DNA of 64,000 nucleotides from Lachnospiraceae bacterium (GTDB taxonomy: Bacteria > Bacillota > Clostridia > Lachnospirales > Lachnospiraceae): positions 1 to 64,000 of the forward strand of contig JAGBEO010000036.1 in NCBI GenBank assembly GCA_017936885.1, read 5' to 3'. Each line of letters starts with the position of its first letter. Within the stretch, counting starts at the first letter, position 1. Both the position numbers and the translations under genes were made by a program. This document shows positions 1 through 64,000 of this stretch, piece by piece. The notes under the pieces are model-generated. The model made no database searches. It was not told where the DNA came from and saw only the letters and a list, made by a program, of their open reading frames with translations.

Positions 1-1
1 C

Positions 2-250
2 TGCACTGCCTGCCGGTATTGTACGGATGGGTGTCCGAAGCAGATTGCCATTCCTGACCTGTTTGCCTGCCTGAACGCAAAGAAACAGTTTCAGAATTGG
101 AACACAGATTACTACTACAACAATGTACATACCAAAGAAGGAAGCCGGGCATCTGACTGTATCAAATGCGGTAGATGTGAGCATATCTGCCCGCAGCACC
201 TGCCGATTCGGGCGCTTCTCACCGAGGTGGCGAAAGAATTTGACAAATAA
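2..250 (+). CDS. Aldo/keto reductase with Fe-S domain, C-terminal end (partial)
   Basis: The window opens inside this gene; 82 codons remain before TAA. Two CxxCxxCxxxCP motifs are visible (CTACRYCTDGCP near the start and CIKCGRCEHICP about 50 residues later), the pattern of two [4Fe-4S] clusters. This tail matches the ferredoxin-like C-terminus of the Fe-S aldo/keto reductase family (COG1453-like), which would precede it as a TIM-barrel domain outside the window. That assignment is from family knowledge because the catalytic part is not seen. The alcohol dehydrogenase follows 20 bases later on the same strand, so it probably belongs to the same redox operon. Confidence 0.75.
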   Translation, partial: CTACRYCTDGCPKQIAIPDLFACLNAKKQFQNWNTDYYYNNVHTKEGSRASDCIKCGRCEHICPQHLPIRALLTEVAKEFDK

Positions 251-270
251 GAAATATGGAGGAAATGACA

Positions 271-1437
271 ATGAACAATTTTATTTATGACATTCCGGTA
301 AGAGTGTATTTTGGAGAAAATCAACTTTGCCACTTAGGAGAAGAATTATCGAAATACGGTAAGAGGGTGTTATTGACATACGGTGGCGGCTCTATCAAGA
401 AGAGTGGTCTTTATGATGCTGTGACAAAGGAAATCAAAAACGCAGGGCTGGAATTGTATGAGCTGTCCGGTATTGCACCCAACCCTCGTATTGATTCGGT
501 GCGTGATGGAGCTCGGATGTGCAAGGAACATAATATTGATGTCCTGTTGGCTGTAGGTGGCGGTTCTACTTTGGATGCAACCAAATGGATGGCAGCAGGA
601 GCCTGCGTTGAACATGATCCGTGGGACTTTTTCAGTAAGTGGGCTCCTGTGGAAAAGGCACTGCCGGTAGTTACAATATTGACTCTTGCAGCTACCGGAT
701 CGGAGATGGATTCCGGCGGTGTTATCAGCAATCCTGAAACACAGGACAAAATTGGCCGTTTGGCTGATCCCCTGTTGCCCAAGGCTTCCTTTCTCGATCC
801 AACACTGACCTATAGTGTCAGCCCTTATCAGACGGCCTGCGGTGCAGCGGACATGATGAGCCATATCATGGAAGTTTATTTCAATATGGAGCCTGACCTG
901 TATATGCTGGATTGCTTTATGGAAGGCATGATGAAAACTATCATCAAATATGCGCCTATCGCAATGCAGGAGCCGGATAATTATGAGGCTCGTGCAAACC
1001 TCATGTGGACTTCTTCATGGGCAATTAACGGTTTTGTGAACGGCGGTAAGCAGCAGGCATGGAGCTGCCACCCTATGGAGCATGAACTTTCTGCTATTTA
1101 TGATATTACTCACGGCCTTGGTTTGGCAATTTTGACTCCCCGCTGGATGAAATATTGCTTGGATGAGACTACCGTATCTAAATATGTTCAGTTTGGTGTG
1201 AATGTCTTTGGCATTGATGCAAATCTGGAGCCGATGGATATTGCAAAGCAGAGCATTGAAAAACTTTCTGCATTCTTCTTTGATACGCTGGGACTGGATA
1301 ATACTTTCACAAAAGTCGGCATTGAAGAAAAGAACTTCCCAGTTATGGCTAAGAAGGCTTGTGGAGACGGTGTGCTACCGGGTTTTAAGCCGCTGGCACA
1401 GCAGGACATTGAAAAAATATTTGCAATGTGCCGCTGA
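271..1437 (+). CDS. Iron-containing alcohol dehydrogenase (YqhD/BDH type)
   Basis: A 388-residue protein, the usual length for group III Fe-dependent alcohol dehydrogenases, which reduce aldehydes with NAD(P)H in the cytosol. The nucleotide-binding GGGSTLDATK motif lies around residue 95. The metal ligands read D194 and H198 (ADMMSH), H267 (CHPMEH) and H281 (ITHGLG). The start at 271 is chosen because GGAGG at 258-262 sits 8 bases upstream; the longer reading from 256 would place the ribosome site inside the gene. It closely follows a Fe-S aldo/keto reductase and precedes another reductase, suggesting coordinated handling of aldehydes or other carbonyls. The exact substrate cannot be read from sequence. 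Confidence 0.93.
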   Translation: MNNFIYDIPVRVYFGENQLCHLGEELSKYGKRVLLTYGGGSIKKSGLYDAVTKEIKNAGLELYELSGIAPNPRIDSVRDGARMCKEHNIDVLLAVGGGSTLDATKWMAAGACVEHDPWDFFSKWAPVEKALPVVTILTLAATGSEMDSGGVISNPETQDKIGRLADPLLPKASFLDPTLTYSVSPYQTACGAADMMSHIMEVYFNMEPDLYMLDCFMEGMMKTIIKYAPIAMQEPDNYEARANLMWTSSWAINGFVNGGKQQAWSCHPMEHELSAIYDITHGLGLAILTPRWMKYCLDETTVSKYVQFGVNVFGIDANLEPMDIAKQSIEKLSAFFFDTLGLDNTFTKVGIEEKNFPVMAKKACGDGVLPGFKPLAQQDIEKIFAMCR

Positions 1438-1473
1438 TAAGCTATGGCAATTTGAGGCAGAGAGGAAAATGGT

Positions 1474-2463
1474 ATGGAACAAAGAACGATTGGAAACAGT
1501 GCATTGAAGGTATCACCTGTCGGTTTGGGCTGCATGGGGCTTAGCCATGCCAGCGGCACACCTACAGAAAAAAGCGAAGCAGTCAAAATACTGCGGCAGG
1601 CTTTTGATATGGGATATATCCTGTTTGATACAGCAGAGTGTTATACAGGAATCAATGCAGATGGGAGTATCTCCTATAACGAAGAACTGGTAGGAGAAGC
1701 ATTGAAGCCGGTTCGCAGTCAGGTAGTAATCGCTACAAAATACGGTGTTCATCACGCAGAGGATAAAGGGCTGATCCTGGACAGCAGGCCGGAAGTAATC
1801 CGCAAATCTGTGGAAGGTAGTTTGAAACGGTTAGAAACAGATTACATCGACCTTTATTATCAGCACAGAATTGACCCCAAGGTTGCTCCGGAGGAAGTGG
1901 CTGGTGTGATGGCTGATCTGATTCAGGAAGGAAAAATCCGCTATTGGGGTATTTCTGAGACCACGGAAGAATATCTGCGGCGGGCTCATGCAGTATGCCC
2001 GGTAACAGCCATTCAAAATCGTTACTCTATGATGGCCCGTTGGCACGAGAGTCTGTTCCCGGCAGTGGAGGAGCTGAACATTGGATATGTGGCGTTTTCT
2101 CCTATGGCGAACGGCTTTTTGAGTGGTCAATATAACCAGAATACGAAGTTTGAGGCAGGGACGGATTACCGCAGCTTCATGCCGCAGTATACAGAGGAAG
2201 GCTTTGAAAAAGGCCGTGAGCTGCTGAACTATTTGCAAAAATTGTCCGAGGAAAAGAAGGCAACTTCTGCGCAGCTTTCGTTGGCATGGATGCTTGGCAA
2301 GAAGAAATGGATTATTCCCATTCCCGGCAGCCGCAAACCGGAACGGCTTCAGGAAAATCTGAAAGCGGCAGAGATTATCTTATCTGCTGAGGAAATCAAT
2401 GAAATAGATGGAAAACTGAACCAGATGCAGTTTCTTGTATTTGGTGGAAATCAGGCGAAATAA
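1474..2463 (+). CDS. Aldo/keto reductase
   Basis: A 329-residue protein of the NADPH-dependent aldo/keto reductase superfamily, similar in style to the YhdN/AKR13 group. The barrel opening GLGCMGLSH, the catalytic Tyr in FDTAECYTG, the Lys in VIATKYG and the His in YYQHRID are all present, as is the C-terminal cofactor region IPIPGSRKPERL. GAGG lies upstream of the ATG. It sits 36 bases after the alcohol dehydrogenase and 20 bases before an SDR gene, so the three are probably co-transcribed. Physiological substrates of such enzymes are broad; carbonyl detoxification is inference. Confidence 0.92.
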   Translation: MEQRTIGNSALKVSPVGLGCMGLSHASGTPTEKSEAVKILRQAFDMGYILFDTAECYTGINADGSISYNEELVGEALKPVRSQVVIATKYGVHHAEDKGLILDSRPEVIRKSVEGSLKRLETDYIDLYYQHRIDPKVAPEEVAGVMADLIQEGKIRYWGISETTEEYLRRAHAVCPVTAIQNRYSMMARWHESLFPAVEELNIGYVAFSPMANGFLSGQYNQNTKFEAGTDYRSFMPQYTEEGFEKGRELLNYLQKLSEEKKATSAQLSLAWMLGKKKWIIPIPGSRKPERLQENLKAAEIILSAEEINEIDGKLNQMQFLVFGGNQAK

Positions 2464-2483
2464 GAAAAGGTAGGCGAAAGAAC

Positions 2484-3314
2484 ATGAAAGATGTAATGAT
2501 TTTAACTGGTGCAGGCCAGATTGGTATGGCGATTGCCAGAAGAATGGGCTATGGCATGAAAATTGTTGTAGGCGACAAAAAGCTGGAAAACGCTCAGGCT
2601 ATCGCTAAGATCATGAATGATGCGGGCTTTGATGTGGTGCCTATGGAAATGGACTTATCTTCCCGAGAGTCTATTATGAGTCTCATTGCGGAGGCGCAGA
2701 AATATGGAGAAATTTCCATGCTGGTCAATGCGGCCGGGGTTTCACCCAGTCAGGCCCCTATCGAGGCAATTCTGAAAGTGGATTTGTATGGTACTGCCGT
2801 TTTGTTGGAGGAAGTTGGTAAAGTTATTAAAGAAGGCGGCGTGGGAGTAACGATTTCCAGTCAGTCCGGCTGGCGTATGCCTGCGCTGACTGCCGAGGAA
2901 GATGAGCTTCTGGCGACTACACCCACCGAGAAACTGCTGAAACTTCCACTGTTACAGCCGGAGAAGATCCGGGATACCCTGCACGCCTATCAGATGGCAA
3001 AACGATGCAATGAAAAGCGTGTTATGGCAGAGGCGGTTAAATGGGGTAAACGAGGCGCCCGTATCAACGATATTGCGCCTGGTATTATTGTAACGCCGCT
3101 GGCCATTGACGAATTTAACGGCCCTCGCGGAGATTTCTACAAGAATATGTTCGCAAATTGTCCTGCCGGACGTCCGGGAACTGCGGATGAAGTGGCAAAT
3201 GTGGCAGAACTTTTAATGAGCGACAAAGGAGCATTTATTACCGGTTCTACTGTCCTGATTGATGGAGGCGCTACATCCAGTTATTTCTACGGCCCGTTGA
3301 AACCGCAGAAATAA
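2484..3314 (+). CDS. SDR family oxidoreductase
   Basis: A 276-residue short-chain dehydrogenase/reductase. The N-terminal cofactor loop TGAGQIGMAIA (a GxxxGxG variant), the NAAGVS motif near residue 84, an SSQSGW strand with the catalytic Ser, and YQMAK (the YxxxK signature) near residue 172 are visible. The C-terminus ends with the usual ITGSTVLIDGG. The segment between the Ser and the Tyr is longer than in minimal SDRs. AGGCGAAAG precedes the start. It is part of the redox operon at 1-5 kb; substrate unknown. Confidence 0.92.
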   Translation: MKDVMILTGAGQIGMAIARRMGYGMKIVVGDKKLENAQAIAKIMNDAGFDVVPMEMDLSSRESIMSLIAEAQKYGEISMLVNAAGVSPSQAPIEAILKVDLYGTAVLLEEVGKVIKEGGVGVTISSQSGWRMPALTAEEDELLATTPTEKLLKLPLLQPEKIRDTLHAYQMAKRCNEKRVMAEAVKWGKRGARINDIAPGIIVTPLAIDEFNGPRGDFYKNMFANCPAGRPGTADEVANVAELLMSDKGAFITGSTVLIDGGATSSYFYGPLKPQK

Positions 3315-3359
3315 TGGCGCTTATATCCCAAATTATAATTTTTGAAAGGAACGAATACA

Positions 3360-4082
3360 ATGAAAAAATGGATTGCATTATTTATGGGGCTGCTTTTGGT
3401 ATTTAGTTTTACTGCGTGTGGCAACACCAGTCCGTCTAACGCTTCACAGACTGAATCATCCGCGGAGGAACAGGAAACTTCTCAGACGGAAACTCCTACA
3501 GCAGCGACCTCTGCGACCGAGACCTCTGCAACAGAGACTACCGAAGCAGAAGTATCAGAAAGTGAATTGCCCTCTGATTTGGAAACAGAACCGGAGACTG
3601 GAAAAACACTGGTTGTATATTTCTCAGCAACCGGAAATACAGAGGGGGCTGCAAATTACATAGCAGCGGCAACAGATGCCGATGCCTTTGAGTTGGAGCC
3701 GAAAGATCCTTATACGGATGCTGACTTAGACTGGACGGATGACAACAGTCGGGTCGTATATGAGCATGACAATCCGGATGCCAGGGATATAGAATTAGTG
3801 GCCGCGACTGTTCCTGATTGGGAATCTTACGATACAGTATTTATCGGTTATCCCATCTGGTGGGGAATTGCGGCATGGCCGGTGGATAGCTTTGTAAAAG
3901 CAAATGATTTTACTGGGAAAACAGTAGTGCCTTTTTGCACTTCTTCCAGTTCCGGTTTGGGAGAAAGCGGAGAACTGCTGGCTGAATTGACAGGTACAGG
4001 AGACTGGCTGGAAGGTAAGCGCTTTTCCTCCGGTGTGACAGAGGATGCTGTCCAGACATGGATTGAAGAATTAGGGCTATAA
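3360..4082 (+). CDS. Lipoprotein flavodoxin
   Basis: A 240-residue protein with a lipoprotein signal (MKKW, hydrophobic core, lipobox FTAC with Cys20), a Thr/Glu/Ser-rich low-complexity linker to about residue 80, then a flavodoxin domain. The FMN phosphate loop reads YFSATGNTEG and the second flavin-contact region reads GYPIWWGIAAWP. The start at 3360 is preferred over an upstream TTG at 3342 because GAAAGGA lies just upstream and the signal peptide begins there. A membrane-anchored extracellular flavodoxin implies electron transfer or quinone/metal reduction at the cell surface. It is followed 15 bases later by a cytosolic flavodoxin, probably in the same operon. Confidence 0.9.
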   Translation: MKKWIALFMGLLLVFSFTACGNTSPSNASQTESSAEEQETSQTETPTAATSATETSATETTEAEVSESELPSDLETEPETGKTLVVYFSATGNTEGAANYIAAATDADAFELEPKDPYTDADLDWTDDNSRVVYEHDNPDARDIELVAATVPDWESYDTVFIGYPIWWGIAAWPVDSFVKANDFTGKTVVPFCTSSSSGLGESGELLAELTGTGDWLEGKRFSSGVTEDAVQTWIEELGL

Positions 4083-4097
4083 AAGGAGTAAATCAGA

Positions 4098-4580
4098 ATG
4101 GAAAAGAAAATGTTAATCGTATATTATTCTGTATCAAATGGTAATACCAAACGGATTGCTGAGCAGCTGCAGAAAGCTACTGGCGCAGATATTGTCCGGA
4201 TTGAGACGGCAACTCCCTATTCGGGTTCTTATAACGATATTGTGGAGCAAGGACAGCGCGAGGTGAACCGTGGGTATCAGCCGGAGATTAAACCGTTGAG
4301 CCTGAATCCGGCGGATTATGATGTGATTGCGGTAGGAACGCCTACTTGGTGGTACACGATGGCACCGGCAGTATTATCATTTTTGAAGTCTTATGATTGG
4401 AAGGGAAAGACTGTAATTCCTTTTCAGACACATGGCGGTTGGCCGGGCCATGTTATTAAAGATATTAAGAGTGCTTGTAAAGGGGCTGATTTTTCTCACG
4501 AAATGGAGATTCAGTTTGATTCATCAGGCGGCGCAGAATTGGTAACATCGGATAAAAAGATTGAAGCATGGATTACATAG
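4098..4580 (+). CDS. Flavodoxin, cytosolic
   Basis: A 160-residue flavodoxin without a signal peptide. The FMN-binding loop YYSVSNGNTKRIA is at the N-terminus and the aromatic-rich loop GTPTWWYTMAP is at mid-protein, as in flavodoxin_4-type proteins. AAAGGAG precedes the ATG. It shares the fold of the lipoprotein flavodoxin immediately upstream but lacks its leader and linker; the two may have arisen by duplication. It probably acts as the low-potential electron donor or quinone reductase for the enzymes of this cluster (inference). Confidence 0.92.
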   Translation: MEKKMLIVYYSVSNGNTKRIAEQLQKATGADIVRIETATPYSGSYNDIVEQGQREVNRGYQPEIKPLSLNPADYDVIAVGTPTWWYTMAPAVLSFLKSYDWKGKTVIPFQTHGGWPGHVIKDIKSACKGADFSHEMEIQFDSSGGAELVTSDKKIEAWIT

Positions 4581-4601
4581 GTAAGATAGGAGGAAACTGA
4601 G

Positions 4602-5012
4602 ATGAAACCAGAAGAAGTAAGCATTTTCCCGGTTGGCGGGAAGAATGATGCGTTTGCAAAATATTTTGCAGGACAAAGCTATCTGAATATGCTCACAACA
4701 GAGGGGGTGGCGATCGGCAATGTAACTTTTGAGCCGGGCAGCCGTAATAATTGGCATATTCATCATGCGAAGAGTGGCGGTGGTCAGATTTTACTTTGTA
4801 CCGCCGGACGTGGATATTATCAGGAATGGGGAAAGGATGCACAGGAGCTTCATCCCGGTGATGTAGTGGTTATTCCGGCAGGTGTGAAACACTGGCATGG
4901 AGCCGCTGCGGATAGCTGGTTCGCGCATTTAGCTGTTGAGGTTCCGGGGGAAGAAACAGCTACGGAATGGTGTGAAGCGGTATCCGACGAGGCATACATA
5001 GAATTAAGATGA
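4602..5012 (+). CDS. Cupin domain protein
   Basis: A 136-residue single-domain cupin. Metal ligands are suggested by NNWHIHH in the first cupin motif and KHWHG in the second (PAGVKHWHG). The central region reads GDVVVIPAG, typical of small conserved-barrel cupins that often accompany carboxymuconolactone-decarboxylase-like or redox genes. AGGAGG lies 7 bases upstream of the start. It is the last clear gene of the redox cluster. Enzymatic or sensor function cannot be decided. Confidence 0.88.
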   Translation: MKPEEVSIFPVGGKNDAFAKYFAGQSYLNMLTTEGVAIGNVTFEPGSRNNWHIHHAKSGGGQILLCTAGRGYYQEWGKDAQELHPGDVVVIPAGVKHWHGAAADSWFAHLAVEVPGEETATEWCEAVSDEAYIELR

Positions 5013-5613
5013 CAACACTTGAAGATGCGTATATTTATATGTCAGGGCAAGGCGCATAAAAGTAAATTTTCTATATGATCTCATTTATATTGCACTTCTG
5101 TACAGAGCCCAAAAGAGTGAAAAGCTGGAGGAAGTGCAATGAAAGCTGCGGTATTAAAGCTGGTCTGAAAAGAGGCAATTTGATGTATATTTATCTGTTG
5201 GGAAAAAGAATCAAGGCCGAAAAGGGACAGAAAGCTGTGAAAATCCTCATAAATCAATAATTTAACGATTGGGTGCATTTTCAAGCCCAAGGGTGCATCC
5301 AGCATTACAGAAAACGCCCTAACCATGGGTGTTTTCTTATACTCAAAAAACGATAGCACCCGCTCAAAGATTGTATCAATTTGATTACGCAATATGGTGT
5401 GAGAGGTCGTAATTTCTTGATTAAGAGAAATTCCTCCTACTCAATCAAGAGTATATTGTGATTTTAAGGTTTCTTGGGAAGTGATAGAGATTAGAAAAGG
5501 CATAATCTTTGATGAAAAGTATGTGCCTTTGTTGTAAAAGGGCATTACTGGAAAATTAATACCGTACTGCAAATAATAAAATTTGGGGAATAAAGAAATT
5601 TTTCAAAAACATA
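5013..5613. other. Intergenic stretch with decayed coding remnants
   Basis: No convincing intact gene is seen. An ATG at 5009 overlapping the cupin stop opens a 15-codon ORF reading TTLEDAYIYMSG, which resembles the C-terminal tip of ABC-2 ATPases and may be a relic. A good GGAGG at about 5128 precedes a nine-codon ORF starting MKAAVLKLV, reminiscent of a zinc alcohol dehydrogenase N-terminus cut by stops. A hairpin lies at 5310-5336 (GAAAACGCCC paired with GGGTGTTTTC). An 8-base inverted repeat (TCTTGATT, 5415-5422, with AATCAAGA, 5443-5450) encloses a CCTCC run. A 61-codon ORF at 5075-5260 has no recognisable features and is not called. Confidence 0.4.
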
Positions 5614-5660
5614 TTGACTTTTTTCGATTTGATGACTATACTACTATTAAATCGAAAAAA
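5614..5660 (+). promoter_or_regulatory. arsR-type promoter with overlapping inverted-repeat operator
   Basis: A consensus-like promoter has -35 TTGACT (5614-5619), a 17-base spacer and -10 TATACT (5637-5642). A perfect 12-base inverted repeat, TTTTTTCGATTT (5619-5630) and AAATCGAAAAAA (5649-5660), brackets the -10 region. The layout fits autorepression by the ArsR-family protein encoded from 5680: binding would block RNA polymerase, and inducer binding would release it (inference from family behaviour). Confidence 0.85.
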
Positions 5661-5679
5661 ATGAATTTGAGGTGATGCA

Positions 5680-5997
5680 ATGAGAGACCACGCCGCGGAC
5701 GCAAGAGTATTTAAAGCTTTTTGCGATGAAAATCGTCTGCAAATCTTAGAGATGCTTCGTGGTGGCGAGAAATGTGCCTGTATATTACTGGAGAATTTAC
5801 AGATCAGTCAGTCGACATTATCGCACCATATGAAAATTTTATGTGATTCCGGTATTGTTGTCAGCCGGAAAGAAGGAAAATGGACGTATTATTCTATTAG
5901 TGAAGAGGGAAGTCTAATGGCAGCAGAGCTTCTTCAAGTGCTGACGAATTCTAATCATGATATGGTAAATAATGTGTGTAGCTGCCATGAGAAGTAA
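5680..5997 (+). CDS. ArsR/SmtB family metalloregulator
   Basis: A 105-residue winged-helix repressor. The recognition region reads QISQSTLSHHMKIL. Immediately before it, EKCACILLENL carries the CxC pair in the same place as the ELCVCDL metal-binding motif of ArsR proteins that sense As(III)/Sb(III) or related thiophilic ions. A further CSCHEK lies at the C-terminus. GAGGTGATGCA precedes the ATG. A palindromic operator overlaps its own promoter and matching half-sites precede the permease downstream, so it probably represses both. Which metal or metalloid it senses cannot be read from the sequence. Confidence 0.9.
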   Translation: MRDHAADARVFKAFCDENRLQILEMLRGGEKCACILLENLQISQSTLSHHMKILCDSGIVVSRKEGKWTYYSISEEGSLMAAELLQVLTNSNHDMVNNVCSCHEK

Positions 5998-6024
5998 AGC
6001 CACGTTTAGAAGGCGTGGCTTTTA
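5997..6024 (+). terminator. Terminator-like hairpin after arsR gene
   Basis: AAGCCACG (5997-6004) pairs with CGTGGCTT (6014-6021) and is followed by a short T/A-rich tail. It overlaps the arsR stop codon. The T tract is weak, so partial read-through into the permease is possible. Confidence 0.65.
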
Positions 6025-6037
6025 TAAAAAAGAACAT

Positions 6038-6156
6038 ATCGAAAAAAATCGAACTATTTGTCTGTTGAAAGGAGATGATTATATGTGTTTTTGTGGATTG
6101 CGGTTTCGGTGCAGATCAGAGTAGTTCTCTTTTTTAATATTTTATAGTCGATTTTT
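6038..6156 (+). promoter_or_regulatory. Second ArsR-type operator region before the permease
   Basis: Half-sites like those at the arsR promoter recur here: ATCGAA at 6038-6043 and again at 6048-6053 (direct orientation), and TCGATTTTT at about 6148-6156. They share the TCGAttt core of the perfect operator at 5619-5660. Arrangement as direct repeats plus a distant inverse half-site differs from the first operator, so affinity may differ. I do not see an equally clear -35/-10 pair here. Confidence 0.5.
6083..6124 (+). CDS. Possible 13-residue Cys-containing leader peptide
   Basis: The ORF reads MCFCGLRFRCRSE and stops with TAG. It has an unusually good ribosome site for so small an ORF (AAAGGAG, 6068-6074, 8 bases before ATG). 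It lies in the untranslated region between the ArsR-type half-sites and the permease, and a T-rich run (CTCTTTTTT) begins directly after its stop. Three of 13 residues are Cys and three are Arg, which would suit a leader peptide whose translation reports on Cys or metal stress. It could equally be a chance ORF. Confidence 0.4.
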   Translation: MCFCGLRFRCRSE

Positions 6157-6202
6157 GCAGTATTGAATAGGTTGAGAATTTTTCTATCAGGAGGTAACGA
6201 TT

Positions 6203-7126
6203 ATGTTTACAACGGAAACGTTGATCCATGCAGGACAGACATTTCTGATGCTGTTTGGTGAGTTGTTTGGCTTATTTATTGGCATTAGTTTTGTGGTTGC
6301 CCTATTGCAGATTTATATTTCTCAGGAGCGCATTAAACGCATCCTTACGACACCGAGAAAGGGGATTAACAGTGTGCTTGGAGCGGCACTGGGAGCGGTC
6401 ACACCTTTCTGTTCTTGTTCCACAATCCCGGTTCTGGTCGGTTTGTTTAAGAGTGGGGCGCCTTTTTGTGGTGCAATTTCGTTCCTGTTGACATCCCCGA
6501 TTTTAAATCCGGCGATTATTACTTTGATGTTGGCATTCTTCGGAGTGAAAGCCACTATCGTTTATTCAATATTTACATTTGTATTTGCCGTTGTGATGGG
6601 ATTGATTCTGGACGCAGCAGGATTTGAAAAAGAGGTTAAGAATGTTACGGTCAAAGGCGGCCATCAGGATGGTGTAAGTTGGGAGACATTACAAGGAACA
6701 TTTTGGCAGAAGCAGATTCAGGCATTCAAGCTTTCTTTGAAGGATGCATTTGGCTTGTTTAAGGGCGTTGTGCTTTTCCTGCTTCTTGGCGCAGGTATCG
6801 GTGCATTTATCTATGAGTTTGTTCCGACTGATCTTTTGGCAAACTTTGCAGGAGCGTCCAACCTGTGGGCGGTTCCTTTAGCAGCGATTGTTGGTATTCC
6901 TATGTATATCAGGACAGAAACAATGATCCCTATTGCAAGCATATTGATTTCCAAAGGTGTAGCACCGGGTGTCATGATTGCTCTGATTTTAGGAGGTGCA
7001 GGAGCCAGTATTCCGGAAGTATCTCTGCTTAGTTCCATTTTTAAAAAGAAGATGGTAATCGCCTTTGTGCTTTGCATCTTTGCCGTAGCAGTTATTACCG
7101 GTTATGTATTTAACTTTATTCTTTAA
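6203..7126 (+). CDS. Permease, YraQ/ArsP-like (COG0701, DUF318)
   Basis: A 307-residue polytopic membrane protein with about eight hydrophobic segments. The family signature CSCSTIPV and the TSPILNPAI motif are near residues 69-100; Cys residues of this motif are implicated in transport in ArsP-type organoarsenical exporters. Family members export organoarsenicals, or metals such as copper or zinc. AGGAGG lies 8 bases before the ATG. It is placed between an ArsR-type regulator and a Cys-rich small protein, which supports export of a thiophilic metal or metalloid; the exact substrate is not determinable. Confidence 0.9.
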   Translation: MFTTETLIHAGQTFLMLFGELFGLFIGISFVVALLQIYISQERIKRILTTPRKGINSVLGAALGAVTPFCSCSTIPVLVGLFKSGAPFCGAISFLLTSPILNPAIITLMLAFFGVKATIVYSIFTFVFAVVMGLILDAAGFEKEVKNVTVKGGHQDGVSWETLQGTFWQKQIQAFKLSLKDAFGLFKGVVLFLLLGAGIGAFIYEFVPTDLLANFAGASNLWAVPLAAIVGIPMYIRTETMIPIASILISKGVAPGVMIALILGGAGASIPEVSLLSSIFKKKMVIAFVLCIFAVAVITGYVFNFIL

Positions 7127-7139
7127 GGAGGAAATTATC

Positions 7140-7331
7140 ATGAGTGAAAAGAAAAGTTTCTTTGCGAGTTTGTTCGGAGGCAGTAAATCAGGTGGTTGTT
7201 GCAACATGGAGATTGTGGAAGAACCAAAGAAAAAGGGTGGTTGCTGTGATATGGAAATTGTGGAGGAGGAAGTTGGATGCTGCTGTGGAAGTGATACAGC
7301 GCAGGAAACATATGCTTCCGAATCGGAGTAG
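7140..7331 (+). CDS. Small Cys-rich repeat protein (possible metal binder)
   Basis: A 63-residue protein without a signal peptide. After a Lys/Phe-rich N-terminus it contains GGCCNMEIVEE, then GGCCDMEIVEE, then a third degenerate copy GCCCGS, so it is a tandem repeat with a CC pair about every 20 residues (seven Cys in total). AAGGAGG lies before the ATG, 13 bases after the permease stop, so the two are co-translated. Adjacent Cys pairs next to acidic residues suggest a soft-metal chaperone or scavenger delivering ions to the permease (inference). No named family is recognised. Confidence 0.75.
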   Translation: MSEKKSFFASLFGGSKSGGCCNMEIVEEPKKKGGCCDMEIVEEEVGCCCGSDTAQETYASESE

Positions 7332-7477
7332 GCAGACATCCTGATAGTAAAGTAAAGATTTCCTCAAAGCTTTGGAACTGCTTACAAAGCAGGATAGCAG
7401 ATCACGTAATAAAGAGACTCTTACTGAAAAATCCGTTTTGTTTCTTTCACATTAAAATATGATATTTAGGCTGGTCT

Positions 7478-7520
7478 AACCTCGGCAGATTCGCTTTATG
7501 GATTCTGCCGAGGTTTCTTT
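7478..7520 (+). terminator. Strong rho-independent terminator
   Basis: AACCTCGGCAGA (7478-7489) is perfectly complementary to TCTGCCGAGGTT (7504-7515), with a 14-base loop and a T-rich tail. It closes the ArsR/permease locus. Between the small Cys-rich gene and this hairpin (7332-7477) I see no gene. Confidence 0.88.
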
Positions 7521-7633
7521 ATAGGACAGTTCTGTTGTTCTCATATTCTTCCGGCACAGCCGTACATTTCTGCAAATGTTTCATCCAATAATTTTTCATA
7601 GTGATGTAACAAAATAAAATTTAAAAAAAAAGA

Positions 7634-7701
7634 TGTAACTATTGACATTACAACAAACCAGTGATATATTAGCATTATCAGATGTAACAAACAATATTAC
7701 A
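7634..7701 (+). promoter_or_regulatory. Promoter with two Rrf2-type operators (SnoaL-like gene)
   Basis: The promoter is -35 TTGACA (7642-7647), 17-base spacer, -10 TATATT (7665-7670). One palindrome TGTAA-N9-TTACA (7634-7652) overlaps the -35 and a second (7683-7701) lies just downstream of the expected transcription start. The same palindrome with identical spacing recurs at the regulator gene and at the sirtuin operon. Two operators flanking the promoter suggest tight repression. Confidence 0.85.
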
Positions 7702-7725
7702 ACAAAACAAATGGAGGTAACAATT

Positions 7726-8499
7726 ATGACAAACCAAGAAAAAGCATTAGCACTTATTAACACGTTCGCAACCGGAGATACACAGAAGGCAGCATCCCTT
7801 TTGGCAGAAGACTATATTCAACATAATCTGGCGTACGGCACAGGGCGTGATGCTTTTGTAGGAAGTGTTCAGTATCTGGCATCCGCCCCGGTCAAGACAA
7901 CCGTAGAAAATATCCGTGCCTATGAGGACGGAGATAAGGTATTTCTTCAGAATGTTTATAATTTTGCAGGAGCCGGAAAACAGGTTGCATTTGACATTTT
8001 CCGCTTTGACCATGACGGTAAGATCGCAGAACATTGGGATAATCTGGCGGACTTAGCTGAGCCGAATCCTTCCGGTCATACACAGATTGATAATGTTTCT
8101 CCGGTTAAGGATCTGGATAAAACAGAAGCCAATCGCCAGCTTATAAAAGATTTCCTTTATGATGTACTGCAGGGAAACAATACAGCGAAGACGCCCGATT
8201 ACTTTGAAGGTGACGTATACATTCAGCATAATACAGGTATTGCGGACGGTTTGTCCGGTCTTGGTGCCGCTTTGGAAGCGCTTGCCGCGCAGGGAATTCA
8301 GATGATTTATACCAAAGTACATCAGGTTCTGGCACAGGGCAATTACGTTCTGGCAGTCAGCGAAGGAACCTTTGGCGGTGCGCCGACCAGTTACTATGAT
8401 CTTTGGAGAGTAGAGAACGGTAAGATTGCAGAGCATTGGGATGTCATGGAAACAATTGCCGATAAATCTACATGGCAGAATGAAAATGGTAAATTTTAG
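7726..8499 (+). CDS. Duplicated SnoaL-like (NTF2-fold) protein
   Basis: A 257-residue cytosolic protein made of two homologous NTF2/SnoaL-like halves, about residues 1-118 and 130-257. Each half has YIQHN near its start and GKIAEHWD near its end, followed by a similar short tail. Single-domain relatives are often induced by oxidative or electrophile stress, and many are annotated as polyketide-cyclase-like without a known reaction. The start at 7726 is taken because GGAGG is 8 bases upstream; earlier codons would run through the promoter and operators. Regulation by the adjacent Rrf2 protein is inferred from shared operators. Confidence 0.88.
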   Translation: MTNQEKALALINTFATGDTQKAASLLAEDYIQHNLAYGTGRDAFVGSVQYLASAPVKTTVENIRAYEDGDKVFLQNVYNFAGAGKQVAFDIFRFDHDGKIAEHWDNLADLAEPNPSGHTQIDNVSPVKDLDKTEANRQLIKDFLYDVLQGNNTAKTPDYFEGDVYIQHNTGIADGLSGLGAALEALAAQGIQMIYTKVHQVLAQGNYVLAVSEGTFGGAPTSYYDLWRVENGKIAEHWDVMETIADKSTWQNENGKF

Positions 8500-8533
8500 C
8501 AGCAATTTTATAAATAAGTAAGAAAAAGAAGCA

Positions 8534-8577
8534 GAAGTGCTTTGTACCGGATAAATGATACAAAGCACTTCTTTTTT
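8534..8577 (+). terminator. Strong rho-independent terminator
   Basis: GAAGTGCTTTGTA (8534-8546) pairs perfectly with TACAAAGCACTTC (8559-8571), followed by six T residues. It ends the SnoaL-like transcript before the rrf2-type promoter. Confidence 0.93.
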
Positions 8578-8638
8578 GTTACGCGTTAGATACGAAAGTT
8601 AATGTATCATTTATTCTGCAGGAAATGCGGGAGGGAAA

Positions 8639-8675
8639 TGTAATAATTGACATTACATCAAAAGAAATGTAAAAT
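8639..8675 (+). promoter_or_regulatory. Promoter and operator of the Rrf2-type gene
   Basis: TTGACA (8647-8652), a 17-base spacer and TAAAAT (8670-8675) form the promoter. The palindrome TGTAA-N9-TTACA (8639-8657) overlaps the -35. Only one copy is present, compared with two at each of the other two promoters, as expected for milder autorepression. Confidence 0.82.
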
Positions 8676-8696
8676 GAATGAAAAGGAGGTGGTTTT

Positions 8697-9137
8697 GTGC
8701 AGATATCCAGCAGATTTACGATTGCGATCCATGTATTTGCATGCATGGAGGTCTTTGGAGAAGATTATAAGATTACCAGTGATTTTCTGGCATCCAGTAT
8801 TAATGTGAATCCGGTCATTATACGAAAAATTCTTTCACAGCTTCGGAATGCCGGGCTGATTGAAGTGGCAAGAGGGACAGGCGGTACTACAGCTACAAGA
8901 CCGATAGATGAAATTACATTTTATGATGTGTATTTGGCGGTTGATTTGTTGGAAGAAGGAGAATTGTTCCACTTCCATGAGAATCCCAATCCCAATTGTC
9001 CGGTAGGGAAAAATATTCATACTGCTTTGGATGACAGACTGTTGCACATTCAGGGAGCGATGGAACAGGAAATGAAGAAATATACCATTGCGGATGTTGT
9101 AAATGATATAAAGAAATGCCTTACAGTGCCCAAATAA
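8697..9137 (+). CDS. Rrf2 family regulator, YwnA/HypR-like
   Basis: A 146-residue winged-helix protein starting with GTG at 8697 (AAGGAGG 7 bases upstream). The N-terminus SSRFTIAIHVFA and the recognition segment NVNPVIIRKILSQL are typical of Rrf2 proteins. It lacks the three-Cys Fe-S cluster of IscR; instead it has Cys16, Cys101 in the NPNCPVGKNI motif and Cys141. Cys at the last two places are used by HypR-type Rrf2 proteins for disulfide sensing of hypochlorite or electrophiles (family knowledge). Operators at its own gene and two neighbours make it the likely repressor of this 7.6-11.3 kb regulon. Confidence 0.88.
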   Translation: MQISSRFTIAIHVFACMEVFGEDYKITSDFLASSINVNPVIIRKILSQLRNAGLIEVARGTGGTTATRPIDEITFYDVYLAVDLLEEGELFHFHENPNPNCPVGKNIHTALDDRLLHIQGAMEQEMKKYTIADVVNDIKKCLTVPK

Positions 9138-9200
9138 CCGAGAAAGATAAAAAGAGACTGGAAGCGGAAAAAGTTCTCAGTCTTTTTTCTTTTAAAAAGA

Positions 9201-9261
9201 TGTAACTATTGACATTACAACAAAACAATGCTACAATACAGATGTAACAATAAAGATTACA
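9201..9261 (+). promoter_or_regulatory. Promoter with two Rrf2-type operators (sirtuin operon)
   Basis: TTGACA (9209-9214), 17-base spacer, TACAAT (9232-9237). Operators TGTAA-N9-TTACA lie at 9201-9219, over the -35, and 9243-9261, just downstream of the start. The architecture copies that at 7634-7701, and the first 18 bases of the two promoters are nearly identical, which suggests duplication of a promoter cassette. Confidence 0.85.
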
Positions 9262-9263
9262 AT

Positions 9264-9424
9264 ATTTATAGAGGGCGTCATAAGAGGTGTCAGACATGTG
9301 GGGCAGTGTGCCCAAGAAATGTATTGATACAGATAATGTTCCTCTTCAAATCCGGCAGGAAAATTGTCTGCATTGCGGTAATTGTGTGACAGCCTGTCCT
9401 GTCGGAGCGGTAAAGAATGAATGA
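9264..9424 (+). pseudogene. Ferredoxin-like remnant, frameshifted, with surviving 42-codon ORF
   Basis: In one frame the DNA reads RCQTCGAVCPRN (from about 9285), a first Fe-S motif lacking one Cys; in the next frame it reads CIDTDN and then CLHCGNCVTACP, a complete [4Fe-4S] motif, up to TGA at 9422-9424. The junction near 9315 suggests a one-base loss plus a short in-frame loss in a 2x[4Fe-4S] ferredoxin. No normal start precedes the first frame. A 42-codon ORF from ATG 9296, with GAGGTG upstream, keeps the second motif and might still be translated as a one-cluster mini-ferredoxin. It lies directly between the operator-bearing promoter and the sirtuin gene. Confidence 0.6.
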
Positions 9425-9454
9425 TCAGGAAGACAAAGAACCGGAGGAATCATG

Positions 9455-10420
9455 ATGACACAGCATATTTTGTGTGGTAAGAAATCACAAATTACTTTTC
9501 AGACTTTTTTAAGCGGAACACCCGCGAGGGATTATGTATTCCAACAGATACACTATAGTGAGCAGATAAAGCAGGCGGCAAAATTAATCAAAGAAGCGGA
9601 TTATATGTTAATCGGGGCAGGAGCCGGACTGTCCGCGGCAGCAGGACTTACCATGGGAGGTGCCCGCTTTACGGATAATTTTAAGGATTTCATCGAGAAA
9701 TACGGCGGCCCGTATATGAGAGACATGTACAGTGCCGGATTTTATCCCTTTCCGACAGAGGAAGCCAAGTGGGGATATTGGTCTAAAAGTAGCATGGTAA
9801 ACCGCATTCTCCCCGGTGTGCTGCCGTTGTATCAACAGGTATACAGACTGGCGCAGAAGAAGAACTATTTTGTGCTGACCACCAATGTGGACCACCAGTT
9901 TTACCTTGCCGGTTTTGATGATAAGAAGATCTTTGCAACGCAGGGAGACTATGGTTTGATTCAGTGCAGGAGAGGATGCCATCCGAAGACTTACGATGCG
10001 ACTAAGCTGTTCCGGCAGATGGATCAGGCGAGAGAGGATTGTCTGGTTCCGTCCTATATGGTCCCGAAATGTCCGGTGTGCGGAGAGCCAATGGAAATGA
10101 ATCTGCGCAGCGATCAGTATTTTGTAGAAGATGAGTCGTGGCATAATGCAGAACGACGGTTTGGCGAATATCTGAGGGAATGTGAGGAAAGAAAGACCGT
10201 GTTGTTAGAACTCGGAGTAGGATTTAACACCCCTACGATTATCCGCTTTCCCTTTGAAAAGCTGGTGCGGGAGCATAAAAATATGTCGCTGATCCGGCTG
10301 AATCTGGAGGAGGCTGTTATACCGGAAGCGTTCGGAGTGCGGGCAATGGGGATCAATGAGGATATGGTAAGAAGTATCGGGGATTTGCTGAAGGAGGTTA
10401 TGCATGATGACACAGAATAA
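9455..10420 (+). CDS. SirTM-type (class M) sirtuin, protein ADP-ribosyltransferase-like
   Basis: A 321-residue sirtuin. The NAD-binding GAGAGLSAAAGL lies near residue 54, TTNVDHQF near 142-149 and ATQGDYGLIQC near 161-171. The general-base His of deacetylating sirtuins is replaced by Gln (about Q163), a hallmark of the SirTM class, members of which ADP-ribosylate a lipoylated GcvH-L protein. A zinc ribbon is suggested by C-x3-C (QCRRGC) and KCPVCGE. ATG 9455 is preferred over ATG 9452 because GGAGG is then 7 bases away. It overlaps the macrodomain gene by 17 bases. The usual GcvH-L and LplA2 neighbours are absent, so its target here is unknown. Confidence 0.87.
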   Translation: MTQHILCGKKSQITFQTFLSGTPARDYVFQQIHYSEQIKQAAKLIKEADYMLIGAGAGLSAAAGLTMGGARFTDNFKDFIEKYGGPYMRDMYSAGFYPFPTEEAKWGYWSKSSMVNRILPGVLPLYQQVYRLAQKKNYFVLTTNVDHQFYLAGFDDKKIFATQGDYGLIQCRRGCHPKTYDATKLFRQMDQAREDCLVPSYMVPKCPVCGEPMEMNLRSDQYFVEDESWHNAERRFGEYLRECEERKTVLLELGVGFNTPTIIRFPFEKLVREHKNMSLIRLNLEEAVIPEAFGVRAMGINEDMVRSIGDLLKEVMHDDTE

Positions 10421-11291
10421 AGAATGGAATATAGAACGGAAGAAGAAACAAAATAAGGAACAGGAAAAGAGGCTGGACTATCTGCTGAAAGAATTTAAGG
10501 AAGATTCCGTGCAGTACAGGTATTTAGAGGTGGGGGAGAGTTATGAGGAGAAGAGAATGGCGCTTCGATCCCTTATGAATATTCGTATGCCGCGGCATAT
10601 GGCAGAAGATGTGCTGAGAGTACAAGATGAATTCCTAATTGAGGAAGCAAGGGAAAAAGGGATTGTTGCGCTGACTCAGATTCCCACTGTTAAGGAGCAG
10701 TATGGGAGTAAAAGCCCCTATGCGGATAAACTTTCCGTCTGGCAGGGAGATATCACAAGACTTTCCGTAGATGCCATTGTAAATGCTGCCAATTCCCGGA
10801 TGTTAGGCTGCTTCGTACCATGCCACAGATGTATCGATAATGCGATCCACAGTGCGGCGGGTATCCGGCTCCGTGCAGAGTGTAAGCAGTATATGAACCG
10901 TAAGCGGATGCTGATGGGACAAGATTACGAGGAACCTACCGGACAGGCAATGCTGACGAAGGGCTACAGCCTCCCGGCCAAATATGTCATTCATACGGTG
11001 GGACCGATTGTCGGCTGTCAGTTGACTGACGCTTTGCGCCGGGATTTGGAGAACTGTTACCGGAATGTCCTGCAGTGCTGTCTGGAAAACGGAATCCGCT
11101 CGGTTGCGTTTTGCTGTATCAGCACCGGGGAATTTCATTTTCCCAATGATGAGGCGGCGAAAATAGCGGTAAGAACCGTTACAAATTTTCTGGCGGAGCA
11201 TGAGCAGAAATTTGATCGGATTATTTTTAATGTTTTTAAGGATGAGGACAGGGAAATTTATGAGCAGGAGGTTCGTCAGTCGGTCGGCTGA
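10404..11291 (+). CDS. Zinc-containing macrodomain ADP-ribosyl hydrolase
   Basis: A 295-residue protein. An N-terminal helical extension of about 110 residues leads to a macrodomain: WQGDITRLSVDAIVNAANS (ADP-ribose pocket), then GCFVPCHRCIDNAIH carrying the Cys/His set that binds zinc in SirTM-linked macrodomains, HTVGP, and CISTGEFHFPN (distal ribose loop). Such enzymes remove the ADP-ribose added by SirTM. The start codon overlaps the sirtuin gene (AAGGAGG 6 bases upstream), so writer and eraser are translationally coupled. The terminator hairpin overlaps its stop codon. Confidence 0.9.
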   Translation: MMTQNKEWNIERKKKQNKEQEKRLDYLLKEFKEDSVQYRYLEVGESYEEKRMALRSLMNIRMPRHMAEDVLRVQDEFLIEEAREKGIVALTQIPTVKEQYGSKSPYADKLSVWQGDITRLSVDAIVNAANSRMLGCFVPCHRCIDNAIHSAAGIRLRAECKQYMNRKRMLMGQDYEEPTGQAMLTKGYSLPAKYVIHTVGPIVGCQLTDALRRDLENCYRNVLQCCLENGIRSVAFCCISTGEFHFPNDEAAKIAVRTVTNFLAEHEQKFDRIIFNVFKDEDREIYEQEVRQSVG

Positions 11292-11303
11292 CGAACCTCT
11301 TTT
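11268..11303 (+). terminator. Terminator overlapping the macrodomain stop
   Basis: GAGGTTCGTCAG (11268-11279) pairs perfectly with CTGACGAACCTC (11288-11299), then TTTT. The stop codon at 11289-11291 lies in the 3' arm, so coding and termination signals share bases. Confidence 0.9.
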
Positions 11304-11383
11304 CCAGTTGCGCTGTTAAACCGCCTGTTCATGTTCCCGGTGTCAAAGATATTTTCCCGGTTTCCGATACATAATAGGAATAG

Positions 11384-12253
11384 ATGATTGCAAGACTTGA
11401 AAATCGGATGTTTAGCGAAACATACGAGGTGATGAAGGATTATTACAACGGGAGGCTGAGCCGTGATGAAGTGAAAGATATCTTCAAGGAATACTTTTAT
11501 CATTATATGGGAACTACCTCCGCATTGAAAGAAGAGTGCAGCGCAGAAGAAACCAAAATGAGCAATAACTTTGTAAAGCAGTTCGCCACAAGTCATCTGG
11601 CGGGGCTTTACGAGTATTTCAGCAGAGCGAATACCAGAAATGCATGTGCGCAAAATATGCAGCAGGGACAAGCTCTGATGGAAAGCAACGGGATGAATTG
11701 GAACGGAACTTATTATTATAATTCAGACTGGTATTATGCATGTGAAGAGATGCAGGAGATGTTTCGGGAAACCGCTGATGAACTGGCAGATGAGTACGGT
11801 GCAGAGCACGTAGATTTTAAGTATGTGGAACAGAACACTAAATTCACACTGGACGGCGGTATTACCTATAACGGTGTATGGGATTGGATGGAATGGCAGA
11901 TTAATCATGACCGGGCGATTGGCGGCAGTTTCCTTGATCCTGATATGGCTCCGCCCAGAGATTTCGTGTATTGCAGTAGGGCATACTGGGACGGGAAAGG
12001 CGATTTGGAGGGCATCAAAGATAACATAAAGAAAGATAAGACGGCATACTCTTCCATGATGTTTCTTATGGCAGCAGCAAAAAGTACAAATGCTAAAGAA
12101 AGCCTGCTGTTTGATCAGAAGAATTATGGCAGTTTTAGTGACTGGGAGGAAAATGATATCTATACAAGCGCACTCTCTTTTCTGAAAAATTTCAATATAA
12201 AATGGAACTTTAGGGGGGATCGTTTGGAATGTTTGTTTATGGGGAAGCATTGA
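11384..12253 (+). CDS. Conserved-looking protein of unknown function
   Basis: A 289-residue soluble protein, not recognised. It is rich in aromatic residues (NWNGTYYYNSDWYY near 105-118; GVWDWMEWQ near 167-175) and acidic helices, has no signal peptide or membrane span, and shows no catalytic motif I can name. The ribosome site is modest (AGGA just upstream), and a stop codon lies directly before the ATG in frame. It is transcribed after the sirtuin-operon terminator and converges on a HAD gene, so it is probably a monocistron. Low similarity in style to its neighbours suggests an accessory gene. Confidence 0.65.
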   Translation: MIARLENRMFSETYEVMKDYYNGRLSRDEVKDIFKEYFYHYMGTTSALKEECSAEETKMSNNFVKQFATSHLAGLYEYFSRANTRNACAQNMQQGQALMESNGMNWNGTYYYNSDWYYACEEMQEMFRETADELADEYGAEHVDFKYVEQNTKFTLDGGITYNGVWDWMEWQINHDRAIGGSFLDPDMAPPRDFVYCSRAYWDGKGDLEGIKDNIKKDKTAYSSMMFLMAAAKSTNAKESLLFDQKNYGSFSDWEENDIYTSALSFLKNFNIKWNFRGDRLECLFMGKH

Positions 12254-12349
12254 AGAATTCGGTTACATTTTTAGCCGATACGCTTTGGGGTCAAAGGGCA
12301 TGGGGAATCAGATTATATCAAAGCTGCGAAGCCAAACGGATATGCTTCG

Positions 12350-13108
12350 TCATAAAAATTCGGGTTCGGGCCGGGCGGTCTGCAAAGTCAACGTAAGAAT
12401 CTTCCGAACATCCCCGTCAGTAATCTCAAAGTTGGCAGGACAGGGCAGATCCTTATCGCTTTCAGGAGACAGATTCGAAGCGATATAGAGACTATCTATT
12501 CCGGCAACGGCAGCGCCTTTGATATCGCTTTCCTTTTCATTACCGATCATGATGCTTTCCTTCCTATCCAGTCCGTACCGTGACAATAACACTTCATAGA
12601 AAGCTTTATCCGGCTTTTTGCATCCCTCGCAGGAAGAGATCATGATTCCGTCAAAATACGGTGTCAGCCCAAGATAATTCAGTTCATACATTGTAAATTC
12701 ATACTGGGCATTCGATAACAGATATATCTTTTTCCCGTTTTCCCGCAATGTCTGTAACATTTCTTCTACGCCGTCGTACAGGCGTATATACTGTGTTGCC
12801 ACGATCCGAAACATCTGTGCCGTGAACGTAACAAGCTCGTCGCCGGGTGTGATTCCTTTGTGCGTGTAAAGCTGACGGAACACTTTTTCTATCTGTATTT
12901 CAGGAAAAGTAACGATACTTTGTGCCAGCAAAACCTTTGTCTCCTGCGCACAGAAAGCAAGGTATGTCTTACGCAATTCTGTACGGGTGTAGACAGCTCC
13001 TTGGAAACCGTAAAGCTCTGTCATCTTATCCCACAGATATGTTTTGTCTTCATTGGTATGGATATCTACCAGTGTTCCGTATAGATCAAATATATAATTC
13101 TGATACAT
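12350..13108 (-). CDS. HAD superfamily hydrolase (subfamily IA)
   Basis: A 252-residue protein. Motif I reads FDLYGTLVD (nucleophile Asp8 followed by Tyr, as in haloacid-dehalogenase-like phosphatases), motif II YLLSNAQ, motif III Lys in CEGCKKPDKAFY, and motif IV IGNEKESDIKGA. A helical cap lies between residues 20 and 110. The reading frame stays open upstream, but the MYQNYIFD start at 13108 is the only one that places motif I at the N-terminus, as the family requires. The ribosome site is weak. Probably a small-molecule phosphatase; substrate unknown. It is divergent from the ATPase gene at 13388. Confidence 0.9.
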   Translation of the reverse strand: MYQNYIFDLYGTLVDIHTNEDKTYLWDKMTELYGFQGAVYTRTELRKTYLAFCAQETKVLLAQSIVTFPEIQIEKVFRQLYTHKGITPGDELVTFTAQMFRIVATQYIRLYDGVEEMLQTLRENGKKIYLLSNAQYEFTMYELNYLGLTPYFDGIMISSCEGCKKPDKAFYEVLLSRYGLDRKESIMIGNEKESDIKGAAVAGIDSLYIASNLSPESDKDLPCPANFEITDGDVRKILTLTLQTARPEPEFL

Positions 13109-13387
13109 AGTATTATCACTTCTGCTTTCTGACGGATTTTCGTCTTTTATAGAATTTATAATACTTACTGTAAATTGTGTCAAGATTAGTTTTATAATGA
13201 ATTTTTGGAAGAAGGACAAGAAATAGTGACTGACCTTTGAAAAAATATACAAATCTGTGTGTGGCGTAAACCTTATGATTTTGCTATGTAAATGCGTATT
13301 TTTTTGGTATAATAATAAATATATGGCATTGACCTGGGCAGATATGATGAACGAGCCTTTGCACAGGCAGGAAGGAGAGGATTTGCG

Positions 13388-14740
13388 ATGTACCTGAAGA
13401 GGGAAGCATATTATAAACTGATGGACTGGAAAAATCGTCCAGGGCATTCCACTTTGGAGGTATCCGGCGCAAGGCAGGTAGGCAAAACCTATATTGTAAA
13501 CCGATTTGCAGATGAGCAGTACAGCCAAAAGATATACATAAATCTGCTGGATCTTTCCGGGGAACTGTTTTTGGAACAGTACCGGGAGTTGTGGCAGGAA
13601 ATGAAAGCAGGAAAAAGATATCCGAATCCAATATATGAACTGATTAAAAGGTATCAGCCTGATTTTAAAGATTCAGAGGACACGATTGTTATCATTGATG
13701 AAATTCAGGAATCATCAGATATCTACAATCGCATCCGGGAATTCACCCGCACACTGAAATGCGATTTTATCATTACAGGAAGTTATCTGGGAAGAATTTT
13801 GAAACAGGAGTTTAAGTATTCTTCCGGTGACCTGGATTATCTTGAAATCTGTACGCTTGGATTTGAGGAATTTCTGACAGCCCTTAACCGCATAGATCTG
13901 TATGAGAAGATGAGTCTCTGCGGAGGGAGTGATACGGAAGTCTATCAGGAACTGCAGGCATTATATAACGATTACTGTATGATTGGCGGATATCCGGGCG
14001 TTGTCCTGAAATATTTGGAAAATGCACCCCTGCAGGACTGTCAGGCAGAACTGCTTAAAATCATCCGTCTTTTTACCAATGAAAGCAGGAGGTATTTTGA
14101 GGACATATTGGACGCTGCGGTTTATGAAAATTTGTTCTCCGGTGTTGCCCGTATTTTGGCCAAAGAGAAGAAAGGCTTTGACGCGGACAGCTTTAGCGAG
14201 GAACTGCAGGGCATTGTTGTGAAGGATTATTCCAGCAATATAACCAAGGCATCGGTAAACAGAGCAATTGACTGGCTTTACAGTTCCGGCATCATAGGTT
14301 TTGCCGGCAAACTGCCTGAATGCAGCATTTTGGATTTTAAGGCAAAGGCAAGATGCTACTTTATGGACATCGGGCTTGCAAATTATTTTCTGACAAAGGC
14401 AGGCGTCCCCAAAGCTGCGGTATCCGGCATTATAAACGAAAATTTTGTTTACCTTGATCTAAGGCGCCGAATTGCACATCCGAGCGAAATTGCACTGGAA
14501 ACCCCCGCATTTGCAACTCTGGGTAACGGTGAAATTGATTTTTACGTAAAAGAGCTGGCGTCGGAAAGGACATATGCGGTCGAAGTAAAAGCCGGAAAAA
14601 ACAGTGGAAAGACAGTAACGGAAGCTTTAGAAAAGAAAAAAGTCGATTATGTTCTGTATGTAAAAGGCAATACCTGTGGCGGGAAAGCTGATAATGTGAT
14701 TACTATCCCGATTTATGGTATTTCAAAATTTAAGTTTTAA
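13388..14740 (+). CDS. AAA_14/DUF4143 ATP-binding protein
   Basis: A 450-residue protein of the widespread bacterial and archaeal AAA+ ATPase group with a C-terminal DUF4143 domain. Walker A is GARQVGKT (residues 27-34) and Walker B IVIIDEIQ (D104, E105). ITGSYLGR follows (sensor-1 region). The C-terminus contains GEIDFYV and YAVEVKAG, resembling a PD-(D/E)xK nuclease-like fold. GGAGAGG precedes the ATG. The family is common as solitary accessory genes, and its biological role is largely unestablished. A hairpin follows the stop. Confidence 0.88.
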   Translation: MYLKREAYYKLMDWKNRPGHSTLEVSGARQVGKTYIVNRFADEQYSQKIYINLLDLSGELFLEQYRELWQEMKAGKRYPNPIYELIKRYQPDFKDSEDTIVIIDEIQESSDIYNRIREFTRTLKCDFIITGSYLGRILKQEFKYSSGDLDYLEICTLGFEEFLTALNRIDLYEKMSLCGGSDTEVYQELQALYNDYCMIGGYPGVVLKYLENAPLQDCQAELLKIIRLFTNESRRYFEDILDAAVYENLFSGVARILAKEKKGFDADSFSEELQGIVVKDYSSNITKASVNRAIDWLYSSGIIGFAGKLPECSILDFKAKARCYFMDIGLANYFLTKAGVPKAAVSGIINENFVYLDLRRRIAHPSEIALETPAFATLGNGEIDFYVKELASERTYAVEVKAGKNSGKTVTEALEKKKVDYVLYVKGNTCGGKADNVITIPIYGISKFKF

Positions 14741-14784
14741 AACACATAATAGTATTGCCGCTGTATACAGAATGTGTTTTGTAA
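14739..14784 (+). terminator. Weak terminator-like hairpin
   Basis: AAAACACAT (14739-14747) pairs with ATGTGTTTT (14772-14780) across a 24-base loop, followed by GTAATT. The arms are perfect but AT-rich and the T tract is short. Confidence 0.5.
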
Positions 14785-14881
14785 TTAGCAGAAGAAAATT
14801 ATCAATTCCTCTGTAAAATATGGTAAACTGAATAAAATGCCTAATTTTTTAGAGAAATAGAGATGAAAGTGGAAATATGCT

Positions 14882-15445
14882 ATGGATTATATCAATATAC
14901 AGGGGGATGAAAATACAATCATCCGAGAATTATCAAATTATATGAATCAGGGAGGAGCCAAGCTAATTGTACAAAATCTGTCCTCATTTATGGATGTTTT
15001 GGGTGATGATGAGGCATTCGATATTAAGGAAGAAATACAGAAACAAGAAGATGGACTTGGATTTATAGTTCCCAGAACAAATTATTATCTCAATGTAAAA
15101 AAGACAACCATAGCGTTTATTGGACTTTTGTTCGATATTCAGTTCACGAAGGGCTTTGCTTCTTTTGTCTTAGATATTTTGGGAATCACTGCTGACAAGA
15201 TTAGAAAACTGACAGACATAGAAAAATGTGTCCTGCTCTTGATCAGAACTGGTTCTATTACCATAAGTAGCGGTGGGTATGTGTTTGGCAGTACTCCAAA
15301 CTGTATGAATTTTGCTTTGGGATGTACCTACTGCCAATATGACAGATGCCATCTCCCCCAAGAGGTATTGAATGATACGGTTCAAAAACTATTGGAGGAT
15401 AAAGTAATCAGGTGTAAAGATAATTCGCTTGTATGCTGCTTTTAG
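14882..15445 (+). CDS. Unknown protein with C-terminal Cys/His cluster
   Basis: A 187-residue protein I do not recognise. The middle (about residues 75-105) is hydrophobic enough to be a buried helix or single membrane segment. The region NCMNFALGCTYCQYDRCH contains four Cys and a His, which could bind a metal, and the protein ends LVCCF. The ribosome site is poor. It ends 21 bases before a peptidase gene on the same strand; the spacing suggests a two-gene unit, perhaps a substrate or partner of that peptidase (inference). Confidence 0.6.
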   Translation: MDYINIQGDENTIIRELSNYMNQGGAKLIVQNLSSFMDVLGDDEAFDIKEEIQKQEDGLGFIVPRTNYYLNVKKTTIAFIGLLFDIQFTKGFASFVLDILGITADKIRKLTDIEKCVLLLIRTGSITISSGGYVFGSTPNCMNFALGCTYCQYDRCHLPQEVLNDTVQKLLEDKVIRCKDNSLVCCF

Positions 15446-15466
15446 CATGGCATGGAGGAACAAGAT

Positions 15467-16594
15467 ATGGGAAAGAACAGTTCGGAGAAAGAAAAAATAC
15501 TGCGGAGTTTTTTCGGGGAGCATGAATCAAGCCCGCTTGTTTTAGAACCTGATAAGTTTTTTTTATTGAAGAAGAATGGCATTTTGGATGCAGACGTCAT
15601 GTTACAGCTTCAGTCAGAAGTAGAATCCATGATCGGGGATGGATGTTTTGCGTTGATTGATAGGGAGGAGGTAAACGCTTTTGCCATGGAAAAAGACGGA
15701 ATACCCGTAATTGCTCTATATGCCGGTGCGGTCAAAAAGATACTTTGCGCTGCCAGCGTTTTGATGCTGAGTGATGCTTTTCTGCCGGAAGTAGGGGATA
15801 TGGCAGCCTGTTACCATGATATTTCATCTGATATGTGTACTCTGAAAACAAATGATGAGAAAGACTCTGTACTAAAAATGACAGTTTCAGGAGATCCTTG
15901 CAGGGAAAATTTGGGGTATATGATTGCCTGTTTAGCAATCCACTTTGTTGTTTACCATGAGGTAGGTCATCATGAGAATGGGCATGTGAAAAAGCTGAAA
16001 GAGAAATACAATCTCTATTATAGCGAAACTCCCTATACGTGGATTTCTGACGAATATCTTGAGGAAAGGAAGCGGATGGAACTGGAGGCGGACATGTATG
16101 CTGTTGATATGCTTATTGAGAAAATAGACAGCCTGATGGAATCTTGGAGTAAATATCTGGATATGGATATCACTTATTCGGAGATGTTCCAGCTCATTGT
16201 GCCGGCTCTCGTCATTGTAAAAGAGAGCCTGCCTACAGAGGTATCGCGTGTAGAAGAAATTGAGAAAAGCTATTATCTGCCTAATATTATCAGAATCAGC
16301 ATTATTGTCATGGTAATCGCAAGTCAGCCCCATATTAAAAATGTTGTGTATCCTGATATTTTGGAATTATTTACAGAAAATGAGGAATTCAGGGTGCAGT
16401 TTGAGGAATTATATGGAATCAAGGTTTTTGATGATAATTCTCAACTGACTAAGGAAGCGTATGAAAAATACTATTCTTTAATGATTGCAGATACAGAGCA
16501 ATTATATGCAGATATTTTTGTAGGAAATCATTTAAGAACGACTTTTTTATCGGATGTAAAAGCGATGAATTGGTTTTTATACCAATACAAGTAG
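15467..16594 (+). CDS. HExxH zinc metallopeptidase-like protein
   Basis: A 375-residue protein. The zincin motif HEVGH is at residues 164-168, followed by a further HH-rich stretch, and a glutamate-bearing ELEADMYAVD segment at about 205-214 supplies the likely third ligand, as in gluzincins of the M48/ImmA-like type. There is no signal peptide or clear membrane span, so it is probably cytosolic. Start 15467 is chosen because GGAGG (15454-15458) is 8 bases upstream. It pairs with the unknown gene upstream. Specific protease family and target are unknown. Confidence 0.72.
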   Translation: MGKNSSEKEKILRSFFGEHESSPLVLEPDKFFLLKKNGILDADVMLQLQSEVESMIGDGCFALIDREEVNAFAMEKDGIPVIALYAGAVKKILCAASVLMLSDAFLPEVGDMAACYHDISSDMCTLKTNDEKDSVLKMTVSGDPCRENLGYMIACLAIHFVVYHEVGHHENGHVKKLKEKYNLYYSETPYTWISDEYLEERKRMELEADMYAVDMLIEKIDSLMESWSKYLDMDITYSEMFQLIVPALVIVKESLPTEVSRVEEIEKSYYLPNIIRISIIVMVIASQPHIKNVVYPDILELFTENEEFRVQFEELYGIKVFDDNSQLTKEAYEKYYSLMIADTEQLYADIFVGNHLRTTFLSDVKAMNWFLYQYK

Positions 16595-16834
16595 ATTCAA
16601 GCCGGTGCCATAAAGGAGCAAATTGTTTCTTTTGGCTATACCGAAAAAGAATTTGTGGAAGCAGAAGGTGCTTTTAGTGTAAATGAAAATGAGAAGTGTT
16701 GCAGATTTCAACAGGGTCACCGGACTGGCAAAGACCAGATAAGAAATCGGCAACTGTTACACCATGAAAGGCGATATGGTTTTAATCTGTATCGTCTTTT
16801 CTGTTTTTTAAAAGGAGCGTCTGTATATGAGTAA
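16595..16834 (+). other. In-frame open extension after the peptidase stop; likely gene remnant
   Basis: Directly after the TAG at 16592-16594 the same frame stays open for 79 codons to TAA at 16832-16834. Its first part reads protein-like (IKEQIVSFGYTEKEFVEAEG), but there is no start codon with a ribosome site. An imperfect hairpin (GGCGATA, about 16770, with TATCGTC) and T-rich run at about 16770-16808 looks like a terminator. I interpret this as decayed coding DNA; stop read-through is a remote alternative. Confidence 0.35.
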
Positions 16835-17039
16835 AAATAACATCGTAGAAAGCATTGTAGAGTATATAGAAAACCATTTGAACGAAGAATTGTCCATGGA
16901 CAGCATTGCAAAAGAGTTAAACTACTCCAAATACTATATTGCAAGAACTTTTGCAGAAAAAACAGGCTGTATCTTTGTACACCGCAAACCTATAGAAAGA
17001 ACGGCGTATTTTATCCGAAACAAAACAGGATCAGTATGA
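16827..17039 (+). pseudogene. AraC-family regulator fragment
   Basis: An ORF of 70 codons with AAAAGGAG upstream. Its first 50 residues form the first helix-turn-helix of an AraC/XylS domain (IEYIENHLNEELSMDSIA-type helix, then LNYSKYYIARTFAEKTG). After this the sequence turns into unrelated residues and stops. A normal AraC DNA-binding domain needs about 100 residues with two helix-turn-helix units, so only half remains. It lies next to a ClpP fragment in a decayed stretch. Confidence 0.75.
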
Positions 17040-17097
17040 AAAGTGCCGTCTGTCATTTTTCCTGTACAAATTACGGAATGGGAGGCAGAATGGCAGC

Positions 17098-17321
17098 ATG
17101 AGTACAATTCCTTATGTGATCGAGCAGACAAGCAGGGGAGAAAGAAGCTGCGACATTTTTTCCAGGTTATTATCGGACAGGATTGTATTCTGGCTGAAAA
17201 TACGGGAAAGACGGTGGAACAGATTGCGGTGGATACGGAAAGGGATCACTATATGTCCGCAGAAGAAGCCCTGCGATATGGGTTGATCGACAGCATTATT
17301 CAGAAACGGATGGCAGGTTAA
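17098..17321 (+). pseudogene. clpP: clpP fragment with internal deletion and frameshift
   Basis: ATG at 17098 starts [14 protein letters not shown] and [13 protein letters not shown], essentially the N-terminus of ClpP protease. At about position 17190 the sequence jumps, in a different frame, to [20 protein letters not shown] and [16 protein letters not shown], the ClpP C-terminus. About 120 central residues, including the catalytic Ser and His region, are missing. The retained ends imply a deletion joining two short repeats rather than slow decay. A functional clpP must exist elsewhere in the genome. Confidence 0.85.
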
Positions 17322-17345
17322 AAGGAAATATATTATACGGAAAAG

Positions 17346-17375
17346 TGAAACTTTTTTTGGCTTTGACTCGTATTA
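17346..17375 (+). promoter_or_regulatory. ECF-sigma-type promoter before the 354-residue paralogue
   Basis: TGAAAC (17346-17351), a 17-base spacer beginning with a T tract, and CGTATTA (17369-17375). This matches the general ECF sigma pattern (TGAAAC ... CGTA) rather than the vegetative one, and recurs with the same geometry at 18606-18635. The gene start is 63 bases downstream. Confidence 0.7.
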
Positions 17376-17437
17376 CTATTAGGAGACTGACAGAGGAAAC
17401 GCCATAAGAGAATGATGCATAGTCAGGAGAAATAAAA

Positions 17438-18502
17438 ATGAGTATCAGTGGAGTAGGAAATACGAATTCTTATTTTTATGAAAACATGAATAGAAGCAAT
17501 AACCGGAAGAAAGGGACTGCTTTATTTGACCGTGCTGGAATTGCAACTGCTTCAAATTCGCGCGGAGTATCAGAACAAAGGAGCAGATTTTCAGCAAATG
17601 ATGCGTATAACAGCATGACGATGAATGGAGAGTTCAGGAGTGAGATCGGAGAACATTATCTACAGAGTCTCAATGGCAGAAATGCTAATCTTTTGGTTCA
17701 ATCAAAGGGTGAGGTTCAAAAAGTAGACAACGAAAGATATTTGATAGATGTTTCAGATGAGATAGCAGGTTATTGGCGTATATATGATAAGGAAAGCAAG
17801 CACTCATTTACATTTGATCCCTTTAGCACCAGTATTCAGACTGATGAAAATACGGGGAAAGATTATATCGTTTCCTGTGATCCATGGGGACAACTGATGG
17901 ATGTAATGTATGCTGATGATGCGTTAATAGAAGGAATAAAAACATTTATTCACACAGATGATATTACAAAGTCAGTTTTGAACGATAAATATTCCATTGA
18001 AGTTCACGCATACACAGGTATAGAGTGTCTGAAAGTGAAAGGACAGGAAGGAAACGGCTCATGGCTTATGATGAGCGGTGATCAACAGCAGCTTGATAAA
18101 TTGCAGGAGCTAGCGGATCTGTATAAAGAGAAATATCCTAACTTAGTGAACGATGATGGCCTTGCATTGAAGTTTTATGCTGAGGGTGAGGCTGCAGGTC
18201 ATATTGTAAGAACCGGGAACGGCATTATGTTTATTGCCTGCAACGGAATCTCATACATGGATAATAATGACCCGTCAAAGTGCTGGGGCTTTCTATTTTC
18301 TGAAAATGATACAGATATTTATAACGAGATTATGCAAGCAATCATAGAAGGCAGCATAAAAGGTGGTATTGAATCTGTTTCCGGCTGGGAGGAGTGGTTT
18401 CAGGAAAAAGGGCATATTTATGAAAGAATTTTTTCAGATGAAGAATTGGCTCTCATTGCAAATGGGAAAGAAGTTAACAGTAACAATTTAATATCAAAAT
18501 AG
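17438..18502 (+). CDS. Unknown protein, M-I-S-G-V-G family
   Basis: A 354-residue protein beginning MSISGVGNTNSYFYENMN, an N-terminus shared with the proteins at 22824 and 23435. It has no signal peptide; residues 1-70 are polar and Asn/Ser-rich (probably disordered), followed by a mixed alpha/beta region with repeated acidic and aromatic residues (CDPWGQLMDVMYADD; GWEEWFQEKG). No catalytic motif is recognised. AGGAG lies about 10 bases before ATG. It has its own ECF-type promoter and terminator, so it is a separate transcript beside the two-component operon. Export by a non-Sec route is a speculation. Confidence 0.75.
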   Translation: MSISGVGNTNSYFYENMNRSNNRKKGTALFDRAGIATASNSRGVSEQRSRFSANDAYNSMTMNGEFRSEIGEHYLQSLNGRNANLLVQSKGEVQKVDNERYLIDVSDEIAGYWRIYDKESKHSFTFDPFSTSIQTDENTGKDYIVSCDPWGQLMDVMYADDALIEGIKTFIHTDDITKSVLNDKYSIEVHAYTGIECLKVKGQEGNGSWLMMSGDQQQLDKLQELADLYKEKYPNLVNDDGLALKFYAEGEAAGHIVRTGNGIMFIACNGISYMDNNDPSKCWGFLFSENDTDIYNEIMQAIIEGSIKGGIESVSGWEEWFQEKGHIYERIFSDEELALIANGKEVNSNNLISK

Positions 18503-18512
18503 CAGCGTAAAG

Positions 18513-18551
18513 GCGCATGGAACAGTAAATTGTAAACCATGCGCTTTTTTT
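18513..18551 (+). terminator. Strong terminator
   Basis: GCGCATGG (18513-18520) pairs with CCATGCGC (18537-18544), followed by seven T residues. It separates the 354-residue gene from the two-component operon. Confidence 0.9.
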
Positions 18552-18605
18552 GCGTTCAAAAGGAGGAACATGTGCGAGAACATTTAAGCCACTACCACAG
18601 GACAG

Positions 18606-18635
18606 TGAAACTTTTCCCCCTTTTTATTCGTGTTA
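18606..18635 (+). promoter_or_regulatory. ECF-sigma-type promoter before the LytTR operon
   Basis: TGAAAC (18606-18611), 17-base spacer and CGTGTTA (18629-18635). The AGTGAAACTTTT block and the spacing are the same as at 17346-17375, one base differing in the -10. It lies about 205 bases upstream of the response-regulator start; the intervening 18636-18840 holds no gene that I see. Confidence 0.68.
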
Positions 18636-18840
18636 TTTATGTAAGAAAATCCCCGCAGTAAGCAGCAAGAAGCAAACAATAAGGCACTGGCAGATTTAGA
18701 GACATTTCAAAAAGGGTTCGTTACATTTCGCAGAAAAATGAAAAATATCTGTCGATATACAAAATGAGAACTTCTGAAAACTTTGCAAAGAAAGAGAAAT
18801 GTAAAAGATTGCTATAAAAGCAGAAGAAGGAGAGAAACGT

Positions 18841-19575
18841 TTGAACATTGCAATCGTCGATGATGAAAAGATCATCAGAGAACAGATAAAAGGTCTGATC
18901 CAAAAACGTGTGACAGATAATGGCATGTGTTGTCCGGGTATCTGTGAACCGGACGCCTATGAAACGGGTGAAGAACTGCTTGCCGCCGGAAAGCGTTTTG
19001 ACATCATTTTCCTTGACATACAGATGAAGGGCAAGGATGGAATCGAAACGGCAAGAGAACTGCGAAAGCGCAAGGAAGATGCGGTACTGATCTTTGTTAC
19101 CGGTATCAGGGAATACGTTTTTGAAGCCTTTGACGTGGCAGCTTTCCATTACCTGTTAAAGCCCATAGAAGAAGAGAAATTCGCGGAAGTATTCGACCGC
19201 GCGGTAAAAGAAGTCATGAAGCGGAAGGAGCAGGGGCGGGAGCAGCTTTTTATTAAGACGAGGAACCGGAATATTACCCTTGATAAGAAGGACATTTTAT
19301 ATGTGGAAAACAGGGGAAGAAAAGTAGAGATCCATACCACAGGGGAAGTGATAGAGGTCTATGCTGTCATGAAAGAGTTAGAGGAACAGTTGGGCGGCAA
19401 TTTCTATCGCTGTCACAGGGGCTATCTTGTGAATATGGCATATATCGCAGAATACAGTAGCGCCAGTATCAGACTGGGTAATGGAGAAAACATCTATCTG
19501 GCGAAAGAAAGGTACCATGAATTTGTCAAAACCTATATGCGGTATCTGCGGAACGGAGGTACAGCCTGTGTTTAA
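18841..19575 (+). CDS. LytTR response regulator (AgrA-like)
   Basis: A 244-residue protein starting with TTG at 18841 (GAAGGAG upstream). Receiver domain residues 1-125: acidic IVDDE at the N-terminus, phospho-acceptor D59 in IFLDIQMKG, conserved Thr in FVTG and Lys in LLKPIE. The LytTR DNA-binding domain spans about 137-240 (FIKTRNRNITLDKKDILYVE and the final beta strands). It overlaps the sensor kinase by 8 bases, so the two are a coupled pair of the Agr/Com quorum-sensing style. Likely targets are the neighbouring paralogue genes. Confidence 0.94.
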   Translation: MNIAIVDDEKIIREQIKGLIQKRVTDNGMCCPGICEPDAYETGEELLAAGKRFDIIFLDIQMKGKDGIETARELRKRKEDAVLIFVTGIREYVFEAFDVAAFHYLLKPIEEEKFAEVFDRAVKEVMKRKEQGREQLFIKTRNRNITLDKKDILYVENRGRKVEIHTTGEVIEVYAVMKELEEQLGGNFYRCHRGYLVNMAYIAEYSSASIRLGNGENIYLAKERYHEFVKTYMRYLRNGGTACV

Positions 19576-21040
19576 CATAATCAGTGGAATTTTCGAGGCA
19601 GCAGTTGCACTGTTGGAAGGATATTGTCTGCAATATTTTTTGGGTAGTTTTCTGGAAAAACGGCTGATAAAAGGCAGACGGAGCGGATGGTTGGCAGCGG
19701 TTTTGTATGGCGGAGGGAAATGGGGGCTGAAATTGATCCTGCCTTCTGAAAATGAAAGTATGCGGATTCTTGCAAAGCAGGCATTGATCTGCCTGATTTT
19801 GTTTGGGTTGACTATGTGCTTTTATAAAGCGGTTCACATGATTACGGTTTTTCTGGTAGTTACCTTTATGGCAGTAAGCGAAATCAGCTTCTTTCTGGCA
19901 TATATGATTCTGCAAATAGGAAGTCACCTGTTTGCATTATGGGTGATTGGTTTTGAAAAAGGATATATTACTTCTTTGGATGCTTTTATCAACATTTTGG
20001 AGGTGACAGGGAATGGTTTATTGATTCTCATGTCCGCAGTATTTATAGCAATATTTTATGTTTCCTTACGAAAGATCGTGCAGGATTATCGGGAAAAGGA
20101 TTATGCCATCCGGAGAACGGAACTATTATTTATTCTTACGCCGGGCATGGTGGGCTTACTGATCTGTATTTTGCTGCGCATCATTATGATCACGGTGGAA
20201 AATGAAGTGCCGAAACTTCTGTATGATAAATACCCGCTGCTGGCATGGATCGTTCCGGCGATTTTGCTTTTATCGCTGTTATCCATCTTATATGGAATCA
20301 AGCTGTTTCAGGATATGATCCGTCTGAACAGGGAAAAGAGCAGCAGGATCATTTTGGAAAAGCAGATCGGCAGTATGCAGGAACATATGCGGGAGATGGA
20401 GCACGTTTATTCCGGCATACGGAGTATGAAGCATGATATGAAAAATACTTTTGCGGTCGTCATGCAGCTTGCTATGGGAAACAGCGAAAAAGAAAAGGAG
20501 GATCTGCAAACATATCTGTCTGAGATGAACCGGACGTTTGACAGACTGGACTTTCAGTTTCAGACGGGCAATGCGGTGGTGGATACGCTGCTTAATATGA
20601 AATACCATGAAGCGGTGCGCACCCTTCCCGACTTACAAATGGACGCGGACAGATTACTGTTTCCGGAAACTTTACTGATCCAAAGCTACGACATGGGAAT
20701 TATTTTGGGGAATGCACTGGACAATGCGATTGAGGCGTGCGGGAAGCTGAAAGAAAAGGAACCGGAGGCGGAAATTTTTATCAGGCTTTCTTCTTATCAG
20801 AGAGGAAAGATGTTTTTTATCGAAGTGGAAAACAGCTTCGACGGCAATGTGATACGGAAAGTCCATAAGGAATTTCCGGCAACCGATAAGGCAGACAAGG
20901 AAGCCCACGGAATCGGGCTTTCCAATATCAGACATGCGGCGGAGAAATATCATGGTGCGGTAGATTGGGCGGTGAACAATAAAGTCTTTATACTGTCCGT
21001 TATGATGCAGAATGAAAGGGGTGCTGAAAATGATTTTTAA
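19568..21040 (+). CDS. GHKL sensor histidine kinase (AgrC-like)
   Basis: A 490-residue kinase. GTG at 19568 is chosen because GGAGG (19557-19561 region) is upstream and the hydrophobic N-terminus begins there. Residues 1-250 hold about six membrane segments, as in AgrC-type peptide sensors; the phospho-acceptor His is H289 in RSMKHDMKN. The ATPase has NALDNAIEAC (N box) and HGIGLSNIR (G box). There is no AgrB or propeptide gene nearby, so its ligand is unknown; small ORFs for a pheromone were not found. It overlaps the next gene by 11 bases. Confidence 0.93.
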   Translation: MFNIISGIFEAAVALLEGYCLQYFLGSFLEKRLIKGRRSGWLAAVLYGGGKWGLKLILPSENESMRILAKQALICLILFGLTMCFYKAVHMITVFLVVTFMAVSEISFFLAYMILQIGSHLFALWVIGFEKGYITSLDAFINILEVTGNGLLILMSAVFIAIFYVSLRKIVQDYREKDYAIRRTELLFILTPGMVGLLICILLRIIMITVENEVPKLLYDKYPLLAWIVPAILLLSLLSILYGIKLFQDMIRLNREKSSRIILEKQIGSMQEHMREMEHVYSGIRSMKHDMKNTFAVVMQLAMGNSEKEKEDLQTYLSEMNRTFDRLDFQFQTGNAVVDTLLNMKYHEAVRTLPDLQMDADRLLFPETLLIQSYDMGIILGNALDNAIEACGKLKEKEPEAEIFIRLSSYQRGKMFFIEVENSFDGNVIRKVHKEFPATDKADKEAHGIGLSNIRHAAEKYHGAVDWAVNNKVFILSVMMQNERGAENDF

Positions 21041-21956
21041 CGGTTTAGAAAATGCTTACAGGAATGAATATTGGGGGAAGGAATATCCGTTTGCAGGCAG
21101 GACGCAGAAATCCAATGCAGGCAGCACCGGTTCGGCGGAGCGCACGCAGGATGCAGCAGGCAGCACAACGTTTATCACACAACTACAAAACAAGGCGGAA
21201 ACGAGTGAAAAGCAGACAGGCATATGTGCGGGATATATTGCAAGCATCAGTCGGGCGTACAGTACGGGGAAACCGAATGCAACGAATTTTGCGGATGCTT
21301 TCCCGATGTATGATGTGGTTACCCATGTGGGAAATACGGATGTCTCTTCGGCGAACTGGCAGAGGAATGATTTTCCGTTCTGGAAATATTTTGATAAAAA
21401 TGCGTCCGCGGACTGTCTGAACAACTGGCAGCCCAAAGGTCCCAATCCGCCGCTGACAGATGCCAATATTCAACGGAATCTTGGATCTATCGGCATAGGA
21501 AAAATGGCTATCTTGATACCCGAAGAACTTCAGGCGAAGATGGATGCTGATGAGGCGTACGCCAGAGAGATCATGGCAAAAGTGCAGAAGTGGAAAGAGG
21601 ATTATGACCGGAGGGACAATGCGCTGGCAGCTTCCTATGGATATGATGTAGCAGAGTATCAGGTAGGAAAGAACTATTGTCTGCAACTGGATGAGAATGG
21701 GGATGTGGTGAACGCCACCGTTTCCGGAAGCGGTGGAAGGATCACCCAGAGCAGCGATGAGATGGTGAAAGCATATTATGCCCGCAAGAAAAAACAGGCG
21801 GAATATAAACGGATCGCGCAGGAAAATGCCGTAAGGAAAGAACTTCAGGAAGAGGTGGCTGCCAGAAGATATGCGCAAAGCAACCTGGCGAAAGAAGCGG
21901 CATTAGAGGCATATCAGTCGAGTTTTCTAATGGGAGGATTGCGCAATGAATTTTAA
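21030..21956 (+). CDS. Unknown protein of the paralogue family, co-translated with kinase
   Basis: A 308-residue protein. Start 21030 is taken because AAAGGGG lies 7 bases upstream; it overlaps the kinase stop. The N-terminal 100 residues are low-complexity, Ser/Thr/Gly-rich. The core carries the family motif MAILIPEELQAKMDAD, followed by a Lys/Glu-rich helix, a short strand (YCLQLDENGDVVN), and an Arg/Lys/Glu/Gln-rich coiled-coil tail. The same order of elements is found in the proteins at 21946 and at 39250-39996. No signal peptide. Function unknown; genetic coupling with a two-component system suggests a regulated or secreted product. Confidence 0.75.
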   Translation: MIFNGLENAYRNEYWGKEYPFAGRTQKSNAGSTGSAERTQDAAGSTTFITQLQNKAETSEKQTGICAGYIASISRAYSTGKPNATNFADAFPMYDVVTHVGNTDVSSANWQRNDFPFWKYFDKNASADCLNNWQPKGPNPPLTDANIQRNLGSIGIGKMAILIPEELQAKMDADEAYAREIMAKVQKWKEDYDRRDNALAASYGYDVAEYQVGKNYCLQLDENGDVVNATVSGSGGRITQSSDEMVKAYYARKKKQAEYKRIAQENAVRKELQEEVAARRYAQSNLAKEAALEAYQSSFLMGGLRNEF

Positions 21957-22683
21957 TAGTGTTGGAACTGTTTTAAACAATACATATCAGTATGCAAACA
22001 GAACACAGAAGACTATTGCAAGCAGTACAAGTTTCACAGAAAGCTTGCAGGGAGCAACGGAAATGGGTGCAGCAAGAGTAGAAGAGTATACGGAGTATCT
22101 TAGGGGTAAGTATGGAAATGTTACTATTCAAAGTGTTGGAAAAGACCAAGCCAGTCTTGAACGAGTAGGCAAGAGTATGAGTGGAAATGATGTTATTATT
22201 GCTCCCAACATTTTAGAACAAATGGCAAATGATCCGGAGAAAGCAGCCTATTATGAAGCAAAGATTCAGAATTATTTTGATTCGGTGCCAAGATACCAGG
22301 CAGAACTTTCCGCCATGGGTCATGAAATCCATTCCAGCGGTATCGTGATCCATCCGGACGGCACGGTCACTCACTACATTAGCGGAGACTTAAAGCCGGA
22401 GGTCAGGGCGAAGATCGAAGCGAGAATCAAAGCGGAACAGGAAGCAAAGCGGAAACGAAGAGAAATGTATCAGGAACTCAGTCAGGAAGCGGCAGATAGG
22501 AGAAGGGAGTTTATGGAAATGCAGTTTCATAAGCAGGCTATGCAGGTAGCATTAGATGACCGGATATTGGATACCGAAACCAATTATTGCCTTGTGGATC
22601 AATCACAGGCGGCTGCATCTGCTGTTTCAATTTATGAAAATGTAATCAATACACTCAGCAACAGTGTGATCAAAAATATTTGA
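21946..22683 (+). CDS. Unknown protein of the paralogue family
   Basis: A 245-residue protein starting inside the previous gene (overlap 11 bases, GGGAGG upstream). The core reads KYGNVTIQSVGKD and then VIIAPNILEQMANDPEKA, nearly the same as KQYGNMDF and VLIDPEELERMAEDEE in the minus-strand protein at 39250-39996. A GIVIHPDGTVTHY strand follows, then a basic coiled coil (EARIKAEQEAKRKRRE). It is the third gene of the LytTR operon. Function unknown; shared architecture implies a real protein family and not chance ORFs. Confidence 0.78.
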   Translation: MNFNSVGTVLNNTYQYANRTQKTIASSTSFTESLQGATEMGAARVEEYTEYLRGKYGNVTIQSVGKDQASLERVGKSMSGNDVIIAPNILEQMANDPEKAAYYEAKIQNYFDSVPRYQAELSAMGHEIHSSGIVIHPDGTVTHYISGDLKPEVRAKIEARIKAEQEAKRKRREMYQELSQEAADRRREFMEMQFHKQAMQVALDDRILDTETNYCLVDQSQAAASAVSIYENVINTLSNSVIKNI

Positions 22684-22714
22684 TATGTTGGACTCATAGT
22701 GAGAGAGCATATCG

Positions 22715-22726
22715 TGCCATATGGCA
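22715..22726. promoter_or_regulatory. Perfect palindrome upstream of the next paralogue
   Basis: TGCCATATGGCA is a 12-base perfect palindrome in the 140-base gap between paralogue genes (22684-22823). It might be a regulator-binding site. I do not see other copies at the ECF-type promoters, and no clear -35/-10 pair accompanies it. Confidence 0.3.
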
Positions 22727-22823
22727 TAGGGCGGTTCTGACTGTCTTAAGGAATTGTAGGAGTACAGACAATAAGAGAAATTGCAAAAGATAGGATAATA
22801 TAATAATTTTGGAGGAACACAAA

Positions 22824-23405
22824 ATGGCTATTAGCGGAATTGGCACAACAGGCTATACAGTAGGGTATGAAACAAGAAGAACGGAAAGAAACATGACTTC
22901 AAATAATTTTGCAAAACAGGCGACGGAAGCGGCACAGGCAGCAGGACAGGCGACAGCCGTCCTGCATGGCGCTGATGAAGGGTCAGGGGATATTACGATA
23001 TTCTCAGGGGCGGAGCTTGTCAGCGGATCATCCGTTTCCGTTTATAAGACAAAGGATTTTGATCCGGAGAACCCTGTATATAAAGTAAAGATATGGGATA
23101 AGTCGGGAAATGTAACAGAACGGATGGTGGATGTGTCAAAGGTGGACCCGAAAAACTGTGATACGGCTGAAATGTATGCGTACACTGCCAATCTGAAAGA
23201 AAGAGGAAAAGGCAGTTTTGAGGACACAGTGCTGAAAGCCGTAGTTGCAAAATCCGTGAAAGATGCTGAGAGCAGCTCCGGTGCATGGAGTTTTTCGGAC
23301 AAGGTGGATTGGGTAAAAATCGTCAATGATATTATGCAGTCTGAGTACCGTTACGGAGATTTAAAGGGCTATTTGGAATGGAAGAAGTTTTTAAGCTTTT
23401 TGTAG
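22824..23405 (+). CDS. Unknown protein, M-I-S-G-I-G family
   Basis: A 193-residue protein beginning MAISGIGTTGYTVGYE. ATG 22824 lies 8 bases after GGAGG; an earlier TTG would lie before the ribosome site. The first 80 residues are Ala/Thr/Ser-rich; the middle is a beta-rich stretch (VYKVKIWDKSGNVTERMVDV), then helices with a Trp/Lys-rich end. The N-terminal motif is shared with 17438 and 23435. No signal peptide or membrane span is seen. Confidence 0.75.
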   Translation: MAISGIGTTGYTVGYETRRTERNMTSNNFAKQATEAAQAAGQATAVLHGADEGSGDITIFSGAELVSGSSVSVYKTKDFDPENPVYKVKIWDKSGNVTERMVDVSKVDPKNCDTAEMYAYTANLKERGKGSFEDTVLKAVVAKSVKDAESSSGAWSFSDKVDWVKIVNDIMQSEYRYGDLKGYLEWKKFLSFL

Positions 23406-23434
23406 AAGACAGAAAACAGATGGAGGATTGAAAC

Positions 23435-23878
23435 ATGAGTATTAGTGGAATCGGGTCAACGGGTTATTTAACCGGAATCACAGGCAGAAGAAATGGCGTG
23501 TCAGCCGCCAGTCAGATAAATCAATCATCAGGGAGCTTCGCACAGACAATACAGAATGCGCTGACCCAGTGGCGGATACCGGAAAGCAATTCGGTCAGCA
23601 GTTTAACCAATAGTTTATTTACCAATTCATTCAGCAATTCGCTGACTAATTCGGTCAGTTCGTGGTATCGCCCTTCTTATGTGGCGGTTCCGATCGTCAT
23701 TACTGAGGAAGCATATGAGAAGATGCAGGAGGAACCTCAGCTTGCTGCCAATACCATGCAATCATGGTGGAATAACAGCTATGCGAACATGACAGCATTT
23801 CCATTGTTGGGAATGAATCCGTCTGTGGCATCTGCTTATCAGCAGATATTAAACGGTTTTACCGGTAGTATTATGTAA
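23435..23878 (+). CDS. Unknown protein, M-I-S-G-I-G family (short)
   Basis: A 147-residue protein beginning MSISGIGSTGYLTGITGRRN, with GGAGG 7 bases upstream. The middle has a run of Asn/Ser/Leu repeats (LTNSLFTNSFSNSLTNS). The C-terminal half carries VPIVITEEAYEKMQEEP, a version of the core motif seen in 21030 and 21946. It lies 29 bases after the preceding paralogue, so the two are co-transcribed. Function unknown. Confidence 0.75.
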   Translation: MSISGIGSTGYLTGITGRRNGVSAASQINQSSGSFAQTIQNALTQWRIPESNSVSSLTNSLFTNSFSNSLTNSVSSWYRPSYVAVPIVITEEAYEKMQEEPQLAANTMQSWWNNSYANMTAFPLLGMNPSVASAYQQILNGFTGSIM

Positions 23879-23994
23879 AGGGAAAGAACCGGAAAAACTT
23901 GGACTCACAGCAGGGGGATGATATAATTAGTCTCATAACAAGAGTTTGGTCTATCACTAATAAAGACTCAGAGCAATTATGGGAGAAAATATGT

Positions 23995-24981
23995 ATGAGG
24001 AAATTTACGATTATTCTAATGCTTTCGATGGTAATTTCATTATGCGGATGTGGAAGCACAGACGAATCTGAAACATCACAAATACAGAATGAAAGTATAG
24101 CCGAACCGGAAATGTCCGAAAAGCCACAGGAAACCCAAGCCGGGAACGAACTATCCCAAATGCAGACTGACAATGCCGTCAGTGATGTGGTACAAGGAGG
24201 CCCCTATGGTGAGATTTCTTTTTCCCTGCCTGACGGATGGAGTTATGAATTATGCCCGATCGACAGCGATAGCATAATGTGCGGTATGTATGGCATTCAT
24301 TTTTATCCGGAGAGTGTGACAGAAGGTTATATAGAGCTTGTCTACATGGATTCCTTCGGCGTCTGTGGAACAGGGCTTGAAACAGAAAACGCAATGATTG
24401 CAGGAAATACAGCAGATATCGGAACCTATGACGGTCATACGTACTGGGATTTTATTTCATTCCGGGATGAATATGAGGGAATCGTTGCCTTAACCTATTC
24501 TGTGGATACATGGTGGAGCGAGTACGGCGATCAGGTGATGGATATTTTGAATACGGTGTCATTTAACCCCAATGTGAAAGCGGGCGGTGCATATATTTAC
24601 CACGAGGAATCGGAGAACGATGAAATCGGTCTGTATTTTTCCCTGAAAAATATATCTTCCACAGGGGCAACTATCTGTTTTCGCCTGTATGATCCGGATG
24701 CCCCGACAGGAGAATTGTACTACGGCGATGATTTTGTGTTCGAAGTACAGAAAAATGGCAGATGGGAAGAAATTCCGGTTATTGTAGAAGGAGATTACGC
24801 TTTTCATGATATCGCATATACGATTACTGCCGGGGATGGAATAGAACAGGAAATGGATTGGAAATGGCTGTATGGAGAACTGGCACCGGGTGAGTACCGG
24901 ATCGGGAAGTGTGTCAATGACTTTAGAAAGACAGGAGACTTTGACTCATATATGATGTATGCGCATTTTATCTTGAACTAA
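23995..24981 (+). CDS. Lipoprotein of unknown function
   Basis: A 328-residue protein with a lipoprotein leader: MRKF, hydrophobic stretch, lipobox LCGC with Cys19. A polar Ser/Glu/Gln-rich linker runs to about residue 65, followed by a beta-rich exterior domain with several Trp/Tyr positions and a C-terminal half resembling an immunoglobulin-like or DUF-type fold (LYFSLKNISSTGATICF). Start 23995 has GGGAG nearby; the reading frame is open further up, but the leader fixes the start. It is the last gene before the kinase cluster and follows the paralogue genes by 116 bases. Confidence 0.8.
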   Translation: MRKFTIILMLSMVISLCGCGSTDESETSQIQNESIAEPEMSEKPQETQAGNELSQMQTDNAVSDVVQGGPYGEISFSLPDGWSYELCPIDSDSIMCGMYGIHFYPESVTEGYIELVYMDSFGVCGTGLETENAMIAGNTADIGTYDGHTYWDFISFRDEYEGIVALTYSVDTWWSEYGDQVMDILNTVSFNPNVKAGGAYIYHEESENDEIGLYFSLKNISSTGATICFRLYDPDAPTGELYYGDDFVFEVQKNGRWEEIPVIVEGDYAFHDIAYTITAGDGIEQEMDWKWLYGELAPGEYRIGKCVNDFRKTGDFDSYMMYAHFILN

Positions 24982-25018
24982 AATTCAAATTTATCCGGTT
25001 GTTTCGGAAGAACTTTTT

Positions 25019-25061
25019 AAAAGGCAGTTTATTTTCAGGAATGAAAATGGACTGCCTTTTT
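25019..25061 (+). terminator. Terminator after the lipoprotein gene
   Basis: AAAAGGCAGT (25019-25028) pairs with ACTGCCTTTT (25051-25060) followed by another T. The loop can form a second small stem. It ends the 22.8-25 kb transcript. Confidence 0.85.
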
Positions 25062-25088
25062 GCGTCGGAAAGTTCCATATTTCTTGTA

Positions 25089-25117
25089 TTGATATCTAGT
25101 TAATGGTACAATATAGA
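25089..25117 (+). promoter_or_regulatory. Vegetative promoter before the hybrid kinases
   Basis: TTGATA (25089-25094), a 17-base spacer and TATAGA (25112-25117), about 70 bases before the GTG start at 25187. Confidence 0.6.
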
Positions 25118-25186
25118 ACATATGATATTTCCGAAAAATATGATTCCGATTTTCGACAAAATATAATCAGTGTGGAGAAGTAAAGT

Positions 25187-28100
25187 GTGAAAACAAGAGA
25201 ATATGAAATGATACTCGATGCACTTCAGATGACAGGGGTTTATGTCATACGAGAGGATAATCATAAAATTCTATATTACAATAAGCGGGTCAAAGAAGTT
25301 GCGCCGAACATTGAAGAAGGAATGGTCTGTCATGAACTGTGGAAGGGTACATGTGAGAATTGTCCGCTGCTTCATATCGGAGATGACAAGGTAGCTCATT
25401 CCGTTAATTATGATGATCCCTTTGGCAAGGCAGTGGAGATTGCAGCAACACGAATCCTGTGGGAGGATACGATTCCTGCCTTTATGATTGTGGTCACTCC
25501 TTATGCAGAGAGTGCAAATTATGTGTATCATAAGGTTCTGCGCGGAAATTTAAGCACAGACAGTTTCGATATGATTAAAGTGGATGATGAAGAAATTGTG
25601 GATTTGAGAGAACATCTGTCTTCACTTGCAGATTGGTTCGAGGGTGTTGCTTTGAAAGGGTACATCTATGAAGAAGATGTAGAGCGATATCGGAAATTTG
25701 TGCAGATAGCAAGGATGAAAGAGGAATTGCGAAACGGCGCTAAAATGCTGAGCTGTATCTATCGCCGCAGAGAAAATGACAGATTCAGATGGCATACGCT
25801 AGAAATTGTTCCGGACGTTGATTATACGGATGAAAATCAGAATGTTATGATTTATGTGAAAGATGTTCATGATCTTTTCAGAGACGGACTGGAGAGGGAA
25901 GAGCTCAACATCAGAAATCAGGAAATCATCAATTCACTGGGAGAGGTAAATTTTGCAATTTATGTTGTGGATTTACAGAGCGGCGGCGTTGACATAGTGC
26001 GTACCACGGAACTGGTCAGAAAAGTTATGGGGACGGACATTTTTATATGGGATAATGTCTTTAAAGGCAAAGCTGCCGATTATATAGCGGTGGAGGATCA
26101 GAAGGAATTTGCTCATAAGTTTTCGCTTGCTGCCATGAGGCAGGCCTGGAAGAGCGGTGAAAAGAAAAGGACATTCCTGTGTCAGGCATTGTTGTACGGC
26201 GAATGGCGGTATATCTCTGTCTCGGCCTATTTTAAAGAAAGTCAAAAACAGGGTGGCTATGCGATTCTTGCCTTTCAGGATGTGGATGAACGGACGAAAA
26301 AAGAGATGGAGCGTACCCGGAACGACCGAAGAATGGCTGCTATTATCAAATCGAGATACAGTATTTTGAATACGGTGGATCTGGAAACCGGAGTATGTGA
26401 ACGAATTTATCTTGGAGAAGGCAATTCCGGCAGGCGTGTGGAAGGTGATTACAGCTATTATATTCAAATGGCGTTGGATGAGTCTGTTGCGGAAGCAGAC
26501 AAAGAAAAATTCGAAAATATGTTTTTACTTGAAAATTTGCGTAGAAAGGCGGAAAATATACAGGATTTTAAAGAAGAGATATGTCAGTATCGGCACAAAG
26601 GCACTCCAGTGTTATGGGTGGAGGAACATGTGTTGTATATACGGCAGGGAAATAAAACGGTTGTGAATATCTTGGGACGCGATATCACTTCGGAAAAACT
26701 GGCGGAGGAATATGCATACAGAGATTCGCTGGAAAAAGTGTCTATTATCAACAGTTTAAGCAGTATGTTTTTTGCCACATATTATATGGATCTGGAGCAT
26801 GATTCGTTCAGACCCGTGACACAGAAAGCAGAAGTCGGCAATGTTTTAGGTGATGAGAGAAACTGCACGCAGGCACTCCATGTGTATGCACAGAACTTTA
26901 TCCATCCGGATGATCAGGAAGAGTATCTGGAACAGCTCAACACGCAGAATTTGCTTGGTACACTGAGCAAAGAGCATCCGATCAAGGCTTTTGAGTACCG
27001 TATGGTGCCGGATGAGCATAACAGGAGGGCTTGGATTCGTGCGACCGTTGTATTGGCTGAAACGGCAGATGACGGCAGACCCAAACGGGCATTGTATGTG
27101 GCACAGGACGTGACGGAAAGTAAGCTGAGGGAAGAGCAGGAACAGCAGGCATTAAAAGAAGCATGCGAGTCGGCAAATCATGCCAATAAAGCCAAGAGTG
27201 AGTTCATGTCCAGGATGAGCCATGATATCAGGACGCCGATGAATGCGATTATCGGAATGACGGCGATTGCAGGGCAGTATCTGGACGATCAGGAACGTGT
27301 GGCAGATTGTCTGGGCAAAATTACGGTTTCCAGCAGACATCTTCTGTCGCTCGTCAATGAAGTTCTTGATATGAGTAAGATAGAATCCGGAAAGATAGAT
27401 CTGGCAGAGGAAGAAATCAATCTGTCTGACCTGATCGAAAATATAGTAACGATGATACGCCCTTCCATAGAGGAGAAGCAACAGAATCTCGATGTGCGTA
27501 TCGTGAATGTGGAGCATGAGCAGGTGATCGGTGACTCCATGAGATTGCAGCAGATTTTTATGAATATATTGAGTAATGCAGTGAAGTATACTCAGCCGGG
27601 CGGAAAGATTGAGGTGGAAATTAACGAGAAAGCCCCCGACACATATGGTTATGGATGTTTTGAATTTATTTTCCGGGATAATGGGATCGGGATGAGTCGG
27701 GAGTTTCAGGAAAAGCTGTTTGAGCCTTTCAGCCGGGCGGAGGATTCAAGAGTCAGTAAGATTGAAGGAACCGGTCTTGGCATGACCATCGCAAGAAATA
27801 TTGCCCGCAGGATGAATGGTGATATTACGGTGGAGAGTAAGATCGGCCAGGGCACACAGTTTGTTGTTATGTTGTCTTTCAGACTTTTGGATACAACCGC
27901 ACCGGATACGGCAAAGATCGAGGGAATCGATGAAGGTTCCAAACCACAGGAAACGAAACGGCTTAGCAAAATAGTACAGGCAGGGAAACGAATTTTGCTG
28001 GTGGAAGACAATGAGCTGAACCGGGAGATTGCGGAAGAGATTATCGGTCAGACCGGGGTCATTGTGGAATGCGCCGGAAACGGCAGGGAAGCTCTGGAGC

Positions 28101-28360
28101 GATTTGAGAAAATGGGCGAGAACTACTATGACATGATATTTATGGATATTCAAATGCCCGTTATGAACGGATATGAAGCAACTGCTGCAATCCGGAAACT
28201 TCCCCGTGCAGATGCTGCGGGGATTCCGATCGTTGCCATGACAGCGAATGCGTTTGCGGAAGATATACGGCAGAGTAAGAATGCAGGGATGAATGAACAT
28301 CTTACCAAACCACTGGATGTAGAACGGTTGATGAAGTGTATGGAAAGATGGTTGACTTAG
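25187..28360 (+). CDS. Hybrid histidine kinase with PAS domains, soluble
   Basis: A 1057-residue protein with GTG start (GGAG upstream). No membrane segments. The N-terminal PAS-like domain (1-110) contains CHELWKGTCENCP, a Cys-rich motif often seen in such PAS domains. Further PAS-like sensor segments occupy roughly 120-650. The HisKA dimerisation domain has SHDIRTPMNAIIGM with His679; the ATPase follows (NILSNAVKYT, GTGLGMTIARN). The C-terminal receiver has ILLVEDNELNREIA and phospho-acceptor D987 in FMDIQMPVMNG. There is no DNA-binding or enzymatic output, so its phosphate must pass to another protein. First of three similar kinases in tandem. Confidence 0.93.
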   Translation: MKTREYEMILDALQMTGVYVIREDNHKILYYNKRVKEVAPNIEEGMVCHELWKGTCENCPLLHIGDDKVAHSVNYDDPFGKAVEIAATRILWEDTIPAFMIVVTPYAESANYVYHKVLRGNLSTDSFDMIKVDDEEIVDLREHLSSLADWFEGVALKGYIYEEDVERYRKFVQIARMKEELRNGAKMLSCIYRRRENDRFRWHTLEIVPDVDYTDENQNVMIYVKDVHDLFRDGLEREELNIRNQEIINSLGEVNFAIYVVDLQSGGVDIVRTTELVRKVMGTDIFIWDNVFKGKAADYIAVEDQKEFAHKFSLAAMRQAWKSGEKKRTFLCQALLYGEWRYISVSAYFKESQKQGGYAILAFQDVDERTKKEMERTRNDRRMAAIIKSRYSILNTVDLETGVCERIYLGEGNSGRRVEGDYSYYIQMALDESVAEADKEKFENMFLLENLRRKAENIQDFKEEICQYRHKGTPVLWVEEHVLYIRQGNKTVVNILGRDITSEKLAEEYAYRDSLEKVSIINSLSSMFFATYYMDLEHDSFRPVTQKAEVGNVLGDERNCTQALHVYAQNFIHPDDQEEYLEQLNTQNLLGTLSKEHPIKAFEYRMVPDEHNRRAWIRATVVLAETADDGRPKRALYVAQDVTESKLREEQEQQALKEACESANHANKAKSEFMSRMSHDIRTPMNAIIGMTAIAGQYLDDQERVADCLGKITVSSRHLLSLVNEVLDMSKIESGKIDLAEEEINLSDLIENIVTMIRPSIEEKQQNLDVRIVNVEHEQVIGDSMRLQQIFMNILSNAVKYTQPGGKIEVEINEKAPDTYGYGCFEFIFRDNGIGMSREFQEKLFEPFSRAEDSRVSKIEGTGLGMTIARNIARRMNGDITVESKIGQGTQFVVMLSFRLLDTTAPDTAKIEGIDEGSKPQETKRLSKIVQAGKRILLVEDNELNREIAEEIIGQTGVIVECAGNGREALERFEKMGENYYDMIFMDIQMPVMNGYEATAAIRKLPRADAAGIPIVAMTANAFAEDIRQSKNAGMNEHLTKPLDVERLMKCMERWLT

Positions 28361-28386
28361 AAATACAGAAATGTGAGGTATAGAAG

Positions 28387-31347
28387 ATGCAGGTAGGTAA
28401 TCAGGATAATCGTAAAAAAATAAGAGAAATTATACTGGCAGGAATTTTGTGTTTGTTTATCGTTATAGTATTTCTTAATTTTACGAGAAAAAACGATGAG
28501 CGTATTATTCAGCAGAATGCGAATTATGTTCAGGATGCTACCTTGCAGGTGGCTGAACGGATAGATGATATGCTTACTGCTGCGCAGAACAGTATTGTAA
28601 CTATGGCATATCTGTATGGGGATTCGCTGTATTCGCCCAAAGTAGATATACAGAAATTGAAAGAAATGCAGGATACTTCCCCTTTTGATTATATTGAATT
28701 TACGAATAAAGAGGGACTGAACACAAATGCCGGGGGAGAAACATCGGATGCAACGGACCGGGAGTATTATATAGAGGGAATGAAAGGAAATTCCGGTTCC
28801 CTTGTGACGCTTCACTCCAGAATTACAGATGAAACCTTGATGACTTTTTATTCTCCCGTATATTATCAGGGGGAACTTATCGGCGTATTAAACGGAATGT
28901 ATCGTGAAGAAAGAATGAAGGGAATTCTTTCTACTGAGTTTTTTGGAACACAGGCTAAAAATTATCTCTGTAAAAGTGACGGAACGGTCATATATAGCTG
29001 CGGCGCTGACAGCGTGCCGGAGAATATGTTAGAGACGTTCCCCGATACAATGAGGGTTTCGGAGGAGCAGTACGCGCAAATCAGGAAAACATTTGAGGAA
29101 CACGCTTCCTACGGGTATCGGTATGCCGGTACGCAGGGAACCGGAAATGCTTATCTCACAGGCATTCCGAACAGTGATTTTATGCTGATACAGACGTTCC
29201 CGTCGGCAGTTACCAACAACATGACCGATGTGGCCAACGCTGTCGGGATAGAACTTGAAATTCAGTTGATTGTGGCGTTCGCAATCTATATTACATGTCT
29301 TCTTTTGGCAAGATGGAAACAGAAGAAAGAATTGATATCGGAAAAACAGGAAATGTCCCAGATTGTAAGCGGAGTGACACAGTTGTTTGACCGTTTTGTA
29401 ATTGTGGATTTGGAGAAGGATACATATGGCTATCTGAAAAGCATGGAAGAAGGGCTGCCGCCGGAGGGAAAATATTCGGATCTGGTAGATTATTTCGCAC
29501 CGCGGTATGTCAAAGAAGAAGATGGGGTGGATATGTCTGTTGTGATTACAAAGGATTATATCCAAAAACATCTCAAAAAGAACACACCGTATTTGCAGTA
29601 TGAATACCGGATACAGCGCGAGAACCAGCAATGGGAAAATATGTCGATTTTGTGTCTGCGGCGGGATCACAAGGTACCGAAGCATGTTTTGCTGGCGATT
29701 CAGGACGTTACGATGCTGAAAGAAAATGAACTCCGTAACAGGATTGCCTTAAAGGACGCCTTTGAGGCAGCAGAAGAGGCGAACCATGCCAAGAGTGATT
29801 TCCTGTCTCATATGTCCCATGATATTCGTACGCCGATGAATGCGATTATGGGTATGACTGCGGTAGCAGCTATGAATATTGATGACAGGGAACGTCTTTT
29901 GGACTGTTTGAACAAGATTACGCTTTCCAGCCGTCATTTGCTGGCACTGATTAATGACGTGCTTGATATGTCCAAGATTGAAAGCGGAAGAGTTTCCTTG
30001 TCGGTAGAAGAATTTGAAATGTCACAGGCGGTAGAGAGCCTGTTAGCCATTATACATCCGCAGATACAGGCGAAAAACCAGAATCTGAAGGTCAGTGTTG
30101 CCAACATTACACATGAAGGTGTTATCGGAGACCCGTTACGTTTGCAGCAGGTATTTGTAAACATTATGGGCAATGCTGTGAAGTTTACACCGGAAGGGGG
30201 AACGATCACCTTCAGTATTCATGAAAAGCCTTCTCACATACAGGGAAGCGGGTGCTATGAATTTGTTTTCGAGGATACCGGAATCGGTATGAAAAAGGAG
30301 TTCTTAGATAAGATTTTTGAACCTTTTGCACGTGCGGAAGATACCGGCAGTCAGAATGTCGAGGGAACGGGGCTTGGAATGCCGATTGCCAGAAATATTG
30401 TCCGTATGATGAACGGAGATATACAGATTGAAAGTACGCCCGGAGTCGGCTCTAAGTTTACGGTAATGGTATATTTAAAGCTTCAGGATGTGGAAGAAGA
30501 TCATGCGGAGTGTCTGAAGGAACTGCGTGTACTGGTGGCGGATGATGAGCAGGATGCCTGCGAGAGTACCTGTGAGATATTAAATGGTATTGGAATGTAT
30601 GCCGAAGGCGTATTAAGCGGAGATGCGGCGATCGAGAGACTGGAGAATGCCCATGAAAATGCTGAGGAATACGCTGTTGTTATTTTGGACTGGAAGATGC
30701 CCGGCAAATGCGGTGTGGAGACAACCAGAGAAATACGTAAGAATCTGGGTAACGATGTTCCGATTATTATTCTCTCTGCCTATGACTGGTCTTCGATTGA
30801 ACAGGAGGCAAGAGATGCGGGAGTCAATGCCTTTATTGCCAAGCCGCTGTTTAAGTCGCGCCTGCTTTATGTGCTGAAATCCGTAATCGTGTCTCAGAAG
30901 GAAGAGGCGGTTTCGGATATTGATCAGTTCGAACAGTCGGATTACAGCGGAAAGAAAGTTCTTGTTGTGGATGATAATGACCTGAATATTGAAATTGCAG
31001 AGGAACTGCTGACACATGTGGGGATCGAGGTTGAAAAGGCGCGGGACGGAAAACAGGCAGTGGATACGCTCTACAGCAAGCCTGCGAATTATTACGACAT
31101 GGTGTTTATGGATATTCAGATGCCGGTTATGAACGGTTACGAGGCTGTCAGGGAAATCCGGGCATCTGGCAGGGAAGATCTAAGGACGATTCCCATTGTT
31201 GCCATGAGTGCGGATGCTTTTTCTGATGATATTCAGAAGGCTGCGGTATCCGGGATGAATGGTCATGTGGCTAAACCGATAGAACTTCCGAAACTGCTGG
31301 CAGCACTGGATAAATGGATCAAACCGGGCAGTGAGGAACTTGGATAG
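28387..31347 (+). CDS. Hybrid histidine kinase with extracellular Cache domain and two receivers
   Basis: A 986-residue membrane protein. A membrane span lies at about 14-33, an extracellular Cache-like sensor at 34-290 (TDREYYIEGMKG, YSPVYYQGELIGVLNG), and a second span at about 295-313. A cytosolic PAS-like segment precedes HisKA (MSHDIRTPMNA, His478) and the ATPase. Two receiver domains follow: the first with D768 in ILDWKMPG, the second with D909 in FMDIQMPVMNG. The AxGR/Cache sensor suggests a small extracellular ligand. It starts 26 bases after the first kinase, in one operon. Confidence 0.93.
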   Translation: MQVGNQDNRKKIREIILAGILCLFIVIVFLNFTRKNDERIIQQNANYVQDATLQVAERIDDMLTAAQNSIVTMAYLYGDSLYSPKVDIQKLKEMQDTSPFDYIEFTNKEGLNTNAGGETSDATDREYYIEGMKGNSGSLVTLHSRITDETLMTFYSPVYYQGELIGVLNGMYREERMKGILSTEFFGTQAKNYLCKSDGTVIYSCGADSVPENMLETFPDTMRVSEEQYAQIRKTFEEHASYGYRYAGTQGTGNAYLTGIPNSDFMLIQTFPSAVTNNMTDVANAVGIELEIQLIVAFAIYITCLLLARWKQKKELISEKQEMSQIVSGVTQLFDRFVIVDLEKDTYGYLKSMEEGLPPEGKYSDLVDYFAPRYVKEEDGVDMSVVITKDYIQKHLKKNTPYLQYEYRIQRENQQWENMSILCLRRDHKVPKHVLLAIQDVTMLKENELRNRIALKDAFEAAEEANHAKSDFLSHMSHDIRTPMNAIMGMTAVAAMNIDDRERLLDCLNKITLSSRHLLALINDVLDMSKIESGRVSLSVEEFEMSQAVESLLAIIHPQIQAKNQNLKVSVANITHEGVIGDPLRLQQVFVNIMGNAVKFTPEGGTITFSIHEKPSHIQGSGCYEFVFEDTGIGMKKEFLDKIFEPFARAEDTGSQNVEGTGLGMPIARNIVRMMNGDIQIESTPGVGSKFTVMVYLKLQDVEEDHAECLKELRVLVADDEQDACESTCEILNGIGMYAEGVLSGDAAIERLENAHENAEEYAVVILDWKMPGKCGVETTREIRKNLGNDVPIIILSAYDWSSIEQEARDAGVNAFIAKPLFKSRLLYVLKSVIVSQKEEAVSDIDQFEQSDYSGKKVLVVDDNDLNIEIAEELLTHVGIEVEKARDGKQAVDTLYSKPANYYDMVFMDIQMPVMNGYEAVREIRASGREDLRTIPIVAMSADAFSDDIQKAAVSGMNGHVAKPIELPKLLAALDKWIKPGSEELG

Positions 31348-31376
31348 CAGCAGACGGGTGAATAGAGGTAATAGAT

Positions 31377-33884
31377 ATGATAGGGAGAAAGAAAAGGGAA
31401 AGGAAAGTTACGGATAGAAATAAAAGTCCATTCTGGATATTGTTTTTACTGGCGCTGTTTGCGGCAGCCGGAATTGCGGGAAGTCGTATGGTCTTGTTGA
31501 AAAATGCAGACTATATGGGAAAGAAGCTTGTAGAGAGTTATGCCAAAGAGGAAGAACTGAACATAGGAATCTATGCTAATATGGTTCGGATCGGTATGTC
31601 TTATATCAACGATCAGACCGAAGACGGAGAGTCTCAGGAAAAAGTAGAGGAATGGATTACCAGCTATTTTGAGAAGACAAGAGATAGCATGGAGGGCAAC
31701 GATGCCGATGCCTATGCGGTTGTGGATGGCAAGGTCATTGCGGACAAACCGCAGAATGATATAGAATCCTATGATTATGCCAATGAAGTCTGGTATCGTC
31801 AGGCTATGGAGGCTCGGGGTGAAGTGATTTTAACAGATGTCTTCGAGGACTCTGTTTCCGGGTCACAGGTGATTACGATAGCAGCGGCGAACCCGGATAC
31901 GGGAAATGCGGTGGCATTTGATTTGTTCCCGGAGAATTTTGAAAAGAGTCATGAGGATTTGCAACTGTTTGAAAACAGCTCCTATTATGTCTGCGACTCT
32001 GTCGGTGAGGTGATTTTTCAACGGGCGTCTTTCGATGTATCAGAAGAGAAAGTCTTAGAGTATGTCAAGGAACTGTACAGAAAGATTGAGTCCGGCGAAA
32101 TGGATGAACCTAACAGTACGATCAGAGATTTGGACGGAAAAAAGCGTGGTGTATATTATTGCTATACAATGAGAGGTTGGCTCTGTATTCTTACCATACC
32201 GTTAGAGGCATTGTATGAGAATCTGTACGAGGTGTATATATATTATGCTGTGATTGCAATTGTGGCGGTAGTGATCATGGCGCTTATATGGATTCGCGAC
32301 CGCAGACTGCGCAGATACATTAAGGACAAGAATGACACCATACATATGCTTGGTAATTCTTATTATGCGATCTATCGGATCGAAATGGAGAGTAGCACCT
32401 ATGAAATGACCAAAGGCTCTGAGTATGTCCGCAAACGGCTTCCGTACAGCGGACCGTATGAGAATCTGTTGAATGTGCTTGTAAGCTGCATGGACAAGGA
32501 AACCGGGCAGGATTTTGCAAAGAGTTTTTCCATGGAAAATATTGTGGCACTGGCGAAGGAGGGAACCAAAGATTTTGGCGGGGATTTCCATCGCTTGTTC
32601 GGTGATGAGTACAGATGGGTGAATGTGCGTCTTGTTCAGGACCCGGTACACAGTCCGGGAGAGGCGGTGCTGTGTTTCCGTGAGGTAGAAGAAGAGAAGC
32701 AGCGTCAATTCCAGAGCATGAGCCTTATGGAGGATGCCTTGGCGGCAGCGGATGCCAGCGAAAAATCCCAGAAGCAGTTTTTCTCCAGTATGAGCCATGA
32801 TATGCGGACACCTTTGAATGTGATTATCGGAATGGCTGATTTGGGGCTGAGGAAGGAATGCAGCCGTGAGAAGATGGCGGAATATCTTGAGAAGATCAGT
32901 GTATCCAGTAAGCAGCTTCTGACGTTAATCAATGATATTCTGGAAATGTCCCGTCTGGAACAAGGAAAAATTGATTTGGATAACCGAGTCTTTAATGTGT
33001 GTGACACATTGAAGCTGTGTGTGGCGCCGTTTGAGATTCAGGCGGAAAATGAGGGCAAGAAGTTTGAGGTGAACATAGATGTTCAGGCGCCGATGGTCTG
33101 TGGTGACCCGTCAAGACTTACCCAGATTCTTAATAATCTGATATCCAATGCCGTGAAATTTACAGAGAGCGGAGACAGCATAACAGTTAATTTACGGCAG
33201 ATAAAAAGAAGCAAACACGGCAGGTATGTGTTTGTAGTCAAAGATACGGGTGCAGGTATGTCAGAGGAATTTTTGCCGCATTTGTATGAACCTTATGAAC
33301 GCGAGAAGCGTTTTGATGTCCAGAAAGTAACCGGAACCGGACTGGGAATGCCGATCGTGAAGAACCTTGTATCCCAAATGGGCGGGGAGATTACGGTGGA
33401 TAGTATATTAGGCAAAGGTACCCGGTTTGTCATTATGCTTCCGCTTTCCGTGAGCAGTTTAGAGCCTGTTACGGAAAAGGTGGAGAACGATTTCGGTAAA
33501 TTGGAAGGCAAACATGTTCTTCTTGCAGAAGACAATCCGCTCAACAGAGAGATTGTGACGGAACTTTTAAGCATGAAGGGAATGGAGATAAGTGTTGCCG
33601 AAAACGGCAGGGAGGCACTGGAAAAGTTCGCGGAGTCAGAAGAATTTTCATATGATGTCATATTGATGGATGTGCAGATGCCGGAAATGGACGGCTGCGA
33701 GGCGGCAGGAAAGATTCGTGCACTGAATCGTACGGATGCGAAAGTCGTTCCGATCATAGCGCTTACAGCGAATGCCTTCCCGGAGGATATCGCGCGTACG
33801 GCGGCAGCCGGGATGAATGCGCATCTTTGTAAGCCGATCGAGCCGGAGATTCTTTGGGCTACGCTGCAGCAGGTGCAGAATTAA
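31377..33884 (+). CDS. Hybrid histidine kinase with Cache sensor, one receiver
   Basis: An 835-residue membrane protein. A membrane span at about 19-43, an extracellular Cache-type domain (with ITIAAANPDTGNAVAFDL) to about 278, and a second span at about 284-304 precede a PAS-like segment. HisKA reads SMSHDMRTPLNVIIG with His474; the ATPase has NNLISNAVKFT; the receiver has D765 in LMDVQMPEMDG. It starts 29 bases after the second kinase. The three kinases share 35-50 percent style similarity in the kinase core by eye, suggesting duplication followed by sensor replacement. Confidence 0.93.
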   Translation: MIGRKKRERKVTDRNKSPFWILFLLALFAAAGIAGSRMVLLKNADYMGKKLVESYAKEEELNIGIYANMVRIGMSYINDQTEDGESQEKVEEWITSYFEKTRDSMEGNDADAYAVVDGKVIADKPQNDIESYDYANEVWYRQAMEARGEVILTDVFEDSVSGSQVITIAAANPDTGNAVAFDLFPENFEKSHEDLQLFENSSYYVCDSVGEVIFQRASFDVSEEKVLEYVKELYRKIESGEMDEPNSTIRDLDGKKRGVYYCYTMRGWLCILTIPLEALYENLYEVYIYYAVIAIVAVVIMALIWIRDRRLRRYIKDKNDTIHMLGNSYYAIYRIEMESSTYEMTKGSEYVRKRLPYSGPYENLLNVLVSCMDKETGQDFAKSFSMENIVALAKEGTKDFGGDFHRLFGDEYRWVNVRLVQDPVHSPGEAVLCFREVEEEKQRQFQSMSLMEDALAAADASEKSQKQFFSSMSHDMRTPLNVIIGMADLGLRKECSREKMAEYLEKISVSSKQLLTLINDILEMSRLEQGKIDLDNRVFNVCDTLKLCVAPFEIQAENEGKKFEVNIDVQAPMVCGDPSRLTQILNNLISNAVKFTESGDSITVNLRQIKRSKHGRYVFVVKDTGAGMSEEFLPHLYEPYEREKRFDVQKVTGTGLGMPIVKNLVSQMGGEITVDSILGKGTRFVIMLPLSVSSLEPVTEKVENDFGKLEGKHVLLAEDNPLNREIVTELLSMKGMEISVAENGREALEKFAESEEFSYDVILMDVQMPEMDGCEAAGKIRALNRTDAKVVPIIALTANAFPEDIARTAAAGMNAHLCKPIEPEILWATLQQVQN

Positions 33885-33940
33885 AGATGCGATGAATTAT
33901 TGCAGTATGATGCTATAAACGGCAGAATACAAGTGTTATT

Positions 33941-33975
33941 GGGGCACTCTACTTTACGTAGATTGCTCCTTTTTT
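33941..33975 (+). terminator. Terminator after the kinase operon
   Basis: GGGGCA (33941-33946) and TCTAC pair with GTAGA and TGCTCC (33964-33969), then six T residues. Confidence 0.82.
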
Positions 33976-34022
33976 CATGCTGTGATACAGTGTGAAAAAG
34001 GGGAGAAAGGATTGTTTAGGCT

Positions 34023-35777
34023 ATGGATAACATCAAATTCGGAAAATTTATTAAAGATGTCAGAAGAGAGAAAGGGCTGACCCAGAAACAGCTTGCAGAC
34101 ATTCTTCATGTGTCGGACAAAGCGGTGTCCAAGTGGGAGAACGGTATCGGCTTTCCGGACATCAAGCTGTTAGAACCGCTTGCGGAAGTTCTGGAAGTAA
34201 GTCTTCTGGAATTGATGCAGAGTGAACGGAATAAAGAGCAGCAGATGGATGCGAAGGACGTGGAACGGGTAGTGGCGGACACAGTCGCCCAGTCGGAGAA
34301 AATGGAAGAGCGGCGGCTTCAAATGTGGAAGATACGGCTTTTACTGATTGCCGGTGGCAGCGGTATTATTTATCTGGTCTTCGTGGGGTTATCTTTTATT
34401 CTGCGGCAGAGCCGGGATGTGGGGCAGACCGTGGAAGTTTTGATGCAGACAAGGGCATGGTATGAGAATCCGGTTACCTTCTATGTGTGGGTTGGGCTTC
34501 TCACCATCGGCTGTGCGGTGGCGGCTTTTCTGATTCTGTGGAAGACAGAGCATTTTACCGTGGGTGTGCGGATCGGTAGACACCGGATCAAAGGAATTCT
34601 GACGATTGTCATGGATATGTTGGTAGTATTGCTGCTGCATACTTATATGACTAATATTGCGAGCAATCAGGAACAGTTTATGGCGCTTCCCGATGCCATT
34701 CCCGTCAATGCATATTTGTCTAATAATACAGGAACGAATCTGGCAGATATCATGATTTCCGAGCGGATCGTGGAGGGACTTGAAAATTCTTCCTACGTGA
34801 AAGACCTGAATCTGACGGTACGGTTGAAAGCAGGGGTGGATCAGGTAGACCCCTATGATTGGAAGACTTTAGATTTGTACCTGTGCGGCGTTAACAGACT
34901 GGAAGCAGCCGGTGGAATGAAAGAGACTTCTATCGTCTGGAATACAGGTATGGATGCTTCCATATTTGAAAGCAGTAAGCCGCTGTGCGTGGTGTCTAAG
35001 ACACTGATGGAGGAAAGGAACTGGAAACTGGGAGATCATATTAAGCTGTGTCAGTACTACTATTACCGGGACGGTTATCAGGGTTTGGAATTGTTTTTGA
35101 ACCCTTTGGAGGACGTGACCTATGAGATCGCCGGGTATTCGGATATGGAAGGGATTACGTCAGCGCCGGAATGGGCACCGCCGGATATTCTGGTGCCGTT
35201 TGAAGCAGTGAGGGAATGTCATCACAGACAGGAACTCTCTTTTGCGGCTCATTCCGCTGATTTCATGGTGGCGGACACGCTGAATCTGAATGATTTTAAA
35301 CAGGAGATGAAAGACTTAGGGCTTGGGAGTGTCACACCGTTAGCTACCGAGATTTCCTATATCGGTACGGTGTTAAATGTGAATGATTCCACTTTCATTA
35401 ACGCGGCAGGCAGGCTGCGGCGGCTGATTGATACGGTCAGTGCCTTTTTCCCATTTCTGCTGGTGCTGATCGTATGCGTCGGTTATCTGGTCACCCTGCT
35501 TTTGTTAAGCAGCAGAAAACAGGAGATGGCGCTGCTTCGTTCCATCGGTGTAAGCCGCGGCAAATGTTTCTGGATCTTCTTTCAGGAACAGCTTCTGTTA
35601 GCGGTGGCAGGTATCTCGGTGGGCAGTCTGCTGGCAGTGTTGTTGCAGGGTAATCATGGAGGAAGTTCGGTACTGACCGGATGTCTGGTAGGAATCTTTT
35701 ATATGCTGGGCAATGGGCTGGCACTTTACAAGCTGTTAAAGGTAAGCGTTATGGAAGCGCTGTTTCAGGCTGACTAA
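34023..35777 (+). CDS. XRE helix-turn-helix fused to FtsX/MacB-type permease
   Basis: A 584-residue protein with an unusual domain order. Residues 8-63 are a classic XRE/Cro helix-turn-helix (EKGLTQKQLADILHVSDKAV then SKWENG). Then come three membrane spans (about 103-125, 152-172, 195-212), an extracellular domain of about 220 residues and three C-terminal spans with the FtsX-like motif SRKQEMALLRSIGVSRGK. The ribosome site is GAAAGGA before ATG 34023. The gene is directly followed by an ABC ATPase and a second permease, so the transporter has a DNA-binding domain at its cytosolic end. I see no frameshift or stop that would make this two genes. It may couple transporter occupancy to transcription of its own operon (inference). 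Confidence 0.87.
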   Translation: MDNIKFGKFIKDVRREKGLTQKQLADILHVSDKAVSKWENGIGFPDIKLLEPLAEVLEVSLLELMQSERNKEQQMDAKDVERVVADTVAQSEKMEERRLQMWKIRLLLIAGGSGIIYLVFVGLSFILRQSRDVGQTVEVLMQTRAWYENPVTFYVWVGLLTIGCAVAAFLILWKTEHFTVGVRIGRHRIKGILTIVMDMLVVLLLHTYMTNIASNQEQFMALPDAIPVNAYLSNNTGTNLADIMISERIVEGLENSSYVKDLNLTVRLKAGVDQVDPYDWKTLDLYLCGVNRLEAAGGMKETSIVWNTGMDASIFESSKPLCVVSKTLMEERNWKLGDHIKLCQYYYYRDGYQGLELFLNPLEDVTYEIAGYSDMEGITSAPEWAPPDILVPFEAVRECHHRQELSFAAHSADFMVADTLNLNDFKQEMKDLGLGSVTPLATEISYIGTVLNVNDSTFINAAGRLRRLIDTVSAFFPFLLVLIVCVGYLVTLLLLSSRKQEMALLRSIGVSRGKCFWIFFQEQLLLAVAGISVGSLLAVLLQGNHGGSSVLTGCLVGIFYMLGNGLALYKLLKVSVMEALFQAD

Positions 35778-35902
35778 GTTCTGTAAGTGATTCGGGTTTG
35801 CAAGTGGATTGGCTTCTGAAAACAGACCTGGGTACTGCAAACAGATCGGGATTTGTAAATGAATTAGGTATCATATCGGAGAGCATGGAGGTAAGAAAAG
35901 AA

Positions 35903-36574
35903 ATGGAAACATTACGTGCAGAAAAAGTATCTTACAGTTATCAGACAAAATATCAGAAAGTGGATGCGGTGCGGGAGGTAAGCTGTATCTTTGAACATAA
36001 GAAAATGTATGCGATCATAGGCGAGTCCGGGAGCGGCAAGAGCACCTTTTTGTCACTGCTGGCGGGGCTGGACGTGCCGGATGCGGGAACGATCTATGTA
36101 CAGGGGCAGTCCTTAAAAGAAATGGACCGGGATGCCTACAGGCTGAATCAGGCTTCGGTGGTGTATCAGTCTTTTCATCTGTTCCCTCTTCTGAATGCGC
36201 TGGAAAATGTGATGCTGCCCCTGGAATTTAAGGGCATGAAGAAAAAGGATGCCAAAAGAGCAGCACAGGAGCTTTTGCACAAGGTAGGGCTTACGGAGAA
36301 AATCTACCGTCAGTTTCCCAAAATGATGAGCGGCGGCGAGCAGCAGAGAGTTGCCATTGCAAGAGCAGTGGCGGCAGGCGGCGAAGTGATCCTGGCAGAC
36401 GAGCCTACGGGTAATCTGGATTCGGAAAATGAGGAGAAGATTGTGGAACTGCTTAAAAATCTGGCGCATGAGGACGGCTACACGGTTATCGTGATCACGC
36501 ACAATCCCAGTGTGGCAGAGGCGGCAGATCACGTATTTCGCATGAAAGACGGCGCCATGGAAGCGGTGCGTTAG
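35903..36574 (+). CDS. ABC transporter ATP-binding protein (MacB/LolD type)
   Basis: A 223-residue ATPase. Walker A is GESGSGKS, the signature MMSGGEQQRVAIARA, Walker B VILADEPTGNLDSE, H-loop VITHN. This is the MacB/LolD/BceA-like class that drives mechanotransmission-type exporters. Start 35903 gives the typical length and has GGAGG 11 bases upstream; ATG 35885 and earlier TTG codons are alternatives. It is flanked by two FtsX-like permeases, one carrying the XRE domain. Probable role is peptide or antibiotic detoxification. Confidence 0.92.
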   Translation: METLRAEKVSYSYQTKYQKVDAVREVSCIFEHKKMYAIIGESGSGKSTFLSLLAGLDVPDAGTIYVQGQSLKEMDRDAYRLNQASVVYQSFHLFPLLNALENVMLPLEFKGMKKKDAKRAAQELLHKVGLTEKIYRQFPKMMSGGEQQRVAIARAVAAGGEVILADEPTGNLDSENEEKIVELLKNLAHEDGYTVIVITHNPSVAEAADHVFRMKDGAMEAVR

Positions 36575-36618
36575 TAGGAAATTATGCTGCGCCTGAATGC
36601 GCAGACTGAGAAAGGAGC

Positions 36619-38433
36619 ATGGCTATCACTATGATAATCAGAAACAGTATCCGGCAGCTTTGGCGGATGAAGGGGAAGACTTTTTTATTTATTTTGCTGC
36701 TGCTTCTGGCATCGGGACTTTGCAGTATGGGGGTTGGTTTCTGGAAAATAAACAGCAGGAATATGGAGAAATACGAAGATAGCTTTATGACCATCGGTAC
36801 AGTGGAGCAGAAGGCAAGCACAATGCAGGAGATACGGCAATGGGATGCGGAGACGAAAAGCTATCATATTTACAGCAAAAATGTGTATGACACCTATGTG
36901 CCGGAATCGGTGCTGGATTTTGAAGGAGCGGATTATCTGTCCAGTCCCGAGAAGCGGGTCACGTATATCGCTTACAACCCGGATTACAAGACCTATGACG
37001 GTTTAAACCAGCTGTTTGTGGTTGAGGTATCGCCCAGGGAAGATGTGGTGCCTGATCATCCGGTCTTACTGGAGATCAAGAAGGTGTGGCACGGGACCGG
37101 ATTATATGAAGGTATGTATTTTACGTTCTGCAGCCACTACGATCCCGAACCTGAGATGATGTATCAGGATAAGACCTATATCATGTGTGTCGATAGTATT
37201 TTGGGACATGAGAGCGAGGTGGAATTTCGTCCGGTTATGGTAACTGAGTCGGACCAATATGCGGCTGACGGTACGATAATAGAAAATTCTATTGCAGGGC
37301 ATTATTATGATGAAGTGACAGAAGATTTCTATGAGTCTGAGAGAGGGAGACGGTGGCTGAATTTCTTAGAATGTCTGGATTACCGGAATAATATTTTTCC
37401 GGTCACGGGAACCGATAATATCCATCTGATGATGGGATTCTACAGGGGAGATAATTATATCAGCTTCGGCAGGGAATTTACCGAAGAAGAGTATGAGTCC
37501 GGTGCAAAAGTATGTCTGGTATCGGAGCCATTCGCCTATAAAAACGGATTTGAGGTAGGTGATTCTGTAAGGCTGCCGCTGCTTTGTGCAGATCATAAGT
37601 ATAGCGGCGGGGCAAGCTTTGGCAGCGCTGGATTTAGAAGTTGCTCTTTTTTGAATGCGCAGGGGGAGATCTATGAGCCTTTCGAGGACAGCGAGTATGA
37701 AATTGTAGGAATCTACGGTGGAGTTGCATCGTCTATGCTTGATGAATACAGTATGGGCTATAACGAGGTGGTGATTCCGGCAAAATCCGTGAAGAACAGT
37801 GATGCAGATAACATTATTGCCTATGGTCCCATGTTTGGCTCTACCACTTCTTTTGAAATTGAGAACGGAACCATAGATGAGTATATGGAGAAGTGGAGCA
37901 GACAGGGTATCGACAATGTGGAGATCACCTTTTATGACAAGGGCTACACGAAATTACAGTCCGGTATGGAGAACATGAAAAGCATTTCCCGGATTCTGGC
38001 TGCCATGGGAGCGGCGATGGTTCTGATGGTGCTTGGGTATTTCACATGGTTGTTTATCCTGCGTCAGGGAGAGCGGACTGCGGTGGAGCGGTGTCTGGGA
38101 TTTCGCAAGTGGCAAAGCTTCCTGTCCATGTTCACCGGGATTTTTCTGATTATTCTGGTGGGAAGTGCCCTGGGATGTACCGCTGGCAGCGTGCTTTCTG
38201 CCCGCATTGCAGGCTCTATGGAAAATATCAGCTATTATGATACGACCTTCGGCAACAGTGCAGCGGTGGAGATGGAAGAGGATATAGAACTGGAAGAAGA
38301 AACCTTTTACCCGGTGGAAGCAGCGGCAGGTACGATGGCGGCGGTTCTTGTGACAGGAAGCGTGATGGCAGGAATCGGAATCGGATGCAATTTGAGGAAG
38401 GAACCGATGGAACTGTTAGGGAAAGCGAGATAG
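36619..38433 (+). CDS. ABC transporter permease, FtsX-like family
   Basis: A 604-residue membrane protein. An N-terminal span (about 17-39) is followed by an extracellular region of about 410 residues and three C-terminal spans. The motif ERTAVERCLGFRKWQSFLSMFTG in the C-terminal spans is the FtsX-type region. It is the partner of the upstream ATPase (44 bases away, GAAAGGAG before ATG). It lacks the XRE domain, so the exporter is probably a heterodimer of a DNA-binding and a plain permease subunit. Substrate unknown. Confidence 0.9.
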   Translation: MAITMIIRNSIRQLWRMKGKTFLFILLLLLASGLCSMGVGFWKINSRNMEKYEDSFMTIGTVEQKASTMQEIRQWDAETKSYHIYSKNVYDTYVPESVLDFEGADYLSSPEKRVTYIAYNPDYKTYDGLNQLFVVEVSPREDVVPDHPVLLEIKKVWHGTGLYEGMYFTFCSHYDPEPEMMYQDKTYIMCVDSILGHESEVEFRPVMVTESDQYAADGTIIENSIAGHYYDEVTEDFYESERGRRWLNFLECLDYRNNIFPVTGTDNIHLMMGFYRGDNYISFGREFTEEEYESGAKVCLVSEPFAYKNGFEVGDSVRLPLLCADHKYSGGASFGSAGFRSCSFLNAQGEIYEPFEDSEYEIVGIYGGVASSMLDEYSMGYNEVVIPAKSVKNSDADNIIAYGPMFGSTTSFEIENGTIDEYMEKWSRQGIDNVEITFYDKGYTKLQSGMENMKSISRILAAMGAAMVLMVLGYFTWLFILRQGERTAVERCLGFRKWQSFLSMFTGIFLIILVGSALGCTAGSVLSARIAGSMENISYYDTTFGNSAAVEMEEDIELEEETFYPVEAAAGTMAAVLVTGSVMAGIGIGCNLRKEPMELLGKAR

Positions 38434-38659
38434 AAGAAACGAGGCAGCAATGCATGGCAGGAAAAATGAGATAGAAGAAGCGGGATAGAAAAGGCGATGA
38501 TATAGAAAGAGATATATTAAAGGAATGAAAGAACCCAAGAGAAATGAATAGAATGAAAGAGCTGCATAAGATTGCAAAAGGCATATAGAAGAACTACAAT
38601 GAAAGGGAGTCTGTTATATGAAGTTTAGCGGTAAATCGGGAACGGAAGGGGAAGATTGT

Positions 38660-39073
38660 ATGTGGATTTTATTTGCCATATTGTCAGCGGTCTTTGCGGC
38701 ACTTACCTCCATACTGGCGAAGGTCGGCATTGAAGGTGTAAATTCAAATCTTGCGACAGCCATCAGAACAGTGGTGGTAGTGATTATGGCGTGGGGCATG
38801 GTTTTTCTGACCCATGCACAGAATGGAATTTCGGAAATAAGCAAAAAGAGCTGGATATTTCTGATTCTGTCCGGTTTGGCTACAGGTGCATCATGGCTGT
38901 GCTATTACAGGGCATTACAGACAGGGGATGCTTCCAAGGTCGTTCCAATCGATAAGCTCAGTGTTGTCATAACAATGGTGCTTGCTTTTGTTTTTCTGCA
39001 TGAAGAGTTTACAGCCAAATCTCTGATCGGCTGTGTCTTAATTGGTGTGGGAACCTTGATTATGGTTTTATAG
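38660..39073 (+). CDS. EamA-like small membrane transporter
   Basis: A 137-residue polytopic protein with about four to five membrane helices, corresponding to a single EamA (DMT) domain. Full DMT transporters have two such domains, so this one would act as a dimer, as many 140-residue relatives do. The N-terminus reads WILFAILSAVFAALTSILAK. Start 38660 has GAAGGGGAAG upstream; a 14-residue longer reading from 38618 is polar and unlike the family. The 184-base gap before 38618 is purine-rich with no gene that I see. Function unknown. Confidence 0.85.
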   Translation: MWILFAILSAVFAALTSILAKVGIEGVNSNLATAIRTVVVVIMAWGMVFLTHAQNGISEISKKSWIFLILSGLATGASWLCYYRALQTGDASKVVPIDKLSVVITMVLAFVFLHEEFTAKSLIGCVLIGVGTLIMVL

Positions 39074-39147
39074 TAATATTTAGATTTCCAATTTGAAATT
39101 CTAAATTTGAATCTAAAAGAAGTAAAGAAGAAAAGCCGGAAATTTAA

Positions 39148-39201
39148 GAAGAGAGCGCTGCTTCACAACTGTCAAGCCAGTTGTTTGGCTGCGCTCTCTT
39201 C
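39148..39201. terminator. Convergent bidirectional terminator
   Basis: GAAGAGAGCGC (39148-39158) pairs perfectly with GCGCTCTCTTC (39191-39201), with an inner stem ACAACTG/CAGTTGT. It lies between convergent genes and serves both. A further 8-base inverted repeat TTTAGATT/AATCTAAA lies at 39079-39117. Confidence 0.88.
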
Positions 39202-39249
39202 CTATGTATCACTTCTAATTAAAATGAAAGACTGATCATCGGGATTATA

Positions 39250-39996
39250 CTAGATACTGAAATCAAAATGGCCGCCCGGCAGGTTGGTAGTGGTTTCTTC
39301 TTTGATGATGTCCCAGTCAACGCCTGCGATTTTTTCAAGCAGTTCCTCCGTGGAGCTTGCGTAAACCGTGGTGCGTTTGCCCTTCTCCACATTGTACGCA
39401 TCATAGTTCTGGGCGGCGGCTTTCTCTGCATCTGCTGTTTTGGCATCAGCGGCAGCTTCTTTCTTCTCCTCGCGGATTTTATCCACGAATTCCTTCTGAC
39501 GTTCGCTGACTTTCTCTAATTCAGCGAAGAAGGAAACCTCGCCGTCCTTGCCGATGGTAACGCCAAGCTGAACGACCTGATCCCCGTTTTCGGTATCCTT
39601 AAGCTGTTCCTTTAAATCATCCAGCTTGCCGACAGCTTCATCAAGAAGCGCAAGATTCTGGTTCTTAACCTCTTCGTCTTCAGCCATACGCTCTAATTCT
39701 TCCGGATCGATTAAGACACTGTATTCCTTCGTTCCGCGGGACAGATAAGAAGCAGCTTCTTCCTCGGAGTCATAGTCAGCTACGATAAAATCCATGTTGC
39801 CGTACTGTTTCTTTAATTCCTGTAGAAGCGCTTTGGCTTTATCGCTCAGCTTTACACTGCTATGCTCTGTCTTTTTGGTCTCTTCTGTCTTCTTGGAAGC
39901 ATCGGATTTCTGGGTTTTATCCTGTTCCTTTTTATTCTGTACCGTACTGTTGTAATAGTTGCTTTGATACACGCTGTATCCGTTTACTTTGCTCAT
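39250..39996 (-). CDS. Unknown coiled-coil protein, relative of the 21946 paralogue
   Basis: A 248-residue protein starting MSKVNGYSVYQSNYYNS (AGGAGGG 8 bases before the start codon). A Lys/Glu/Thr-rich segment (residues 15-50) leads to LKKQYGNMDF and VLIDPEELERMAEDEE, clearly the same as KYGNVTIQ and VIIAPNILEQMANDPE in the protein at 21946-22683. A GVTIGKDGEVSFF strand and an Ala/Lys/Glu-rich coiled coil follow. It is the only paralogue on the minus strand and the only one outside the 17-25 kb block. Function unknown. Confidence 0.8.
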   Translation of the reverse strand: MSKVNGYSVYQSNYYNSTVQNKKEQDKTQKSDASKKTEETKKTEHSSVKLSDKAKALLQELKKQYGNMDFIVADYDSEEEAASYLSRGTKEYSVLIDPEELERMAEDEEVKNQNLALLDEAVGKLDDLKEQLKDTENGDQVVQLGVTIGKDGEVSFFAELEKVSERQKEFVDKIREEKKEAAADAKTADAEKAAAQNYDAYNVEKGKRTTVYASSTEELLEKIAGVDWDIIKEETTTNLPGGHFDFSI

Positions 39997-40218
39997 GGTG
40001 TGCCCTCCTTAGCATGATTCGTAAATCCGTTTACTCATAGCGGCATGGTTTGACCGCTTCTTATATATTATATATCGTTAGGTTGGCGGTTTTTATTAAG
40101 TGCTAAATATATTTTTTGAAATCTTTTAAAATCTTTTGCTGCCTTCCGCAATTGCCGTTTGCCGTCTTTCCGGATGCCTTTTTACAACCACTGATTTAAG
40201 TAAAAGCATAAGAGATAA
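39997..40218. other. Gap between divergent genes
   Basis: No gene is seen. The segment holds an inverted repeat GCGGcATGG...GACCGC at about 40041-40061, which could form a small hairpin, and AT-rich stretches that may contain the minus-strand gene promoter. A plausible minus-strand promoter was not pinned down. Confidence 0.4.
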
Positions 40219-40247
40219 TTGACAAAAAAAAGGAAGCGTAGTATAAC
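40219..40247 (+). promoter_or_regulatory. Promoter of the IscU-like gene
   Basis: TTGACA (40219-40224), 17-base spacer, TATAAC (40242-40247). The untranslated region to the ATG at 40420 is about 165 bases and holds no obvious IscR-type palindrome. Confidence 0.65.
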
Positions 40248-40419
40248 TTATCATATAAAGCATATTAAAATAATAGGAATATAGAAGATTGAAAAGCTGT
40301 TTCAGGATACATATAGTATCGAAACACATAGTATCATGGAAGGATTGGTATGATAGATAGAAGTGTTGGTATTATAGAAGCATAGTGAGGCAGCAGCAGA
40401 TAGAAGGAGAGTGTATATT

Positions 40420-40857
40420 ATGTATAGTGAAAAAGTAATTGATCATTTCAGCAACCCAAGAAATGTGGGTGAAATAGAAGATCCCAGCGGTGTGGGAACT
40501 GTAGGCAATGCCAAATGCGGCGATATCATGAGAATGTATCTGGACATCGACGATAACGGCATTATCAGAGAGGCGAAGTTTAAGACCTTCGGCTGCGGTG
40601 CGGCTATCGCCACAAGCTCTATGGCAACAGAGCTTGTGAAAGGAAAGACCGTGCAGGAAGCGCTGAAAGTGACGAATAAGGCTGTGATGGAGGCGTTGGA
40701 CGGTCTGCCTCCGGTGAAGGTGCACTGTTCGCTTCTGGCAGAGGAAGCAATTCATGCGGCATTGTGGGATTATGCGAAGAAGAATGGAATCGTGATTGAA
40801 GGCTTAAAGGAGCCGGTAGACGATATCGAAGAGTCGGCGGAGTATGATGCGCTGTAA
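40420..40857 (+). CDS. IscU/NifU-like iron-sulfur scaffold
   Basis: A 145-residue protein. The scaffold Cys are C33 in NAKCGD (with the Asp two residues later), C59 in TFGCGAAI and C103 in VHCSLLAEEA, as in IscU/NifU N-terminal domains. The start at 40420 is preferred over GTG 40411, because GGAG (40404-40408 region) is too close to the latter. It lies directly before an Rrf2 gene. No cysteine desulfurase (IscS/NifS) follows, so sulfur supply must come from elsewhere in the genome. Confidence 0.93.
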   Translation: MYSEKVIDHFSNPRNVGEIEDPSGVGTVGNAKCGDIMRMYLDIDDNGIIREAKFKTFGCGAAIATSSMATELVKGKTVQEALKVTNKAVMEALDGLPPVKVHCSLLAEEAIHAALWDYAKKNGIVIEGLKEPVDDIEESAEYDAL

Positions 40858-40905
40858 GCGGAGTGGGAAAATTTTGTAAACAGGAAAAAGGAGAACAGAA
40901 GAAAG

Positions 40906-41340
40906 ATGAAGATTTCAACCAAAGGCAGATATGCGCTCAGACTGATGCTGGATCTGGCACTGAACAATACCGGAGAGCCGATTCGGATTAAGGATATTGC
41001 AGCCAGACAGGAGATATCAGACAAATATTTGGAGCAGATCATTTCCACCCTGAATAAAGCGGGATTTGTGAAAAGTATCAGGGGACCGCAAGGGGGATAC
41101 CGTCTGACGAAAGAGCCTGCCCAGTATACGGTAGGCATGATCCTGCGGCTGACAGAAGGTTCCCTTGCTCCGGTAGCATGTCTGGAGGATGAGGTCAATA
41201 CCTGTGAACGGCAGGATACCTGTGCAACCCTTAAGCTGTGGCAGATGTTGAACACGGCAATCAGTGACGTGGTGGATCATGTGACCTTAGCAGACCTGGT
41301 GGAATGGCAGAATGAGAAAATGAGTAATTATGTGATATAG
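40906..41340 (+). CDS. Rrf2 family regulator, IscR-like
   Basis: A 144-residue Rrf2 protein. The winged helix reads KGRYALRLMLDLA and ISDKYLEQIISTL. Cys92, Cys100 and Cys106 follow, closely spaced like the [2Fe-2S]-binding Cys of IscR (92, 98, 104 in Escherichia coli). GGAG lies upstream. It follows the IscU gene by 48 bases, so it probably senses Fe-S status. The usual order in isc operons is regulator first; here the scaffold comes first. Distinct in Cys pattern from the Rrf2 protein at 8697. Confidence 0.9.
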   Translation: MKISTKGRYALRLMLDLALNNTGEPIRIKDIAARQEISDKYLEQIISTLNKAGFVKSIRGPQGGYRLTKEPAQYTVGMILRLTEGSLAPVACLEDEVNTCERQDTCATLKLWQMLNTAISDVVDHVTLADLVEWQNEKMSNYVI

Positions 41341-41391
41341 TTACAGTTCACACCGCATGTCGGTTTCGGTTCGTTATTCAGCATATCTGAT

Positions 41392-41424
41392 GTGAACTGC
41401 AAGAATCCGTGAACTGCAAGAATC
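41392..41424 (+). repeat. Tandem 16-base direct repeat upstream of the trp promoter
   Basis: GTGAACTGCAAGAATC occurs at 41392-41407 and 41409-41424, one base apart. The first copy overlaps the 3' arm of an inverted repeat CAGTTCACA (41344-41352)/TGTGAACTG (41391-41399), a possible terminator of the IscR-like gene. The repeat ends 11 bases before the trp -35. Confidence 0.6.
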
Positions 41425-41435
41425 ATAAAAAAGGG

Positions 41436-41464
41436 TTGACGCACGGAACAGTCTGTGCTATGCT
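41436..41464 (+). promoter_or_regulatory. Promoter of the trp operon
   Basis: TTGACG (41436-41441), 17-base spacer, TATGCT (41459-41464). Transcription would begin near 41471 and run through the T-box leader. Confidence 0.8.
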
Positions 41465-41470
41465 TTATCC

Positions 41471-41740
41471 AATTAAAGAATGAAAGTCAGTGAGCAAAAA
41501 GAGTACTGAGAGATGTGACATCACAGAGAGCCGGCGGCGGTGAGAGACGGTATGAAGCACTTTTAGGAATGGGTTTGTGAGACGCAGGTCGAATACAGAA
41601 TGAAATGTTAGTAGACTGAGCCGTAACTCTGCGTTAAAGAGAGCGATATCAGGCATAAGCCTCGTATCTGTGATAAGTCGACGATTGAATTGGTGGCGGG
41701 TATTTTCCGATTGGAAGGTACCTGCCTTTTTATTTTACTA
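41471..41740 (+). promoter_or_regulatory. T-box riboswitch leader, tryptophan-specific
   Basis: The leader has Stem I elements (GAGAGCCGGCGG and GGTGAGAGACGG near 41526-41550), a candidate specifier TGG at 41570-41572 (Trp codon), and the antiterminator sequence with TTGGTGG near 41690-41696. A terminator follows: GGCGGGTA (41695-41702) pairs with TACCTGCC (41719-41726) followed by TTTTTATTTT. Uncharged tRNA-Trp would pair with specifier and T-box and let transcription into trpE. The rest of the leader, to the trpE start at 41843, is untranslated. Confidence 0.82.
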
Positions 41741-41842
41741 AGAACCTTGGTTGTTGGAATTGTTTGTACTGCTGATGCGGCATGTCTGAAATGTGAAAAG
41801 CTGTTTGTATGAAACGAAAAGTTCATGATGGAGGGTAATCGT

Positions 41843-43261
41843 ATGAAGAGAAAATTGAGAGCGTACCGCAAGACAGTCAGTCTTGTCAATGAAAAGGCGA
41901 TTTCCATGTTTGAAGGAATCGCGAAGGGAGGAACGAAGTGCTTTCTGCTGGAAAGTTACGATAAAGATTATGACAGATATTCTTTCTTCGGCATTGACCC
42001 GGAAGAAGTGATTTCTTCTAAAGGGCAGAGTCTTGTGATCACGAAGAGAGATGGCAGCACAGAAGTAAGAGAGGGCAATCCTCTGGAGCTTTTGAAGCAG
42101 TATTATGATGAGTTCGAGGTAGTGAAGGACGAAGGCGAACTTGCCATGATCGGCGGTCTGGTAGGAAGTCTTGCCTATGATTTCGTGCGTTACAGTGAGG
42201 TACTTCCCGATGAGAACCCGGATGAGATCGGCATTGAGACGGTACAGCTTATGCTCACGAAGGAATTTATCATCATCGACCACCGTGCGGAAACCATGAC
42301 CGGAGTCGTATTGGAAAAGGATACACCGGAAGGCAGAGCGGTTGGCGAGAAGAGAGCGGAAGAGCTGGTGGCACAGGTCAGAAATAACATGAAGGATACG
42401 GAAGAGAAAAACGTATTTGTTCATGACGGGAAGATCATTCACAAGACAGATACGCTGGAAGAATACAGTGAGAAAGTAGAGAAAATCAAACATTACATTA
42501 AAGAGGGACACATTTTCCAGACGGTACTTTCCCAGAGATGGACCATTGAGACCGGGCATGACGGTCTGACGTTATATAAAGAATTGAGAGAATTAAATCC
42601 ATCCCCTTATCTGTACTATTTTAATTTCGGTGAGTTCGAGATCATCGGCTCAAGTCCTGAGATGGTAGTGAAGCAGACGGATAATAAGGTGTTTACCTGT
42701 CCCATTGCGGGCACCAGAAGACGAGGCAGGGATGAGGAAGAAGATCAGCTTCTTCGGGATGAACTGCTGCAGGATGAGAAGGAACGGGCGGAACATGTTA
42801 TGCTGGTAGACCTTGCCAGAAATGATATGGGACGGATTGCAGAGTTTGGAACGGTTAAAGTGACACAGTTTATGAACGTGCAGAATTATTCTCATGTGAT
42901 GCATATAGTATCTTTGGTGGAAGGCAAGAAGAAGGGGGAGAGACATCCTCTTGATCTGGTGGCATCCTTCCTGCCTGCGGGAACCTTAAGCGGAGCCCCC
43001 AAGATCCGGGCCATGGAGATTATCGACGAACTGGAGACAGTGCGAAGAGGCTTATACGGCGGAGCTACCGGATATCTTGGATTCAACGGCAACATGGATT
43101 TCTGTATTACGATCAGAACCATGATTAAGAAAGGCAACAAAGTCTATTTACAGGCGGGTGCGGGAATCGTAGCGGATTCTGTCGGCGAGTTGGAATATAC
43201 AGAGTGCTGCAACAAGGTTATGGCGCTGGCTAAGACACTGGTAGAGGAGGAGAACTTATGA
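41843..43261 (+). CDS. trpE: Anthranilate synthase component I
   Basis: A 472-residue chorismate-utilising enzyme that with TrpG makes anthranilate from chorismate and glutamine. Visible motifs are EGHIFQTVLSQRW, SPEMVVKQ, PIAGTRRRG, DLARNDMGRI and AGTLSGAPKIRAME, followed by YLGFNG. The start at 41843 has GGAGG 8 bases upstream; two earlier in-frame ATG codons precede the ribosome site. The gene overlaps trpG by 4 bases (ATGA). First gene of the T-box-controlled operon. Confidence 0.96.
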   Translation: MKRKLRAYRKTVSLVNEKAISMFEGIAKGGTKCFLLESYDKDYDRYSFFGIDPEEVISSKGQSLVITKRDGSTEVREGNPLELLKQYYDEFEVVKDEGELAMIGGLVGSLAYDFVRYSEVLPDENPDEIGIETVQLMLTKEFIIIDHRAETMTGVVLEKDTPEGRAVGEKRAEELVAQVRNNMKDTEEKNVFVHDGKIIHKTDTLEEYSEKVEKIKHYIKEGHIFQTVLSQRWTIETGHDGLTLYKELRELNPSPYLYYFNFGEFEIIGSSPEMVVKQTDNKVFTCPIAGTRRRGRDEEEDQLLRDELLQDEKERAEHVMLVDLARNDMGRIAEFGTVKVTQFMNVQNYSHVMHIVSLVEGKKKGERHPLDLVASFLPAGTLSGAPKIRAMEIIDELETVRRGLYGGATGYLGFNGNMDFCITIRTMIKKGNKVYLQAGAGIVADSVGELEYTECCNKVMALAKTLVEEENL

Positions 43262-43827
43262 TTTTACTCATTGATAATTACGATTCGTTTACTTATAATT
43301 TGTATCAGTATATCGGCACCTTTACCAGTGACATCAAAGTAGTCAGAAATGATAAAATCACGGTAGAAGAGATTGAGGAAATGAACCCTGATAAAATCGT
43401 CTTATCGCCGGGGCCCAAAAGCCCTAAGGAAGCCGGTATCTGTATGGAAGTTGTGAAGAAGTTTACCGGGAAGAAGCCCATCTTAGGTATCTGCCTGGGA
43501 CATCAGTGTATCGGAGAGGCGTTAGGCGGTACGGTTTCCTATGCGAAGAAAATTTTCCACGGTAAGCAGAGTAAGATTGAGCATGACGGCACCAGTATTT
43601 TTACGGGAATCGATACGCCTATGAAGGTGGCAAGATATCATTCGCTGGCGGTACAGAGGGAAGATTTACCGGAGTGCTTAGAGATTATGGCGCAGACGGA
43701 GGACGGAGAGATCATGGCGATCAGGCATAAGCAGTATCCGGTGGTCGGTCTGCAGTTTCATCCTGAATCCATTTATACAGAGCATGGGAAGCGGTTGATT
43801 GAAAATTTTGTAAACGGGGTTATCTGA
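43258..43827 (+). CDS. trpG: Anthranilate synthase component II (glutamine amidotransferase)
   Basis: A 189-residue class I glutamine amidotransferase. The nucleophile Cys79 lies in GICLGHQ, and the His/Glu pair in QFHPESIYTEHG. The oxyanion region SPGPKSPKEAG is present. It overlaps trpE and would supply ammonia to it. Downstream, where trpD is expected, only a 49-base gap precedes trpC. Confidence 0.96.
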   Translation: MILLIDNYDSFTYNLYQYIGTFTSDIKVVRNDKITVEEIEEMNPDKIVLSPGPKSPKEAGICMEVVKKFTGKKPILGICLGHQCIGEALGGTVSYAKKIFHGKQSKIEHDGTSIFTGIDTPMKVARYHSLAVQREDLPECLEIMAQTEDGEIMAIRHKQYPVVGLQFHPESIYTEHGKRLIENFVNGVI

Positions 43828-43876
43828 TACAGCGTCAGGGCAGTGAGCAAAGAATGGTGACTGGAGGAAGAGTTTT

Positions 43877-44647
43877 ATGATTTTAGATGAAATCGTTGCA
43901 GATAAGAAGAAACGCCTTGCAGAGCATAAAGCGAAAATCTCAGAAGAGCAGATGAAACAGCTTGCGGCGGAATGTGAGCGGGAGAGCGTCAGCTTCTACG
44001 GTGCACTGGCGAAGGAAGGGCTTTCCATTATCGGAGAGTTTAAGAAGGCGTCGCCAAGCCACGGCAAGATGGATAATAAAATAGAGCTGACAGACAGAAT
44101 CGATCAGTATAACGTGCTGGTGGATGCCATTTCCTGCCTGACAGAGGAAGATCATTTCTTAGGCAGCGTAGAGTATTTTAAGCAAATCAGGAAGATGTCC
44201 GGGCTGCCGATGATACGGAAGGATTTTATTATTGATCCGTATCAGATTTTCGAGGCTAAGGTCATCGGTGCGGACTGTATCCTGCTGATTGCCGCTATCT
44301 TAAAGGACAGAGAGCTGAAGCTGTTCTATGATCTGGCATATGCGCTGGGAATGGATGTGCTTGTGGAGGTTCATGACGAGGAAGAGATGATGCGGGCAGT
44401 AGGGCTGGACGCTAAGATCATCGGTGTGAACAACCGTAACCTGAAAGATTTTACCATTGATCTGAATACCACGAAGAAGCTTGCGGGAATGGTGCCGGAA
44501 GGAACGCTTCTGGTATCCGAAAGCGGTGTGACCAAGGATGAGGATGTGGAGTTTTTGAAGGAAGTCGGTGTGGATGCCCTGTTAATCGGTACGGTATTTA
44601 TGGAAGCGGAAAATTTGGAAGAACTGGCAGGTAAGTGGCGGGGGTAA
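43877..44647 (+). CDS. trpC: Indole-3-glycerol-phosphate synthase
   Basis: A 256-residue (beta/alpha)8 protein. The substrate and catalytic residues lie in GEFKKASPSHG, IRKDFIIDPYQI, EVHDEEE, GVNNRNLKDF and VSESGV. GGAGG precedes the ATG. It directly follows trpG, so trpD is skipped. Confidence 0.95.
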   Translation: MILDEIVADKKKRLAEHKAKISEEQMKQLAAECERESVSFYGALAKEGLSIIGEFKKASPSHGKMDNKIELTDRIDQYNVLVDAISCLTEEDHFLGSVEYFKQIRKMSGLPMIRKDFIIDPYQIFEAKVIGADCILLIAAILKDRELKLFYDLAYALGMDVLVEVHDEEEMMRAVGLDAKIIGVNNRNLKDFTIDLNTTKKLAGMVPEGTLLVSESGVTKDEDVEFLKEVGVDALLIGTVFMEAENLEELAGKWRG

Positions 44648-44652
44648 AAGGT

Positions 44653-45345
44653 ATGAAAATCCTTAAAGTTCCGAAAATTAAAATCTGTGGGCTTACCTCT
44701 GTGAAAGAGGCGCTGTGGTGCCTGGAAGAGAATGTAAACTATACTGGCATGGTAGTGTTTTATCCCAAAAGTAAGAGAAATATGGAGATAGAACAGGCAA
44801 AAGAAATTCTGGCAGTGCTTCATCGGCAGAAGAAACCGGAGCCAGAGCAGGAGCAGGTTCAAACAGATGGGATGAAAGCTGAGTCAGAGCCGGTTCAGGC
44901 GGTGGCAGTCACCGTGTCCCCGACGCCGGAACAGGTGGAAGCGATACAGGAAGCCGGATTCGATCAGATCCAGGTGCATGGAGAATTATCCAAGGAAGCG
45001 TTCGATGCGATACGAATTCCGATGATCCGGGCTTTTAACGGACTGGATCGTGAATTATATGAGAAATTCCATAACTGCCATAAGGTGGAGGCTTATCTGT
45101 TTGACGCCAAGATTCCCGGCAGCGGAGAGACTTTTGACTGGAATATCTTGAAACAGATTCCGCGGGATGAGAAGCCCTTTTTCCTGGCAGGCGGATTAAA
45201 CCCGGATAATATTGAGCAGGCGATCCGCGAGGTGCAGCCTGATGTGGTGGATGTGTCCAGCGGTGTGGAAATCGCACCGGATCTTGTCGGGAAGGACAGG
45301 GAGAAGATCAGAGCGTTTGTGCAGAAGGTCCGCGGAATCAATTAG
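44653..45345 (+). CDS. trpF: Phosphoribosylanthranilate isomerase with insertion
   Basis: A 230-residue protein. KICGLTS with the catalytic Cys, QVHGE, and the phosphate loop VDVSSGVE identify PRAI. An insertion of about 25 residues, rich in Glu, Gln and Lys (HRQKKPEPEQEQ region, about residues 57-82), interrupts the barrel after strand 2 and makes the protein longer than the usual 200-210 residues. ATG 44653 has a GGGGG 8 bases upstream; GTG 44635, overlapping trpC, is a possible alternative. Confidence 0.92.
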   Translation: MKILKVPKIKICGLTSVKEALWCLEENVNYTGMVVFYPKSKRNMEIEQAKEILAVLHRQKKPEPEQEQVQTDGMKAESEPVQAVAVTVSPTPEQVEAIQEAGFDQIQVHGELSKEAFDAIRIPMIRAFNGLDRELYEKFHNCHKVEAYLFDAKIPGSGETFDWNILKQIPRDEKPFFLAGGLNPDNIEQAIREVQPDVVDVSSGVEIAPDLVGKDREKIRAFVQKVRGIN

Positions 45346-45346
45346 T

Positions 45347-45457
45347 GAGGGATTTAAAACGGAAGCCCCGTGGCATTAGTGGTGAGAAATTTAAAGCGAA
45401 AGACTCACGGCATTAGTGATGAGAGAGTTAAAGCGGAAGACTCACAGTATCAGCGGA
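45347..45457 (+). repeat. Three tandem imperfect 37-base repeats between trpF and trpB
   Basis: Units at 45347-45383, 45384-45420 and 45421-45457 share GAGxxAxTTAAA, CGxAAG and GGCATTAGTG (weaker in the third). The first begins two bases after the trpF stop, and the end of trpF itself resembles the last ten bases of the unit, so the array may have grown from it. The remaining 79 bases before trpB hold no gene. Confidence 0.78.
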
Positions 45458-45536
45458 TAGACAAAAGGAAGCAGGAAAAATAAAGCGGGAAATCATAGAA
45501 CATAAAGATATAGGAAAGAAAGGAATGGTTAGGAAC

Positions 45537-46721
45537 ATGAGCAACAAATATTATGGAGAGTTCGGCGGACAGTATGTGGCGGAGACTCTGATGAATACGC
45601 TGGCAGAACTGGAAAAGGCGTTTGAGGAAGCAATCGCCGATCCGAAATTCTGGGAAGAGTATAATTATTATTTGAAAGAATATGTGGGAAGAGAGACGCC
45701 GTTGTATCTGGCAGAGAGATTGTCTGAAAAGTACGGCACAAAGATCTACCTAAAGCGTGAGGACTTAAACCATACCGGCGCTCATAAGATTAACAACGTG
45801 ATCGGACAGATCTTACTGGCTAAGCGGATGGGGAAGACCAAGGTGATTGCGGAAACAGGAGCAGGACAGCACGGTGTTGCCACAGCTACGGGCGCAGCCC
45901 TTTTTAATATGGAATGTAAGGTCTACATGGGTTCCGAGGATATTGAGAGACAGCATCTGAATGTGATGCGTATGGAAATGCTGGGAGCGGAGGTTGTCAG
46001 TGTGCAGTCAGGCAGTAACACCTTAAAGGATGCTACCAACGAAGCAATCCGTACATGGGCCAAAGAAGCGGAGGATACCTTCTATATTATCGGTTCTGCA
46101 GTGGGTCCGCATCCCTATCCGAAGATGGTAAAAGAGTTCCAGAAGTGCATCAGCGTAGAGGCAAAGAGACAGTTTATGGAAAAGGAAGGCAGACTGCCAG
46201 ATGTGGTAATGGCATGTGTAGGCGGCGGTTCCAATTCCATCGGTATGTTTGCCGATTTCATCGATGAGCCGGGCGTAGAACTGATCGGTGTTGAGGCGGC
46301 CGGTATGGGAATCGAGACAGGCAAGCACGCTTCGGCTATGGCACTTGGCAAGCCGGGCACTTTACATGGTATGCGCTCTTATTTATTACAGGATGAGGAC
46401 GGCAATGTGCAGTTGGCGCATTCCATTTCCGCGGGGCTGGACTATCCGGGTGTAGGGCCGGAGCATGCATATCTTCGTGACAGCGGCAGGGCACAGTATG
46501 TATCTATTACGGATGATGAGGCGATGGAAGCACTGGCTGAATTATGTAAACTGGAAGGAATCATCCCGGCGATCGAAAGTGCACATGCACTCGCTTATGC
46601 TTTTAAGAAGGCTAAGACGATGACGAAGGATCAGGCGATTGTGCTGTGTCTTTCCGGGCGCGGTGACAAGGATGTGCATACGATTGAATCCTATTTCAGC
46701 GGCAATGGGTATTTGAATTAG
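45537..46721 (+). CDS. trpB: Tryptophan synthase beta chain
   Basis: A 394-residue PLP enzyme. The PLP Lys is K84 in [10 protein letters not shown]; the phosphate-binding loop reads [18 protein letters not shown] is the substrate loop. The start at 45537 gives [14 protein letters not shown], the family-typical N-terminus; ATG 45525 is an alternative. It combines indole from TrpA with serine. Confidence 0.96.
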
Positions 46722-46774
46722 GTATGCGGCACATAGAAAAGAATACAGGCTGAAAGAAAGGCATGGTTATTACA

Positions 46775-47569
46775 ATGAATAGAATTGAAGAGAGATTACA
46801 GCAGGTTAAAGAGAAGAACGAAAAGGCTTTTATCACTTATATGACGGCCGGACTGCCGGATATGCAGGGCTGTGCAGAGCTGGTAAAGGCACAGGCGGAT
46901 GCGGGAATTGATGTGGTGGAGCTGGGAATTCCTTTTTCAGACCCGGTGGCGGACGGCCCGGTGATTCAGGCGGCTTCCTATAAGTCGATTCAGCAGGGAA
47001 CGAATCTGCGGAAAGTATTTGAAATGGTAGAGGGCATTCGTACCGACGGCTGTCAGGTTCCGCTGGTGTTTATGATGTATTTTAATACGGTATTGCATTA
47101 CGGATTAGAGGCATTTGTGGAAAGATGTGCCAAGGTTGGTGTGGATGGACTGATCATTCCGGATCTGCCCTTTGAAGAGCAGAAGCAATTGCAGGATGTG
47201 ATCGACCGGGTGGCAGGCGCGCCCATTCTCATCCAGTTGGTAACGCCCGTATCCGGCGATCGGATTCCGATGCTTCTTGAGAACGCGAGAGGCTTTGTGT
47301 ATTGTGTATCCTCTATGGGAGTAACCGGGCAGGCCGCAGATTTTCATAAGAATGTAGTGAATTATTTGCAGCAGGTGAAGGATGTAAGCAAGATTCCGGT
47401 TATGATGGGCTTCGGTATCCGTACCGCGGCAGATGTTATTCCGATGAAGGATATCATCGACGGCTGTATTGTGGGTTCTCATTTCATCAATCTGATGGAA
47501 GAGAACAATTATAGTACGGAAGCGGCAAAGGAGTATGTGAGCACCTTTAAGAAAGAGATGAATGCGTAA
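46775..47569 (+). CDS. trpA: Tryptophan synthase alpha chain
   Basis: A 264-residue barrel. The catalytic Glu lies in VVELGIPFSDPVADGP together with the Asp of the later loop, and GVTGQ and GFGIRTAADV form the phosphate site. The start is uncertain: ATG 46763 is nearer AAAGG than ATG 46775, but the latter begins the family-like MNRIEERL. It closes the trp operon. Confidence 0.94.
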   Translation: MNRIEERLQQVKEKNEKAFITYMTAGLPDMQGCAELVKAQADAGIDVVELGIPFSDPVADGPVIQAASYKSIQQGTNLRKVFEMVEGIRTDGCQVPLVFMMYFNTVLHYGLEAFVERCAKVGVDGLIIPDLPFEEQKQLQDVIDRVAGAPILIQLVTPVSGDRIPMLLENARGFVYCVSSMGVTGQAADFHKNVVNYLQQVKDVSKIPVMMGFGIRTAADVIPMKDIIDGCIVGSHFINLMEENNYSTEAAKEYVSTFKKEMNA

Positions 47570-47594
47570 CTTTCAATAAAGATAGGAAACCAAC

Positions 47595-47640
47595 AGAAAA
47601 GCCGGTGCAGTTGTTTTAACTTGCATCGGCTTTTCTCATG
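47595..47640 (+). terminator. Terminator of the trp operon
   Basis: AGAAAAGCCGGTGCA (47595-47609) pairs with TGCATCGGCTTTTCT (47622-47636), one G-T pair, with a T-rich 3' arm. Confidence 0.88.
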
Positions 47641-47651
47641 AATCATATGTG

Positions 47652-47939
47652 CTAGCAATATTCTCTCATGTTTACGAAGTTGTAAAAAGGAAGGGCATCC
47701 TTCGTGTATCCGTTTGTCTGGATATGGATATTTCTCTGCTGTTCCTTCTCACATGCATCCTCCAGAACTTCTGCAAAGAAAGTACGGGCAAAAGCCTGGG
47801 ATGTATTCTGCTTGGACTGACGGTTTTTGTCTTCGGAAGAAATCTTCTTCAACGGGGTGACCGCCATAACCGCTTCCACTTTATAAATCCTATCATTTGC
47901 ATATACTGCGATAATCCCTCCCTGGATTCAGATTTGCAT
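47652..47939 (-). pseudogene. Small conserved-looking protein cut by an in-frame TGA
   Basis: On the minus strand ATG at 47939 (AAGGAA upstream) reads M-Q-I-stop, and the frame then continues 91 codons without interruption: IQGGIIAVYANDRIYKV, AVTPLKKISSEDK, a helical middle, and GYTKDALPFYNFVNMREYC before the stop. The sole defect is TGA at 47928-47930, codon 4. Downstream GTG (47879) would give 75 residues but lacks a ribosome site. Either a recent nonsense mutation or a sequencing error. The family is not recognised. Confidence 0.6.
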
Positions 47940-48208
47940 TTCCTTACTGCATTTTATGATACTTAGAATGTAAGGTGCGTAGCTTAAACGGTCTGCGCTT
48001 GAAGTAAGGAAATACAGGACGAACTTCTTGTTCTATTAATAGTATCGGTTGGAATTTTATTTTCTTAACACTATTTTAACAGAAAATTACGAGAAATAGA
48101 AGAATAAAAACGGAAAACTTATTAAAATATTATAAATTGTCTGGAAATAAACCCAAAAAGAACTTATTTCTTATTATAAATTTTAGTAATACATTATTAT
48201 AATTATTG
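47940..48208. other. AT-rich gap before the blaI-like promoter
   Basis: No gene or strong hairpin is seen apart from a possible small AT-rich region near 48110-48200. The stretch is much more AT-rich than its surroundings. Confidence 0.4.
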
Positions 48209-48258
48209 GTTGACATCTGCCTACCGATAAGATATATTTATGGTAGGCAAACGTCAAC
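48209..48258 (+). promoter_or_regulatory. blaI-type promoter within a long inverted repeat
   Basis: TTGACA (48210-48215), 17-base spacer and TATATT (48233-48238). The two 17-base arms GTTGACATCTGCCTACC (48209-48225) and GGTAGGCAAACGTCAAC (48242-48258) are complementary with two mismatches, so both -35 and the region past -10 lie in one operator, as expected for BlaI/MecI repression. Confidence 0.85.
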
Positions 48259-48338
48259 CGAAATGAAAATGATGGGATGAATCGACTGAAGGTGCATAGA
48301 AGGCAGGAGAAATTTACAGTGCCTTAGAAGGAGGAAGT

Positions 48339-48713
48339 ATGGTGAAATTATCGGAAGCGGAATGGAAAGTGATGTGTTTGTTATGGGACAAAGCACCCCG
48401 GACAATGATGCAGATTACCAACTATTTTAAAGAGTCTACGGGATGGACGAAGCATACGGTGATGACTTTTTTGAAAAGAATGGAAGAAAAAGGCGCCATT
48501 CACTACGAAGACGGAGGACGGGCGAAGCTGTATTATCCTGATGTGAAAAAAGAAGAGGCGGTATTGCAGGAGACGGAAGAATTTTTAGAAAAAGTGTTTG
48601 ACGGACGTATGGGGCTGATGCTTAATACGATGGTGGAAAAGAAAGCGCTGTCGAAGGAAGAGATTGATGAACTGTATGAAATATTGAAGAAAGCAGAGCA
48701 GGAACATTGCTGA
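48339..48713 (+). CDS. BlaI/MecI/CopY family repressor
   Basis: A 124-residue winged-helix protein. LSEAEWKVMCLLWDKAPRT and WTKHTVMTFLKRMEEKGAI are typical for the family. AGGAGG lies 6 bases before the ATG. It precedes an M56 peptidase of the BlaR1 type; in the family, the peptidase inactivates the repressor in response to a signal. No beta-lactamase gene is seen nearby, so the regulon is unknown. Confidence 0.93.
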   Translation: MVKLSEAEWKVMCLLWDKAPRTMMQITNYFKESTGWTKHTVMTFLKRMEEKGAIHYEDGGRAKLYYPDVKKEEAVLQETEEFLEKVFDGRMGLMLNTMVEKKALSKEEIDELYEILKKAEQEHC

Positions 48714-48798
48714 ATGATATTAGAGTCCTGGTCTGTCATGGTCGGGCATAGATAAGGCAGATGGGAGAATGACTGACAAGTCGGAAGGGGAGGAAGCT

Positions 48799-51231
48799 AT
48801 GATAGAAATGATGATTACTTCAAGCGTACTGATTGCAGTTGTTTTATTGATCCGGCGCCTCGTCGGGAGAAATATCGATATGCGTCTCAGATATGCACTG
48901 TGGCTTCTGGTGGCGGTGCGGCTTGTGCTGCCGGTGAATGTAGGAAACAGTGGGGTCAGTGTGTTGAATTTGCTGCCTCAGACATGGCAGTCATATAATT
49001 ATAATACAGAAGAATTTCCGGCGGACGAAACAGCCGATGCAGAATCAGAATATGCGGAAGTCGGTATGAACGGTACTTTTCTGATAGGACTGGAATCTTT
49101 AGGGGAAAAGAAGGGAAGCCTAGCAGACCCGGAGGCAGCGTTGGTGGCGAATATGGAAGCAGCATTGATACCAGACACAACAACGGACGATTTGACCGGA
49201 GAAACAGAATATAGCGGGAAAGAGAATGCGGACATATTATTGCAGGAACCTGTGTTGGCGGGAGAGAAGGAATCTGTAACTGAGAATGGAACAGTGAATC
49301 CGGCAGAGAATGATCCTGCGGGGAGAAATCCGGTGTGGAGCCTGCTTAACGCCTATCACAGCGAATTGATCGTGACATGGGTTGCAGGGATTCTTCTTGT
49401 GGGCGGTTATATGGCTCTGGCACAGCTTAGGTTTGTGCGGTATCTAAGAAGAAACAGGGAAGCAGTACCGATGCAGCGTATCCCCGGGGAATGGGCTGCC
49501 CGGCTGGCAGAACATAATATGAAAGTGTATCAGGTAAAAGGACTTCCAAGTCCCTGCCTGGTAGGACGGAATATCTATATCAGTCCAAAGATGTGCAGGG
49601 AAACAGACAGGTTGCCGCATATACTGGCGCATGAATACTGTCATGCCAGGCAGCATGATACGCTGTGGGCGTTTCTTAGAAGCGTGCTGACGGCAGTTTA
49701 CTGGTTCCATCCGCTTGTGTGGGTGGCTGCCTATGGTGCGAAGCAGGACAGTGAGCTGGCATGTGATGCGGCGGCGATCCGACTGTTGGGAGAAGCGGAT
49801 CGTTACGAATACGGCAGAACCCTGCTTTATCTGTTAAAGGGCGGTTCCAATAAGGTCGGCTATGCCGGGATGGTACTTACGATGGACGGTAAAGAGAGCG
49901 GCATCCGGGAGCGGGTGTCCATGATCGCGAAGAGCCATGGCAGGAAAAAATGGGCGGCAGCAGTTGTTGGTGTGATCATGTGTGTATCCTGCGGCTGTGC
50001 TTTTACCGGAGCTAAGGATGCAGGGCAGACTGAAGAGAGCCGGGCAGCAAAAGAAGCCGGAGCGGAGATACAGACAGAAGATTTTTCGCCCCAAGAGAAA
50101 GAGATAAAGCTTCTGGCAGAAGAAAATGCAATATTAGAGAAAGAAAATGAACAGCCTGTAGAAGCGCTTGAGGAATCGCAAAAACAGTTTTCAGAGCGGG
50201 AAAAGCAGGCGGAAAGCGAAATGTCGGTATGGGAGCAGAGTCAGACAGAGTTAAAGGCTAAACTGTCTGCCGAGGAACAAAGGCTGGAAGCGTTAAGGAA
50301 AGAAGCCTCGGAAGGCGAAGCATTTCAGAAACTGCTCTATTTAACGGAAGCAGATGTGATCTTGCAGAATAAGGAGATTGACCTACAGGCGTACGGTGAA
50401 TATTATCTGGGTGACACAGAGGAGTGTCCGTTAGAGGACGGTACATGGTATCTCCTTAAGAAAGATGCTTCCGGCATAGTCTTATATGGATTGTATACGG
50501 AAGAATATGGCTGTTATGGTATTGGTATTTTGATCGATGGGGATATGAATTTCTTCATGGAAGAATGGCTGCCGGGCTATATGCCAAGCAGTGTAGAAGT
50601 GTTGGAGTGGACAGAGGACGGACTGCCCGGAACCTTTGCTTTTAAAATGGGGCAGACGAATACCGGAAATTCGGAAATCTGGAAACTGTATGTGGCAGAC
50701 CGATATGATACCGGGCACGTGGAATTATACACCTTTCCGGCAGCAAAGTATCAGAAGCAGTTTGAAGATATGATGGAATTTTCCATTCAGCAGGACAGCG
50801 GTCAGATCATGGTAATCTGTGAGGGCGATATGGTAGTCGGCGAAATGGATGTTTCGGCTTTTGAAGATTATGTGATTGAGGATGTGGTCTGGGAGGGAGA
50901 CCCGTTAGCATTTCAGTTGAATGATGATTTCCCGGTGGGTGTTATTGATGCGCAGTCGGAGGTTCCTGTAAAGAAGGAGAACCCGGAAGAACCGATCATG
51001 ATGGTAACAAGTATCGGATTGAAGCTGCGGGGGATAGATGAGGTGTGGTATTACGGACTGCCGATGCTTGTTTTTCCCATAGACACAGGAGAATGGGGTG
51101 AGCATGAAATGACTTTGGGGACGCCGTCAGTCGGTCATCCGAATTATGTTACAAAACCGCAGACAGCCCTTCCGGATGTGGAAGAGAAGATGGGGAAAAC
51201 GCCGATTCACCTGACAGAGCCGGAAGACTGA
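48799..51231 (+). CDS. BlaR1-like M56 peptidase with non-penicillin-binding sensor
   Basis: An 810-residue membrane protein. Several N-terminal membrane helices (1-50, 190-215) and a cytosolic peptidase with HEYCH (H278-E279-x-x-H282) and ELACDAAAI form the M56 domain. A membrane span near residues 385-405 ends CVSCGCAF, then a Glu/Gln/Lys coiled coil (about 440-515), then a 300-residue exterior domain without SxxK, SxN or KTG motifs of penicillin-binding sensors. Hence it probably senses something other than beta-lactams. ATG 48799 has GGGGAGG upstream; ATG 48769 is an alternative. Confidence 0.85.
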   Translation: MIEMMITSSVLIAVVLLIRRLVGRNIDMRLRYALWLLVAVRLVLPVNVGNSGVSVLNLLPQTWQSYNYNTEEFPADETADAESEYAEVGMNGTFLIGLESLGEKKGSLADPEAALVANMEAALIPDTTTDDLTGETEYSGKENADILLQEPVLAGEKESVTENGTVNPAENDPAGRNPVWSLLNAYHSELIVTWVAGILLVGGYMALAQLRFVRYLRRNREAVPMQRIPGEWAARLAEHNMKVYQVKGLPSPCLVGRNIYISPKMCRETDRLPHILAHEYCHARQHDTLWAFLRSVLTAVYWFHPLVWVAAYGAKQDSELACDAAAIRLLGEADRYEYGRTLLYLLKGGSNKVGYAGMVLTMDGKESGIRERVSMIAKSHGRKKWAAAVVGVIMCVSCGCAFTGAKDAGQTEESRAAKEAGAEIQTEDFSPQEKEIKLLAEENAILEKENEQPVEALEESQKQFSEREKQAESEMSVWEQSQTELKAKLSAEEQRLEALRKEASEGEAFQKLLYLTEADVILQNKEIDLQAYGEYYLGDTEECPLEDGTWYLLKKDASGIVLYGLYTEEYGCYGIGILIDGDMNFFMEEWLPGYMPSSVEVLEWTEDGLPGTFAFKMGQTNTGNSEIWKLYVADRYDTGHVELYTFPAAKYQKQFEDMMEFSIQQDSGQIMVICEGDMVVGEMDVSAFEDYVIEDVVWEGDPLAFQLNDDFPVGVIDAQSEVPVKKENPEEPIMMVTSIGLKLRGIDEVWYYGLPMLVFPIDTGEWGEHEMTLGTPSVGHPNYVTKPQTALPDVEEKMGKTPIHLTEPED

Positions 51232-51249
51232 TTTGTTAAAAAATGAAAG

Positions 51250-51284
51250 TACGCGATAAGATTCTTTCTTATTGCGTATTTTTG
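51250..51284 (+). terminator. Terminator after the M56 gene
   Basis: TACGCGATAAG (51250-51260) pairs with CTTATTGCGTA (51268-51278), followed by TTTTTG. One G-T pair. Confidence 0.82.
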
Positions 51285-51406
51285 TGTTAATATAATACAA
51301 AACAGTCTGTTCAGTGGGACAGACAGAAATAAAACGGCATCCGCAGGAGTAAGATCAGTACAAATGCGGAATGCTGAATCTAAGAAAACAGAGGATAAGG
51401 ATATAC

Positions 51407-52075
51407 ATGAAATATAAAAAGATCAATGATGCGACGGTGCAGTGCATCATCACACAAGAAGATATGATGGAGTATGGTCTTACCTTAACGGATATCTTTG
51501 AGCGCAACGAGAAAGGAGAGGAATTTCTCCGGGATGTGATTGAACGCGCTCATGATGAGGTGGGCTATCAGATCAATAACGGCAATATTGCCATGCAGAT
51601 TACGCCGCTTAAGGATAAAGGTCTGGTGGTGACTTTTACAGATGAGAGTCCTGCGGCCTTCAAGGATATTTTGCAGCATTTGAAAGAAGTGCTGCAGGAT
51701 GTCAGTCTTGAACTCAGCCATCAGGATGAGGCAGAACGACATGCAAAGATTGCCGCCCAGCCTGCGGATAGATACGATGAATCCCGAAGAATGTTTGTGT
51801 TTGCTTCCCTCCATCAGGTCATGCAGTATACTGCTGCGATTCCGAATAACTATTCCGTGAAAAGTCATCTTTATAAAGAGGGTGAGACTTATTATCTCGT
51901 ATTGGAGAAAAACAGACTGTCCTATAAGGTATTTAATAAAATCAGTGCCCAGGCGGTAGAGTTTGGTAACCTGATTGCCGTTTCGGAGGAAAGAATGTTG
52001 TATTTGGAGGAACACGGAGAATGTCTGATCAGGGACAGAGCAGTGAGCAAGCTGCGAAAAATATATTTAGCCTAA
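51407..52075 (+). CDS. mecA: MecA-family adaptor protein
   Basis: A 222-residue protein of the MecA/YpbH adaptor family that presents substrates to ClpC-ClpP. The N-terminus (MKYKKINDATVQCIITQEDM and ERNEKGEEFLRDVIERA) and the C-terminal domain are typical. ATG 51407 has AAGGATAAGG upstream; an ORF from 51371 would add an unlikely leader. Its end overlaps the next gene by 55 bases. Confidence 0.92.
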   Translation: MKYKKINDATVQCIITQEDMMEYGLTLTDIFERNEKGEEFLRDVIERAHDEVGYQINNGNIAMQITPLKDKGLVVTFTDESPAAFKDILQHLKEVLQDVSLELSHQDEAERHAKIAAQPADRYDESRRMFVFASLHQVMQYTAAIPNNYSVKSHLYKEGETYYLVLEKNRLSYKVFNKISAQAVEFGNLIAVSEERMLYLEEHGECLIRDRAVSKLRKIYLA

Positions 52076-52749
52076 ACGTGGATGGTTATACGGCACAGTG
52101 TTTTCTTCCGGTGGACGGAACAATAGATAAGATTGTGTATATGCATGCTGCCATGCCTGATGAAGCAGATAAGGTATGGCAGCTCTTATCATGTAAATGT
52201 GCCTTGATCTGTATCGGCGGGATTGATTGGAATCGGGACATGTCGCCATGGTATCATCCTAAAGTGTTTGCACAAGGAGAGGATTTCGCCGGTGGTGCGG
52301 ACGCTTATCTGAAAGATCTGTGCAATAGAATTATCCCGGAAATAGAGCAAAAGCTAAACTCTGACATAATAATAGAGTTTTCGGAAAAGACCGCCAGATA
52401 TCTGGCAGGATATTCGCTTGGCGGATTGTTTGCGCTTTATGCATTGTATCACACGGATCTGTTTGACGGCGTGGCCAGTATGTCCGGGTCTCTCTGGTAT
52501 GACGGATGGATTCCGTATATAAAGGCGCATGAGATGTGCCGTAAACCGGAGAAAATTTATTTTTCCCTTGGAGATAAAGAGGCGGGGGGCAATGCACGGA
52601 TGAGAACCGTAGAGGAGCATACCGCGCAGACGGAACAACTGGTAAGAGAAATGGAGATTATGACCGTATTTGAACATAATCCGGGCAATCATTTTAAGGA
52701 TGTGCCGCTGAGAATTGCCAGAGGGATAGACTGGCTGATATGGGACTGA
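52021..52749 (+). CDS. Esterase-like alpha/beta hydrolase
   Basis: A 242-residue protein of the putative esterase (IroE/Fes-like, D-family) fold. The nucleophile elbow reads GYSLGG, and the catalytic His is likely in NPGNHFKD. It has no signal peptide. It starts 55 bases inside the mecA gene, with GGAGG upstream, which is an unusually long overlap. Substrate unknown. Confidence 0.87.
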   Translation: MSDQGQSSEQAAKNIFSLNVDGYTAQCFLPVDGTIDKIVYMHAAMPDEADKVWQLLSCKCALICIGGIDWNRDMSPWYHPKVFAQGEDFAGGADAYLKDLCNRIIPEIEQKLNSDIIIEFSEKTARYLAGYSLGGLFALYALYHTDLFDGVASMSGSLWYDGWIPYIKAHEMCRKPEKIYFSLGDKEAGGNARMRTVEEHTAQTEQLVREMEIMTVFEHNPGNHFKDVPLRIARGIDWLIWD

Positions 52750-52800
52750 AAGAGCAGCGGCAACAGGCAGAGAACGATAATACGTGGAAATGGAGATTGT

Positions 52801-54663
52801 ATGGGCAGCAGAAATAGAAACAGAAGCAGTGATGAGTTCGACCGTTTTCTGAAGAAAGAGATTATGACACAGAAAAAATATGATAAGCTGTACGCAGATC
52901 AGGGAATGAAGCATCAGGAAGCAGAACAGAGAGAGAAGAAAAATATAGAAATGAAAGAGGAAGATATGATAAAGGATAAGCAGATTATGAAAGAAGAAAA
53001 TGAAAAGAGGCAGGAAGAGGAAACCCGCATGAGATACGAGGATGCTAAGATCGACAGCCGTATCCTGCGTGCCATCAGGGAACTGGGATTTGAACATATG
53101 ACACCCATTCAGGAGCAGGCGATTCCTCTTTTTATGACGGGAAAGGATATTATCGGTCAGGCACAGACCGGAACCGGTAAGACGGCAGCTTTCGGAATTC
53201 CCATTTTGCAGAAAATTGATCCGGAGAACAGAAACTTACAGGCGGTGATCTTATGCCCGACCAGAGAGCTTGCCATGCAGGCTGCGGAAGAATTGCGGAA
53301 ATTTGCCAAATATATGCATGGGATTAAGGTGCTGCCGATCTATGGCGGTCAGGATATCGTCAAGCAGATCAAGAATCTAAAGGGCGGCGTACAGATCGTG
53401 GTAGGCACGCCGGGACGCGTGATGGATCACATGCGCAGACATACGCTGCGGATGGAGCAGGTACACACCGTTGTGTTGGATGAAGCGGATGAAATGCTGA
53501 ACATGGGATTTCGTGAAGATATTGAGACGATTTTAAAGGAAATACCGACAGAGCGTCAGACAGGCCTTTTTTCTGCAACCATGCCGAAACCGATTCTGGA
53601 TATCACCAAGACTTATCAGAAGGATGCGGCTTATATCAAGATGACGCCGCAGGAGGTGACCATTCCGCTGATTAAGCAGGCATATTATCAGGTGCGCAAG
53701 CAGGATAAAGAGGAAGTATTGTGTCGTCTGATCGATTATTATGACCCGAAGCGCGCGCTGATTTTCTGTAATACCAAGCGTATGGTGGATGAACTGACAG
53801 AGCATCTGAAAGCACGCGGTTATGAGGCGGAAGGGCTGCACGGCGACCTTACCCAGAATCAGAGAGATATTGTGATGAACCTGTTTCGGAGCGGAAGAGC
53901 GGGGATTCTTATTGCGACTGACGTGGCGGCAAGAGGGATTGATGTAAGTGACGTAGAGGCGGTTTACAATTATGATGTGCCGGAAGATATTGAGTATTAT
54001 GTGCACCGTATCGGCAGAACCGGACGTGCGGGTAAGACCGGACGCTCCTTTACTTTGGTAGTGGGAAGAGAAGCATATAAAGTGCGGGATATCGAGCGGG
54101 TCTGCCATACGAAGATCAGGGAGCGCAAGATCCCCAGTGCTGCGGATATCACTGCCAGAAAAGCAGAGAAAATTCTAAAAGAAGCGACAGATGTCATTGA
54201 GAATGAGGACATCAGCAGGAGCATGGAATATATTTTAGATGCGGTGGCTCTGGGACAGTACAGTGCCACACAGATCGCGGCAGCTTTTATGAAAATGAAG
54301 CTGGGGGATGAAATTGAAGATATCAGGACAGAGAAATTTTTCTTTGAAAAGAAGGGGGAGCGCAGCGGGCGCGGCAGCCGTGGCGGCAGAACGGAAAGCG
54401 GTGACAGGCGCGGACGCGGCAGCCGGAGTGAGCGCGGCGACAGAGGTACCCGCAGCAACAGAAGTGAACGCAGCAGAAGTGAACGGGATGATCGAAGTGC
54501 GCGCAGTGTCAGAGGGGAACGGGATAATCGCAGCGGACAAAGTGCCCGAAAGAACGATGGAATGCCTAAGAATGTGAGAAGAGACGGCAGCGGTTATGAT
54601 AAGAGAGCACAGAACAGCGGCCGTTACGCGGCTATGCGCATTAAGACCAGAAAGCAGAGTTAG
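52801..54663 (+). CDS. DEAD-box RNA helicase
   Basis: A 620-residue helicase of the CshA/DeaD type. A 75-residue charged coiled N-terminus precedes the helicase core: AQTGTGKTAAFG, PTRELAMQ, GTPGRVMD, DEADEML, SATMP, and HRIGRTGRAGKTGRS. The C-terminus (about 490-620) is rich in Arg, Gly, Ser and Asp repeats (SERGDRG), typical of RNA-binding tails. It likely acts in RNA turnover or ribosome assembly at low temperature. Confidence 0.94.
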   Translation: MGSRNRNRSSDEFDRFLKKEIMTQKKYDKLYADQGMKHQEAEQREKKNIEMKEEDMIKDKQIMKEENEKRQEEETRMRYEDAKIDSRILRAIRELGFEHMTPIQEQAIPLFMTGKDIIGQAQTGTGKTAAFGIPILQKIDPENRNLQAVILCPTRELAMQAAEELRKFAKYMHGIKVLPIYGGQDIVKQIKNLKGGVQIVVGTPGRVMDHMRRHTLRMEQVHTVVLDEADEMLNMGFREDIETILKEIPTERQTGLFSATMPKPILDITKTYQKDAAYIKMTPQEVTIPLIKQAYYQVRKQDKEEVLCRLIDYYDPKRALIFCNTKRMVDELTEHLKARGYEAEGLHGDLTQNQRDIVMNLFRSGRAGILIATDVAARGIDVSDVEAVYNYDVPEDIEYYVHRIGRTGRAGKTGRSFTLVVGREAYKVRDIERVCHTKIRERKIPSAADITARKAEKILKEATDVIENEDISRSMEYILDAVALGQYSATQIAAAFMKMKLGDEIEDIRTEKFFFEKKGERSGRGSRGGRTESGDRRGRGSRSERGDRGTRSNRSERSRSERDDRSARSVRGERDNRSGQSARKNDGMPKNVRRDGSGYDKRAQNSGRYAAMRIKTRKQS

Positions 54664-54719
54664 GAATCGGAGACGGCGGGCCGCATCGGCTGGCTTATGC
54701 ACTGTATTGGCAGTCAGTG

Positions 54720-55316
54720 TTACAGCACCAGCTCCTGCCCGTGGTCTTTCAGCCATTTGCGGGCAGTACGATAGTCAGGGTATACTTCTTCTACAGCCTG
54801 CCAAAAAGCGGGCGAATGATCCATGTGTGTCAGATGACACAGTTCATGGACAACCACGTAGTCTAAGATAGCAGGCGGCGCCAGCATGAGCCGCCAGTTA
54901 AAGGAGAGGGTACCCCTGGCGCTGCAGCTCCCCCAGCGGGTCTTTTGGTCTCTTATCGTAATCCGGTTGTAAGTGCCTCCGGTGAACTGGTGAAAGTAGG
55001 CAACCCTTTTCGGAAAATATTCTTTGGCGGCATCGATGTAACGCTTCTCCAAGGCGGCCCGCTGGGGATCGGTCAGGTCTGAGACCGGGCGGTTTTTCTG
55101 TTTTTCCTGCATTTCCAGATATTTTGTTATGATCCAGTGCTGTTTTTCAAGGAGCATATGCTGAATCTCCTTGGCGGAAGTGCGAAGGGGGACGCGAAGG
55201 ACAAGCCCGTCATCGGGAGAGATGCTGATGGAGCAGCTTCGGCGGCTGCTGTATATGACCGAGTAGGGCAGTTCATATAGTTTACTTTGATATTTGACAC
55301 GATATATATTTTCCAT
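54720..55316 (-). CDS. YgjP/DUF45 zinc metallopeptidase
   Basis: A 198-residue protein with TRWGSCSARG and HELCHLTHMDHSPAFW, the motifs of the YgjP (SprT-like) metallopeptidases. Start is chosen at 55316 (MENIYRVKYQ), with AAGGA upstream. It is convergent with the helicase and divergent from the TPR gene. Function in the cell is unclear. Confidence 0.88.
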   Translation of the reverse strand: MENIYRVKYQSKLYELPYSVIYSSRRSCSISISPDDGLVLRVPLRTSAKEIQHMLLEKQHWIITKYLEMQEKQKNRPVSDLTDPQRAALEKRYIDAAKEYFPKRVAYFHQFTGGTYNRITIRDQKTRWGSCSARGTLSFNWRLMLAPPAILDYVVVHELCHLTHMDHSPAFWQAVEEVYPDYRTARKWLKDHGQELVL

Positions 55317-55484
55317 GGTGAAAGTCCTTATAAGCAATATATTTTTATTGGAATATGGTATCACATTTCTTTGCAAGATAAAATATAAGGGATAAAATAT
55401 CTTTCGGTTTTGTTTGTCAAATCGCGGCAACTGTGCTAGTATGTTGAAAGAATATGGGGGAGTTATGTTATAGGAGCAACAGTA

Positions 55485-57092
55485 ATGGGAAATATGTTAG
55501 AAAATCAAAAAGCGGTGGAGAAAAAAACAACCGAAAAGAGAACAACCGAAAAGAAAACAACAGAAAAGAAAGCAGCAGGGGCAGAAAAAACAGCGGCTAA
55601 GAAGAATCCGAAACAGGGAAAGAAGCCTGCAGATGCAAATCATGCGGTGAGGAAAAAGAACGGCAGCACAGCGAAAAAGAAAGCTGCAAATGGAAATAGA
55701 GTAAAAAGAAAAGAACAGAGCAGTAAAGCAGAGGGAAACGTCAGAGACGGAGAAGACTTTAAAGCCCGTTCCGACAGACGGGATGCACAACGGGCCCAAA
55801 GAAGGGAGGAACGCCTCAGGAAGGTAAGACGGCAGAAGATTATTATGGCGGTATCCAGTGGTGTGATCCTAATCTCAGTGATTATACTGATTGTGATGTT
55901 CCTGCCTCCTGTGAAATACCTTCGCAGCATGTACATGGGGGACAAGTATCTGGCAAAGGCTGATTATGTGTCAGCATCAAGCGCTTATGAGAAAGCGGTG
56001 GAACTCAACGAGACTTCGACAGAGGCCTATCATGGCATGGCAGATGCCCTGACAGCGCAGGACAAGATCTCCGAGGCGGAGAGTATTGTTTATACAGGCT
56101 GGGAGAAAACACAGGATGAAGTATTGCTTCATTATTATTGTACCTTAGTATTGAATGAGGCAGTGGCACAGATTAATGCAAAGAACTGTACATTGGATAC
56201 GGTAGATAAATGTGTGCAGGTTCTGGAACTGGATGCAGGCAGCGAAGATGCTTTATCGCTTATGCATACATGTTATGAACGTCTCTTTAAGGTGACGGAG
56301 GAAAATGATACATGTACCCTGTTCTTTGATGCAGACATGGCGCAGGAGACCTGTGGGTATGATACTTATGAGCAGTTGCTTCGCAGAGTGTATGCCGTAT
56401 ATCAGGCAGCTCCTTCTGAAGAACTTAAGAATATTCTGGCACAGTATGCAGTGATTGATATGCCGAAGGTGCATCTTAGTATGACCCACATAGATCAATA
56501 TATTGCGGTACTGACAGAGATTAACGGCGTTTTATCCGATACACAGATTACAGAAACGCTTGCCTGCCTTACAAAGGCGAAAGAAATAGAGAATTATTTT
56601 GCGAAAGCTTTTGATGAATTTGCACAGGGGAATTATGCCTATGCCAGAGAACTGATCGCGGAAGATTCCTATCAGCAGATTCGGGATCAGTTTATCAATG
56701 AGGATTCCGGCTATTGGAAAGGTTCTGTTTATATTCCGGTGAGTCAGGAACAACTTGTGCTGAACCGTGATGAGGGTAACGTTACCTTTTCTTTCTTAGC
56801 CTTTGAGGATTACGATAATCCCCAGGGAATTATCACGGTCTGGGGCAGCAAACAGGAGGATGACGGTATCCAGCGAAGTGTCATTTCCTATGAACCTGCC
56901 GGAGAGAACAGTGCAGAATTCCCGCATACGGAATATACGATCCAGTACTTGTACAGCAATGTGAAGATAGGCGGAAAGTATGTGCCGCAGATGAACTACC
57001 GGTTTGATACCAAAATCACCACAGAAGAAGGAACAACGACAAATGCAGTCGGCGATTGGGGCGGTGAGCATGAATTTGAAATCGACTACTAA
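55485..57092 (+). CDS. Membrane protein with lysine-rich N-terminus and TPR region
   Basis: A 535-residue protein. The N-terminus (1-110) is highly Lys/Glu/Arg-rich, with repeated TTEKK-like units, then a single membrane span (about 116-142, IIMAVSSGVILISVIILIVMF). The rest is extracellular: a TPR-like segment (AKADYVSASSAYEKAVELN) and a C-terminal domain with SQEQLVLNRDEGNVTF. AGGAG lies upstream. It overlaps the next gene. No specific function is known to me. Confidence 0.8.
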   Translation: MGNMLENQKAVEKKTTEKRTTEKKTTEKKAAGAEKTAAKKNPKQGKKPADANHAVRKKNGSTAKKKAANGNRVKRKEQSSKAEGNVRDGEDFKARSDRRDAQRAQRREERLRKVRRQKIIMAVSSGVILISVIILIVMFLPPVKYLRSMYMGDKYLAKADYVSASSAYEKAVELNETSTEAYHGMADALTAQDKISEAESIVYTGWEKTQDEVLLHYYCTLVLNEAVAQINAKNCTLDTVDKCVQVLELDAGSEDALSLMHTCYERLFKVTEENDTCTLFFDADMAQETCGYDTYEQLLRRVYAVYQAAPSEELKNILAQYAVIDMPKVHLSMTHIDQYIAVLTEINGVLSDTQITETLACLTKAKEIENYFAKAFDEFAQGNYAYARELIAEDSYQQIRDQFINEDSGYWKGSVYIPVSQEQLVLNRDEGNVTFSFLAFEDYDNPQGIITVWGSKQEDDGIQRSVISYEPAGENSAEFPHTEYTIQYLYSNVKIGGKYVPQMNYRFDTKITTEEGTTTNAVGDWGGEHEFEIDY

Positions 57093-57735
57093 ACAGAATT
57101 GTTTTCTGGTAGGAGCAGGCGAACTGCCTTCTTATATGATTCCGGTTTCCGAGGGAGATTATCTGATTGCGGTGGACGGCGGTTATGATTATTGCAGAAA
57201 GTGGAATCTGCTTCCTGATTTGGTACTGGGGGATTTTGATTCGGTAAGCTCTGCACTGAAGGAAGAGATTGCCAAGATGCAGGAAGAAATGCCGGATAAA
57301 ACCAAGGTGTTGCCTGTTATGAAGGATGATACGGACATGTTGGCGGCGCTTCGCATCGCACTTGCCAGAGGCTATCGCAGTTTTAGAATTTACGGCGGTA
57401 TGGGCGGCAGGACGGATCATACCATTGCCAATATCCAGTGTCTGCAATTTTTAAAGAATCAGGGGGCAGAGGGATATCTGATTTCGGACAGGGAAATGCT
57501 GTTTCTGATACGGAATGAGAGCATAAAGTTTGAGCCAAAATCTTTTGGAATTTTTTCGTTATTTGCTTTACAAAAGCAGGTTACGGGAGTTACCATAAGG
57601 GGGATGAAATATCCGCTGAATCAGGCTGAGCTTACAGATGACTATCCGATAGGCATCAGCAATGAATTCATCGGAGAAGAAGCAGAGGTGACAGTAGAAG
57701 AGGGCACTCTGCTTGCTGTTATGCAATTAATGTAG
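57070..57735 (+). CDS. Thiamine pyrophosphokinase
   Basis: A 221-residue protein. VDGGYDYC and LVLGDFDSV and KDDTDMLAALRIA, GGMGGRTDHT are typical for thiamine diphosphokinase, which makes ThDP from thiamine and ATP. ATG 57070 is the family-like start, overlapping the previous gene by 23 bases; longer readings run inside that gene. Confidence 0.9.
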   Translation: MNLKSTTKQNCFLVGAGELPSYMIPVSEGDYLIAVDGGYDYCRKWNLLPDLVLGDFDSVSSALKEEIAKMQEEMPDKTKVLPVMKDDTDMLAALRIALARGYRSFRIYGGMGGRTDHTIANIQCLQFLKNQGAEGYLISDREMLFLIRNESIKFEPKSFGIFSLFALQKQVTGVTIRGMKYPLNQAELTDDYPIGISNEFIGEEAEVTVEEGTLLAVMQLM

Positions 57736-57942
57736 AAGTAATATTGGTGTGACAGCATGATTATGGCAGTATGAAAGCTGCACCCATGAACGTATGATGT
57801 GCGGCGGTATAATGAATGATTTATGAGAACTATGACAGATGTTCAGGATTAGACAGACCAGGGGAAAACGGAAAGTGCCCATGGCGCGGTCTTGGGAACG
57901 ATACTGAGCGCTGTGAAATATAATAGGAAAAGGAGAACAATC

Positions 57943-59484
57943 ATGGCAAAGAAACCAGCAGTATTAATGATTTTAGACGGTTACGGTCTGAACGAGAAGA
58001 CAGAAGGCAATGCGGTAGCGCTTGCTGAGACTCCGGTTATGGACAAGCTTATGGCAGAATGTCCTTTTGTAAAAGGAAATGCCAGCGGCATGGCAGTAGG
58101 TCTTCCGGACGGACAGATGGGTAACTCTGAAGTAGGTCACTTAAATATGGGCGCAGGACGTATTGTCTATCAGGAGCTTACCAGAATCACCAAAGAGATT
58201 CAGGACGGCACCTTCTTCGAGAATCCTGCTTTATTAGATGCAGTTAATAACTGTAAGAAAAATGATTCCGCACTGCATATGTTCGGTCTGTTATCCGACG
58301 GCGGTGTGCACAGCCACAATACACATCTGTACGGTTTACTGGAGCTTGCTAAGAAGAACGGTCTTTCCAAAGTATATGTACATGCATTTTTAGACGGACG
58401 TGATACCCCTCCGGCAAGCGGCAAGGGCTTTGTGGAGGATCTGGAAGCAGAGATGAAGAAGATCGGTGTAGGCGAGGTCGCTACCGTGACAGGACGTTAT
58501 TATGCAATGGACAGAGATAATAACTATGACAGAGTGGAGAAGGCTTATGTTGCTTTGACTAAAGGCGAAGGTCTTGAGGCTGACAGTGCTACGGCAGGTA
58601 TCCAGGCTTCCTACGATAGAGAAGAGACAGACGAGTTTGTAAAACCTACCGTTGTGAAGAAAAACGGTGCACCGGTTGCGACGATCAAAGACGGCGATTC
58701 CGTGATCTTCTTTAACTTCAGACCGGACCGTGCAAGAGAGATCACCAGAAGCTTTTGTGATGATGATTTCAAGGGCTTTAACAGAGAGAAGAAGTTAGAC
58801 CTTGTCTATGTATGCTTCTCCGATTACGATCCGACTATCCCGAATAAGGAAGTGGCTTTCCACAAGATTGCCGTTACGAACACATTCGGTGAGTGGCTTG
58901 CAGCAAATAACATGAAGCAGGCAAGAATTGCCGAGACAGAGAAGTATGCGCATGTAACATTTTTCTTTAACGGTGGTGTTGAGGAGCCCAATGCAGGGGA
59001 AGACAGAATCCTTGTAAATTCCCCTAAGGATGTAGCTACCTATGACTTAAAGCCGCAGATGAGCGCTTATGAAGTATGTGATAAATTAGTGGGTGCTATT
59101 AAATCCGGCGAGTACGATGTGATCATTATCAACTTCGCAAACCCTGATATGGTAGGACATACCGGTGTACAGGAAGCAGCTATTAAGGCTGTAGAAGCAG
59201 TAGATGAGTGTGTAGGCAAAGCGGTTGAGGCTTTGAAAGAAGTGGATGGTGTTATGTTTATCTGTGCAGACCATGGTAATGCAGAGCAGCTCATTGATTA
59301 CGAGACAGGCGCTCCGTTCACTGCACATACAACGAATCCGGTACCGTTTATTCTGGTCAACGCAGATCCTTCTTACAAGTTAAGAGAGGGCGGATGTCTG
59401 GCAGATATCGTACCGACTCTGATTGAGTTGATGGGTAAGGAACAGCCTGCTGAGATGACAGGTAAGTCGCTGCTTGTGAAATAG
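57943..59484 (+). CDS. gpmI: 2,3-bisphosphoglycerate-independent phosphoglycerate mutase
   Basis: A 513-residue enzyme of glycolysis, of typical length. ILDGYGLNE carries the first metal Asp, GQMGNSEVGHLNMGAGR contains the catalytic Ser62, and later metal motifs read FNFRPDRARE and CADHGNAEQ. AGGAGAAC lies before ATG 57943. A 207-base gap precedes it, in which I see no gene. Confidence 0.96.
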   Translation: MAKKPAVLMILDGYGLNEKTEGNAVALAETPVMDKLMAECPFVKGNASGMAVGLPDGQMGNSEVGHLNMGAGRIVYQELTRITKEIQDGTFFENPALLDAVNNCKKNDSALHMFGLLSDGGVHSHNTHLYGLLELAKKNGLSKVYVHAFLDGRDTPPASGKGFVEDLEAEMKKIGVGEVATVTGRYYAMDRDNNYDRVEKAYVALTKGEGLEADSATAGIQASYDREETDEFVKPTVVKKNGAPVATIKDGDSVIFFNFRPDRAREITRSFCDDDFKGFNREKKLDLVYVCFSDYDPTIPNKEVAFHKIAVTNTFGEWLAANNMKQARIAETEKYAHVTFFFNGGVEEPNAGEDRILVNSPKDVATYDLKPQMSAYEVCDKLVGAIKSGEYDVIIINFANPDMVGHTGVQEAAIKAVEAVDECVGKAVEALKEVDGVMFICADHGNAEQLIDYETGAPFTAHTTNPVPFILVNADPSYKLREGGCLADIVPTLIELMGKEQPAEMTGKSLLVK

Positions 59485-59530
59485 AAATGTTTCCGTGAAT
59501 CATTTTGAAAGAGAAAAGTTAAAATCAGTG

Positions 59531-59576
59531 AAAAATGCAAGGATTATGTTAATGTAGTCCTTGCATTTTCTTTTTT
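59531..59576 (+). terminator. Terminator after gpmI
   Basis: AAAAATGCAAGGA (59531-59543) pairs with TCCTTGCATTTT (59558-59569), followed by CTTTTTT. Confidence 0.9.
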
Positions 59577-59591
59577 GCATCCTAAAAGCAA

Positions 59592-59647
59592 TTGACAGCG
59601 CATTGGTTTAAGAATATACTAAGTGTACTAACATTAATAGTACACTT
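59592..59647 (+). promoter_or_regulatory. Promoter and perfect operator of the GntR/ABC operon
   Basis: TTGACA (59592-59597), 17-base spacer, TATACT (59615-59620). Directly after, AAGTGTACTA (59621-59630) and TAGTACACTT (59638-59647) form a perfect 10-base inverted repeat with a 7-base gap, at the expected transcription start. This is a YtrA-type operator layout. Confidence 0.9.
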
Positions 59648-59716
59648 GGTGTTCTGTATGTGTTAAGGGAGCCTACTGAACAAATGAGTTGGTTATTGAA
59701 GGAGAAAGGAGAACCT

Positions 59717-60076
59717 ATGATTATCATAGATTATAAAGATACCAGACCAATCTATGAGCAGATAGTGGAGAAGTTTAAAATTCTGATCCTAAGAGGGGCC
59801 ATACAGCCGGATGAGCAGATGCCGTCGGTAAGGAATCTGGCGATAGAGCTATCCATCAATCCCAATACGATCCAGAAAGCCTATGCGGAACTGGAAAGAC
59901 AGGGGTTTATCTATACCGTGAAGGGCAGAGGAAATTTCGTGTCCGGTGACGGCAGGCTTGTTGAGGAGCGAAAGAAGGAGTGTCTCTATAAAATACTGGA
60001 GCTGGCGAAAGAAGCGATAGAGCTGGGTATGTCCAAGCTGGAATTGGTTGCGGAGATCGAACAACTGCAGATATAG
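59717..60076 (+). CDS. GntR family repressor, YtrA type
   Basis: A 119-residue protein: DTRPIYEQIVEKFK and MPSVRNLAIELSINPNTIQKAYAELERQGFIYTVKGRGNF-type winged helix (recognition helix around NPNTIQKAY) and a short C-terminal dimer helix. Start 59717 follows AAAGGAG by 6 bases; upstream codons lie in the leader. It heads an ABC transporter operon and has a perfect palindromic operator. Family members respond to cell-envelope stress. Confidence 0.92.
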   Translation: MIIIDYKDTRPIYEQIVEKFKILILRGAIQPDEQMPSVRNLAIELSINPNTIQKAYAELERQGFIYTVKGRGNFVSGDGRLVEERKKECLYKILELAKEAIELGMSKLELVAEIEQLQI

Positions 60077-60197
60077 AACAGGGATAGCTGTGCGGCTGTT
60101 GGCTGGATAGGCAGTGTATTATGAGCAAAGAACAGTACAGAGAAAAGGACAGATTGAAAAATCGTGCGTTGTGTCATGGTTGGAAAGAGAGGAAGCT

Positions 60198-61106
60198 ATG
60201 ATTGAGATACATAATCTGACGAAGTCTTTTGATCAGAAGATCAAAGCGGTGGATGACGTCAGTGTTACGATAAAAGAGAATACCGTATTCGGGCTGATCG
60301 GCACGAACGGTGCCGGAAAGAGTACGGTACTTCGTATGGTATCCGGCGTAATGAAACCGGATGAAGGTGTTGTGACAGTAGATAATATGCCGGTTTATGA
60401 TAATGTGGAGGCGAAGAAGCTGTTGTTTTTTATTGCAGATGAACCCTATTTCTTTGCCAATACCAATGCCCGCTCTATGGAGCAGTATTACAGCGGTATT
60501 TACGAGGATTTCAACAAAGAAGAATTCTATAAATATCTGGCGAGCTTTAACCTGGACAAGAACAGAAAGATCAGCACCTTTTCCAAAGGAATGAAGAAGC
60601 AGTTAGCTTTGCTGCTCGGTATTTGTTCACATACGAAATACATTCTGTGCGATGAGACTTTTGACGGTCTTGATCCGGTGATGCGTCAGGGAATTAAATC
60701 AATTTTTGCCAAGGAGATGGAAGAGAGAGGATTGACACCCGTGATTGCATCCCATAATTTGAGGGAGCTGGAAGATATCTGTGATCATGTAGGACTGCTG
60801 CATAAGGGCGGGGTACTGCTCTCCAAGGATCTGGAGGATATGAAATGCAATATCCAAAAGGTACAGTGCGTCTTTACCAGTGTAGAGGATGAATTGAAGG
60901 CATTAAACGGCTTGGAGGTGTTAAAGAAGGAGCAGAGAGGCTCTCTGCGCACTATTACAGTAAGGAGTACAAGAGAGGAAGTGGCAGCCAGATTTGCCAC
61001 TGTGAATACCGTATTTTATGAAGTGCTTCCTTTATCTCTTGAGGAAATCTTTATCAGTGAAACGGAGGTAGTAGGATATGACATCAAGAAACTCATTCTG
61101 GGCTAG
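60198..61106 (+). CDS. ABC transporter ATP-binding protein (ABC-2 type)
   Basis: A 302-residue ATPase. Walker A GTNGAGKST, signature FSKGMKKQLALLLG, Walker B YILCDETFDGLD. Its C-terminal extension is usual for ABC-2 drug or peptide exporters. ATG 60198 has GAGGAAG upstream; ORF from 60114 is an upstream extension. It overlaps the permease by 29 bases, so both are coupled. Confidence 0.92.
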   Translation: MIEIHNLTKSFDQKIKAVDDVSVTIKENTVFGLIGTNGAGKSTVLRMVSGVMKPDEGVVTVDNMPVYDNVEAKKLLFFIADEPYFFANTNARSMEQYYSGIYEDFNKEEFYKYLASFNLDKNRKISTFSKGMKKQLALLLGICSHTKYILCDETFDGLDPVMRQGIKSIFAKEMEERGLTPVIASHNLRELEDICDHVGLLHKGGVLLSKDLEDMKCNIQKVQCVFTSVEDELKALNGLEVLKKEQRGSLRTITVRSTREEVAARFATVNTVFYEVLPLSLEEIFISETEVVGYDIKKLILG

Positions 61107-63231
61107 AAGCCTGGAGAATCATAAAAGAAGAATTTGGGTGTGGATCGTTGCTGTGATGGTACAGCTTCTGGTTTATGTGGGAGTGCTTACCGTATATTTA
61201 AGCCGCATCAAATATTATAATGCGGAAGGTATGTACAGAAACCTGGAAGAATTCCGGGCGGCACTTATACAGGCGGCGCAGGACGCACTGGGTTTTCAGG
61301 ATTCTTTATTTTTCAGCGTGATTATATTAGGATGCATTATCGGTAAACAGGGATTTTCTTATCTCAATGACAGACGGAAGGTGGATTTGTACCACAGTGT
61401 GCCGGTATCCAGAAAAAGAAGATTTTATGTGATCTATGTAAACGGTATTATAATTTATCTGACAGCAACCCTGTTCAGTCTGGTTGTAAGTACTGTTGTT
61501 GCAGCGGCACAAGGGGCTGTCACGGGCCGCGTACTGGCTGTCATCGGAATCGCTTTTGTGTGGAATCTGTTATTTTTCCTTGTAGTCTATCATACGATGA
61601 TCTTAGCGGTCATGCTGACGGGTAACAGCTTCGTAGCATTGTGCGCCTTTGGTGTATTGGCTGTCTATGAATTTATATTATATTCATGTATAGCCACCTT
61701 TAAGTATATGTTTTTTGAGCGGGAAAGCCGTAATTTTGTCAGTTACGTGCCGAAACTTTCCGCACTTCATGATTACAGCAGTAAGGTTTACCAGATTAAG
61801 TGGATGGAAACACCCCGGGAGATGGCACAGGCTGTATTGCCATATCTTGGCAAATGGTTTATATTGGCAGTTATACTGTTGATTGTGGCCTATGTGTGCT
61901 ATTATAAGAGAAAGTCGGAAGCAGCCGGCAAAGCCATTGCTTTTGGCAAATTAAAGGCTATTATTAAAATTATGGTGGTTATTGAAGTAAGCATGATTGT
62001 GGGCAGTATCGTGAGGGATGCGGCTTACGAGAACGATATGTTAATGCTGGCGGGAATGATGTTAGGTGGTATCATATGCTGTGCAGTCATGGAAGTGATT
62101 TACGAATTTGATTTGAAATGTATGTTTCGTCACTGGGTATCCAGTGGCGTGGCGGTTTTAGGTGTGCTGGCAGTATTTTGTATTTTTAAATTTGATTTGT
62201 TAGGATATGATAGTTATATACCGGAAGTTGACCAGGTGAAAGATGTATTGATTGAGCCTGACGTGGATTATGAAAGTTACTGGGATGAGGAATTCCAATA
62301 TATTTCAAATGCAGAGTTTTTGATGGAGCATATGCATCTTACTGCGGTGGAGGATATCATTACCCTTGCCAGAAAGGATCAGCAGGAATCTTATGAAACC
62401 ATGGGTGATCCCAGAAGAGTGAAAGTTGTGTATCGTTTGAAATCCGGCAGGGATGTGGAGAGAGCTTTTTGGATCGATTTTGATAATCCTGCCAATGAAG
62501 AATTATTAAATCATATCATTGGCAGTAAAGAATACCGGGAAGGCAGATACCAGATTACGCAGGATGAAACATCTTATGATAATGTGCAGACAATTACTTA
62601 CAGTAACGGCAGTGTGGCGTGTATTCTTCCGCTGGAAGATGCACAGAAACTCAGGAATGCCTATCTGAAGGACTTGGAACAGATGGATTTCAGTATGCTG
62701 AGAAATCATTTTGCCTGCGGAACACTTACTTTCAATTTTCAGAATTATATGAGTGCAGAGTACCCTATTTATGATAATTATACGAATATGCTTTCGTATC
62801 TCAAGGAGCAGAATGTATATTATCCGGTTCAGTTAAATGCAGAGGATGTCGCAAGTATTACCGTTACCAATTACCATAATGAGGTATATGAGGATGGCGA
62901 GATTACTATTGATGCGCCATATAATCAAGCAGCTTATAATCTTTATAGAGGGGCGGCAGCAGAGCGTGTTGATCCCGTATATGAAGATGTGACGGTAACG
63001 GAGACTTTTTATGAGCAGGAACAGATTGCGGAGATCCTGAAACATATTTACCCGGCTTATCTGCCGTATAACTGGCATAATAGTGAGGAATTTGATTCCA
63101 ATTACGATGTGACTATTGAATTTAAAAAGGATAGCGATTATCCTTATGACAGGACACAATATTATTTCAATTATAAGATATTTGCAGGGCAGGTGCCGGA
63201 GTTCGTAGTTGAGGCAACTGCGTTAGAGTAA
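61078..63231 (+). CDS. ABC-2 type permease, large, with extracellular domain
   Basis: A 717-residue protein. The first 390 residues contain about nine membrane helices with SYLNDRRKVDLYHSVPVSRKR (cytosolic loop near residue 95), typical of the Firmicutes ABC permeases partnered with YtrA-type GntR. The remaining 330 residues, after a span at about 375, form a hydrophilic domain outside or inside the membrane. ABC-2-type export of a lantibiotic-like or bacitracin-like compound is inferred from family context. Confidence 0.88.
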   Translation: MTSRNSFWARSLENHKRRIWVWIVAVMVQLLVYVGVLTVYLSRIKYYNAEGMYRNLEEFRAALIQAAQDALGFQDSLFFSVIILGCIIGKQGFSYLNDRRKVDLYHSVPVSRKRRFYVIYVNGIIIYLTATLFSLVVSTVVAAAQGAVTGRVLAVIGIAFVWNLLFFLVVYHTMILAVMLTGNSFVALCAFGVLAVYEFILYSCIATFKYMFFERESRNFVSYVPKLSALHDYSSKVYQIKWMETPREMAQAVLPYLGKWFILAVILLIVAYVCYYKRKSEAAGKAIAFGKLKAIIKIMVVIEVSMIVGSIVRDAAYENDMLMLAGMMLGGIICCAVMEVIYEFDLKCMFRHWVSSGVAVLGVLAVFCIFKFDLLGYDSYIPEVDQVKDVLIEPDVDYESYWDEEFQYISNAEFLMEHMHLTAVEDIITLARKDQQESYETMGDPRRVKVVYRLKSGRDVERAFWIDFDNPANEELLNHIIGSKEYREGRYQITQDETSYDNVQTITYSNGSVACILPLEDAQKLRNAYLKDLEQMDFSMLRNHFACGTLTFNFQNYMSAEYPIYDNYTNMLSYLKEQNVYYPVQLNAEDVASITVTNYHNEVYEDGEITIDAPYNQAAYNLYRGAAAERVDPVYEDVTVTETFYEQEQIAEILKHIYPAYLPYNWHNSEEFDSNYDVTIEFKKDSDYPYDRTQYYFNYKIFAGQVPEFVVEATALE

Positions 63232-63243
63232 GTGGAGGAAGCT

Positions 63244-63993
63244 GTGGAGAAAGCAAAACAGGCAGAGCCTGTGATCAGCGTGAAAGATTTATATAAAATA
63301 TACCGTGTCGGAGAAGAAAAAGTTAGGGCATTAAACGGTGTCAGCTTTACCATCAACCGCGGCGATTTCTGTTCCATCGTGGGAACCTCAGGTTCGGGTA
63401 AGTCTACCCTGCTTAATATGCTTGCCGGATTGGAGAAGCCGACCAAAGGCGAGATCGTGATTGCCGGTGAGCATATGGAAACCAAAACCGAGAATCAGTT
63501 GGTTGCATTCAGGCGGGAGCATATCGGGTTTATCTTTCAATCTTTTAACCTGATGGGGACGATGAACGCTATAGAGAATGTGGCGCTTCCTCTTACTTTT
63601 CAGGGAATGGATAAGAAGAAGCGCAATGCCAGGGCCGAAGAAATGTTAGATCTGGTCGGGTTGACGAAGCATAAGAAACACAGGCCCAATCAGATGTCAG
63701 GCGGTCAGCAGCAGCGTGTTGGTGTGGCAAGGGCACTGGTGGTAGAACCGGAAATTATCTTTGCGGATGAGCCTACCGGTAACCTGGACTCCAATACATC
63801 AGTGGAAGTGATGAATCTGATGAAGAAAGTTGTGCGGGAGAAGAATCAGACTCTTGTCATGGTAACCCATGATAATTATCTGGCAAGCTTTGCGGATCTT
63901 GTGATTAGAATTGTGGATGGCAGAATCGTTGACACCGAGGACAGACGGGGACAGGAGATGCCGGATGAAATATGTGCCAGGGAAAAGGCATAG
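63244..63993 (+). CDS. ABC transporter ATP-binding protein (LolD/MacB type)
   Basis: A 249-residue ATPase. Walker A GTSGSGKST, signature QMSGGQQQRVGVARAL, Walker B IIFADEPTGNLDSN. GTG 63244 is chosen because GGAGG (63234-63238) is 5 bases upstream; GTG 63232 lies before it. It begins 12 bases after the previous permease stop, so it is likely in the same operon, and its own permease should lie beyond the window end. Confidence 0.92.
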   Translation: MEKAKQAEPVISVKDLYKIYRVGEEKVRALNGVSFTINRGDFCSIVGTSGSGKSTLLNMLAGLEKPTKGEIVIAGEHMETKTENQLVAFRREHIGFIFQSFNLMGTMNAIENVALPLTFQGMDKKKRNARAEEMLDLVGLTKHKKHRPNQMSGGQQQRVGVARALVVEPEIIFADEPTGNLDSNTSVEVMNLMKKVVREKNQTLVMVTHDNYLASFADLVIRIVDGRIVDTEDRRGQEMPDEICAREKA

Positions 63994-64000
63994 CGTAAAT

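What the first reader, a model, noticed from the sequence alone, without database searches (positions are those of the whole stretch)
17346..24981. A paralogue family with M-(S/A)-I-S-G-(I/V)-G starts, interleaved with an Agr-like two-component system
Proteins at 17438, 22824 and 23435 share the N-terminal M-I-S-G-I/V-G motif. Proteins at 21030, 21946 and 39250-39996 share a core of the form V-x-I-x-P-x-x-L-x-x-M-x-x-D followed by a strand and a basic coiled coil; 23435 has both motifs, linking the two groups. Two of them are translationally coupled with a LytTR regulator and GHKL kinase. None has a signal peptide or known domain. I infer an undescribed system: cell-density or stress-regulated small soluble proteins, possibly exported or interacting with each other.
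Basis: partly seen in the sequence, partly recalled or inferred. Interest (0 to 1): 0.8.

Follow-up and report, generated by a model that had tools for sequence, protein, structure and literature searches.

The report
Flagellum-linked cluster of putative exported proteins
A bacterium of the family Lachnospiraceae carries a regulated cluster of uncharacterised proteins whose relatives occur almost only in bacteria with flagella and share promoters and start sequences with flagellar parts, so they are probably sent out of the cell through the flagellum's own export machine.

Summary
21030, 21946 and 39250 belong to Pfam DUF6033 (uncharacterised); 23435 carries a remnant of that core; 17438 and 22824 are separate families. 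What they share is the start (M-x-I-x-G), not ancestry. A LytTR regulator recurs in 11 of 20 loci fetched for divergent or tandem DUF6033 copies. The decisive link is to flagella. In 200 Lachnospiraceae genomes all 66 with DUF6033 have the flagellar export gate FlhA, which 111 of 200 have (p=6e-23); in the class 11 of 12 further positives do, the exception lying on a compositionally foreign contig. Stand-alone DUF6033 genes carry sigma-28 promoters (12 of 30 versus 1 of 307 neighbouring genes). 17438 and the regulator share an ECF-type promoter element found four times in the genome, once before flagellar rod genes. Partner genes encode FliD_C and FlxA-like proteins, and a natural fusion puts a 17438-type domain on the tail of a BlaR1-type receptor. 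Best reading: non-structural cargo of the flagellar type III export apparatus under surface-signal control. Export is inferred, not shown; function outside the cell is open.

The parts
17346..17375 (+). ECF-type promoter element TGAAACTTTT-N13-CGTATTA, 92 bp before 17438
17438..18502 (+). 354-aa putative exported protein (17438 family), start M-S-I-S-G-V-G
18606..18635 (+). second copy of the same promoter element, 235 bp before the regulator gene
18841..19575 (+). LytTR response regulator
   Evidence: Pfam LytTR 75.1 and Response_reg 62.6 bits
19481..21040 (+). GHKL sensor kinase (longest frame; from its relatives the true start is likely a GTG near 19559-19568, inferred)
   Evidence: Pfam HATPase_c_5 84 bits; relatives
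21030..21956 (+). DUF6033 protein, overlaps the kinase frame
   Evidence: 27.1 bits
21946..22683 (+). DUF6033 protein, overlaps 21030
   Evidence: 87.2 bits
22824..23405 (+). 193-aa putative exported protein, start M-A-I-S-G-I-G
23435..23878 (+). 147-aa protein, start M-S-I-S-G-I-G and a remnant of the DUF6033 core; longer relatives of about 270-280 aa in L047 and L087
39250..39996 (-). stand-alone type DUF6033 protein
   Evidence: 171.1 bits
40073..40098 (-). sigma-28-like element TAAT-N16-ACGATA (one mismatch), 102 bp before the 39250 gene

Best explanation
The cluster encodes several unrelated proteins (DUF6033, the 17438 family, the 22824 family, 23435) that are most likely non-structural cargo of the flagellar type III export apparatus. 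They have a small non-polar head (M-x-I-x-G), then a Ser/Thr/Asn/Gly-rich stretch and in some cases an F-x-x-x-hydrophobic motif near residues 30-50, the layout of rod/hook-type flagellar substrates. Many stand-alone DUF6033 genes are transcribed with the flagellar regulon by sigma-28. The clusters are instead placed under cell-surface signalling: a LytTR/GHKL pair, an ECF-type promoter shared with flagellar rod genes and, in other loci, BlaI/BlaR1-type pairs, so that cargo is made when the gate exists and a particular signal is sensed. Shown by computation: co-occurrence with FlhA, promoters, shared starts, operon partners, fusion. Inferred: that sigma factors act at these sites, export itself, and action outside the cell.
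For: (1) DUF6033 in 66 of 200 Lachnospiraceae genomes, all 66 with an FlhA match (111 of 200), Fisher p=5.6e-23 (in G144 the FlhA match is partial). Class sample: 12 further DUF6033 genomes, 11 with FlhA; of 66 genomes without DUF6033 25 have FlhA. DUF3879, a partner domain: 14 of 14 with FlhA. 17438 family: 9 of 10. (2) Published sigma-28 consensus upstream of 12 of 30 stand-alone DUF6033 genes versus 1 of 307 other genes of 20 of those loci, p=2.9e-13; a pattern of my own gave 10 of 30 versus 10 of 974, reversed pattern 0 of 30. (3) In a genome of another family DUF6033 and an FlxA-like gene lie within about 3 kb behind a motA-to-cheD type flagellar cluster with flhA. (4) Operon partners include FliD_C (30.5 and 28.0 bits, cut-off 25.4) and FlxA-like (50.5 bits, cut-off 26.3) proteins. 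(5) The element before 17438 and the regulator occurs four times in the genome, reversed pattern none; the other two precede a gene of a second LytTR cluster and an operon of mbl, two FlgE/F/G-type rod genes and a rod-binding gene. (6) Stand-alone DUF6033: 27 of 30 without Cys versus 9 of 122 soluble controls of 200-330 aa. (7) A model trained on 140 rod/hook-type substrates gives AUC 0.905 for 30 DUF6033 and 0.947 for the six window proteins. (8) A BlaR1-type receptor carries a 17438-type domain and DUF3879 behind its last predicted membrane segment.
Against: Export was not observed. With hydrophilic-start controls the model weakens (DUF6033 AUC 0.79-0.82, window six 0.75-0.77; 39996 at the 8th-14th and 21030 at the 43rd-58th percentile). 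89 genes behind LytTR/GHKL pairs taken without selection score AUC 0.751, 16.9% above the 95th control percentile, and the unrelated window gene 14882 scores as high as 39996. F-x-x-x-hydrophobic is found at residues 25-60 in 27% of 44 cluster proteins (15% in shuffles, z 2.5) but in 33% of 425 controls (34% in shuffles), so it is no general marker. None of 47 cluster-type members has the published sigma-28 pattern. In 200 genomes the ECF-type pattern has 10 sites and the reversed pattern 5. Two genomes break the FlhA rule, G510 (DUF6033) and G159 (17438 family); both genes lie on contigs whose composition fits their genome poorly, but misbinning is not proved. Co-occurrence was not corrected for phylogeny beyond about one genome per genus, and no control family was run. 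Four of the six window proteins contain 1-4 Cys.
Confidence: 0.7

Rival explanations
1. Intracellular members of the flagellar regulon: chaperones, regulators or assembly factors that are co-expressed with flagella and bind one another, without leaving the cell.
For: Explains FlhA co-occurrence and sigma-28 promoters; the basic coiled-coil stretch of DUF6033 would fit a binding protein; the start of 39996 is not distinguished from hydrophilic controls.
Against: Unrelated families share the same non-polar start; Cys avoidance; the 17438-type domain and DUF3879 on the tail of a BlaR1-type receptor, outside by known BlaR1 topology (recalled).
Confidence: 0.2
2. Proteins secreted by another route without a signal peptide, for instance a type VII (WXG100) system, that happens to be common in motile species.
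For: The usual secretion route of Gram-positive bacteria for proteins without a signal peptide (recalled).
Against: FlhA in all 66 family genomes and 11 of 12 others; flagellar promoters and partners. Presence of a type VII system was not searched.
Confidence: 0.05
3. No functional link with flagella: lineage co-inheritance or clusters carried by mobile elements, with the shared start a coincidence of annotation or composition.
For: Motile genera may be related; the cluster on contig G510:C11 lies beside what look like mobile-element genes (by eye).
Against: Sigma-28 sites 12 of 30 versus 1 of 307, physical linkage to a flagellar cluster in another family, flagellar domains in the operons and a promoter element shared with rod genes.
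Confidence: 0.05

Closest known systems
Rod/hook-type substrates of the flagellar type III export apparatus (FlgD, FlgE, FliE, FliK)
   Same: Small non-polar residues at the extreme N-terminus, in some proteins an F-x-x-x-hydrophobic motif further on, few Cys, flagellar promoters in relatives. The two export signals, in FlgD residues 2-5 and 36-40 at least 26 residues apart, are described in passages of PMC8983047.
   Different: No structural flagellar domain in the window proteins; several families, multi-copy, with LytTR/GHKL genes; export not shown.
Non-structural proteins secreted through flagella (Campylobacter Cia proteins, FlaC)
   Same: Use of the flagellar gate for other cargo. Seen as search listings with the start of the abstracts only (PMC7910587, PMC2764114, PMC4863622).
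   Different: Gram-negative pathogens. Sequences were not compared here; no LytTR/GHKL clusters are known to me (recalled).
FliK-dependent secretome of Bacillus thuringiensis (PMC12109265, abstract and outline)
   Same: Gram-positive bacterium whose secreted and surface proteins change when a flagellar export regulator is lost.
   Different: A proteomic comparison; the abstract names no protein of the kind found here.
FlgM, the exported anti-sigma-28 factor
   Same: Small protein of the flagellar regulon exported through the gate (recalled); in four genomes the gene behind an ECF sigma gene encodes a protein with a similar start instead of a recognisable membrane anti-sigma factor.
   Different: This genome has a separate FlgM, and no window protein matches FlgM.

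Membership tests
Pfam DUF6033 (PF19498) | score over the gathering cut-off of 25 bits | tested here: met
   21030 27.1, 21946 87.2, 39250 171.1 bits. Not met by 17438, 22824 and 23435; 23435 only by profile comparison, 96%
Flagellar export substrate, rod/hook type | host has the flagellar export gate | tested here: met
   FlhA at G000:C1:149779-151731 within a flagellar operon (gene names by eye)
Flagellar export substrate, rod/hook type | non-polar extreme N-terminus and Ser/Thr/Asn-rich start | tested here: inconclusive
   17438, 21946, 22824 and 23435 at the 96th-100th percentile, 21030 at the 85th, 39996 at the 89th; against hydrophilic controls 21030 and 39996 are not distinguished
Flagellar export substrate, rod/hook type | gate recognition motif F-x-x-x-hydrophobic at least 26 residues behind the head | tested here: inconclusive
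   23435 F35; 21946 F30 and 21030 F48 read; 22824 has FAKQA at F29; none seen at that place in 17438 and 39996; not enriched over controls
Flagellar export substrate, rod/hook type | secretion lost without flhA or fliP | not testable with these tools
   needs an experiment
Flagellar sigma-28 regulon | TAAA-N16-17-MCGATA promoter | tested here: inconclusive
   12 of 30 stand-alone DUF6033 relatives; own 39250 gene with one mismatch; none before the window cluster genes
Agr quorum-sensing system | LytTR regulator with GHKL kinase | tested here: met
Agr quorum-sensing system | AgrA equivalog score | tested here: not met
   52.6 bits against a cut-off of 400
Agr quorum-sensing system | agrB and agrD genes in the locus | tested here: inconclusive
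   none recognised by eye among ORFs of at least 60 aa; no profile search for AgrB or AgrD
FlgM anti-sigma factor | FlgM domain (PF04316) | tested here: not met
   no FlgM hit up to E=1 in the window proteins; the genome's FlgM is at C15

The most novel reading that the evidence does not exclude
A flagellum-based secretion and signalling network in Lachnospiraceae: exported cargo proteins share domains with the outer part of a BlaR1-type receptor and are encoded beside LytTR/GHKL, BlaI/BlaR1-type and ECF sigma genes, so that passage through the flagellar gate feeds back on transcription. In the ECF operons (promoter element, sigma gene, M-x-I-x-G protein) the exported protein would take the place of a membrane anti-sigma factor, a second invention of the FlgM principle.
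Probability: 0.2. Interest if true: 0.9.

Novelty: new variant of a known kind. Interest (0 to 1): 0.75.

Why it matters
A third of the sampled Lachnospiraceae genomes (66 of 200) carry DUF6033, and the family is common in the gut (recalled). If their flagella also release a regulated set of non-structural proteins, that is a secretion route of commensal Gram-positive bacteria that annotation misses, because the cargo bears only DUF names or none. It would give a testable role to DUF6033, DUF3879 and several unnamed families, and a reason for some of the LytTR/GHKL pairs of motile commensals.

Tried and rejected
One paralogue family: rejected by profile comparison. Agr autoinducer system: AgrA cut-off not reached and no agrB/agrD-like gene recognised by eye. 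LytTR direct-repeat boxes: before the regulator and 22824 only imperfect pairs, of a kind also found at three unrelated places; none before 17438. Sigma-28 sites in the window cluster: none. Phage origin: PHROGs gave only weak hits, best E 0.002. Solved structures: nothing below E 0.3 for DUF6033 or the 17438 family. Structure prediction: two jobs accepted but not finished, so no fold was seen or compared. Papers (held open-access library only): DUF6033 0; DUF3879, DUF6033 or FlxA-like 0; FlxA with flagell and Lachnospiraceae 0; Roseburia with LytTR and flagell 1, on polysaccharide use (listing); ECF sigma factor with flagellar type III, anti-sigma and Firmicutes 0; Lachnospiraceae with flagellar type III and secreted effector 1, on Campylobacter FlaC (listing). 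Three broader searches found 51, 62 and 47 papers, of which 10 each were listed; none of the listed titles concerns these proteins. PMC3720852 and PMC8983047 were seen as passages.
Full report
What is there. The window lies in a 3.57 Mb genome, taken as Lachnospiraceae because the nearest named relatives of 17438 are from Lachnospiraceae MAGs. The ORFs exist as stated. Pfam gives LytTR and Response_reg for 18841, GHKL for the kinase, and DUF6033 for 21030, 21946 and the distant 39250 gene; 17438 has no match up to E=1, 22824 none, and 23435 only sub-threshold ones. Profile comparison links the 23435 group to the DUF6033 core (96%) but separates 17438 from 22824 (4.1%) and DUF6033 from 17438 (0.7%). 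So the M-x-I-S-G start is shared by unrelated proteins, as a targeting signal would be.

It recurs. I fetched 20 loci (18 genomes) mostly for divergent or tandem DUF6033 copies; two of them, L061 and L063, carry a strongly matching copy. 11 of the 20 hold a LytTR-type regulator (phmmer E<1e-20), against 1 of 20 loci around strongly matching stand-alone DUF6033 genes and 0 of 33 other stretches, which are 19 flagellar regions and 14 contig stretches of two genomes, not a random sample. L044 (G184) and L087 (contig G510:C11) resemble the whole window cluster. In this genome two other LytTR/GHKL pairs (L066, L069) are followed by several genes of this kind, and L068 and L071 by one to three candidates. 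A start M.[IV].G[IVLMF] is found in 14 of 107 genes behind such pairs and 5 of 425 other genes, the five being relatives of 17438 or DUF6033-like.

The flagellar link. DUF6033 occurs in 66 and FlhA in 111 of the same 200 Lachnospiraceae genomes; all 66 have an FlhA match, p=5.6e-23. Of 391 genomes of the class 18 have DUF6033; 12 were new, 7 Lachnospiraceae and 5 of other families. 11 of the 12 have FlhA, as do 25 of 66 genomes without DUF6033 put through the same search. DUF3879: 14 of 14 genomes have FlhA (against 19). 17438 family: 9 of 10 (against 19). The exceptions: G510, rated 100% complete and without FlhA, carries the cluster on a contig whose three tested stretches have 43-50% G+C and tetranucleotides closer to the window's genome (r 0.87-0.90) than to its own (0.71-0.78); 11 other contigs have 49-64%. 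G159 carries a 17438-type gene on a 4.7 kb contig of 37.5% G+C against 41-44% on three longer contigs. A foreign or misbinned contig is likely, not proved.

Promoters. Upstream of 30 stand-alone DUF6033 genes (the strongest matches) the sigma-28 consensus published for a relative (TAAA N16-17 MCGATA; passages of PMC3720852) occurs 12 times, upstream of 307 other genes in 20 of these loci once, p=2.9e-13. A pattern of my own gave 10 of 30 versus 10 of 974. The window's 39250 gene has the published pattern with one mismatch. Of 47 cluster-type members none has it, although my own pattern did find single sites before cluster genes or regulators in L047, L048, L055, L056 and L068. 17438 and the regulator instead share TGAAACTTTT-N13-CGTNTTA, which resembles an ECF sigma promoter (GAAAC and CGT; recalled). 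The genome has four such sites and none of the reversed pattern: two here, one 240 bp before a gene of the second cluster (L066), and one 212 bp before mbl, two FlgE/F/G-type rod genes and a rod-binding gene, directly behind an ECF sigma gene and its neighbour. The pattern was drawn from the two window sites, so only the other two are independent. Over 200 genomes, with spacers of 12-14, there are ten sites in six genomes against five of the reversed pattern. Outside this genome there are six: four lie 49-113 bp before related ECF sigma genes that are followed by proteins with similar starts (G001, G037, G060, G157; in G001 a 17438-family gene comes next), one precedes a 285-aa gene (G060), and one (G133, no FlhA, spacer 14) looks like chance.

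Neighbours and fusion. Members stand in operons with FliD_C (L013, L055) and FlxA-like (L071) genes (in a further FliD_C-like case, L166, the score was below the cut-off, and the L163 protein with a start like that of the L013 one gave no FliD_C hit). In G462, of another family, DUF6033 and an FlxA-like gene follow a flagellar cluster with flhA. In G193 a BlaI gene precedes a protein made of Peptidase_M56 (13-308), a membrane segment (316-344), a 17438-type domain (359-550) and DUF3879 (550-718), followed by genes of this kind. That this tail lies outside rests on the known topology of BlaR1 (recalled). M56 proteins also lie beside members in L046, L057, L060 and L191.

Export signals. A logistic model on the first 40 residues, trained on 140 rod/hook-type substrates (seven families of 20, named by similarity to this genome's flagellar operon, names by eye), separates left-out families with AUC 0.79-0.97. 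It gives 0.905 for 30 DUF6033 and 0.947 for the window six; the regulator and kinase fall at the 9th and 39th percentile, but the unrelated gene 14882 reaches the 89th. With hydrophilic-start controls only (73 of 265) the values fall to 0.79-0.82 and 0.75-0.77, and 39996 and 21030 are not distinguished. The F-x-x-x-hydrophobic motif is present in three of the six at a suitable place but is no commoner in cluster proteins than in controls. 27 of 30 stand-alone DUF6033 proteins lack Cys, against 9 of 122 controls; six of seven rod/hook families here are mostly Cys-free.

Reading. The simplest account is a set of non-structural cargo proteins for the flagellar export gate, expressed with the flagellum or at the command of surface-sensing systems. 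The step from regulon and start sequence to actual export is inference. I give 0.7 to this, 0.2 to flagellar-regulon proteins that stay inside, and 0.05 each to another secretion route and to no link. It works like flagellar secretion of non-flagellar proteins; membership as proven substrates could not be tested here.

Noticed in passing
L194:3701-6288: BlaI gene and a 741-aa Peptidase_M56 (BlaR1-type) protein whose tail is a 17438-type domain plus DUF3879; M56 proteins also lie beside members in L046, L057, L060 and L191.
   Followed up: partly
L188:3448-5535, L189:3135-5145, L191:5270-6671, L193:3112-4081: ECF sigma genes behind the promoter element, followed by a protein with an M-x-I-x-G-like start and no obvious membrane anti-sigma gene (by eye).
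   Followed up: partly
L084, L085, L059: DUF6033-like genes beside short Cys-rich peptides and what look like subtilase and ABC transporter genes, as in modified-peptide clusters (by eye).
   Followed up: no
window 16827-17321: A piece with a sub-threshold AraC-type HTH match and the C-terminal 40 positions of a ClpP-type protease lie just before 17438, apparently gene remnants.
   Followed up: no
window 14882-16594: 187-aa protein without a Pfam match whose start scores at the 89th percentile of the export model, next to a 380-aa protein with an HExxH-like motif.
   Followed up: no
window 48805-51228: Peptidase_M56 (BlaR1-type) protein with a long tail.
   Followed up: no
L070:7739-13714: In the same genome a LytTR/GHKL pair with what look like an AgrB-like gene, a radical-SAM gene and three short Cys-rich peptides (by eye).
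   Followed up: no
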